DNA of 35,036 nt. Origin: an uncultured Synergistales bacterium. Its GTDB lineage: Bacteria > Synergistota > Synergistia > Synergistales > Aminobacteriaceae. Under the pieces are notes generated by a model, which did no database searches, was not told the DNA's origin, and saw nothing but the letters and a program-made list of their open reading frames with translations. Positions 1 through 35,036 of this stretch are shown here, piece by piece (position 1 is the first letter of the stretch; each line of letters starts with the position of its first letter). Position numbers and translations under genes: made by a program. The DNA lies in contig CAJOES010000010.1 of NCBI GenBank assembly GCA_905233455.1, positions 1 through 35,036 of the forward strand, read 5' to 3'.

Positions 1-623
1 ATAATCCGCCTGTTCCAGAAGTTCTGCGTCCGCGCCATAGCTAAGCTTAACGGGTCGCCCTCTGTCCCTGCACTGACCGGATACCTATCTACCTCATCAC
101 ACAATAATATTCTAATAGGTCTCGACGCAAGGCTCGCAGGGCTGTTAGCGCCGCTCATCGTGATATGTCCGCCGGTGTAACGCTTATGTAGTAACGTATT
201 CCCGCTGTCCCTGCTTCTGGGATCTTTGATTTTTCCTTGCAATACTGGTGTGTCTCTTATCATTGGAGCAAGCCTGTCTTTAGAGAACGACATACCCATC
301 TCAAGTGTGGGATCAAGCAACAATATCGGGCTGGGTTCTTGGTCTATGAAGTAGCCTATGACGTTTAACAGAATTTCAGTTTTGCCGATTTGCGCCGCCG
401 TCATCATTACGACTCTTTCAGTCTGGGAATCAGATACAGCATTCATAACTTCCCGCTGATATTCTGCCCGTGAAGTTCTCCATGTACCCGGCTCTGCGCT
501 GGCTTCAGGGGGAATGCGCCGGAACTCGTCCGCCCATTCCGACACCGTCAAATCAGGCGGCGGAAGCCATACACTGCTATTCTCGCATAGAAGCCGCCGC
601 ACTCGTAATTCGTCTTCCGTCAT
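1..623 (-). CDS. Phage terminase large subunit, GpA-like (C-terminus beyond window)
   Basis: This is the ATPase/nuclease motor that packages phage DNA into proheads. The first 207 residues are visible; the gene runs off the left edge, so the nuclease domain cannot be seen. Residues 52-62 (RAEYQREVMNA) and the Walker A-like TAAQIGKTE (75-83) followed by LLLDPT (101-106) and a Walker B RILLCDEVD (171-179) match the lambda GpA type of large terminase. The KDRLAPMIRDTP stretch (115-126) is also typical. It starts at an ATG that lies 47 bases inside the end of the small-subunit gene, so the two are probably translationally coupled. Whether the phage is intact cannot be judged here. Confidence 0.9.
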   Translation of the reverse strand, partial: MTEDELRVRRLLCENSSVWLPPPDLTVSEWADEFRRIPPEASAEPGTWRTSRAEYQREVMNAVSDSQTERVVMMTAAQIGKTEILLNVIGYFIDQEPSPILLLDPTLEMGMSFSKDRLAPMIRDTPVLQGKIKDPRSRDSGNTLLHKRYTGGHITMSGANSPASLASRPIRILLCDEVDRYPVSAGTEGDPLSLAMARTQNFWNRRI

Positions 624-1077
624 AGTCCGCAAGCTCCTTCAAGGCTTCATTTATTGCCGTTTTCAGTTTATTCTGCATCGTCATCAAGTCCTGTCCTACA
701 AGTTCAGGGGCAATTTTTACAGGTATTGCGAGCAACCGTGTTTTAGCGTTTGATACGTTATCTGCCCAAACTTTTATTACTGCTGAGGCTCGGTGCAATT
801 CCCCGCGCTGTTCCGCTAATTCCGTTTCCGCAAGTTCTGCCTGCGCTGTAACGAGGCGGGTACGTGCTGCCGTAAGTCCCTCGCTGTCGAACTGGTTACG
901 CCAGAATGCCTCGACCACATCACCAAGAATGTACTCACCTTCTCCTGCTTTGGGGATTATTCCAGTCTCAACAAGCCTATAGAATGAACGCTCTGGCAGG
1001 TTCAGGAATGAAGCAGCCTCCGGTGCAGTAACCTTTATGCTGCGGAAGTTACGGTTCTGATTCTTCCGTTTTGACAT
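577..1077 (-). CDS. Phage terminase small subunit, Nu1-like
   Basis: This is the DNA-recognition partner of the large terminase. The protein is 166 residues from the chosen ATG. Near the N-terminus (about residues 15-50) a winged helix-turn-helix of the Nu1/excisionase type is visible, with APEAASFLNLPERSFYRLVE followed by a GIIPKAGEGEY wing. A long Ala/Glu/Arg-rich helix then follows, as in Nu1 proteins. A TTG 15 bases upstream would add five residues, but the ATG at 1077 has a GGTGA element at good spacing. It overlaps the upstream gene by 29 bases and the large-subunit gene downstream. The position directly before a GpA-like gene makes the call firm. Confidence 0.85.
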   Translation of the reverse strand: MSKRKNQNRNFRSIKVTAPEAASFLNLPERSFYRLVETGIIPKAGEGEYILGDVVEAFWRNQFDSEGLTAARTRLVTAQAELAETELAEQRGELHRASAVIKVWADNVSNAKTRLLAIPVKIAPELVGQDLMTMQNKLKTAINEALKELADYDGRRITSAAASMRE

Positions 1078-1402
1078 CGGGATCACCGTCAATATGAGCT
1101 AAAAGTTCTTCAACTTCGTTAATGTCTTTTCGCACCTTAGCCTTGTATATCCGTCCAGACGATATTTTTTCCCATTCCCGAACATAACCAAGCATGTAAT
1201 GGAGCATGTTGTACATATCTGGAGCGGCGGCAATAAGGCGTGCATTAGCCCAATCGTGTCCTTCATGCCACTGGACAATATGAGCAATGAGTTGGCCATT
1301 TCCGTAATCGTGTCCGGCCTCATCATCGGCGTGAGCCTGACGTACTGTGTGAAATTTCTCGCCGTAAAATGCTTTCCATTTTCCTGTGGTGAACTTACTC
1401 AA
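1049..1402 (-). CDS. Small phage protein with NARLIAAAPD motif
   Basis: A 117-residue protein of unknown function. The stretch WANARLIAAAPDMYNML (about residues 51-67) is a motif seen in many small tailed-phage proteins found among early and accessory genes. The C-terminus is acidic and helical. The start is a TTG with AAGGAGG six bases upstream, a strong ribosome binding site. It is the first gene of the minus-strand phage block and overlaps the small terminase gene by 29 bases, so the three genes form one transcription unit running out of the window. Confidence 0.65.
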   Translation of the reverse strand: MSKFTTGKWKAFYGEKFHTVRQAHADDEAGHDYGNGQLIAHIVQWHEGHDWANARLIAAAPDMYNMLHYMLGYVREWEKISSGRIYKAKVRKDINEVEELLAHIDGDPDVKTEESEP

Positions 1403-1441
1403 AATAGACCTCCTTGATTTAGGCAGTGAAATAAAAGCGTT

Positions 1442-1627
1442 TTGGCAGAGAATGAAAACAAACTTGATGAACAGCAGGGTGTTGCTATAGTGGGCGGCAA
1501 TAGAGGCGGAGAATATACCACCTCGCTATTAATGTGTAGCTGTCCTGATTTTGCCAAAAGACACAAGCCATGCAAGCATATGTATTTTCTTGCACATCGT
1601 TTAGGTGTATTTAACCCATATTTTTAG
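1442..1627 (+). CDS. Short SWIM-type zinc-finger peptide
   Basis: A 61-residue reading frame starting at TTG. It contains CSCPDFAKRHKPCKH, a CxC-x9-CxH pattern that is the SWIM zinc-binding signature, followed by a short helix (MYFLAHRLG) as in SWIM domains. SWIM domains bind DNA or proteins and usually sit inside larger proteins such as helicases and transposases. Only the finger is present here, with about 30 residues before it. The frame is closed by a stop 15 bases upstream, and no clear ribosome binding site precedes the TTG. It may be a genuine small accessory protein or a remnant of a longer gene. Confidence 0.45.
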   Translation: MAENENKLDEQQGVAIVGGNRGGEYTTSLLMCSCPDFAKRHKPCKHMYFLAHRLGVFNPYF

Positions 1628-1643
1628 CAAGGACGTGATTATT

Positions 1644-2240
1644 ATGAGATTGAGCAAATTATTGAAATCTTTATCCGCAACATCATTAGCTCTTATGTTT
1701 GTTGTGTCGTCAGCTCCAGCAGATGCTCATCCGGGTAGATTAGACGCTAACGGTGGTCATTACAACCGAAAGACAGGAGAATATCACTATCATAGGAGTC
1801 CTTCATCCGGTAGCACGACTAGAACGACCGCAAGAAAATCAACACCAGCAAAGAAAACGGTCACCTCAACGAGAAATACTACTCCGGCAAGCGTAAAACC
1901 TGGCGATCCTCAGACCGCTTCAAGCAATGCAAATAAAAAGCTGAAGGATAATCATTTTTTCCTTGAAGATGAGATAAACAGGGCGTATCAGGAAGAGCAA
2001 GCCTCTGATTTAAGGCTAACCGATGAACAGCGGAAAGCCATCATAGAGGAATACAACAGTGCGAAAGCAACAAACACGAAAAGATCAGAGGGTTTCGGTT
2101 CAACGATACGAGACACGCTAGAAAAGTCATACTATCAGGCTGGGGTTCTGCGGAATATGATGCTGAAGGCTTGCCGGGAAATTGCTAAAAAGTATGGTAT
2201 TCAGCCCGGAGATGTCTACGCCATAGCCAACGCACAGTGA
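1644..2240 (+). CDS. Secreted YHYH-motif protein
   Basis: A 198-residue exported protein of unknown function. Residues 1-27 form a signal peptide (MRLSKLLKSL, then a hydrophobic core ending SAPADA) with probable cleavage before HPG. Directly after it come LDANGGHYNRKTGEYHYH, the YHYH pattern with a His-rich possible metal site, then a Ser/Thr/Pro-rich linker (about 50-100) and a charged helical C-terminal half. The chosen ATG has AAGGA upstream and gives a proper signal peptide; an in-frame start 39 bases earlier would spoil it. It lies between the phage edge and a toxin-antitoxin pair, so it is probably accessory cargo. Confidence 0.65.
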   Translation: MRLSKLLKSLSATSLALMFVVSSAPADAHPGRLDANGGHYNRKTGEYHYHRSPSSGSTTRTTARKSTPAKKTVTSTRNTTPASVKPGDPQTASSNANKKLKDNHFFLEDEINRAYQEEQASDLRLTDEQRKAIIEEYNSAKATNTKRSEGFGSTIRDTLEKSYYQAGVLRNMMLKACREIAKKYGIQPGDVYAIANAQ

Positions 2241-2242
2241 AA

Positions 2243-2592
2243 ATGGGGAAAGATGAGCGAATCCAAAAGATACTGGACAGCTGGCGCGGTTCTCAAAGGC
2301 TGAAAGAGGATACATGGCAGAATGTGCGTAATGTGCTGGATTTTTACGGCTTCACATATGAAAGAAAATCGGATTGGGTATGTCTCACCCTGAATTTGCG
2401 GAGCTTGCTAAAAATCCACGTTCGAAAGAATTTTTACGTACCTATAAACTGGGAATGAGGGGTGAATTTTCTTTAGCAGTAACTCATGGCGCAAACCGGA
2501 AGTCCGGAATGGTTATCAGGTGCTACTTGAATGACATTTTGAAATATATCGAGTTGCTAGAGTTTCTGCGAATGAGAAAAGGGCGGCAATGA
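2243..2592 (+). pseudogene. HicA-like toxin, frame-broken
   Basis: Two overlapping frames together read like one HicA-type mRNA-cleaving toxin. The first frame (from 2243, or a GTG at 2237) encodes VRNVLDFYGFTYERKSDW and then drifts into unlikely sequence ending at 2458. The second frame, open from 2362, continues SHPEFAELAKNPRSKEF and a VTHGANRKSGMVIRCYL segment, with the strand-helix order and conserved His expected of HicA. The switch falls near 2374-2385. The second frame ends in an ATGA overlap with the HicB gene, as in coupled toxin-antitoxin operons. I infer a frameshift mutation or a sequence error; two separate small genes is the alternative. The HicA assignment rests on pattern and context only. 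Confidence 0.5.
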
Positions 2593-2885
2593 AAGATTTA
2601 GATTATTACATGTCCCTGCCTTATGAAATTAAGGTTCAGGAATTAACGGAAGATGACGGCGGGGGAATTATGCTGTCGATCCCGCTTTTAGGCGAGGCGG
2701 CTGTGCGCGGTCATGGTGATACGTACCCTGAAGCTAGGGCGAGGCTTGAAGCTATCAAGAGGGATTTGCTGGAGATATGGCTTCAAGAAGGCTGCGAAAT
2801 CCCTGAACCACCTACCGAAAGCGGACAAAACTGGCTCGCTGATGCAAATGTGTATATCCGGGAGCTTGGCCTTGTTGAGGCATAA
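2589..2885 (+). CDS. hicB: HicB-family antitoxin
   Basis: A 98-residue protein with the HicB fold pattern. An N-terminal strand (YEIKVQEL) is followed by a strand with DDGGGIMLSIPLLG, a GHGDTYPEARARLEAIKRDL helix and a short C-terminal tail. HicB proteins neutralise the mRNA-cleaving toxin HicA, and the family often represses its own operon through an added DNA-binding domain. No clear helix-turn-helix or ribbon-helix-helix is visible here, so this is the short form. Its ATG overlaps the stop of the preceding toxin-like frame (ATGA). With the toxin frame broken, the antitoxin may be an orphan. Confidence 0.75.
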   Translation: MKDLDYYMSLPYEIKVQELTEDDGGGIMLSIPLLGEAAVRGHGDTYPEARARLEAIKRDLLEIWLQEGCEIPEPPTESGQNWLADANVYIRELGLVEA

Positions 2886-2887
2886 TA

Positions 2888-2918
2888 AAATACGCAGGGA
2901 ATATCTCTCTGCGTATTT
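2888..2918 (+). terminator. Hairpin after hicB, possible terminator
   Basis: A perfect 10-bp inverted repeat, AAATACGCAG at 2888-2897 and CTGCGTATTT at 2909-2918, lies 3 bases after the hicB stop. The loop is 11 bases. The T-run is short, so termination strength is uncertain; the arms would also work on the other strand. Confidence 0.5.
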
Positions 2919-2998
2919 ATCAAGCGATAACGCTGACAGCAAAGACACCACCAGCGAAATTAATGCTTATTATAAACTGATAGTTAATGAATAGCTAT

Positions 2999-3048
2999 AT
3001 AGTTTGGCTAGGCCGTATAAAGAACCGTAGAAAGATCAAACTATTTTT
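2999..3048 (+). terminator. Weak terminator-like inverted repeat
   Basis: ATAGTTTG at 2999-3006 is complementary to CAAACTAT at 3037-3044, which runs straight into TTTTTATTATT. The 30-base loop contains a GGCTAGGCC palindrome. It could be a second terminator that isolates the accessory block from rpmG. The interval 2886-3162 holds no convincing gene. Confidence 0.3.
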
Positions 3049-3089
3049 ATTATTCAAATCCTCAAACATTCAATCAGCAATAAAAATTT

Positions 3090-3117
3090 TTGTGTAATAA
3101 TTGTGCTGTGCTAAAAT
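3090..3117 (+). promoter_or_regulatory. Putative promoter of rpmG
   Basis: TTGTGT at 3090-3095 and TAAAAT at 3112-3117 are separated by 16 bases. A leader of about 40 bases and an AGAAAGGAA ribosome binding site precede the rpmG start. The region upstream is AT-rich. Confidence 0.45.
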
Positions 3118-3162
3118 ACATTCTGCATTAATTCAGGAAACCAGAAAGGAAACAAAATCATT

Positions 3163-3312
3163 ATGGCAGACATAATCGGACTTACCTGCACCCAGTGCAA
3201 GAGACGCAACTACACAACCACCATCAATAAGAAAAAGCAGAGCAAGAAACTTGAAGTAAAGAAATACTGCAAGTGGTGCAATGCTTCAGTTCTGCATAAA
3301 GAATCAAAGTAG
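3163..3312 (+). CDS. rpmG: 50S ribosomal protein L33
   Basis: A 49-residue basic protein of the large ribosomal subunit. It begins MADIIGLTCTQCKRRNYTT and ends KKYCKWCNASVLHKESK. Two Cys-x-x-Cys pairs (CTQC near residues 9-12 and CKWC near 36-39) form the zinc ribbon of the zinc-binding (C+) L33 form. The length is normal for the family. The start ATG has AGAAAGGAA upstream. It opens the conserved rpmG-tRNA-Trp-secE-nusG-rplKAJL order. Confidence 0.95.
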   Translation: MADIIGLTCTQCKRRNYTTTINKKKQSKKLEVKKYCKWCNASVLHKESK

Positions 3313-3316
3313 CAAG

Positions 3317-3345
3317 TTGCTAAAACAAGAAGCCTGTTGTAGAAT
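3317..3345 (+). promoter_or_regulatory. Putative promoter of tRNA-Trp/secE/nusG
   Basis: TTGCTA at 3317-3322 and TAGAAT at 3340-3345 are separated by 17 bases and end 21 bases before the tRNA. This could give a transcript carrying the tRNA and the secE-nusG operon. Read-through from rpmG is also possible, as no terminator separates them. Confidence 0.4.
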
Positions 3346-3366
3346 TTAGCCTGTTAATTTTCACGC

Positions 3367-3442
3367 AGGTCCGTGGCTCAATTGGCAGAGCACTGGTCTC
3401 CAAAACCGGGGGCTGCAGGTTCGAGTCCTGCCGGGCCTGCCA
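3367..3442 (+). tRNA. trnW: tRNA-Trp (anticodon CCA)
   Basis: A complete 76-base cloverleaf. The acceptor arms AGGTCCG (3367-3373) and CGGGCCT (3432-3438) pair, followed by discriminator G and an encoded CCA end (3440-3442). The anticodon stem CTGGT/ACCGG encloses the loop CTCCAAA, giving anticodon CCA at 3400-3402. The T arm contains GGTTCGAGTCC. A tRNA-Trp before secE is a widespread arrangement. Confidence 0.97.
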
Positions 3443-3471
3443 TTTTTATTGAGGATAAGACAAAAATCAAA

Positions 3472-3687
3472 ATGGCAAAGACAACCGCAGAGAAACCAAC
3501 AAAACTTACAGCAATAAAAACATTCATACGTGAAGCAAGAGCCGAACTCAGAAAAGTTACTTGGCCGACGCGCAGGCAAATATGGTACTGGACGCTTGTT
3601 GTTATAGTGTTCACTCTTTGCGTGTCGCTGTATCTTGGGCTTATTGATTTTCTTCTTGCGTGGCTTTTCCGCACGTTATTAGGTTAA
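3472..3687 (+). CDS. secE: Preprotein translocase subunit SecE
   Basis: A 71-residue single-span SecE, the subunit that clamps the SecY channel in the inner membrane. It has a short basic N-terminus, then the conserved amphipathic segment FIREARAELRKVTWPTRRQI (about 17-36) and one membrane span (WYWTLVVIVFTLCVSLYLGL). The KVTWPTR motif is the SecE signature. The frame is open back through the tRNA, but the ATG at 3472, thirty bases after the tRNA, is the only sensible start. GAGGA lies about 16 bases upstream, a rather distant ribosome binding site. nusG follows after 10 bases. Confidence 0.95.
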   Translation: MAKTTAEKPTKLTAIKTFIREARAELRKVTWPTRRQIWYWTLVVIVFTLCVSLYLGLIDFLLAWLFRTLLG

Positions 3688-3697
3688 AGGATAAATC

Positions 3698-4234
3698 ATG
3701 CCGGGAGATCGCCGCTGGTACGTTGTACAGACGTATGCAAGCTATGAAAAACGGGTGGAGGCAGACCTTCGCCAGCGTATAGAAGCCATGAACATGAAGG
3801 ATAAGATCTTCAATGTTCTGATACCGACAGAGACAACGCTTGTAGTGAAGGACGGAAAGAGCAAGCCTGTTACGCGCAAACTGTATCCGAGCTATGTGCT
3901 TGTTGAGATGATTCTTGATGAGCAGTCATGGTACGCTGTTAGGCACACGCCCGGGGTAACAGGTTTCATCGGTGCAGGAACTCACCCGATACCGTTATCA
4001 CAGGAGGAAGTCAACCGGATAATGTCCGGCATGAAGAGCGACAATGATAATCCCAAAGTCGAAATAGACCTTAAACCCGGCGATACTGTAAGGGTTATTG
4101 CTGAAGGTGAAATGAAGGGATTTACCGGCCCTGTTGTTGAGGTGAACGCAAAGAAAAGGCGCGTGAAGTTCAAGAGTGATGTACTCGGCGGGGCAGTATT
4201 AGAGACTGATTATAAGGCCTTAGAAAAAATCTAG
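3698..4234 (+). CDS. nusG: Transcription termination/antitermination factor NusG
   Basis: NusG binds the RNA polymerase clamp, raises processivity and couples transcription to translation or Rho. The protein is 178 residues. The N-terminal NGN domain begins [20 protein letters not shown] and contains [11 protein letters not shown] and [14 protein letters not shown]-terminal KOW domain follows from about residue 125 ([20 protein letters not shown]). The length matches the family. The start ATG has AAAGGA at good spacing and lies 10 bases after secE, so the two are co-transcribed. Confidence 0.97.
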
Positions 4235-4269
4235 GGCTTTATCATAAAAAGAAAGGAAAAATTTTTATC

Positions 4270-4695
4270 ATGGCTAAAAAAGTAGTAGGGCAGATAAAAC
4301 TGCAATTACCTGCAGGAAAAGCGACACCCGCACCTCCTGTAGGGCCTGCACTGGGACAGCACGGCGTTAACATCATGGAGTTCTGCAAGCAGTTCAACGC
4401 TAAGACTTCAGATCAGGCAGGATTAATCATTCCGGCAGTAATCACGGTATATGCTGACAGGAGCTTTACATTTGAGCTGAAGACTCCTCCTGCGGCAGTA
4501 CTGCTGAAGAAGGCCGCCGGTATAGAGTCAGGTTCAGGAGTCCCCAACAAGACCAAAGTCGGCAAATTAGCCCGTGCAAAGGTCAGGGAGATAGCGGAAC
4601 TCAAGATGAAAGACCTCAATGCGAACGATGTAGATGCCGCTATGAGAATGATAGAGGGCACAGCGCGTTCTATGGGGCTCGACATAGTGGACTAA
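4270..4695 (+). CDS. rplK: 50S ribosomal protein L11
   Basis: L11 binds 23S rRNA at the GTPase-associated centre. The 141 residues match the usual length. The N-terminal domain has [20 protein letters not shown] and [16 protein letters not shown], and the C-terminal rRNA-binding domain has a [20 protein letters not shown] stretch and ends [12 protein letters not shown]. An AAAGGAAA ribosome binding site lies upstream, separated from the ATG by an A/T-rich spacer. It is the first gene of the L11-L1 pair. Confidence 0.98.
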
Positions 4696-4751
4696 CCCAC
4701 ACGAAAAGCGGAAGAGTTTTAGACACTCGCAATGACCGCAGGAGGTACAGA

Positions 4752-5456
4752 ATGAAGAGAAGCAAAAGATACAGGGAAGCTGCCGCCAAGATCGAAACCG
4801 GAAAACTTTACGGGCTTCGTGAGGCTGTAGAGCTGTTCAAGGGCATTGCAACGGCCAAGTTCAACGAGAGCATAGAAGTGCATGTGCGTTTAGGGATTGA
4901 CCCCAGACACGCAGACCAGCAGGTCAGAAGCACGGTATCACTGCCTCACGGGACAGGCGTAACGAAAAAGGTGCTCGTCATCACACAGGGCGAGAAGATC
5001 AAAGAGGCTCAGGACGCAGGAGCAGATATAGTCGGCGGAGAAGAGATCGTAGCTCAGATTCAGGGCGGATTCATGGACTTTGATGCAGTTATCGCAACCC
5101 CGGATATGATGAAGTCTGTCGGCCGTCTCGGCAAAGTCTTAGGGCCAAGAGGACTCATGCCCAGCGCAAAAACAGGTACGGTAACGTTTGAGCTTGCCAG
5201 CGCAGTGAAGGAGATCAAGGCAGGCCGTGTTGAGTTCCGTGCAGACAAGGCAGGAATCACGCACAATGCGGCAGGAAGAAAAGATTTCAGCGTCGATGAC
5301 CTTTATGACAACGTGAAGGCATTATTGCAGGCGATATACAGGGCTCGTCCGGCATCAGTGAAAGGGACGTATGTTCGCAGTATTGCAATAGCTCCTACGA
5401 TGGGGCCGGGAATCGCTGTAGATCCTGCAGCTGCCCAGAAAGAATTAGCACTGTAA
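4752..5456 (+). CDS. rplA: 50S ribosomal protein L1
   Basis: L1 forms the mobile L1 stalk of the large subunit and, in many bacteria, represses the L11-L1 mRNA. The 234-residue length is typical. Recognisable segments include a [14 protein letters not shown] start, [16 protein letters not shown], a [20 protein letters not shown] block and [21 protein letters not shown] lies 6 bases before the ATG. It follows rplK by 56 bases. A possible L1-binding site in the leader was not resolved by eye. Confidence 0.98.
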
Positions 5457-5474
5457 AAATTTTTCGCATATAAT
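5445..5474 (+). promoter_or_regulatory. Putative promoter of rplJL
   Basis: TTAGCA at 5445-5450 and TATAAT at 5469-5474 are 18 bases apart, overlapping the end of rplA. A transcript from here would begin just before the L10 leader. A second TATAAT at 5548-5553 lies inside the leader without a matching upstream element. Confidence 0.35.
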
Positions 5475-5479
5475 AATTA

Positions 5480-5600
5480 TCAGTTCCAAAGACAGCAGGG
5501 GCATTAATGCTTAAATATCCTGCTCAGGAGAGAGATTGAAGAGAGTGTATAATAAGCTCCTCCTGATGTGGAAATGTCGGGAGGAGTTTTTGCTGATATT
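5480..5600 (+). ncRNA. Ribosomal protein L10 leader
   Basis: The untranslated region before rplJ has the arrangement of the L10 leader: a CCAAAGACAGCAGGGGC segment, AATATCCTGCTCAGGAGAGAG, and then a strong hairpin before the rplJ ribosome binding site. In known cases the L10-(L12)4 complex binds this RNA to repress rplJL. The left arm of the last hairpin (CTCCTCC) is also complementary to part of the AAAGGAGGTG ribosome binding site at 5601-5610. The limits are approximate. Confidence 0.75.
5557..5591 (+). terminator. Attenuator hairpin in L10 leader
   Basis: CTCCTCC (5557-5563) pairs with GGAGGAG (5580-5586) around a 16-base loop and is followed at once by TTTTT. This is a rho-independent terminator shape inside the L10 leader, suggesting control by premature termination as well as by translation. 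Confidence 0.6.
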
Positions 5601-5621
5601 AAAGGAGGTGAAAAAGAAAAC

Positions 5622-6161
5622 ATGCCGGCAAAAATAAAATATGATTTAGTTGCAGGACTGCGGGAAAAGCTGGAGAAATCCAAAGCTGTATTTGTTGGTG
5701 AGTATCGCGGAATGACCGTTGCACAGAGCACAGATTTGCGCAAGAAGGTACGCGAGGCTGGCGGAGAGCTTAAAGTAGCGAAGAATACCCTTTTTGCTAT
5801 CGCCATGAAGGAAGCAGGGCTGTCCGCGCTCCCGGAGGACATGATGAAAGGGCCGAACATCTATGCGTTATGCTATGATGACCCCGTAAGCGTGGCTAAA
5901 GTCCTCAAGGAATATGCTAATGACAGGACACAGAAAGCGTTTATCCTCAAGGGCGGATTGCTCGAATCCCAGCAGTTAGATCTGAATCAGCTCATGGCTC
6001 TTGCGGAACTTCCCTCAAAGGAAGTCATGCGGGGTCAGGTCGTCAGGACAATCGCCGCTCCCATTTCGGGACTGGTCAACGTTCTGGCCGGAACAATGCG
6101 CAATTTCGTTACCTGCCTTGCCCAAATACGGGACAAGAAAGAAGAAGGCAGTGCGGCGTAA
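5622..6161 (+). CDS. rplJ: 50S ribosomal protein L10
   Basis: L10 is the base of the L7/L12 stalk and the autogenous regulator of rplJL. The product is 179 residues. The N-terminal rRNA-binding domain has KSKAVFVGEYRGMTVAQ, LRKKVREAGGELKVAKNTL and the later VLAGTMRNFVTCLAQI helix. The C-terminal helix that carries the L12 dimers ends in KKEEGS. The ATG at 5622 has AAAGGAGGTG upstream; an in-frame start 54 bases earlier would lie inside the leader hairpin and is rejected. Confidence 0.97.
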   Translation: MPAKIKYDLVAGLREKLEKSKAVFVGEYRGMTVAQSTDLRKKVREAGGELKVAKNTLFAIAMKEAGLSALPEDMMKGPNIYALCYDDPVSVAKVLKEYANDRTQKAFILKGGLLESQQLDLNQLMALAELPSKEVMRGQVVRTIAAPISGLVNVLAGTMRNFVTCLAQIRDKKEEGSAA

Positions 6162-6197
6162 AATTATTTATATTATTTATTCGGAGGTATTTTTATT

Positions 6198-6575
6198 ATG
6201 ACAAAAGAAGAAATCATCAGTGCTATTGAAACAATGTCAGTCCTTGAGCTTTCGGAACTCGTAAAGGCTCTTGAGGATAAGTTCGGCGTATCGGCTTCTG
6301 CTGCTCCTGTTATGATGGCGGCTATGCCCGGTGCGGCTGCGGCGGCTGCTCCTGCTGAGGAGAAGACTGAATTTGACGTAGTCTACAAAGGGCCCGGCGC
6401 AAACAAGATCGCGGTAATCAAGGCAGTACGTGAGATCACATCACTTGGCCTTAAGGAAGCAAAAGAACTCGTAGACAACCCGCCCAAGAACGTGAAGGAA
6501 GGCGTTTCAAAGGAAGAGGCTGAGGAGATCAAGAAGAAGCTCGCTGAGGCCGGAGCTGACGTAGAAGTTAAGTAG
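6198..6575 (+). CDS. rplL: 50S ribosomal protein L7/L12
   Basis: L7/L12 forms the stalk that recruits translation GTPases. The 125-residue protein has the N-terminal dimerisation helices ([20 protein letters not shown]), an Ala/Pro-rich hinge (about 40-55) and the C-terminal domain with [20 protein letters not shown] and [25 protein letters not shown] with an A/T-rich spacer precedes the ATG. It closes the operon; a strong terminator follows at 6593. Confidence 0.98.
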
Positions 6576-6592
6576 TTTTTTGTGATTACAAC

Positions 6593-6624
6593 AGAGGCTC
6601 GGTATATATCAGGGCCTCTTTTTG
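6593..6624 (+). terminator. Terminator of rplJL operon
   Basis: AGAGGC (6593-6598) pairs with GCCTCT (6614-6619), followed by a T-run. It lies 18 bases after the rplL stop. Confidence 0.75.
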
Positions 6625-6649
6625 TTATATACAGGAGGCAAATATCAAA

Positions 6650-7009
6650 ATGAGTACCCCCAGCAAGAAACATATAATAATCGGTATCGTTTGCGCGATA
6701 TTACTGCTCAATATCATGTGGACGGTCATGCAGAACAAATTCACCCCAAAACTTGATGAAGTTAAAGCGGACATGAAGTCGGGGATTACTGCCATTGAAC
6801 AGAGAGTTACGAAGCTGGAGCAGGGAGGACTTCCTGATGTTGCAGAGCTGAAAGAGGACTTTGCGGCATTGAGGGCAGTATCGGACAAGTTTGCGGAGAG
6901 ACTCGCTCAGGCTGTGAAGGCAGAAGAAGAACAGCTTGCTTACCTTGAGGCACAGGTTGAGGCACAGAAAGCCCGTGTTGAGGCATTAAAGAAGCTGGCA
7001 GGAGAATAA
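6650..7009 (+). CDS. Membrane-anchored coiled-coil protein, unknown function
   Basis: A 119-residue protein that I do not recognise. One membrane span lies at residues 9-27 (IIIGIVCAILLLNIMWTVM). The rest, about 33-115, is a highly charged heptad-like coiled coil ending VEAQKARVEALKKLAGE. The N-terminus is probably cytoplasmic and the coil periplasmic. A good ribosome binding site (AGGAGG) precedes the ATG. It sits between two terminators, after the ribosomal operon and before the surface-protein gene; a start from a promoter hidden in the 6593-6650 region or read-through must drive it. Confidence 0.7.
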   Translation: MSTPSKKHIIIGIVCAILLLNIMWTVMQNKFTPKLDEVKADMKSGITAIEQRVTKLEQGGLPDVAELKEDFAALRAVSDKFAERLAQAVKAEEEQLAYLEAQVEAQKARVEALKKLAGE

Positions 7010-7057
7010 GCACACCAACATAAACGCATCATAACACCTCCATATACACACAAAGAG

Positions 7058-7083
7058 ACCCCGACATTATATCGGGGTTTTTT
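7058..7083 (+). terminator. Rho-independent terminator
   Basis: ACCCCGA (7058-7064) pairs with TCGGGGT (7072-7078) around a 7-base loop, followed by six T (7078-7083). It ends the 6650 gene and separates it from the promoter at 7128. Confidence 0.9.
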
Positions 7084-7127
7084 CGTCATCTTCAATTTAT
7101 TCTGCGGAAATATTTATTGATTCAGTC

Positions 7128-7159
7128 TTGACAGATACCCCCCCCCCTTAACGTATAAT
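7128..7159 (+). promoter_or_regulatory. Promoter with C10 spacer tract
   Basis: A perfect -35 TTGACA (7128-7133) and a perfect -10 TATAAT (7154-7159) are separated by 20 bases: GATA, ten C, TTAACG. Both hexamers are consensus but the spacer is three bases over the optimum. Loss or gain of C residues would change promoter strength. The gene start is 35 bases after the -10. Confidence 0.8.
7138..7147 (+). repeat. Homopolymer of ten C in promoter spacer
   Basis: Ten C in a row lie between the -35 and -10 hexamers of the promoter of the surface protein gene. Such tracts change length by slipped-strand mispairing during replication. It is the longest run of a single base that I noticed in the window. 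Confidence 0.95.
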
Positions 7160-7194
7160 TGCTGAAAAGTCAATAGGTATAAGGAGGAATTTTC

Positions 7195-8394
7195 ATGAGG
7201 AAATTTTTTGCGCTCATTACGGCGGCAGTGTTCGTAGTTGCTCTGGCTTCGGGGGCTTTTGCGGTAGAGTACGGCGGGACTGGCTATGAGACAGAAGGCT
7301 ATGATGAGGATCATGCTTGGGAGATTAGTTCGGCGGCCACTTTGGTGAAAGTGCGGGATGACATCAATAAAAATTACGGCAGTGTCCGCGCAGGCTCATG
7401 CTTCAAGTTCACGAGTGATATTGACCTTACAGGGGCGGCTTATGAGAATTGGCAAGCAATTAACATAAGGCGAGAACAGGACTTCACTTTTGACGGAAAC
7501 AATCACACTGTGAAGTTAAGAATTGTCATTAACGGCGGAGATTTTATTGACGCAGGATTATTCGGAAATATTGAGAAGGGTACGATCAAAAATTTATCAG
7601 TAACAGGCTCAATAAGATCTAATGCGGGCTGGGGGAATAGGGCAGGCGGAATTGCGGCAGGCATTCAATCAGGCACTATAAGTAATTGCAATTTTGACGG
7701 TACGATTGCTAACACATCTCAGTATGGATTTAGCAATGCTGGCGGAATCGCAGGGGTTGCCGGAAAAGAAGGTGTCGTAAAGATAACTAACTGCAAGGTT
7801 GGTGCAAATTCAGATACTGCTATAAGTTCGTATGGTTTTGGCGTAGCTGGCGGCATTGTCGGAACTTTTCACGATAATAATACCTCAAACAGGATAACAG
7901 GCAACTATGCACGTGTTACGCTTGAGAGTGATGACGAAACAGGAATGATATACGGTGCACGGGACGGCATAAACGGCACAGTATCCGGTAATACCGAAGT
8001 CAACCCTGAAGGCGATGATGACGACTCTGGAGATAATACTAACGAGGACGAAGACCGCATCAGCAATAACGACAGCGATAATACCAACGGCAACAACAGT
8101 AATTCCGGCGGCAGTACACCCGGCAATAATAATAGCAATCCGGGGCAGGACAGCGGCGGGGACAACAGCACAGACACCAACACCGGCAGCAATAACAATA
8201 CGGGCAATGATCCCAACGGTACTAACGGCAACACAGGCAATGATACCAGTCAGAACAGCACCAATACAGGCGAGACAGTCAACAATCCTCAAGCACAGAG
8301 CAACATCAATGTGAACGGCTCCGGCGGCGGTTGTGATACAGGACTCGGATTCTTAGGGCTTATGCTGGCACTAACATTACTGCGCAGAAAGTAA
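7195..8394 (+). CDS. Secreted GLUG-repeat protein with Synergist-CTERM tail
   Basis: A 399-residue exported surface protein. Residues 1-23 form a signal peptide (KFFALITAAVFVVALASG, ending AFA). Residues 30-265 contain beta-solenoid-like GLUG repeats, visible as AGGIAAGIQSGTISNCNFDG, AGGIAGVAGKEG and AGGIVGTF. About residues 270-370 are a low-complexity linker rich in Asn, Asp, Gly, Ser and Thr. The tail is Gly-rich with Cys-Asp, then GLGFLGLMLALTLLRRK: the layout of Synergist-CTERM, a sorting signal thought to be cut and processed by a membrane enzyme. Adhesion or surface-layer roles are guesses. AAGGAGG precedes the ATG. Expression is probably phase-variable through the C10 promoter. Confidence 0.85.
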   Translation: MRKFFALITAAVFVVALASGAFAVEYGGTGYETEGYDEDHAWEISSAATLVKVRDDINKNYGSVRAGSCFKFTSDIDLTGAAYENWQAINIRREQDFTFDGNNHTVKLRIVINGGDFIDAGLFGNIEKGTIKNLSVTGSIRSNAGWGNRAGGIAAGIQSGTISNCNFDGTIANTSQYGFSNAGGIAGVAGKEGVVKITNCKVGANSDTAISSYGFGVAGGIVGTFHDNNTSNRITGNYARVTLESDDETGMIYGARDGINGTVSGNTEVNPEGDDDDSGDNTNEDEDRISNNDSDNTNGNNSNSGGSTPGNNNSNPGQDSGGDNSTDTNTGSNNNTGNDPNGTNGNTGNDTSQNSTNTGETVNNPQAQSNINVNGSGGGCDTGLGFLGLMLALTLLRRK

Positions 8395-8418
8395 CCACAC
8401 CAACATGCAAAACGAAAT

Positions 8419-8454
8419 CCCCCGGCCTCACAATCAGGCTGGGGGGTTATTTTG
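8419..8454 (+). terminator. Strong rho-independent terminator
   Basis: CCCCCGGCCT (8419-8428) pairs with AGGCTGGGGG (8436-8445), with one G-T pair and a 7-base loop, followed by GTTATTTT. It ends the surface-protein transcript. Confidence 0.85.
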
Positions 8455-8495
8455 TAGTGAAGTGTGCTATTATTCTTCATGAGGTGAGAAATTAC

Positions 8496-9254
8496 TTGAA
8501 TGACATAAAGCAAATCCTCATAGACTGCAAAGACGGCACAATTACACTGGAAGAAGCATATTTGAAGCTCAAGGAAAAACCCTTTGAGGATATAGGTTAT
8601 GCAAAAGTAGACCTGCACAGGAAATTACGCCAGGGAGCTGCTGAAGTCATATACGGGGCAGGAAAGACTCCCGAACAGATAGCAGGAATAATCCGCGTAA
8701 TGAGTTCCCATAACGAAAAGACAATACTAATCACGCGCCTATCACCGGAAGCACATGCAGAGCTTAAACGCTTGGGCTGTGATGTCGATTACCATGCTGA
8801 CGCAAAAGCCGGAATCTGCGGACGCATACCAGAACCTGAAGGAAAACATTTTGTCGTTGTAGCCACCGGAGGCACGAGCGATATTCCCGTTGCAGAGGAA
8901 GCCGCATTAACCGCAGAAGTTCACGGCTGCAGGGTAAAGCGTCTCTATGATGTTGGTGTTGCAGGACTTCACCGCGTATTGTCCCATATGGACGACATCA
9001 TGAGCGCAAGTGTCATCGTAGCCGCTGCAGGCATGGAGGGAGCATTAGCCAGCGTTCTCGGAGGTTTGGCGGACTGTCCCGTAATTGCCGTGCCTACAAG
9101 CGTGGGCTATGGCGCATCTTTCGGGGGAATCTCCGCGCTTCTCGCAATGCTGAACTCATGCGCAAGCGGTGTAAGTGTCGTCAATATAGATAACGGTTTC
9201 GGCGCAGGTTATCTCGCCTCAATGATAAACCGAATCAGGACAGAAGGTGAATAA
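8496..9254 (+). CDS. larB: Nickel-pincer cofactor biosynthesis protein LarB
   Basis: LarB carboxylates the pyridinium ring of nicotinic acid adenine dinucleotide and splits off AMP, the first step toward the nickel-pincer cofactor of lactate racemase-type enzymes. The protein is 252 residues from a TTG that has GAGGTGAG seven bases upstream; a GTG at 8457 lies in the terminator tail and is less likely. The AIR-carboxylase-like core shows VVATGGTSDIPVAEEA, YDVGVAGLHRVL and LADCPVIAVPTSVGYG, where Cys194 corresponds to the substrate-binding Cys. LarC and LarE are not in the window. The stop is three bases before the mreB start, so both are co-transcribed. Confidence 0.9.
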   Translation: MNDIKQILIDCKDGTITLEEAYLKLKEKPFEDIGYAKVDLHRKLRQGAAEVIYGAGKTPEQIAGIIRVMSSHNEKTILITRLSPEAHAELKRLGCDVDYHADAKAGICGRIPEPEGKHFVVVATGGTSDIPVAEEAALTAEVHGCRVKRLYDVGVAGLHRVLSHMDDIMSASVIVAAAGMEGALASVLGGLADCPVIAVPTSVGYGASFGGISALLAMLNSCASGVSVVNIDNGFGAGYLASMINRIRTEGE

Positions 9255-9257
9255 TTC

Positions 9258-10304
9258 TTGTTCGGGACAGATATAGGCATAGATTTAGGCACTGCTACAG
9301 TACTGATATTCGAGAAGCATCACGGGGTTACTTTGCGTGAGCCTTCAGTCGTGGCAGTGGATCAGGATTCAGGGGACATTCTCGCTGTGGGATATGAGGC
9401 AAAAAGCATGGTCGGCAGGACTCCCGGCAGCATAATATCAGTCAGGCCGTTACGGGACGGAGTTATCGCGAATTACGCTATGACTGAGGCAATGCTTCAG
9501 CACTTCATGCGCCGTGTAACGAAAGGGACGCAGAGATTCTTCCGCAACAGGGTCATGATCTGCGTGCCATCCGGAGCTACTGACGTTGAACGCAGGGCAG
9601 TGCTTGAGGCGGCATTAGAGGTTGGTGCTCGTGAAGCGTATCTGATCGAAGAACCTATGGCGGCGGCTATCGGGGCAAATCTCAACGTTGAAGAGGCCCG
9701 CGGCAAAATGATTGTCGACATAGGCGGAGGCACTACGGATATTGCGGTAATATCTCTCGGCGGCGTTGTTGTGTCGAAATCTTTGCGTTTGGGCGGCGAT
9801 AAGTTCGATGAAGGCATTATGCGCTACCTTCGGCGGCAGTACAACCTCGCTATAGGAGACCAGACGGCAGAGAACCTCAAAATCATGATAGGCACGTGCA
9901 TTCCCTTAGAGGAAGACAAACGCATGACAGTTAAAGGCAGGGATCTCGTGCAGGGACTCCCCAGACAGATAGAGGTAACAAGCTCTGCAGTGAATATGGC
10001 TATAGGCGAGATGATTCAGACACTCATTGACGGCATACGCAATGTACTTGAGCTTACCCCTCCGGAACTTTCCGCCGACATCATAGACAGGGGAATAGTT
10101 CTCACAGGAGGAGGCGCACAGCTCAACGGCCTCCCGGAACTTATAGCACAGCAGACGGGCATAAACTGTTTCACTGCGGAAAAGCCTATGGACAGTGTTG
10201 CACTCGGAACAGGAAAAGCATTATCCGAAATTGATAACCTTCGCAGCACGGGCAGAAGCTCAATGCTGGTGAATCTAAAACGTTTGAGCAGAAAAAGATA
10301 CTAA
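9258..10304 (+). CDS. mreB: Rod-shape actin homologue MreB/Mbl
   Basis: An actin-like ATPase that forms membrane-bound filaments and guides sidewall peptidoglycan synthesis. It is 348 residues long, usual for the family. Phosphate-binding loops are visible as GIDLGTATVLIF (7-18) and IVDIGGGTTDIAVISLGG (about 154-171), with the adenosine motif GIVLTGGGAQLNGLPELI near residue 280. The start is TTG, with GAAGGTGAA overlapping the larB end. The next genes encode flagellar rod proteins, the same order as mbl-flhO-flhP in Bacillus subtilis. No mreC or mreD lies nearby, so this is perhaps the Mbl-type paralogue. Confidence 0.92.
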   Translation: MFGTDIGIDLGTATVLIFEKHHGVTLREPSVVAVDQDSGDILAVGYEAKSMVGRTPGSIISVRPLRDGVIANYAMTEAMLQHFMRRVTKGTQRFFRNRVMICVPSGATDVERRAVLEAALEVGAREAYLIEEPMAAAIGANLNVEEARGKMIVDIGGGTTDIAVISLGGVVVSKSLRLGGDKFDEGIMRYLRRQYNLAIGDQTAENLKIMIGTCIPLEEDKRMTVKGRDLVQGLPRQIEVTSSAVNMAIGEMIQTLIDGIRNVLELTPPELSADIIDRGIVLTGGGAQLNGLPELIAQQTGINCFTAEKPMDSVALGTGKALSEIDNLRSTGRSSMLVNLKRLSRKRY

Positions 10305-10322
10305 AGGGGTGAGCAGCTTTTC

Positions 10323-11129
10323 ATGAACAGGGGAATATACGAAGCAGCTTCCGGAATGCTGGTGCAGGAGACTCATTTAGACGTAATCACCAATAACCTG
10401 GCCAACGTAGATACGCCCGGATACAAACGCCGCATCAGTGCAACAGCAGATTTCTCTGCAGTCCTTGACCGTATCGAGAAGGTTTCGGAGGACGGAGAGA
10501 CGAAAATCACTACGGTATTGCCCGCAGATATGCCCTTCAAGGGACGGCAGCCTATAGGATCTCTTGCACTTGCCGCAATATTTTCTGAGGACGTTATGGA
10601 CACTTTTCCGGGTGTCATCAAGCACACTGAAAGCCCGCTTGATATTGCTATTGACGGGCCGGGATTCTTTGCTGTTGCTGATGAAAACGACAACACTTTT
10701 TACACACGCGAGGGAAATTTTGTGCTGAATGAGAACGGTAATATTTCCACTCCGGACGGATTCATGCTTCAGGGTGAAGGAGGAGCTTTGACTGTCGGCA
10801 ATGCAACTAGTTTTGAGATTACACGGACAGGACAGCTCATAGTTGACGGCGAGAATGCCGGGCGTATTGCAGTGTTCAATTTCGAGAACCCGACATACCT
10901 GCGCCACGAATCACGCAACCTTCTGTCACCTACAGAACAATCAGGAGAAGCCGAAGCAGTGCCGAATATAAAAATATGGTCGGGATCATTGGAGATGTCT
11001 AACGTTGAAGTAGTTACCGAGATGGTGAGAATGATTGATGCACAGAGGATATATGAAGGGGCATCAAAGGCATTGATGACACACGATGACATGACCAGCA
11101 GGTTAATCACATCATACAGCAGAGGATAA
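10323..11129 (+). CDS. flgF: Flagellar basal-body rod protein FlgF (FlhO-like)
   Basis: A proximal/distal rod component of 268 residues. The N-terminus has the axial-protein signature GIYEAASGMLVQETHLDVIT and NNLANVDTPGYKR. The middle shows IDGPGFFAVADENDNTFYTR and the C-terminus has SLEMSNVEVVTEMVRMIDAQ and RIYEGASKAL. It is one of two adjacent FlgF/FlgG paralogues; being the first, and less like classical FlgG at the C-terminus, it is called FlgF. The ribosome binding site is GGGGTGAG. It follows mreB by 18 bases. Confidence 0.88.
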   Translation: MNRGIYEAASGMLVQETHLDVITNNLANVDTPGYKRRISATADFSAVLDRIEKVSEDGETKITTVLPADMPFKGRQPIGSLALAAIFSEDVMDTFPGVIKHTESPLDIAIDGPGFFAVADENDNTFYTREGNFVLNENGNISTPDGFMLQGEGGALTVGNATSFEITRTGQLIVDGENAGRIAVFNFENPTYLRHESRNLLSPTEQSGEAEAVPNIKIWSGSLEMSNVEVVTEMVRMIDAQRIYEGASKALMTHDDMTSRLITSYSRG

Positions 11130-11148
11130 AAGGAGGGAGAAGCATAAA

Positions 11149-11940
11149 ATGTTACGGTCATTATGGACCAGCGCGTCAGGAATGATAGCACAGCAGACTC
11201 ACCTTGACGTTGTTACGCACAACCTTGCGAACGTCAACACGCAGGGCTACAAGAAACGCCGTGCAGATTTCAACGATCTCATGTACCAGATATACAGGGA
11301 GCCCGGCGCACCTATTGAGGGAGGTTCTGTAGTTCCTACAGGCGTTCAGGTTGGACTCGGCGCAATCGTTACAGCCACGCCAAGTTTCATGGTGCAGGGA
11401 AACTTCCAGATCACTGACGGCCCGCTCGACTGGGCAATAGTTGACGACAACGGATACTTTCAGGTAACCATGCAGGACGGCAATATCGGCTACACTCGCG
11501 GAGGATCATGGCAGATTGACGATCAGGGGCAGATAGTGAATGAAGACGGCTTATTGCTTGAGCCTGCAATTACCATTCCCGAAAATGCAGTGTCAGTACA
11601 GCTATCACCAACAGGAGTCGTAAGCGTGCGCATTGCCGATGAGATAGAGCTTCAGGAAGTGGGGCAGCTGGAACTTGCACGGTTCGTGAATCCTTCAGGG
11701 CTTAGGGCTGTAGGAGACAGGCTGTTTGTTCAGACACCTTCAAGCGGCGAACCCATTACCGGAGCACCCGGTGAGGACGGAATGCCGCAGGTAAGGCAGA
11801 ACGTGATAGAAATGTCTAACGTTCAGGTAGTTGAAGAGATGGTTGAAATGATTGTTGCGCAGAGAGCATATGAAGCCAACTCTAAAGGTATTCAGACAGC
11901 CGATGACTTATTGCGCATAGCCAACGGACTTAAACGCTAA
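11149..11940 (+). CDS. flgG: Flagellar distal rod protein FlgG
   Basis: FlgG makes the distal rod that passes the P and L rings. It is 263 residues long, close to the usual 260. The N-terminus is SLWTSASGMIAQQTHLDVVT then HNLANVNTQGYKKRR, with the FlgG-type insertion DFNDLMYQIYREPG and later TGVQVGLGAIVTATPS. The C-terminus NVQVVEEMVEMIVAQRAYEA matches FlgG closely. AGGAGGGAG lies upstream of the ATG. It is co-transcribed with flgF and flgA. Confidence 0.95.
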   Translation: MLRSLWTSASGMIAQQTHLDVVTHNLANVNTQGYKKRRADFNDLMYQIYREPGAPIEGGSVVPTGVQVGLGAIVTATPSFMVQGNFQITDGPLDWAIVDDNGYFQVTMQDGNIGYTRGGSWQIDDQGQIVNEDGLLLEPAITIPENAVSVQLSPTGVVSVRIADEIELQEVGQLELARFVNPSGLRAVGDRLFVQTPSSGEPITGAPGEDGMPQVRQNVIEMSNVQVVEEMVEMIVAQRAYEANSKGIQTADDLLRIANGLKR

Positions 11941-11949
11941 ATACCAGCC

Positions 11950-12903
11950 ATGAAGCACAGAATATTACTGCAGGAGTGTCTTATAGTGATGCTCCTGTTT
12001 TTGTCTGCTGAGGCATATTCCGCACAGAATGTCCGCATTGATGTCCCTGAAGTAATTTACTCGGCAGAAAGAATCTTCACGCTTGGCCAAGTCTCCAAGA
12101 TTACCGGAGGGAATGTCAGGACTAGAAGGCTTCTTGAAGGGCTTAACGTTTATGCTGACGGGGACAGGCTAGCGCGCAGGGAAGTGTTACGCGCCATCAA
12201 TGACAGTGAAGCCAGTGATGCAAGAATAGAACTGTATATGCCGCAGTACTCACGCATAGAAGCCCCGGACTATGAGGGGAATTTTACGGAGACTTCAGCC
12301 CCGCAGGAACGAACTCCGCAGAATGCCTCAAGCCTTGCACCGGTGATAAAGTCCCTTGCGTCATGGACAGGTGATGTTGAAGTGTCTGCCTCTTCACCCG
12401 TGCCTGAAGGAACGCTGATAGACCCGGCAAGCATGATTCCCGGAACTCCGGCGGCGACTCTCAGGTTCAAGGATGGTAACGGGCGCGTAAAGTCTCTTCC
12501 AGTCCGTTTGACGTGGACGCAGAATGTTATGGTTGCATCGCACAACATCAGAAAGGGAGACAGGATTTACCCCCGTGATGTCTTTTCCCGTCCCATGAAG
12601 ATAACCAGACCGGGAATGTACGCTTCAACGCCTGAAGAGATTTCCGGATTCACCGCAAACAGAGCCGTCAAGCAGGGAGAACCTATAGAACTGCGCAATC
12701 TGACGAGTTCGCTTGTAGTGCGCAAGAACAGGCCGGTAAAGATTGTTGCGCGTTATGGTGCTGCAACTGCCACTATTGACGGCATTACGCTGGAGGAAGG
12801 AAAGCCGGGAGAATGGGTTAAAGTACGCAGGGCTGATGACAGGCATGTTACGTTAAGGGCTAGAATTATTGATGAAAATACTGTAGAAGTTCATGTAGAA
12901 TAA
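11950..12903 (+). CDS. flgA: Flagellar P-ring assembly chaperone FlgA
   Basis: FlgA is a periplasmic protein that helps assemble the FlgI P-ring. The product is 317 residues with an N-terminal signal peptide (ECLIVMLLFLSAEAYSA). The C-terminal half carries the SAF-like region: VASHNIRKGDRIYPRDVF, ITRPGMYASTPEEISGFTAN and AVKQGEPIELRNL, then the tail ITLEEGKPGEWVKVRRADDR. The N-terminal third is poorly conserved, as usual. It starts nine bases after the flgG stop with no strong ribosome binding site, suggesting coupling. It lies directly before flgH and flgI, its functional partner. Confidence 0.88.
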   Translation: MKHRILLQECLIVMLLFLSAEAYSAQNVRIDVPEVIYSAERIFTLGQVSKITGGNVRTRRLLEGLNVYADGDRLARREVLRAINDSEASDARIELYMPQYSRIEAPDYEGNFTETSAPQERTPQNASSLAPVIKSLASWTGDVEVSASSPVPEGTLIDPASMIPGTPAATLRFKDGNGRVKSLPVRLTWTQNVMVASHNIRKGDRIYPRDVFSRPMKITRPGMYASTPEEISGFTANRAVKQGEPIELRNLTSSLVVRKNRPVKIVARYGAATATIDGITLEEGKPGEWVKVRRADDRHVTLRARIIDENTVEVHVE

Positions 12904-12925
12904 TTTTCATGGAGGTGTTATTGAA

Positions 12926-13504
12926 ATGCGTAAATGGTTTTTATGTGCTGTATTGCTGCTGATTATGTCCGGCAGTTCCTGGGCGGGGTCATTATGGAAC
13001 GATAATGCTAACTGGTTTGCTGATGAAAGGCCTGGACGTGTCGGCGATATAGTGAATGTTCTTGTAGACGAACGCACCAACGCAAAAGATGAAGCAGAAA
13101 TGAGTGTGAGCAAGACAACAAACAATCAGGTCGGCAATCAGGACGGTGCAGATGCCGGGCTTCTGAACTTCATACGGCGCATAACGTTTCAATCGAACAA
13201 TTCATCGAACGGCAACGGTTCTGTGGAACGCACGCACCGGGCAACAGCAACTATGGCATGTCTCGTAACTGAAGTTCTGCCCAACGGAAATTTAGTGATT
13301 GAGGGTACAAGGGATGTCCGCACAAGTGATGAGATATTACAGCTCCAGTTAACCGGGGTAATCAGGCCGCAGGACGTTAATTCGGACAACGAGATTCAGA
13401 GCGAGCTTATCGCCAATGCGGAAATAGCAGTAAAAGGCAGGGGCATGATCTCACGTACCCAGCGTGTAGGAGTAGTTACCCAGATACTGCAGGCGGTGTT
13501 TTAG
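12926..13504 (+). CDS. flgH: Flagellar L-ring protein FlgH, apparently non-lipidated
   Basis: FlgH forms the L-ring around the rod in the outer membrane. The protein is 192 residues, shorter than the E. coli protein (about 230). It has SLWNDNANWFADERPGRVGD then IVNVLVDERTNAKDEAEM, and later GNLVIEGTRDVRTSDEILQL and LTGVIRPQDVNSDNEIQS. The signal peptide (WFLCAVLLLIMSGSSWAG) has no lipobox: the only Cys is inside the hydrophobic core and no Cys follows the cleavage region. In enterobacteria FlgH is a lipoprotein, so anchoring here must differ. GGAGGTG precedes the ATG. Confidence 0.93.
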   Translation: MRKWFLCAVLLLIMSGSSWAGSLWNDNANWFADERPGRVGDIVNVLVDERTNAKDEAEMSVSKTTNNQVGNQDGADAGLLNFIRRITFQSNNSSNGNGSVERTHRATATMACLVTEVLPNGNLVIEGTRDVRTSDEILQLQLTGVIRPQDVNSDNEIQSELIANAEIAVKGRGMISRTQRVGVVTQILQAVF

Positions 13505-13506
13505 GC

Positions 13507-14637
13507 ATGAGAAAATTTTTGTTCGCAATCCTCATTCTTGCCTTTACGTGCGGGAATGCTTTTGCGGCGGCGGTCAATCTTCGTGATATGGACTTTGACC
13601 GGGTCAACCCTGAAGTGAGAATAAAAGACATAACTGAAGTTGAAGGATCACGCGGCAACCAGCTATCCGGGATCGGACTCGTTACAGGCTTGAACGGTAC
13701 AGGGGATAATTCGCAGATGGCCGTACAGATGATGCGCAACATCATGCGCAACTTCGGCGTAACCCTCGATGCACGCTCCGTAAGAACACGAAATATCGCC
13801 GTAGTATCACTGACTGCATCACTGCCACCATACGTAAGGCCGGGCCAGAATATAGACGTGAACGTCAGCACTATGGGCAATGCTTCAAGCCTTTCGGGAG
13901 GCACGCTGATTCAGTCTCCATTGAGGGCGGCGGACGGAAGGGTCTATGCTGTTGCGCAGGGGCCTGTAATCGTCGGCGGAGGCAGTGCTCAGGGCGGAGG
14001 TGCGGCACGTACACAGAACATACCGACTGCGGGAAGGATTCCGGGCGGTGCAATCGTTGAACGTGAAGTGCCTGCTGAATATGTCGGAGGCGGTCAGGTT
14101 GCGTTCCTGCTGAGAGAACCGGACTTCACGACGGCACAGAGAATCGCTGATGCAATAAACAGGGTGTTCGGTGTTGTTGCGTATGCTGAGGATGCCGGGC
14201 GCGTATGGGTAAATCTTCCTCCGCAGTACCTTCAAGCACCTGCGGCGTTCCTGTCTCATGCCGGAAACATTGAGGTTGAGCCGGACACGTCAGCTAAAGT
14301 TGCTGTGAATGAGAGAACCGGGACTGTCGTTATGGGCGGAAATGTCCGCATAAGTTCTGTCGGTGTTGCGCATGGGAATCTTGTCGTTACTGTCGGCGAT
14401 GATTCTACTGTAGTTCAGCCGGAGAGCATGAGCCAGGGGGTTACGGCCATACAGAGACGCACTGATATTACGATGGACGAGGAAGGCGGGAGCATGATAG
14501 CTATGCCGGCAACTACTACGGTTCGTGATATGGTGAGGGTATTGAACTCTCTCGGTGCTAAACCCAGAGACATTATCGAGATATTACAGGCAATCAGCAA
14601 GGCAGGGGCTTTGCATGGCGAGCTTGTTACTATGTGA
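13507..14637 (+). CDS. flgI: Flagellar P-ring protein FlgI
   Basis: FlgI forms the P-ring in the peptidoglycan layer. It is 376 residues long, the family norm. A signal peptide (FLFAILILAFTCGNAFA) leads into VRIKDITEVEGSRGNQLSGI and GLVTGLNGTGDNSQM, the N-terminal signature. Also visible are FGVTLDARSVRTRNIAVVSL, TASLPPYVRPGQNIDVNVST and the C-terminal LGAKPRDIIEILQAISKAGA. It starts two bases after the flgH stop, so translation is coupled. Confidence 0.97.
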   Translation: MRKFLFAILILAFTCGNAFAAAVNLRDMDFDRVNPEVRIKDITEVEGSRGNQLSGIGLVTGLNGTGDNSQMAVQMMRNIMRNFGVTLDARSVRTRNIAVVSLTASLPPYVRPGQNIDVNVSTMGNASSLSGGTLIQSPLRAADGRVYAVAQGPVIVGGGSAQGGGAARTQNIPTAGRIPGGAIVEREVPAEYVGGGQVAFLLREPDFTTAQRIADAINRVFGVVAYAEDAGRVWVNLPPQYLQAPAAFLSHAGNIEVEPDTSAKVAVNERTGTVVMGGNVRISSVGVAHGNLVVTVGDDSTVVQPESMSQGVTAIQRRTDITMDEEGGSMIAMPATTTVRDMVRVLNSLGAKPRDIIEILQAISKAGALHGELVTM

Positions 14638-14646
14638 GGTTTTGAC

Positions 14647-15015
14647 ATGATTAACGGAATAAGCAGTGCAAAGATATTCAGGACAGATATAGATCCCGAA
14701 GTGCACAAGACCAAAGAGGCACAGCAGCTAAAGGAATCATGCCAGCAGTTTGAGTCTATCTTGTGGGCTAAACTCTGGAAGGATATGCGCAAATCTGCAA
14801 TGGAAATCAGCGGTTCAGACAAGGAAAGGCCGTGGAAGCAGATGGAGGACTTATCGCTTGAGATGGCTTCTGATGATCTCGTTGAAGGCTCAGGAGGCGC
14901 GGGACTCTGGAAGATGCTCTATGACAGCATGATCGGCAAACTTGCGGCAGATATGGACGCAGAGCAGTTAAAGGAAGCTAACGAAGAAGCTGCACGGCTT
15001 GACGTTCAGGCATAA
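14647..15015 (+). CDS. flgJ: Rod-binding protein FlgJ, N-terminal domain type
   Basis: FlgJ scaffolds rod assembly. The 122-residue product has only the rod-binding domain (LKESCQQFESILWAKLWKDM, then a GSGGAGLWKMLYDSMIGKLA stretch). The C-terminal muramidase domain of E. coli FlgJ is absent, as in many phyla, so a separate peptidoglycan hydrolase must open the wall. It starts nine bases after flgI. A hairpin that may terminate the flagellar operon lies 26 bases downstream. Confidence 0.88.
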   Translation: MINGISSAKIFRTDIDPEVHKTKEAQQLKESCQQFESILWAKLWKDMRKSAMEISGSDKERPWKQMEDLSLEMASDDLVEGSGGAGLWKMLYDSMIGKLAADMDAEQLKEANEEAARLDVQA

Positions 15016-15040
15016 ACAGGCAGACAGATATTTTCATCAT

Positions 15041-15074
15041 CTCTCTGCTAAAATAGCGGAGAGGTGATTTTTTT
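15041..15074 (+). promoter_or_regulatory. Hairpin enclosing the ribosome binding site of the next gene
   Basis: CTCTCTGCT (15041-15049) pairs with AGCGGAGAG (15055-15063) through nine pairs, one of them T-G, around the loop AAAAT. The right arm contains GGAGAG, part of the ribosome binding site GGAGAGGTGA (15058-15067). Seven T (15068-15074) follow and touch the ATG. It could act as a terminator after flgJ, as translation control, or both. Confidence 0.55.
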
Positions 15075-15302
15075 ATGCCGGTAAATCTCAATGACGCAGA
15101 ATATTTTGCAGACAAAATCCTTCAGAGAGTGGATCAGCTCATCAATGAACGCAACATACTGAAGCGCGAACTTTCGAGGCGGTCTAACGGAAGCCTTGAG
15201 CATGAAAAAGATTTTGTACGCACGTATCAGGACAGCATAATAAACGCGGCTTCGGCTTCGGACAAGATAACGAGGCTTGAACATATGCTGATGCTGAAGT
15301 AA
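15075..15302 (+). CDS. Small coiled-coil protein upstream of zapA
   Basis: A 75-residue, highly charged helical protein that I do not recognise. Segments such as YFADKILQRVDQLINERNIL and LEHEKDFVRTYQDSIINAAS suggest a long amphipathic helix or coiled coil with no membrane span. It lies between flgJ and a ZapA-like gene, with which it is probably co-transcribed (13-base gap). The position raises two options that cannot be separated by eye: a flagellar chaperone or a partner of ZapA at the division ring. Its ribosome binding site is inside a hairpin. Confidence 0.7.
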   Translation: MPVNLNDAEYFADKILQRVDQLINERNILKRELSRRSNGSLEHEKDFVRTYQDSIINAASASDKITRLEHMLMLK

Positions 15303-15315
15303 TGAGGGAATAATC

Positions 15316-15558
15316 ATGAGGACTTCAAGGGACGTGTTCCTGACTATAGGCAAGGGAACATACACGATACATACACCGCTTGACACGGAGGAGCTTGACC
15401 GAGTAAAGAGCCTTATAGATGAAGCCTGCGGAGGTGTCGTGAAGGGAGCAAAACAGGAGGATATGTTAATGCTTACGTGTTTGAGGCTGGCATATTCGCT
15501 TGACTCTGTGAATGAAAAGCTGCGGAAGGTTCTTGAACATATAGACGGGGAGGCATGA
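15316..15558 (+). CDS. zapA: ZapA-like cell division protein
   Basis: ZapA binds FtsZ and bundles its filaments at the division site. The 80-residue product shows the family layout: a beta-hairpin start DVFLTIGKGTYTIHTPLDTE, then ELDRVKSLIDEACGG and a C-terminal helix DMLMLTCLRLAYSLDSVNEK for dimerisation. The length fits the short ZapA forms of Gram-positive-like bacteria. The similarity is by pattern only, so I hold it at moderate confidence. It overlaps no neighbour; the next gene begins three bases after its stop. Confidence 0.65.
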   Translation: MRTSRDVFLTIGKGTYTIHTPLDTEELDRVKSLIDEACGGVVKGAKQEDMLMLTCLRLAYSLDSVNEKLRKVLEHIDGEA

Positions 15559-15561
15559 TAG

Positions 15562-15687
15562 ATGACAAATATAATTTTCGGGCTGGCGATTATTGCCGGA
15601 ATATATTTTGCGTTCAGGTATATCGGCCATACGAAACACTGCAATCATAACTGTTCGGAATGCCGTCATCCCTGCCATATCAGATAG
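15562..15687 (+). CDS. Tiny Cys/His-rich membrane protein (FeoB-associated type)
   Basis: A 41-residue protein below the usual length cut-offs. One membrane span (NIIFGLAIIAGIYFAFRYIG) is followed by a short tail HTKHCNHNCSECRHPCHIR with four Cys and five His. This is the shape of the small FeoB-associated Cys-rich membrane proteins, although no feo gene is near. Metal binding is an inference from the Cys/His tail. A GGGGAGG element lies at the end of zapA, so coupling is likely. Confidence 0.6.
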   Translation: MTNIIFGLAIIAGIYFAFRYIGHTKHCNHNCSECRHPCHIR

Positions 15688-15721
15688 CTTAATCCGCGCA
15701 GGCTGTAAGAAATAAATTATT

Positions 15722-15752
15722 CCCCGTGATATTATTTCGGGGTTAATTTTTT
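15722..15752 (+). terminator. Rho-independent terminator before rplI
   Basis: CCCCG (15722-15726) pairs with CGGGG (15738-15742), followed by TTAATTTTTT. The flanking AAATTATT/TTAATTT can lengthen the stem. It ends the zapA transcript. Confidence 0.7.
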
Positions 15753-15773
15753 ATCGGAGGATATTTATTCGTC

Positions 15774-16223
15774 ATGAAAGTAATATTGAAATCAGACGTT
15801 AGCAAGCTCGGTAAAGCAGGATCGCTAATCGACGTAAGCGACGGATATGCACGCAATTTCCTTTTCCCGAAAGGCCTTGCAGTAGAAGCCACGCCCGGCA
15901 AGCTGGCAGAATGGAAAGCAGAACAGGCACGCTTGAAGGCCAAAGACGAGAAGAGACACGCAGAAGCCCTTGAACTGCAGAAAAGGCTGCAGGGAAGAAC
16001 TGTACGTGTTGAAGGCAAGGCTGGCGAGAACGGGAAACTTTTCGGGAGCATTACCGCCGCACAGATCGCAGAAGCACTTGAAGCACAGCATGATTTAAAG
16101 GAAATCGACAAGCGCGACATCAAGCTCGATGAGACCGTAAAGCAGGCAGGAAACTTCAGCTTTGCCCTGAAACTTTATCCCGGCGTTCAGGCTGACATGA
16201 CATTAACCGTAACAGTTTCATGA
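15774..16223 (+). CDS. rplI: 50S ribosomal protein L9
   Basis: L9 is an elongated large-subunit protein that limits frameshifting. It has 149 residues. The N-terminal domain [20 protein letters not shown] and [20 protein letters not shown] matches the family signature, followed by a long connecting helix and a C-terminal domain with [22 protein letters not shown] precedes the ATG. The stop overlaps the dnaB start (ATGA), an rplI-dnaB pairing common in bacteria. rpsF, ssb and rpsR, often upstream of rplI, are missing here. Confidence 0.97.
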
Positions 16224-17554
16224 ACCCCGTAACACCGCAGAGCTTAGAGTCAGAACGTGCAGTGCTGGGAGCCTGTATCATCTCGAAGGAGGCTCTCGGC
16301 AGTGCAATAGAGATTCTCCGGCCTGAAGATTTCTACGATCCCGACAACAGGAAAGCATATGAAGTCTTAACCAGCATGTACCTTTCTGACCGTCCGGTAG
16401 ACTTCATCACTGTATCCGACGAGTTCAGGAACAAGGGAATATTTGAGCGTCTCGGAGGACAGAGCTATATTGCCCAGATAACCGGCGAGGTAACTACAAC
16501 CGCTAATGTAGGCTATTACGCTGGGATAATTCATGAACGTTCGGTGCGCAGGAGGCTCATAGAGGCAGGACGGCAGATCATGGAGGCGGCTTACAACAGC
16601 GACAAGAGTACGAAAGAGATCATAGAGACTGCGGAAAAACTGTTATATGAGGCCGCACAGAACAAAAGCTCATCGGAATTCAGGCACGTCCGCGACATAA
16701 TCAGCCCCGTATTTGTCGGTATAGAGGACAGGTTCAGGCAGTCTGATGATCATGTTGCAGGATTCCCTTCAGGCTTTGCGGATCTCGACAGCTATACTGG
16801 AGGACTTCAGCCAGGAAGCCTCATCATTATTGCGGCTCGGCCGTCTATGGGCAAGACTGCATTTGCCATGAACATTGCGCAGTTCGGAGGGAATGAACAG
16901 AATCTGCCCGTGCTGGTATTCAGCCTTGAGATGCCCGCAGAACAGTTAGTGCTCCGTATGCTTTCGGCAGAATCGAACGTAGATTTGTCCCGCCTCAATG
17001 CAGGAACTTTCAACACAAGCGATTTTGACTTAGTACGCGAAGCATGTGATGTCCTGGCCCGGCGCAACATATTCATCAATGACGATTCAAACCTAACCGC
17101 AATGGATTTCAGGACAAGGTGCAGACGCTTCAAGACACGTTACCCCGATTTGGGACTCGTGATAGTGGACTACTTGCAGCTTATGACTACGGGAGCACGG
17201 GGCAATGACGGAAGGCAGCAGGAAGTTGCGGACATTTCCCGAATGCTGAAGGCCGTAGCGCGTGAGCTGAACTGTCCGGTTATCGCATTGTCGCAGCTGT
17301 CGCGCGAGACGGAGAAACGCACCGAGAAGAAACCCCAGCTTTCTGACCTTAGAGACTCCGGAGCTATCGAGCAGGATGCTGATGTAGTTATGCTTATGTT
17401 CAGGGAGGATTACTATACCGAGAACGAGAATAACGAACTGCAGGACAGCAAGGCAGATATACGAATAGCAAAGAACAGGAACGGAAGCACAGGAACTTTT
17501 CACCTGACATTCAAGCGGGAGATTACGAGGTTCTTCAATTACGGTGAAGGATAA
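16220..17554 (+). CDS. dnaB: Replicative DNA helicase DnaB
   Basis: The hexameric 5'-3' helicase that unwinds the replication fork. The protein is 444 residues. An N-terminal domain begins [20 protein letters not shown] and has [17 protein letters not shown]. The RecA-like C-terminal domain has Walker [15 protein letters not shown] (about 204-217), Walker [11 protein letters not shown], the [12 protein letters not shown] sensor and [20 protein letters not shown] near the end. No intein or insertion is visible. It is translationally coupled to rplI by a 4-base overlap. Confidence 0.98.
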
Positions 17555-17561
17555 TGATTTG

Positions 17562-17589
17562 CCCCCTGCACATAACAGGGGGGATTTTT
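17562..17589 (+). terminator. Terminator after dnaB
   Basis: CCCCCTG (17562-17568) pairs with CAGGGGG (17576-17582), a 7-base loop, followed by GATTTTT. It separates dnaB from the convergent permease gene. Confidence 0.85.
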
Positions 17590-17590
17590 C

Positions 17591-18811
17591 CTACTCCGTG
17601 TGCAATGCCGCTATAGGATCAAGGTTCGAAGCCTTCCATGCCGGCCAGAAACCGAACAGCACGCCCACGAACGCCGAGAAGCCTGCAGCTATAACAACGG
17701 ACTGCACCGAAATCACCGTAGGCCAAGACAGGAATTTTGTTATCCCTTTCGATATTCCCACGCCACCGGAGATGCCGATTATACCGCCTAATAACGACAG
17801 CACTACAGCTTCAGTCAGGAATTGTACGCGAACATTTGACGGCCTTGCACCGACTGCCATGCGTATACCAATCTCGCGAGTCCTCTCACTTACAGACACC
17901 AACATAATATTCATGATGCCTATTCCGCCTACAAGAAGTGATATTGACGCAACAGCACCCAGAAGCATACTCATTACGTTAGCTGTGTTTGATGCGTTCT
18001 CCATTGCCGAAGTCAGGTCGCGTATCTGAAAGTCATTCTCTACGCCTTCAGTGAGCTTGTGCCTCTGCCGCAGTATTGAGCGTACTTCCTCCATAGCAGT
18101 ATCAAGAACATCACGTGTCTTAGCCTGAACGTTGATTCTGTTCACCGCGCTAACCTTGTTGCCGAACCGCACAAGCCTTCTCTGCGCAGTAGTTACCGGG
18201 ACGAGTATGAAGTCATCCTGATCCTGCCCCCAAGAATTAGCCCCTTTCGCCTTCATCACACCGACAATCCTGAAGGGAATATTCTTTATGCGTATGTTTG
18301 CGTCGAGAGGGTCAGAATATCCGAAGAGTTCTGTTGCTACTGTCTTTCCGATAACGCACACCTTAGCCGCAGACCGAACGTCGGCATCAGTGAAACACGC
18401 TCCCGATTCAAGCTCCCATGTCCTGACAGGCAGAATTTCCGGAGTACTGCCCGTTATGCTGGTGTTCCAGTTGGAATTGCCGTAGATCACCTGTGCACGG
18501 GTATTGACCTCCGGGGCTGTCCTCTCTATTGCGAAGCTCTCATCTGCAAGCGCGCTGCTGTCCTCAAGCGTGAGACTCTGCCCGCTTCCTGCCGCACCTC
18601 TTGCGCCTGTTGAGTTAGGCGGGGCTGGCATGACTATAAGCAGGTTTGCACCGAAGCCTGACATGAAGCCCTCTATCTGCTGTGATGCACCGTTGCCTAT
18701 TGCTACCATCGTGATTACTGCACCGACACCGATAATTATTCCCAGCATGGTTAATATTGAACGCGTCCTGTTGCCCAGAAGAGAACGCAATGCTGTCCTG
18801 ATTATCTCCAT
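17591..18811 (-). CDS. MacB-type ABC transporter permease (FtsX family), solitary
   Basis: A 406-residue inner-membrane protein of the MacB/FtsX permease family, which uses ATP hydrolysis to power export or lipoprotein-type mechanical work across the periplasm. One span lies near the N-terminus (ILTMLGIIIGVGAVITMVAI), then a large periplasmic MacB core domain (about 45-270) with GNSNWNTSITGSTPEILPVR, then three C-terminal spans including SLLVGGIGIMNIMLVSVSER and TREIGIRMAVGARP. The ABC ATPase and MacA-type adaptor that normally accompany it are absent on either side. It is monocistronic here, so its ATPase must be elsewhere. The ribosome binding site is weak. Confidence 0.85.
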   Translation of the reverse strand: MEIIRTALRSLLGNRTRSILTMLGIIIGVGAVITMVAIGNGASQQIEGFMSGFGANLLIVMPAPPNSTGARGAAGSGQSLTLEDSSALADESFAIERTAPEVNTRAQVIYGNSNWNTSITGSTPEILPVRTWELESGACFTDADVRSAAKVCVIGKTVATELFGYSDPLDANIRIKNIPFRIVGVMKAKGANSWGQDQDDFILVPVTTAQRRLVRFGNKVSAVNRINVQAKTRDVLDTAMEEVRSILRQRHKLTEGVENDFQIRDLTSAMENASNTANVMSMLLGAVASISLLVGGIGIMNIMLVSVSERTREIGIRMAVGARPSNVRVQFLTEAVVLSLLGGIIGISGGVGISKGITKFLSWPTVISVQSVVIAAGFSAFVGVLFGFWPAWKASNLDPIAALHTE

Positions 18812-18901
18812 ATGAATAGACCACTTCCCGAAAAAATTTTCATGACATTATAATTTAATCACCTGTCAGTGTATTTATTAAGGAGAAAATTTTTTTAATG
18901 C

Positions 18902-18907
18902 TATAAT
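18902..18907 (+). promoter_or_regulatory. Putative -10 element of PH-domain gene
   Basis: TATAAT at 18902-18907 lies in an A/T-rich intergenic region 54 bases before the gene; no good -35 is seen. On the other strand ATTATA at 18847-18852 could be the -10 of the permease gene. TTCAG and CTGAA repeats flank the leader. Confidence 0.4.
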
Positions 18908-18960
18908 AAATTCAGTCAGCCAAAATTGCTGAATACATACAGGGAGGAAATATTTTCATC

Positions 18961-19491
18961 ATGGAAGCAACATACAAATCATACAAAACATCGTGGAAAA
19001 GTTTCTACAAGCTCATTTGCTTGATGATACTTGTCTTGGTTCTCGCTTTTGCCGCAAAATATGTCGGGCCTTTTGCAGGCTGGTCAAAATGGATATGGAT
19101 CGCCGCAGGAATTATTGATGTCCTTATACTTCTTTATATCATCGTGCAGAGAACTACAATGGTTCTTGTGCTCAAGGATAACCCGGGCAAAGCAGAAGAT
19201 CAGGAAGTATCTTTTGTTACCTGCCACCCGTTAAAGCCGTTCAGCCCGGATTTCAGGGAGTCTATTGAAATAGGACTCTCAAACATTATGCACATTAAGA
19301 TCGGACAGACAATGATGCAGACTGTTCTGAATATCGGCGACATTGTCATAACCTCGTCAGGCACAGGCTCGGAAGAAATCAAGGCCAAGAACATACCTAA
19401 CCCTCAGGCAGTCCGCGATGAGATCCAGGTTCACGCAAGAAGGTACTCTATGCCGACAAATCCTGCTCCTGTTTCTGCGCCGGAAGCATAA
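18961..19491 (+). CDS. Membrane protein with bacterial PH domain
   Basis: A 176-residue protein. Two membrane spans (about residues 16-34 and 43-62, CLMILVLVLAFAA and WIWIAAGIIDVLILLYIIV) are followed by a cytoplasmic PH-like domain with ESIEIGLSNIMHIKIGQTMM and LNIGDIVITSSGTGSEEIKA, then NIPNPQAVRDEI. That strand-helix pattern is typical of the YdbS/bPH2 family, whose function is poorly known. The C-terminus is Pro/Ala-rich. A strong GGAGG ribosome binding site precedes the ATG. It is a single-gene unit ending at a terminator. Confidence 0.8.
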   Translation: MEATYKSYKTSWKSFYKLICLMILVLVLAFAAKYVGPFAGWSKWIWIAAGIIDVLILLYIIVQRTTMVLVLKDNPGKAEDQEVSFVTCHPLKPFSPDFRESIEIGLSNIMHIKIGQTMMQTVLNIGDIVITSSGTGSEEIKAKNIPNPQAVRDEIQVHARRYSMPTNPAPVSAPEA

Positions 19492-19524
19492 TCGCTTTTG
19501 CTTAACTACACGCAGACAGAAATT

Positions 19525-19560
19525 CGGGAGCCTGCCCTCAAGACAAGCCCCCGTTTTTTT
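19525..19560 (+). terminator. Terminator between converging genes
   Basis: An imperfect stem CGGGAGCCTG (19525-19534) against CAAGCCCCCG (19544-19553) is followed by seven T (19554-19560). It ends the PH-domain gene and overlaps the stop codon of the minus-strand kinase. Confidence 0.6.
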
Positions 19561-21421
19561 ATGCCTTTTTTCTGTTCAGGCACTCTTTCATTATCCTCAT
19601 CATCTCGTCAGACTTAAACGGCTTAGGCAGATAGTCATCAAACCCGTGCGCAATATATTCTGCCCGTGCGTTGCCTCCAGCATTGGCCGTAAGCGCAATG
19701 AACTTAGTACCTTCCGCATATTTCTTCGCGTGTTTCAGCGTCTCTATACCGTCCATACCCGGCATCTTGTGATCCAGAAAGACTACATCATAATGTTCTT
19801 TCTTCATCATCTCTAATGCGTCTTCACCGCTCTCTGAAGTGTCAACCTGAGATTCCGTAACTTTCAGCATACCCTTAGCCACAACCAGATTCACCGGCGT
19901 ATCATCAACCACTAAAATTTTTGCGTCCGGCCACACCGAAGCACCCTCGTCAATATCATCTTCAGCTTCACGGTTCATCATCTCGTTGTGCAGGAACTCC
20001 TCATATTCTCCTACAGTCATATTGCTTCCAGTCGCAAGCCTCTGCATGACCTCAAATGTGAACGTGCTTCCCTTGCCGTAAGTGCTCTCGACGGTGATTT
20101 TGCCGTTCATTATGTCCGCAATGTTCTGCACAAGCGTAAGGCCAAGCCCTGCACCGGGAATATTCCGCGTCTCAAGGATATTAGCCCGCTCGAAAGGCTC
20201 AAAGATATTTGCGCGCTCCTTCTCACGCATACCGATTCCCGTATCACTCACCGCGAACCTGAGCAGAATATTTCCCCCGGTCTTGTGCTCCCCGGTAACT
20301 TTCAGGGTAATGCTTCCCTTGATGGTATATTTTCCTGCATTATCCAGAAGGTTAATCAACACCTGCTTTAGCCTCAAAGCGTCCCCGAAAACGTGTTCAG
20401 GAAGGTTTTTATCCGCGTCAAGAATGAACTTCAGCCCCGCCTTCTGCGTTATCCTGTGTATAACGTACCCTTCGCACTCCTTCAGCAGTTCCCACAGATG
20501 ATATTCATTCTCGAAAAGATCCATTTTCCCCGCCTCAATCTTTGAGATGTCAAGAATATTGTTGACCAGAGTCAGCAGTGAGTTTCCCGCCCTCCTGATG
20601 TCCTCCGATGCCTTGCGCGTTGCAGGGTCAGGGTTCTCCGCCATAATCATTTCGTTTATGCCTAAGATTGCGTTCATGGGCGTGCGTATCTCGTGTGAGG
20701 TGCTCGCGAGGAAGTTGCTTTTTGCCTTGTTCGCCACATTGGCCTGACGTATTGACTCTTCCGTCCGTATCCTTGCATCCTCCGTTTCTTTCTGTGCAGT
20801 GATGAGCTTCCGGTATGTAGGAGCTTCCATGTAGAAGAAAGTGAAATACAGCATCAGAGTAGCTATCGAGTACACTAACGCTATATCCTGTTTGAACAGG
20901 TACTGAATGACGAATGAGTCAATAAGCAGCAGGAACATTAGATTCATTACGATGAACTGCCCGTTGCCGTAATACTCCTGATGAATTAGCTGCAGGCAGA
21001 AACCTTCAGTTACGAACAGCACAGCAAAGCCTGGAGAAAATATCATGTAAATATTCTCGTCGTTCCTGAACATGAAGAAAGATATTATACTTACGCACAG
21101 CATAAGAAAATTTATGCTGGTGAAACGCTTGGAGATGCTCCGGGTGTATGCGGCAACGTAGCACATCAGGCAGTAAGCGTTAATGTTCACGGCCACGAAG
21201 AAAAGTTTTGTGTACAGCACCGAAATATCCATTTCGTAGAAAATTTCTATTGAGACCTCAAATACTGCCGCCGCAAAGGTAGATATTACAAGCAGAAGAA
21301 ACCTTCTGTTTATCTCCGAACTGACAGCCATGCGCCCGCCCAGAAACATAGCAAGCACCAGTAAAAAAGGTATCATAGTGAGTTCAAGCCATATAGGCTC
21401 CAAGTTATACGCCGAAATCAT
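19559..21421 (-). CDS. Hybrid sensor histidine kinase with receiver domain
   Basis: A 620-residue inner-membrane signalling protein. About residues 10-200 hold roughly seven membrane spans forming an unclassified sensor. A linker helix leads to the HisKA domain with STSHEIRTPMNAILG, where His243 is the phospho-acceptor, then the ATPase domain with the N box LINLLDNAGKYT, the G1 box DTGIGM and the G2 box GAGLGL. A receiver follows (about 500-615): ILVVDDTPVNL, VVFLDHKMPGMDG with Asp550, Thr578 and Lys600. No DNA-binding output or separate regulator is adjacent. It is transcribed away from the permease genes with a 112-base gap, which may mean shared regulation. Confidence 0.93.
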   Translation of the reverse strand: MISAYNLEPIWLELTMIPFLLVLAMFLGGRMAVSSEINRRFLLLVISTFAAAVFEVSIEIFYEMDISVLYTKLFFVAVNINAYCLMCYVAAYTRSISKRFTSINFLMLCVSIISFFMFRNDENIYMIFSPGFAVLFVTEGFCLQLIHQEYYGNGQFIVMNLMFLLLIDSFVIQYLFKQDIALVYSIATLMLYFTFFYMEAPTYRKLITAQKETEDARIRTEESIRQANVANKAKSNFLASTSHEIRTPMNAILGINEMIMAENPDPATRKASEDIRRAGNSLLTLVNNILDISKIEAGKMDLFENEYHLWELLKECEGYVIHRITQKAGLKFILDADKNLPEHVFGDALRLKQVLINLLDNAGKYTIKGSITLKVTGEHKTGGNILLRFAVSDTGIGMREKERANIFEPFERANILETRNIPGAGLGLTLVQNIADIMNGKITVESTYGKGSTFTFEVMQRLATGSNMTVGEYEEFLHNEMMNREAEDDIDEGASVWPDAKILVVDDTPVNLVVAKGMLKVTESQVDTSESGEDALEMMKKEHYDVVFLDHKMPGMDGIETLKHAKKYAEGTKFIALTANAGGNARAEYIAHGFDDYLPKPFKSDEMMRIMKECLNRKKA

Positions 21422-21481
21422 ACTTAATGCAGGACTCCTTTGAAAATAAATGCTGATTATAGAAACAAGTATAGCATTTGA

Positions 21482-21487
21482 TATAAT
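21482..21487 (+). promoter_or_regulatory. Putative -10 element of permease operon
   Basis: TATAAT at 21482-21487 lies 46 bases before the first permease start. A -35 is not clear (TTATAG at 21457-21462 would give a 19-base spacer). Confidence 0.4.
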
Positions 21488-21533
21488 TCAACTCACACAT
21501 CACATAAATAAAGGAAAGACCTTTTTATTCATC

Positions 21534-22988
21534 ATGCAGAATAATGATAAACATTTAGAGAGAAAACTTACCCCGTTAAATGTATGGTCGCTGGCATTCG
21601 GCTGCGTAATAGGCTGGAGTGCCTTTGTCATGCCCGGCACTATATTCCTGAAGAATGCCGGGCCTATGGGGACGCTTATAGCGATAGAGACAGCTTCATT
21701 CGTCATGCTGATCATCTCCTACAACTACAGCTACATGCTGAAGAAATTTCCGATGGCAGGCGGAGAGTTCATATACGCAAAACATGCCTTCGGGAACATT
21801 CACGGCTTCCTGTGCGCATGGTTCTTGAGCCTCTCGTACCTGTCAGTTATCCCCCTCAATGCTACAGCACTGAACCTGATCATGCGGGCAGTGTTCGGCG
21901 AGGCATTCGAGTTCGGCTTTCACTACGTCATTGCAGGGTATGATGTCTACTTCGGGGAAATGCTGTTAGCTATAGGTGCTCTGGTGCTGTTCGCGGTCGT
22001 CAGCTCTTTCGGCATACAGTTCACGGGAAAAGTGCAGACATTCATGGTTATGGTTCTGTTAGGCGGAATAATCATCGTCCTGTGCGGCGTAGCATTCAGC
22101 CCTTCTTCCAGCACAATGAACCTCATGCCCATGTTTCACCCGGTAATGCCGAACTTCTCACGTAGCATAACGGCTCAGGTAATAGCAGTCCTCGTAACAG
22201 CCCCGCAGTCATTCGTAGGGTTCGACACAGTTCCCCAGCTCATAGAGGAGTCTAATTTCCCTGCAGAACGCCTCAAAGTAGTTATGGACACGAGCATAAT
22301 CTGCGGTGGATTCGTGTATATCGTCCTCACTATGATTGCATGTTCCGTCTTCCCGGCAGTATATACGGCATGGTTCACGTACATAGACTCACTGCCACGC
22401 CTCAGCGGCATAGAGGCAATTCCGACACTGAACGCGGCATATACTGTGATGGGGCGGGCAGGACTGTTCTGCATCGTCGCTTCAGTCATTGCGGCAATGC
22501 TCACGGGTATTGTAGGGTTCTACACGGCTACAAGCAGAGTCCTCTACTCTATGGCACGGGACGGCATGATCCCTTCATGGTTCAGATACCTCAACAAACA
22601 CGGAGTACCCACACATGCAGGGCTGTTCTGTCTGGTGATAGCCGGTGCTACGTCGCTTCTTGGCCGCGCGGTATTGGGGTGGGTGTTCGATATGGCCTCA
22701 ATCGGGGGATCTATAGGCTTTGCGTACACGTCAATATCAGCCTGCAAGTATTCATTCACCGAGAAACGTGCTGACATTATGATATTCGGCATACTGGGCT
22801 TCGTGTTCTCGGTAAGTTTTGCGGTGCTGCTGCTTGTGCCTATTCCGGGACTCAACGTATCACTGAGCACTGAGTCATATATTCTCCTCATAGTATGGTT
22901 AGTTTTAGGTGCTGTTTTTTTTTACAGGAGAAATTTAAAGCATGTCAGAGAGCAAGCCAAAGCTGCAAAAGAAATTAACGCTGCTTAA
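21534..22988 (+). CDS. APC-superfamily amino-acid permease, copy 1
   Basis: A 484-residue membrane transporter with about 12 spans. The first span carries the APC signature: NVWSLAFGCVIGWSAFVMPG. Other segments typical of this superfamily include MAGGEFIYAKHAFG, VGFDTVPQLIEESNFPAERL and GFYTATSRVLYSMARDGMIP. The substrate cannot be read from the sequence; amino acids or polyamines are usual. The ATG at 21534 has AAAGGAAAG upstream; a frame 84 bases longer has no sensible start. It overlaps the next permease by 47 bases, and nine T occur close to its end (22915-22923). Confidence 0.88.
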   Translation: MQNNDKHLERKLTPLNVWSLAFGCVIGWSAFVMPGTIFLKNAGPMGTLIAIETASFVMLIISYNYSYMLKKFPMAGGEFIYAKHAFGNIHGFLCAWFLSLSYLSVIPLNATALNLIMRAVFGEAFEFGFHYVIAGYDVYFGEMLLAIGALVLFAVVSSFGIQFTGKVQTFMVMVLLGGIIIVLCGVAFSPSSSTMNLMPMFHPVMPNFSRSITAQVIAVLVTAPQSFVGFDTVPQLIEESNFPAERLKVVMDTSIICGGFVYIVLTMIACSVFPAVYTAWFTYIDSLPRLSGIEAIPTLNAAYTVMGRAGLFCIVASVIAAMLTGIVGFYTATSRVLYSMARDGMIPSWFRYLNKHGVPTHAGLFCLVIAGATSLLGRAVLGWVFDMASIGGSIGFAYTSISACKYSFTEKRADIMIFGILGFVFSVSFAVLLLVPIPGLNVSLSTESYILLIVWLVLGAVFFYRRNLKHVREQAKAAKEINAA

Positions 22989-24354
22989 TGTCTGGTCTCT
23001 TGCATTCGGGGGAATAGTAGGCTGGGGATCTTTCGTGATGCCCGGCACAGTCTTTCTGAAACGCGCCGGGACTTTAGGGACTCTGATCGCTATGGAAACT
23101 GCGGCGTTAATCATGCTCATAATGTCATACAACTATGCTTACATGCTCAAGCGTTACCCCGTATCCGGCGGTGAAGTCGTCTACGCAAAACGTTCTTTCG
23201 GAAAGACTCACGGCTTTATATGCGCGTGGTTCATGAGCCTCTGCTATATCTGCATAATTCCTATGAATGCTACTGCTTTATGCCTCGTCTTCAGGGCAGC
23301 AGCCGGGAATCTCTTTCAGTTTGGCTTTCATTACGTGATTGCGGGGTATGATATTTACTTCGGCGAGATGGTTCTTGCCCTTTCCGCACTATTCTTCTTT
23401 GCGTATGTATGCTCCCTTCCTGTCAGTGTTGCCGGCAAAATGCAGACGGTGTTTGCCGGTTTCCTCTTGGGAGGGGTATTAGTCATCCTTGCCGGGGTAA
23501 TATTCGACACAAGCATAACATCATCAAAGCTCCTGCCCATGTTCCACCCGAAAGACTCATCGCACGGAAGCTATGCCGCACAGGTTATCTCCGTCCTTGT
23601 AGTAGCTCCGTGGGCATTCGTGGGGTTCGACATAGTGCCGAAAGTCGCCGAAGAGTCCGCATTCCCTGCCGAACGGGGCAAAAGCATAATGGACTCTGCA
23701 ATATTGTGCGGAGGTTTCGTGTATGTCGTCCTTGCACTGATTGCCGCCTCCGGGACTCACGACAGCTATTCCGGCTGGGTTGAGTACGTCGGCGCGCTCC
23801 CGGAACTCTCAGGAATCTCCGGCATTGCGACATTCTCTGCGGCACACAGGGTTCTCGGCAGTGCTGGTGCAGTCATCATCAGTATTGCGGCATTGATGGC
23901 CATGCTGACGGGCATTCTTGCGTTCTATACAGCAACAAGCAGACTCCTTTACGCTATATCCGGCGAGGGTATGCTGCCGTCATGGTTCGGCGAACTGAAT
24001 CACAACAGCGTCCCGTTCAATGCAGTGAAATTCTGCCTGATAGTGTCTGCTTTGGCTCCCTTTGCCGGACGAAACGCACTGGGCTGGACCGTCGATATGT
24101 CATCAATCGGCGGTGCTGTAAGCCTTGCGTACACGTCCCTTGCTTCCGTACACTTCGCGCTCAAGGAGAAACGCACGGACATGATGATTTTCGGGAGCGT
24201 GGGTTTCGTGTTCTCACTCATGTTTGCACTGCTCCTGCTCATCCCGGTTAAAGGCTTGGACTGCTCGCTTGAAGGCCCGTCATATATCCTGCTGGCTGTA
24301 TGGGTTGTGCTGGGATTCATCTTCTGGAGAAGGACACTCAGGAACAAGCATTAA
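22942..24354 (+). CDS. APC-superfamily amino-acid permease, copy 2
   Basis: A 470-residue paralogue of the preceding permease, with the same 12-span layout. Matching blocks are NVWSLAFGGIVGWGSFVMPG, VSGGEVVYAKRSFGKTHGF, VGFDIVPKVAEESAFPAERG and FYTATSRLLYAISGEGMLPS. The pair is therefore an old tandem duplication that has diverged throughout. Its AGGAG ribosome binding site and the first 15 codons lie inside copy 1 in another frame, so translation is coupled. The substrate may differ between the copies; nothing here shows it. Confidence 0.88.
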   Translation: MSESKPKLQKKLTLLNVWSLAFGGIVGWGSFVMPGTVFLKRAGTLGTLIAMETAALIMLIMSYNYAYMLKRYPVSGGEVVYAKRSFGKTHGFICAWFMSLCYICIIPMNATALCLVFRAAAGNLFQFGFHYVIAGYDIYFGEMVLALSALFFFAYVCSLPVSVAGKMQTVFAGFLLGGVLVILAGVIFDTSITSSKLLPMFHPKDSSHGSYAAQVISVLVVAPWAFVGFDIVPKVAEESAFPAERGKSIMDSAILCGGFVYVVLALIAASGTHDSYSGWVEYVGALPELSGISGIATFSAAHRVLGSAGAVIISIAALMAMLTGILAFYTATSRLLYAISGEGMLPSWFGELNHNSVPFNAVKFCLIVSALAPFAGRNALGWTVDMSSIGGAVSLAYTSLASVHFALKEKRTDMMIFGSVGFVFSLMFALLLLIPVKGLDCSLEGPSYILLAVWVVLGFIFWRRTLRNKH

Positions 24355-24439
24355 TCCTGTTCTGCCGGGCTTCATCACCTGCTGATTTTTCATCCCTGCC
24401 TGATACAATTTACCCTACATTCATCAAGGAGGATATATC

Positions 24440-27184
24440 ATGGCGGCAGAAAATTTCTCACAGCGTTGGCAGGGCAAAGGCGATGAACTCAGCGACACTC
24501 AAATATTCTGGGTTGAGTTCCTTCACGACATCTTAGGCATTCAGAACCCTACGCTGTATATACAGTTCGAAAAACGCGTTGAACTCTCTCACATCAGCTT
24601 CATTGATGCCTATATCCCCTCAACAGGCATAATCATTGAGCAGAAATCTTCAGGGACTGACCTCGACAAGCCCCAGCTTCAATCCGACGGCACTAATATC
24701 ACTCCCTTTGAGCAGGCCAAGAGGTATTATGACTGGCTGCCGTTATCACAGCGCGGAAGGTTCATCATCGTCTGCAGCTTTCAGGAACTCCGCATTCACG
24801 ACATGGAGCACCCCAAAGACGCACCCGAAATCATCACCCTTGAAGCCCTCCCGGCAGAACGGCAGAAGCTCGCATTCCTCGTAGACACGGAAAAACCCGC
24901 ACCCAAAGAGATACTTGAAGTTCAGCTTTCAGTCAGGGCAGGGGAGCTTATAGGCAGGCTCTATGATGCACTGCTTGAACGCTACATAAACCCAAAAGAC
25001 AAAGACTCACAGAGAAGCCTCAACGTATTCTGCGTCCGTATGGTCTTCCTGCTGTATGCTGAAGACGCAGGATTATTCGCTAAATCACAGTTCCATGACT
25101 ACCTCAAAGCGCATCAGAACTCCGCACGCGATGCACTCCGGAAGCTGTTTGCCGTGCTCAGCCAGAAACCGGAAGAGCGGGATCCCTACCTTGAGGCAGA
25201 ACTTCAGGACTTCCCTTACGTCAACGGCGGGCTGTTCGCTGAAAGTGATATTGAACTCCCCCAGCTTGACGGCGAACCATTGCGCATAATCCTTGAGGAG
25301 ATGAGCGAGGGCTTTGACTGGTCAGGCATATCACCGGCAATATTCGGCGCGGTATTCGAGTCCACGCTCAACCCGGAGACACGGCACACAGGAGGTATGC
25401 ACTACACTTCCCTTGAGAACATTCACAGGGTAATTGACCCGCTCATCATGACGGAACTGAATGAAGAACTCAATGCGTTAATCCCGCTCCCGGCATCACG
25501 CGTCAGGACTCAGAAATTACGCGCACTCCAGAAGAAGCTCGGCACGCTGAAATTCTTTGACCCGGCCTGCGGTTCCGGGAACTTCCTCACAGAAGCATAC
25601 TTGTCTTTGCGCAGGCTGGAGAACAGGATACTTGCAGAACTCTCAAAGCAGATTTCATTCACCGACACCGAAGAAGAGACCGCAATACGGGTATCCATCT
25701 CGCAGTTTTACGGCATAGAGATAAACGACTTTGCTGTTTCTGTTGCGCGCACGGCCTTATGGATTGCAGAGGCTCAGATGTGGAACGAGACGAAATCAAT
25801 CGTGCACTTCTACGGAGACCTCCTGCCCCTGAAATCCTACAGCAATATTCTTGAGGCAGACGCTCTATCGGCTGACTGGAGCACCGTAATCACTCCCGGC
25901 GAAAACGTATTCATCACCGGCAACCCTCCGTACTTGGGATATTCCTCACAGTCAAAAGACCAGAAGAAACAGACTGCGGAAATATGCGGAACGGGCAAAA
26001 TAGATTACGTTTCATGCTGGTACTACAAAGCATCACGCTTCATTCAGGGAACAAGGGCAAGGGCAGCTTTCGTGTCGACGAACTCAATCACTCAGGGCGA
26101 ACAGGTCAGCATGGTCTTCAAGCCACTGTATGAGAAGCTCGGCATACACATAGACTTTGCATATACTAGTTTTTTATGGGACAGCGAGGCGGACGAGAAA
26201 GCACAGGTTGAGGTTGTAGTTATAGGCTTCAACGCTGTTCGTGAGGAAGAAGGCCCGGAAAGGCAGAAGCGTCTCTTCCGTCCCGACGGCAGAGTCAGGC
26301 TCGTGGACAACATTAATTTTTATCTTGCCGCTGCCCCTAATGTGTTTGCGGAAGCACGGCCTCATGCCATGCGGAAAGATACGCCTGATGCAAAAAGAGG
26401 GAGTCAGGCTACAGACGGGGGAAATCTTATTATGACGGAGGAGGAGATGAAGGAACTGGTTAAAGCGAACCCGTTAGCAGAAAAATTTATACGTCTTTTT
26501 ATGATGGGTGTAGATTTTATTCGTAATACGGCGCGTTACTGTTTATGGTTGCTTGGTGCAAGCCCCCGCGATATTAAACAGTGCCCGAAAGTTATGGAGA
26601 GAATAGAGAAGGTAAAGCAGTTCAGGTTAGCGAGCAAAAAGAAAGCAACACAGAAAAAGGCAGAAACACCGTACTTGTTTGATGAGATAGTTGAATGCAA
26701 GACAGATTATATTGCAATCCCTATAGTATCATCAGGAAAGAGAAGCTATATTCCTATGGGCTGGCTTTCTTCTGAAATAATACCCGGCAACAAACTTTTC
26801 GCTATAGAGAATGCAGAACTGTATCATTTCGGCGTATTAACATCGCGTGTACATATGGCGTGGGTTAGGAGTGTCGGCGGGTATTTCGGGAAAAGCTACA
26901 GCTATATCAACACGGTAGTATACAACACGTTTGTATGGCCTGAACCATCAGCGCGGCAGAAGGCGAGGATAGAGCGAACTGCGCAGATGATACTTGATGC
27001 GAGGGCTGCGCACCCTGAATGCACGTATGCGGATCTGTATGATGATAACGTTATGCCTGCGGATTTGAGGAGGGCGCACAACATGAATGATTCTGCTGTG
27101 TGCAGTGCTTACGGGTGGAGTGATGATACGGAGGAGGAGGAGATAGTATCGAGGCTGTTTGAGCTGTACTATGCCATGAAGTGA
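24440..27184 (+). CDS. MmeI-like type IIL restriction-modification enzyme
   Basis: A single 914-residue protein that both cuts DNA at a distance from its site and methylates adenine in it. The N-terminal nuclease has Asp56 and, ten residues on, EQK (Glu67, Lys69), the D-ExK pattern of MmeI. A helical region follows (to about 330), then the methyltransferase with motif I FDPACGSGNF (373-382) and motif IV NPPY (495-498). The C-terminal target-recognition region (about 650-900) includes GWLSSEIIPGNKLFAI. From about 26440 the codons become visibly richer in T at third positions, as if the recognition region was exchanged. AAGGAGG precedes the ATG. The next gene begins 13 bases downstream. Confidence 0.88.
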   Translation: MAAENFSQRWQGKGDELSDTQIFWVEFLHDILGIQNPTLYIQFEKRVELSHISFIDAYIPSTGIIIEQKSSGTDLDKPQLQSDGTNITPFEQAKRYYDWLPLSQRGRFIIVCSFQELRIHDMEHPKDAPEIITLEALPAERQKLAFLVDTEKPAPKEILEVQLSVRAGELIGRLYDALLERYINPKDKDSQRSLNVFCVRMVFLLYAEDAGLFAKSQFHDYLKAHQNSARDALRKLFAVLSQKPEERDPYLEAELQDFPYVNGGLFAESDIELPQLDGEPLRIILEEMSEGFDWSGISPAIFGAVFESTLNPETRHTGGMHYTSLENIHRVIDPLIMTELNEELNALIPLPASRVRTQKLRALQKKLGTLKFFDPACGSGNFLTEAYLSLRRLENRILAELSKQISFTDTEEETAIRVSISQFYGIEINDFAVSVARTALWIAEAQMWNETKSIVHFYGDLLPLKSYSNILEADALSADWSTVITPGENVFITGNPPYLGYSSQSKDQKKQTAEICGTGKIDYVSCWYYKASRFIQGTRARAAFVSTNSITQGEQVSMVFKPLYEKLGIHIDFAYTSFLWDSEADEKAQVEVVVIGFNAVREEEGPERQKRLFRPDGRVRLVDNINFYLAAAPNVFAEARPHAMRKDTPDAKRGSQATDGGNLIMTEEEMKELVKANPLAEKFIRLFMMGVDFIRNTARYCLWLLGASPRDIKQCPKVMERIEKVKQFRLASKKKATQKKAETPYLFDEIVECKTDYIAIPIVSSGKRSYIPMGWLSSEIIPGNKLFAIENAELYHFGVLTSRVHMAWVRSVGGYFGKSYSYINTVVYNTFVWPEPSARQKARIERTAQMILDARAAHPECTYADLYDDNVMPADLRRAHNMNDSAVCSAYGWSDDTEEEEIVSRLFELYYAMK

Positions 27185-27197
27185 GGAGGTGAGATGA

Positions 27198-27506
27198 ATG
27201 GATGAAGTGAAGGAGCGGAAGGTCATGAAGTGGGCTGAACCTGACCATAAGCTGACGGATGAGGAGATTCATGTGATGCTTGAGACGTTCGACTATGATA
27301 CATGGCTTGCGGAGTTCGACGAGGACGGAGAGTCAATGCCAGTATATGACATGTTCGGGAATCCTACGCGTGATACTTTTGCGGCTATGTATGAGGATGA
27401 ACACGGTCTCGGTGAGGCTATGACTCTTGATGAGCTGTTTGCTGACTGGGACATGCTTAGGGCTGAGGTTGAAGATGAGAGAAATAAAGCAGCGTGCGCC
27501 GTTTAG
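27198..27506 (+). CDS. Acidic antitoxin candidate 1 (partner of YafQ-type toxin)
   Basis: A 102-residue, strongly acidic protein located directly before a YafQ-type toxin, in the place of an antitoxin. Its C-terminal part (PTRDTFAAMYEDEHGLGEAM, then TLDELFADWD) resembles the C-terminal, toxin-covering part of RelB/DinJ antitoxins. The N-terminal 50 residues (KLTDEEIHVMLETFDYDTWL) do not look like the usual ribbon-helix-helix DNA-binding domain. A paralogue sits after the toxin (27793-28101), with about 45 identical residues by hand alignment. AGGAGGTGAG precedes the ATG. Its last 32 bases overlap the toxin start. Antitoxin function is inferred from position and C-terminal pattern. Confidence 0.65.
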   Translation: MDEVKERKVMKWAEPDHKLTDEEIHVMLETFDYDTWLAEFDEDGESMPVYDMFGNPTRDTFAAMYEDEHGLGEAMTLDELFADWDMLRAEVEDERNKAACAV

Positions 27507-27762
27507 ACGTGATTTGAAGCGTGAACTTAGGGGTGTATATTCCGGTGTTCTGCAGAAGGGCGGGGAGCTTGAACATATTGCTGCGCTTCTGCGGAATGAT
27601 ATACCCCTTCCGCCTAAGTATAGGGATCATCAGCTTCGTGGCAAGTGGGAAGGCTGCCGGGAATGTCATATCAGGCCGGATCTTTTGCTGGTGTACAGGT
27701 ATGAAGGAGACTGGCTGGTACTTGAGCGGCTTGGGAGTCATGCGGAGATTTTCGGGCTGTGA
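27475..27762 (+). CDS. YafQ-family type II toxin (mRNA interferase)
   Basis: A 95-residue RelE-superfamily toxin predicted to cleave mRNA on the ribosome. The YafQ signature is clear: PLPPKYRDHQLRGKWEGCRE then CHIRPDLLLVYRYEGDWL and a GSHAEIFGL end. The residues corresponding to the E. coli YafQ active-site set are His52, His65, Asp69, His89 and Phe93 (each two higher than in E. coli); the Trp at the next site is Leu70. The start at 27475 lies inside the antitoxin gene and gives the usual family length; the longer frame is rejected. It appears intact. Confidence 0.9.
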   Translation: MREIKQRAPFRRDLKRELRGVYSGVLQKGGELEHIAALLRNDIPLPPKYRDHQLRGKWEGCRECHIRPDLLLVYRYEGDWLVLERLGSHAEIFGL

Positions 27763-27792
27763 GTTTGCGCACTATGGGAGGAGGTGAGGATT

Positions 27793-28101
27793 ATGGATGA
27801 AGTGATTGAGAGGCCGAAGCAGAGCTATGTATTTGACCGGAAGCTCAGTGATGATGAGATTGAAGAACTCATAGAGAATTACGACTATGACCCGAAATAT
27901 CTTGACCCGGATTATGATGACGGCGGGACGGAGCTTGACCCGGTATATGACAGGTTCGGCAACCCTACGGAATCGCTGATTCGTGCGCTGTATGAGGACA
28001 GGCACGACATAGGGAGCGAACCTATGACGCTTGATGAGTTTTTTGCTGAACTGAATGAACTGCGGGCTGAGGCTGACAATGCGAGAGATAAAACGGCGTA
28101 A
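27793..28101 (+). CDS. Acidic antitoxin candidate 2, paralogue of 27198-27506
   Basis: A 102-residue acidic protein of the same length as candidate 1 and clearly its paralogue: shared blocks include MDEV, PVYD, FGNPT, YED, MTLDE and LRAE. It has KLSDDEIEELIENYDYDPKY in place of the first copy's helix and no obvious DNA-binding domain. The ATG at 27793 has GGAGGAGGTGAGG upstream; an in-frame GTG nine bases earlier is less likely. Its end overlaps the first codons of a toxin-like frame that decays at once. It may be an orphan antitoxin that protects against the first toxin or against related plasmid- or phage-borne toxins. Confidence 0.65.
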   Translation: MDEVIERPKQSYVFDRKLSDDEIEELIENYDYDPKYLDPDYDDGGTELDPVYDRFGNPTESLIRALYEDRHDIGSEPMTLDEFFAELNELRAEADNARDKTA

Positions 28102-28174
28102 CGAATTTAAGCTAAACTTTACACATAAAAAAATTCCCCCTGCCTTTTGCGACAAGGGGAATAATTTTAGTTGA
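28079..28174 (+). pseudogene. Vestigial start of a second YafQ-type toxin
   Basis: A 31-codon frame begins ATG inside the end of antitoxin candidate 2, in the same relative place as the toxin start in the first module. Its first residues MREIKRRNEFKLNF compare with MREIKQRAPFRRDL of the intact toxin at 27475. After that the similarity ends and the frame runs into the rplS terminator. I read this as the remnant of a second toxin gene removed by deletion. The matched stretch is short, so chance similarity cannot be fully excluded. Confidence 0.55.
28127..28162 (-). terminator. Terminator of the ylxM-rplS operon
   Basis: On the minus strand a stem formed by plus positions 28153-28162 and 28133-28142 (one mismatch) is followed by seven T (plus-strand A at 28127-28133). 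It lies just after the rplS stop and overlaps the decayed toxin on the other strand. Confidence 0.8.
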
Positions 28175-28520
28175 ACTTTCTGCGTTCCTTGATCCTTGCT
28201 GCCTTCCCGCTGAGTTTGCGCAGGTAATACAGCTTTGCCCTTCTGACTTTTCCCTGCCTCTGAACTTCAACCTTGTCGATTGACGGGCAGTGAACCGGGA
28301 AAATTCTTTCCACGCCGACACCGTTCGAGATCTTGCGCACCGTGAAAGTTTCATCGAGGCCTCCGTGCTGTCTGGCAATGACTATGCCCTCAAAGACCTG
28401 TATACGCTCCCTAGTGCCTTCCTTAATCTTTACGTGCACCTTCAGAGTATCCCCCGGCCTGAAGTCCGGCAGCGGGTTTTCCCTGTAATAATTCTTCTGT
28501 ACTAAATCTACTGCGTTCAA
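28167..28520 (-). CDS. rplS: 50S ribosomal protein L19
   Basis: L19 lies at the 30S-50S interface. It is 117 residues long. Signature segments: [55 protein letters not shown] and the end [20 protein letters not shown]. The start is TTG with AGGAGG ten bases upstream. It is the last gene of the minus-strand operon and is separated from trmD by 24 bases. Confidence 0.97.
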
Positions 28521-28544
28521 TTTCGTGTGTCCTCCTGTAGTTAT

Positions 28545-29663
28545 TCAACGCTTTCCTAAAAACCTGTCTAACGCTGTCCCTATGCGTATATTCAGCGGAA
28601 CAGTGCTGCTATGTTCATGAATATAGCCCGAAATGCCTTCAGTCCCCTCAAAGTCCGAATCATTCTGCGCAAACACGAAAAGTATATTTCCTTCATGTTC
28701 CAGGCACCTGCGCTTGACCTCTAAGCTGTGCTGTGAGTTTATGCCCGCCTCTGCAAGCACCTTCACCGTTAGAGTGCCCGGCTCCTGAAGTTTTCTGATG
28801 CTTCCGGTAATTTTTGCCTCCGGATATGATGCCTTCAGTGCCTCCCGAAGTTCCCGCGTGTGTGCGATCACATGCGGCCTTCCGAGTTCATACGCCCTGC
28901 AGAGCTCCGGGACTCCTGCAAGTTCTGCGCCCTCATCACCTGCAATCACTGCGACATTCACCGAACCCGAAAGATATTCGCGGATTGATGCCCTCGCTAT
29001 GAGGTCAGGACGGCGGGTCAGAGTCCTGCATACTGCTTCATGCCGTCTCCACTGCCTGACTGATTCCCGATTGCCGGACAGCAGAACTTCAGGAACATTC
29101 ATACCCTCCCATTCTGCCGGTCTGGTGTAGCTGGGATTGTCGAGCATTCCCCGGTAGAATGAGTCTTCCACCACTGCACCGGACTTGCCGACAACTCCGG
29201 GAATCAGGCGCATCATGGCATCAAGAAGCATCATTGCCGGGATTTCTCCGCCCGTCAGAACGCAGTCCCCTGCACATATCTCAAGGTCAACATATTTCTG
29301 CGTGAAGCGTTCGTCAATGCCCTCATAGTGCCCGCATATGATAATAACGTGTTCCTGGCGTGCAAGAGTCTCTATGATCTCCTGACTGACCATGACTCCC
29401 TGCGGCGAAGGATATACCACGAACGGTTTTACGCCGTCAATGCGTGATGCGTCTAATGCGTCCTTGAGTTGCGGAGCGGCGTACAGCATTCCGCCCGAAC
29501 CGAAAGCATAATCGTCCAGCTGCCTGTAATTACCCCGCCCGAAATCGCGGAGATTCACGAGATTTGCGCCGACAAGCCCGCCTGATAGTGCCCTCCCTGA
29601 AATGCTCGTAGTCATGAAGCTGGCGAACATCTCAGGGAATGCGGTTATTATGCTAACGTTAAT
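28545..29663 (-). CDS. trmD: tRNA (guanine37-N1)-methyltransferase TrmD fused to a second SPOUT-like domain
   Basis: TrmD makes m1G37 in tRNAs and so prevents +1 frameshifting. Residues 1-232 are a full TrmD with GHYEGIDER (111-119), AGDCVLTGGEIPAMMLLDAM and YTRPAEWEGMNVPEVLLSGN. Residues 234-372 are an added domain (VNVAVIAGDEGAELAGV to GTALDRFLGKR) whose layout resembles the Methyltrn_RNA_4 family, a SPOUT protein encoded next to trmD in Thermotoga. No ATG, GTG or TTG gives a full N-terminus: the first ATG (29630) removes eleven residues of the first strand. An ATT at 29663, six bases after GAGGATT's GAGGA, gives NVSIITAFPEMF, exactly aligned with the family start. The gene therefore probably starts at AUU. 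Confidence 0.88.
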   Translation of the reverse strand: MNVSIITAFPEMFASFMTTSISGRALSGGLVGANLVNLRDFGRGNYRQLDDYAFGSGGMLYAAPQLKDALDASRIDGVKPFVVYPSPQGVMVSQEIIETLARQEHVIIICGHYEGIDERFTQKYVDLEICAGDCVLTGGEIPAMMLLDAMMRLIPGVVGKSGAVVEDSFYRGMLDNPSYTRPAEWEGMNVPEVLLSGNRESVRQWRRHEAVCRTLTRRPDLIARASIREYLSGSVNVAVIAGDEGAELAGVPELCRAYELGRPHVIAHTRELREALKASYPEAKITGSIRKLQEPGTLTVKVLAEAGINSQHSLEVKRRCLEHEGNILFVFAQNDSDFEGTEGISGYIHEHSSTVPLNIRIGTALDRFLGKR

Positions 29664-29665
29664 GA

Positions 29666-29908
29666 CTAATCCTCGACGATGTCAACATCAACCCTCTCTC
29701 CGGCCTTAACTGCTGCCGCTTTGGCCAACAGCCGGATAGCGTTGATCGTTGCTCCTCTCTTCCCGATTACTCTCCCCACGTCCTCATGGGCAACCCGAAT
29801 CAGGATTTTACTTCCGCCTTCACCCTCGCTGCTTTCTACCTCTACTGTGTCAGGCTGCGTAACAAGGTGTTTGACGATAAACTCTACAAGCTCTTTGTAA
29901 TTGACCAT
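29666..29908 (-). CDS. khpA: KH-domain RNA-binding protein KhpA
   Basis: A small KH-domain protein of 80 residues (formerly YlqC), which with KhpB binds RNA and affects cell division and length in Gram-positive bacteria. The KH core is plain: SKILIRVAHEDVGRVIGKRG, with the GxxG loop GKRG (49-52), followed by INAIRLLAKAAAVKAGERV. The stop lies two bases before the putative AUU start of trmD, and rpsP is 44 bases upstream. AGGAGGTG precedes the ATG. Confidence 0.95.
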   Translation of the reverse strand: MVNYKELVEFIVKHLVTQPDTVEVESSEGEGGSKILIRVAHEDVGRVIGKRGATINAIRLLAKAAAVKAGERVDVDIVED

Positions 29909-29952
29909 TAAAGTGGCACCTCCTGTTTTATTCGCGGTCTACGATGAAAGAA

Positions 29953-30222
29953 TTAATTTTCTTCAGTGTTCTTAAATTTGTCCCAGATTCCCTGCTTTTT
30001 TAAAAGCCCGCGCGCCGTGTCCGAAGGTAATGCTCCATTCTTCAGCCAGTAAAGGGCACGCTCCTCATTGATAGTAACAGATGCAGGATCAATCATCGGG
30101 TTATACGTCCCTATAAGCTCGATAAACTTCCCGTCTCTGGGTGAACGTGAATCTGCTACAACAAGTCTGTAGAAAGGAGCTTTTTTCCTGCCCTGACGCG
30201 ACAAACGAATCTTTACCGCCAT
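29953..30222 (-). CDS. rpsP: 30S ribosomal protein S16
   Basis: S16 is an early-assembly protein of the small subunit. It is 89 residues long. The family start [20 protein letters not shown] and [20 protein letters not shown] are present, as is [27 protein letters not shown] lies upstream of the ATG. It sits between ffh and khpA as in many Gram-positive bacteria. rimM, which usually follows, is not here. Confidence 0.97.
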
Positions 30223-30251
30223 TCTATGATTTGCACCTCCTATAAAGATTT

Positions 30252-31580
30252 TTACCTGCCAAAATTAAACAAATTACGCAGTTTCCTGCCTCCCCCTGAG
30301 TTAGACGAGAAAGCCTTAAACATTTTCTTCATCTGCTCATACTGGGCAAGCAGTTGGTTAACGCTCTGAACCGATGTACCGGATCCCATTGCAATGCGCC
30401 GTCTTCTTGAGCCTTTGATTATTTTCGGATTGCGTCTCTCTTCCGGTGTCATTGCCTGAATTATTGCCTTGCTGCGCTTCAATGCTGATGCGTCAACATC
30501 ATCGGCCCTGAAATTTTTTATCTTATCCAGTCCGGGAATCATGCCTGCTATTTTTCCTAAAGGCCCTAACTTCTCTAACTGCTCAAACTGAGTTAACAGC
30601 ATCTCAAGGTTAAACTGCTTCGATAATTTCCCGGGCGTTGAGATTTCCTGTTTGTCTATTCCTGCCGCCTTTACCCGTTCAACGAGTCCCTGAATGTCCC
30701 CCATACCCATAATTCGTCCGGCCATTCTCTCCGGGCTGAAGGGTTCTAATGCGTCAGTGTTCTCGCCTACACCCGCAAATTTTACGGGGACTCCTGTTAC
30801 TGCCCTGATTGCGAGTGCGCTTCCTCCGCGTGAATCTCCGTCAAGTTTCGTGAGGATTAATCCTGTGAGGCTCAGCAGCTCGTGAAAACTCTTTGCGACA
30901 TTAACGGCTTCCTGACCCATCATAGAGTCAACAACTAGTATCTTCTCGTGAGGGGGCAGAACTTCGGCTACAGCTTTAAGCTCATTCATGAGTTCTTCAT
31001 CTATGTGGAGCCTTCCGGCAGTGTCCAGTATGATTATGTCGTTCATGTGGGCTTCTGCATACTTCCTGGCCTCACGTACAACCTTCAGGACATCTTTGCC
31101 TTCCTCGCCGTAAAACGCAACCTTCGCATCATCAGCAAGAACCCGTAACTGTTCGACTGCCGCAGGACGGCGTAAATCGCACGCAACGACTAACGGATTA
31201 TGCGAGCCTTTCAGATACCGGGCAAGTTTCACCGTGCTTGTAGTCTTGCCTGATCCCTGAAGTCCGGCCATAAGTATTACCGTTGGAGGCTTCGGAGAGA
31301 TTATGAGGGGTGCGGCTTTACCCATTAATGCGGTGAGTTCCTCATACACTATTGCGGCTATGCGGTCATTTGCCGTTATGGACTGCAGAACTTCAAGAGT
31401 TACGGCGCGTTCACGTATCTTAGCGATTAAGTCTTTCGCAACACGGAAATCAACATCAGCCTCAAGCAATGACCTTCGGACTTCCCGCAATGCGGCATCA
31501 ACGTCAGCTTCAGACAGTTTGCCCTTGCTCCCCAGTTTCGAGAATATGCCGGATAATTTTTCCTTCAGTGCGTCAAACAT
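30252..31580 (-). CDS. ffh: Signal recognition particle protein Ffh (SRP54)
   Basis: Ffh binds signal sequences and 4.5S RNA and delivers ribosomes to FtsY at the inner membrane. It is 442 residues long. The N and GTPase domains include [20 protein letters not shown] (P-loop), [13 protein letters not shown] and [14 protein letters not shown], then [20 protein letters not shown]. The Met-rich M domain ends with [20 protein letters not shown]. The start lies two bases after the ylxM stop, so the two are coupled, as in most bacteria that carry ylxM. Confidence 0.98.
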
Positions 31581-31582
31581 GA

Positions 31583-31915
31583 TTAGTTCTCTCCCTCCTT
31601 TGCCTGTAATTTTCTGCGCAGGTCTTCATTCTCCTGCTCTAACTCTTTGATTCTGGCTTCAAGCTGTCTGGTGTTCATGGCAAACGATAATTCACGTTCA
31701 ATCCCTTCAAGTTTCTCCATGACATGCCGGACGAGTATATATACTGCCTGCCTGCTCATCCCCAGAATCTGCGCTGCTTCCGTCGGAGTCAGATCCGAAA
31801 AGCATAATGTTTCGTACACTTTCCGCTGTCTTTCCGTAAGAAGAGGGGCGTAATAGTCGTATAACAGGTTGAAATATATTCTGCGTTTCAATAAATCATT
31901 GTCGTTGCTGTTCAT
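31583..31915 (-). CDS. ylxM: YlxM-family helix-turn-helix protein
   Basis: A 110-residue accessory factor of the SRP pathway, often encoded directly before ffh. The HTH region is LLTERQRKVYETLCFSDLTP then TEAAQILGMSRQAVYILVRH, the YlxM/sigma-region-4-like layout; the C-terminal part (about 72-110) is a charged coiled coil. A longer frame reaching 32107 has poor composition and crosses a terminator and promoter, so it is rejected. The ATG at 31915 has no ribosome binding site and lies six bases from a consensus -10, which points to a leaderless mRNA. Confidence 0.88.
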   Translation of the reverse strand: MNSNDNDLLKRRIYFNLLYDYYAPLLTERQRKVYETLCFSDLTPTEAAQILGMSRQAVYILVRHVMEKLEGIERELSFAMNTRQLEARIKELEQENEDLRRKLQAKEGEN

Positions 31916-31921
31916 GAGTGC

Positions 31922-31951
31922 ATTATAGGCAAGGCGGGTTATTATTGTCAA
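31922..31951 (-). promoter_or_regulatory. Consensus promoter of the ylxM-ffh-rpsP-khpA-trmD-rplS operon
   Basis: On the minus strand TTGACA (31951-31946) and TATAAT (31927-31922), both perfect, are separated by 18 bases. The -10 ends only six bases before the ylxM ATG, so transcription is expected to begin at or within a base or two of the start codon. Confidence 0.88.
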
Positions 31952-31975
31952 GTAATTTTGCTTTACGGCATAATA

Positions 31976-32003
31976 AAAACCCTCCCGCACAATCACGGAA
32001 GGG
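31976..32003 (-). terminator. Terminator of the tctCBA operon
   Basis: On the minus strand CCCTTCCG pairs with CGGGAGGG (plus 31996-32003 and 31980-31987, one mismatch), followed by TTTTTATT. It lies just after the tctA stop and 25 bases before the next promoter. Confidence 0.8.
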
Positions 32004-32019
32004 CAGAAATTTTTAGTGG

Positions 32020-33525
32020 TTAGTCGTGATTCGTTTTTGCTGTCATTCTGTCCATGAGAACAGGCGACAAGATACCCAGAATGCACAGCGCAATCAATAC
32101 CCAGCATACCGGCGTAGAGAACAGTATACGCGGGTCTCCTCCCGACAGAAGCAATGAACGCCTCAAACCCTTTTCGCCTATCGGGCCGAGTATCAGCGCA
32201 AGAACTATAGCCGCATTGTTGAGGCCGAATTTACGCGCAAGCCAGCCGATGACTCCGAAGATGAGCATGATCACAACGTCAACAAAATTCTGATGGATCG
32301 CGAATGACCCTACAACGCACAGAATCGTTACAGACGGTATGAGGATAGCATCAGACAGCCGTGCCAACTGCGCAAAGCCACGGCATCCCAGCAAACCTAT
32401 TCCCAGCATGAAGAACTGAATCAGCACGAACCCCGCAAAAAACGTGTAGGTCATTTTCGCCGTATCACCGACAAAAAGATTAGGCCCGGGTGTCAGCCCT
32501 TGAATGATCAGTCCTCCCATAAGGACAGCAGTAACGCTCTCGCCGGGAATGCCTAACGTAAGCATGGGTATCAGTGAACCGCCCGTAACAGCATTATTTG
32601 CCGCCTCAGAACCTGCAACACCCTCATAGCTTCCGTGCCCGTAAAGCTCCTTATGCTTCGAGAACTGCCGCGCCGTGTTGTAGCCCATGAAGCAAGCTAT
32701 TGATGCCCCTGCCCCCGGAAGAATCCCGACAAGATTCCCGATGATCCATGAACGCCCGATTGTAGGCGCAATCTCTTTCAGCTCGTCTTTCGTCAGAAGC
32801 ATTCTGTCATTGAACTTTGCCGCTTTTGCCCTCTGCCGTATCTTAGATTCTGCAAGCACCAACGCCTGACTCATAGAGAACAGACCGATTAATGCGCACG
32901 TAACGTTGATTCCCTCATACAATGAAGCCTGACCGAACATGAAACGCTTTACCCCCTGCATAGGATCCATTCCGATCGTCGACAGCAGAAGGCCAAGTGC
33001 ACCGCTCATCAACCCCTTCACCATAGATTTTGACGACACGCCCGCAATGATCGTGAGTCCGAATATGGACAGCCAGAAATATTCAGGAGAACCGAACTTC
33101 ATCGCGAGCTGCCCCAGCAACGGCGCAAAGAAATACAGGGATATGCACGACAGAAGCCCCCCGAAGAATGATGCAATGCAGGCAGTTCCGAGAGCTTTGC
33201 CGGCCTGGCCCTTTAGCGTCATCTGGTAGCCTTCTATTGCAGTCGCCGCACTTGCTGGAGTGCCGGGAGTGTGTATCAGTATTGCCGAGATTGACCCGCC
33301 GAAGATTGCACCGCAGTATATTGCACCTAGCATGATCATTCCCGTTGATGCGTCCATAGAGAATGTCATCGGGAGCAGCAGCGCAACGCCCATAGCCGCA
33401 GAAAGTCCGGGAAGACAGCCTATAACGATCCCGATAGTTACTCCGGCTATCATTGCGAGAATATTGACGGGATACAGCGCGCTGATGAATCCGTTTCCCA
33501 TGAGTGATAATGTCTCTGTCATCAT
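32020..33525 (-). CDS. tctA: Tripartite tricarboxylate transporter large subunit TctA
   Basis: TctA is the main membrane channel of a three-part secondary importer for tricarboxylates or related carboxylates. The protein is about 501 residues with roughly 12 spans. Family motifs are GVTIGIVIGCLPGLSAAMGV, GGSISAILIHTPGTPASAAT, GILPGAGASIACFMGYNTAR and GSLIPMLTLGIPGESVTAVL. A 5' extension to 33549 exists, but the ATG at 33525 overlaps the tctB stop (ATGA) and has GGAGGCGGTGG upstream. The substrate is not known. Confidence 0.95.
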   Translation of the reverse strand: MMTETLSLMGNGFISALYPVNILAMIAGVTIGIVIGCLPGLSAAMGVALLLPMTFSMDASTGMIMLGAIYCGAIFGGSISAILIHTPGTPASAATAIEGYQMTLKGQAGKALGTACIASFFGGLLSCISLYFFAPLLGQLAMKFGSPEYFWLSIFGLTIIAGVSSKSMVKGLMSGALGLLLSTIGMDPMQGVKRFMFGQASLYEGINVTCALIGLFSMSQALVLAESKIRQRAKAAKFNDRMLLTKDELKEIAPTIGRSWIIGNLVGILPGAGASIACFMGYNTARQFSKHKELYGHGSYEGVAGSEAANNAVTGGSLIPMLTLGIPGESVTAVLMGGLIIQGLTPGPNLFVGDTAKMTYTFFAGFVLIQFFMLGIGLLGCRGFAQLARLSDAILIPSVTILCVVGSFAIHQNFVDVVIMLIFGVIGWLARKFGLNNAAIVLALILGPIGEKGLRRSLLLSGGDPRILFSTPVCWVLIALCILGILSPVLMDRMTAKTNHD

Positions 33526-33983
33526 TCCACCGCCTCCAGCATGTACCAAATCTCGCCTTCAGGCAGACGCACTTCAAGGAACAGGGTAAACGCGAAGTAC
33601 ACCAGCAGGAAAAGAGCAATTTCGGCTAACAGTATCTGCCACAGTTTTACGCGAAGGAACAGCAGGCTTGCAGTCATGAACAGGAAACTGGCAGGATAAA
33701 ATCCTATATACGGCATGAGCGCGAGATACAGCACAATCATAATGAAGAGCGTAAAGAACTGAGACGGCAGAAAGTCCCTGAAGTCCTCAAGCCCGCTCGT
33801 AACTCCTTCACGGATTGCAGAACGTATCATGTTGATTGCGTGTAATGTCGTGAGTCCTGCAAGAAGAGCATTTACGCATAAGGGATAAATCTGTGCGGCT
33901 TTGGGAAGCTGTAACGTCATATACAGGAAGAATGCGCATACACCGTACATGACCATACAGACTCCTATGTCAGTTTTCTTCAT
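33522..33983 (-). CDS. tctB: Tripartite tricarboxylate transporter small subunit TctB
   Basis: TctB is the small membrane subunit of the importer, 153 residues with four predicted spans (CMVMYGVCAFFLYMTL, SQFFTLFIMIVLYLALM, YPASFLFMTASLLFL and LLAEIALFLLVYFAFTLFLE). The sequence is weakly conserved, as usual for the family; assignment rests on topology and position between tctC and tctA. The ATG at 33983 has AAAGGAG upstream; a longer frame would cross the intergenic terminator. It is coupled to tctA. Confidence 0.9.
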   Translation of the reverse strand: MKKTDIGVCMVMYGVCAFFLYMTLQLPKAAQIYPLCVNALLAGLTTLHAINMIRSAIREGVTSGLEDFRDFLPSQFFTLFIMIVLYLALMPYIGFYPASFLFMTASLLFLRVKLWQILLAEIALFLLVYFAFTLFLEVRLPEGEIWYMLEAVE

Positions 33984-34008
33984 AATAATATTTCTCCTTT
34001 CGGGGAAC

Positions 34009-34041
34009 AAAAAAGCAGGAGGGCGTTGAATCTCCTCCTGC
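34009..34041 (-). terminator. Intercistronic terminator between tctC and tctB
   Basis: On the minus strand GCAGGAGG pairs with CCTCCTGC (plus 34034-34041 and 34015-34022), followed by six T. It lies between the tctC stop and the tctB ribosome binding site, so part of the transcripts should end after tctC, leaving more binding protein than membrane subunits. Confidence 0.75.
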
Positions 34042-34062
34042 CGTAAGTGCATGATAATATTT

Positions 34063-35001
34063 TTACTCCCAAAGTTTTGCTACTTCATCGGTGCAGAATT
34101 CATACTGCTGATTGATGAGCTTTCCTGTCTCTTCTGCATTCATGAACAGCGTAGTTATTCCGGCTTTCTCTGCGGCCTCTATGTAGTCAGGGTTATTCAT
34201 TGCCTCCCAAAAAGCCTTCTGGTAGAACTCTATAACGTCTTTGGGTGTTCCTTTTGGTGCAACTATTGCCCTTGCGCTGCCGTACCACTTATTATAGTAG
34301 CCAAGTTCGCCTAATGTCGGGACATCGGGGAATTTTGCCATGCGTGAAGCGTCGAACACACCAAGAACCTTGACTTCAGACAGCATTGACACAATATCTG
34401 CCTCTTTTGCTACGGAAAAATCAACCTCACCCTGACGCAGAGCAAGAAGCTGGTCTGCCGTGCCGCCGTAAGGTATCGCCATATACGTGAACCCTGCAGA
34501 TTTGGCGAGAAGTTCCGCGCCGATATGGTTGCTGGCCTTCATGCCGTTAGTTGATGCCTTGAGCTTGCCGGGGTTCTCCTTAGCGTGTGCAACGAGTTCT
34601 TCAAGCGTGTTGAAGGGGCTGTTCTTGCTCACGAGAACCATTGATGTTTCGTTGACGTGGTTGCAGATGGGCACAAAGTCATCAATCTTGTAGTCTCCGA
34701 GCTGCTCTACGATATTTGAGCACAGGGTCGGGAGGTTCACGAAACCTATCGTGTAGCCGTCAGGCCTGGCCTGTGATAGCGCAGTCCATCCGATTGAGCC
34801 GGAGCCGCCTTCAAGGTTCTGGATCACGAGAGTCCTGCCTACGGTTTGTGTTGCGTACCTCGAAAGGACTCGTGCTGTGTTGTCCGTTCCGGAGCCGGCT
34901 TTGTACGCTACTATTACGCTGATATTCTTTCTGGGTGTCCAGGCAGACGCTGACGAGACAATCAGCATAACGGCGAGCAATGCAAGGATAAATTTTTTCA
35001 T
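34063..35001 (-). CDS. tctC: Tripartite tricarboxylate transporter substrate-binding protein TctC
   Basis: The periplasmic binding protein of the importer, 312 residues. A signal peptide (KFILALLAVMLIVSSASA) is followed by the Bug/TctC layout: ISVIVAYKAGSGTDNTARVL, VIQNLEGGSGSIGWTALSQA, RPDGYTIGFVNLPTL and IPYGGTADQLLALRQGEVDF, and later ARAIVAPKGTPKDVIEFYQK. The ligand cannot be read from the sequence; carboxylic acids are usual. AGAGGTGATAATCC precedes the ATG. It is the first gene of the operon seen here; a promoter may lie beyond the window. Confidence 0.95.
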   Translation of the reverse strand: MKKFILALLAVMLIVSSASAWTPRKNISVIVAYKAGSGTDNTARVLSRYATQTVGRTLVIQNLEGGSGSIGWTALSQARPDGYTIGFVNLPTLCSNIVEQLGDYKIDDFVPICNHVNETSMVLVSKNSPFNTLEELVAHAKENPGKLKASTNGMKASNHIGAELLAKSAGFTYMAIPYGGTADQLLALRQGEVDFSVAKEADIVSMLSEVKVLGVFDASRMAKFPDVPTLGELGYYNKWYGSARAIVAPKGTPKDVIEFYQKAFWEAMNNPDYIEAAEKAGITTLFMNAEETGKLINQQYEFCTDEVAKLWE

Positions 35002-35036
35002 GGATTATCACCTCTGAATGAAAATTTTTGTGATGA

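Follow-up and report, generated by a model that had tools for sequence, protein, structure and literature searches.

The window analysed here is the whole stretch of 35,036 nucleotides from an uncultured Synergistales bacterium, corresponding to contig C10 of a 2.49 Mb genome (G000). On its forward strand it carries a gene for a secreted protein, preceded by a promoter with ten consecutive C between its two hexamers (G000:C10:7128-7159). The features of this unit are as follows:

7058-7083, + strand: hairpin followed by T6, intrinsic-terminator-like, ACCCCGACATTATATCGGGGTTTTTT (read directly; the hairpin listing places it on the - strand)
7128-7133, + strand: perfect -35 element TTGACA (sequence and exact match in the genome)
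7134-7153, + strand: spacer GATA-C10-TTAACG, 20 bp (sequence; the length is common to four copies in the genome)
7138-7147, + strand: C10 homopolymer, putative slippage tract (sequence)
7154-7159, + strand: perfect -10 element TATAAT (sequence and exact match in the genome)
7169-7173, + strand: GTCAA, 9 nt 3' of the -10 element and the reverse complement of TTGAC in the -35 element
7181-7187, + strand: Shine-Dalgarno sequence AAGGAGG (sequence)
7195-8394, + strand: gene for a 399-aa secreted protein with signal peptide, GLUG-like repeats, an Asn/Gly/Thr-rich linker and a C-terminal Synerg-CTERM-like anchor
8416-8448, + strand: terminator-like hairpin 3' of the gene

Translation of the gene starts at an ATG at position 7195. 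The signal peptide was recognised by eye, and the domain matches are weak: GLUG has an E value of 0.05, which is below the cut-off, and Synerg-CTERM (TIGR04564) scores 16.5 bits against a cut-off of 22.5. The initial annotation had described the product as a secreted repeat protein; judging by the signal peptide and the two sub-threshold matches, the protein is probably surface-exposed. The hairpin with T6 upstream is terminator-like and would close the preceding transcription unit. As hairpins flank the gene on both sides, the unit is probably monocistronic.

On the exact sequence, both hexamers are perfect, lie 20 bp apart and enclose the C10 tract, as had been stated before. No other C or G run in the window exceeds a length of 6. 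With independent bases, runs of at least 10 are expected about 2.8 times per whole genome and about 0.04 times per window, and 32 of the 40 runs listed for the own genome reach this length. In the genus, 20 of 176 tract strand-views are located between a -35 and a -10 element, compared to 1.7 expected from shuffled sequences (one mismatch allowed per hexamer). Chance juxtaposition of tract and promoter was ruled out by the run excess, the shuffling test and the four copies of the promoter module. The homopolymer occupies the position between -35 and -10 that is characteristic of porA/tp0126-type promoters.

The module TTGACAGATACCC(C/A)CCCC...TAACGTATAAT is found four times in G000, at unlinked loci on contigs C10 (the window), C14, C61 and C118, and its spacer always measures 20 bp. 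The genes behind the four copies differ, comprising the GLUG-like secreted protein of the window, a secreted Ig-domain protein (Pfam He_PIG), a 443-aa protein whose first 150 residues match no Pfam family, and a secreted protein whose frame contains a TGA. This in-frame TGA, near position 1041 of locus L010, falls on signal-peptide codon 6 of the fourth-copy gene, which is either a pseudogene or affected by an assembly error. A scan of a virus collection for the module gave no matches. The wider pattern consists of about 18 tract promoters across 43 genomes of the genus, preceding genes for secreted proteins, small Gly-zipper proteins, glycosyltransferases and a GTPase. Judged by a conserved gene next to them, the promoters of genomes G026, G040 and G041 are orthologous, and the same probably applies to that of G024. 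All four precede similar small-protein genes, mostly of the Gly-zipper type, with tracts of 10, 11, 11 and 10 and spacers of 20, 20, 21 and 20 bp in the order G024, G026, G040, G041. MAG assemblies can miscount homopolymers. All sequences used are assemblies, mostly MAGs, and tract lengths may therefore be off by one; the length differences seen at corresponding sites are differences between species. The genus was assigned through relatives that bear the names Fretibacterium sp. and Synergistaceae.

The most striking property of these promoters is their spacing. The 43 genomes contain 147 TTGACA-N-GTATAATT sites, 17 with a G/C tract and 130 without. In all 17 tract promoters the spacer measures 19-21 bp, in 11 of them exactly 20 bp; two carry G in place of C. 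Among the promoters without a tract, 109 of 130 have spacers of 16-18 bp and only five fall at 19-21 bp (Fisher p = 3.5e-18 versus the tract class). No perfect-hexamer tract promoter of the genus with at least eight C has a spacer of 16-18 bp. An ascertainment artefact of the perfect hexamers was ruled out, as the spacing is unchanged when one mismatch is allowed: with one mismatch per hexamer and both tract orientations, 18 of 20 candidates fall at 18-21 bp, while the shuffled expectation is 1.7 over all spacings. A 17-bp promoter with C7 occurs once, in G027, before a Gly-zipper-like protein; it may be an outlier, or its tract may have contracted.

Tract length and flank length compensate each other. 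In 18 promoters of the genus, tracts of 8-14 are combined with a remaining spacer of 6-12, and the two are inversely related (r = -0.89). The variance of the total spacer is far below that of permuted pairs, with p = 2e-5 for all promoters and p = 3e-4 after collapsing paralogues and orthologues. As flank length offsets the number of C, selection keeps the spacer near 20 bp. Interrupted tracts (C3AC6, C6TC3, C6TC2 and C5AC3) likewise retain 19-20 bp upstream of intact genes. Such tracts should slip less, and C-richness can evidently persist without much slippage. The initial annotation had assumed an optimum of 17 bp, which would require seven C in the window. This assumption does not agree with the genus, where the tract promoters cluster at 19-21 bp and the trade-off between C number and flank keeps the spacer at about 20; spacing around a 17-bp optimum characterises the known examples and is not inherent in the mechanism. 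The compensation, the interrupted tracts at 19-20 bp and the lack of tract promoters at 16-18 bp argue that 20 bp is itself in use. The working spacing of the window promoter thus appears to be 20 bp and not the textbook 17, and about 20 bp is more likely a working state of this promoter class than simply an OFF state.

An alternative reading retains the 17-bp rule and takes 20 bp as a low or OFF state, from which loss of C would move the promoter towards ON. Tract promoters would then be placed on the flank of the optimum, where single slips cause large changes, and the perfect hexamers would offset the unfavourable spacing. For tp0126 and porA an optimum of 17 bp is indeed published (PMC7864442), so that 20 bp may be a weak state. 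Beyond the genus, promoters with C>=9 dip at 17-18 bp and those with C7-8 peak at 17 bp among the matches listed (p = 0.0097, uncorrected for relatedness), and the displacement goes in opposite directions in different taxa, which speaks against one geometric cause. However, ON states should then be encountered, whereas the genus has no perfect-hexamer promoter with C>=8 at 16-18 bp, and both the compensation and the interrupted copies suggest that 20 bp itself is used. We consider this alternative possible, though distinctly less probable than a working spacing of 20 bp.

Among the matches listed from other phyla and lineages, promoters with C>=9 have spacers of 15-16 bp in Clostridia and Mucispirillum, and of 19-21 bp in Synergistota, Treponema and termite-gut Oscillospiraceae. 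Clostridia genomes (MAGs L035, L042, L056, L094, L104 and L109) each contain several promoters of a distinct type, TTGACA-(A/C)NT-C9-GNG-TATAAT, in which the spacer measures 15 bp. Three Mucispirillum assemblies (L046, L081 and L126) also contain a C9, 15-bp version, located before similar genes. A single DNA-geometry cause for all taxa was ruled out by these short C9 promoters: as the same kind of tract goes with 15 bp in Clostridia and Mucispirillum and with 20 bp in Synergistota, a stiff or A-like poly(dG:dC) alone is not the general cause.

The sequence downstream of the -10 element introduces a further explanation. GTCAA is found exactly 9 nt after the -10 element in 7 of 18 tract promoters from four species (the window, L008, L009, L010, L011, L012 and L018) and in 0 of 12 controls, with a chance probability of about 1e-8. 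It is a possible operator or 5'-leader element. Together with the long C-rich spacer it could be the target of an activator or repressor, in which case the C tract would be a binding or structural element and not a switch. MerR-type promoters have spacers of 19-20 bp, a range into which the window promoter and the genus fall, and the persistence of interrupted tracts would also fit. A protein site would be oddly served, though, by tracts that range from 8 to 14 and occur in both C and G orientation, and many coding tracts of the same genome have no promoter role. Furthermore, no tract-promoter spacer exceeds shuffled sequences in dyad symmetry, which argues against a classical MerR-type operator within the spacer. 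A regulator-dependent class of this kind is held to be improbable. Other repeats were noticed in the flanks. A TACGTA/ATTT-rich motif lies 3' of C tracts on the C strand, including coding tracts, often twice at a distance of about 10 bp, and the window -10 element overlaps it; the motif is weak, with an EM log-likelihood of 104 against 38-58 in control windows (G000 loci L176-L212). In G000 and relatives, 7-bp tandem arrays (ATCGCAC x4, AGCTCAC x4, GCCTTGT x9 and TGCGAAC x7) directly follow perfect TTGACA-N16/17-TATAAT promoters without a tract (L003, L004, L005, L227 and L266) and form a second class of simple repeats at the transcription start.

The promoter tracts belong to a genome that is rich in such runs. 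G000 contains 39 C runs of at least 8, counting either strand. In a sample of 175 kb, which is enriched for tracts by including loci fetched for them, the number of runs declines to 2 at length 7 and rises again to a peak at length 10. Tracts of C>=9 reach a median of 6.7 per Mb in the genus, compared to 3.0 in the family's other genera (p = 6e-5), and the own genome has 14.5 per Mb. Most tracts of G000 are intragenic with G on the coding strand, and among the 22 scoreable tract genes, for which both sides are readable, 11 are intact and the other 11 lose their frame precisely at the tract. The affected genes encode glycosyltransferases, FkbM and TylF methyltransferases, a polysaccharide pyruvyl transferase, a PEP mutase, a phosphonate-type Fe-alcohol dehydrogenase, a TPP enzyme, a hybrid histidine kinase and, by NCBIfam, an NHLM-type bacteriocin exporter. 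The last of these, an ABC transporter, loses its frame at a run of G11 (L177). The G tracts in the PEP mutase, Fe-alcohol dehydrogenase and TPP enzyme genes (L198, L199 and L201, on contigs C49 and C54) lie in phosphonate-biosynthesis-like genes, which suggests a phase-variable phosphonate decoration.

In a glycosyltransferase named GT92-like by resemblance, at least eight species share a tract of about 9-16 at an identical codon; some copies are in frame and several are frame-broken there. Orthologues that lack the tract mostly have intact frames, and two contigs break off at this site or close to it. The fixed codon, with no clear inserted block in these orthologues, does not support the idea that the downstream flank of the coding tracts is a mobile inserted module. 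Frame-broken genes and interspecies length variation at an orthologous tract are therefore established for coding tracts. Lost mismatch repair was ruled out as the cause of the tracts, since the genus has both MutS1 and MutL. In 143 kb of loci from the own genome, three of six N runs adjoin tracts, and N runs or contig ends are located at or near tracts in L201, L205, L207, L242, L260 and L261; these gaps are compatible with heterogeneous read lengths at such sites. The excess of G/C tracts over chance, combined with surface-glycan and surface-protein genes in ON and OFF frames, corresponds to what defines a phasome of the Campylobacter/Neisseria type. Coding tracts of varying length with intact and broken frames indicate that slippage-type, phase-variable loci exist in the genus, and the C10 promoter is likely one of them. 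A neutral homopolymer, arisen by chance or mutation with no regulatory effect, or an error in the assembled tract length, would be conceivable given the miscounts possible in MAG assemblies. It is very hard to reconcile with the 17/17 spacing rule, the compensation, the multi-copy recurrence and the run-length peak at 10, and is given hardly any weight.

The explanation we favour, and regard as reasonably probable, is that the window contains a sigma-70-type promoter with a slippage-prone C10 in its spacer, one of a genus-wide set in which about 20 bp is kept. Replication slippage at C10 would add or remove C, shifting the distance between -35 and -10 in 1-bp steps, and the altered spacing would vary the expression of one surface protein between cells. 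The result would be phase variation, probably graded, and the C10 promoter would probably act as a random on/off or dimmer switch. This is in keeping with the candidate slippage switch proposed initially, which gains support from the tract between perfect elements and from a genome rich in contingency tracts. The window promoter belongs to the multi-copy set in the genus and, beyond it, to the more numerous G/C contingency tracts, which lie mostly in surface-glycan genes. For the tract promoters, the anatomy, the copies, the spacing rule and the genome-wide tract excess are direct observations. Within-clone slippage at C10, a resulting change in transcription and the sign of that change are inferred, the slippage step because coding tracts in the same genus behave in this way and because porA and tp0126 provide precedents.

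Besides the published 17-bp optimum, several findings count against this explanation. The presence of MutS and MutL means that no boost from lost mismatch repair is available, a search of window-gene homologues in other genomes found no tract promoter, and interrupted copies persist. A broader and more tentative proposal, which we think has a minor chance of being correct, is that a genus of Synergistota has a dedicated class of G/C-homopolymer promoters, copied to numerous unlinked surface genes. Their working spacing would be about 20 bp, the tract would be at once length switch and structural or regulatory part, and, with the related promoters of Clostridia and Mucispirillum at 15 bp, avoidance of 17 bp would be a general rule for slippage promoters. 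If the favoured explanation holds, phase variation by slippage, known mainly from mucosal pathogens, would also operate in a lineage of the gut and rumen that has not been cultured, where each genome would hold dozens of switchable surface genes. The rule of 19-21 bp is simple and quantitative, and it challenges the habit of reading ON and OFF from the distance to 17 bp.

In Campylobacter and Helicobacter, such tracts lie in glycan and surface genes. Their phasomes resemble the present case in having tens of G/C tracts per genome and frame-broken alleles (PMC8355987, PMC2823697). The present case differs in its host phylum, Synergistota, in the presence of MutS/MutL and in a recurrent promoter module with a nearly fixed 20-bp spacer. 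According to a homopolymer survey covering 99 genomes, poly(C) and poly(G) are generally under-represented; its main text does not contain the word 'Synergist' (PMC2831843). For Synergistetes, Synergistota or Fretibacterium, a search of the open-access literature found no paper on phase variation through homopolymers, which is weak evidence but agrees with the initial annotation, to which no described case in Synergistota was known.

Several individual promoters can be compared more closely. In sabA of Helicobacter pylori, tract length also tunes promoter output in graded steps (PMC4081817); there, however, a T tract beside the -35 element acts on the axial alignment of UP-like elements and not on the spacer. 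The initial annotation had drawn the parallel to opc of Neisseria meningitidis, a variably expressed outer-membrane protein. The poly-C tract supports this comparison, as does its position between -10 and -35 according to PMC2791445, whereas PMC7864442 states that the poly-C includes the -35 element and probably acts via a regulator. The analogy to opc is therefore imprecise, and the nearest analogues are porA and tp0126, both of which have the tract between -10 and -35 (PMC7864442). The tp0126 gene of Treponema pallidum encodes an OmpW homologue of the outer membrane and contains a poly-G in this position; it is best transcribed at 17 bp in the report summarised by PMC7864442, in contrast to the 19-21 bp found here. 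The porA gene of Neisseria meningitidis, whose output is graded with tract length (PMC3639595), likewise combines a surface protein with a G:C homopolymer of about 10 in the spacer, in its case a poly-G. It differs in its optimum of 17 bp, while here a spacing of about 20 bp is kept across many unlinked promoters of one genus.
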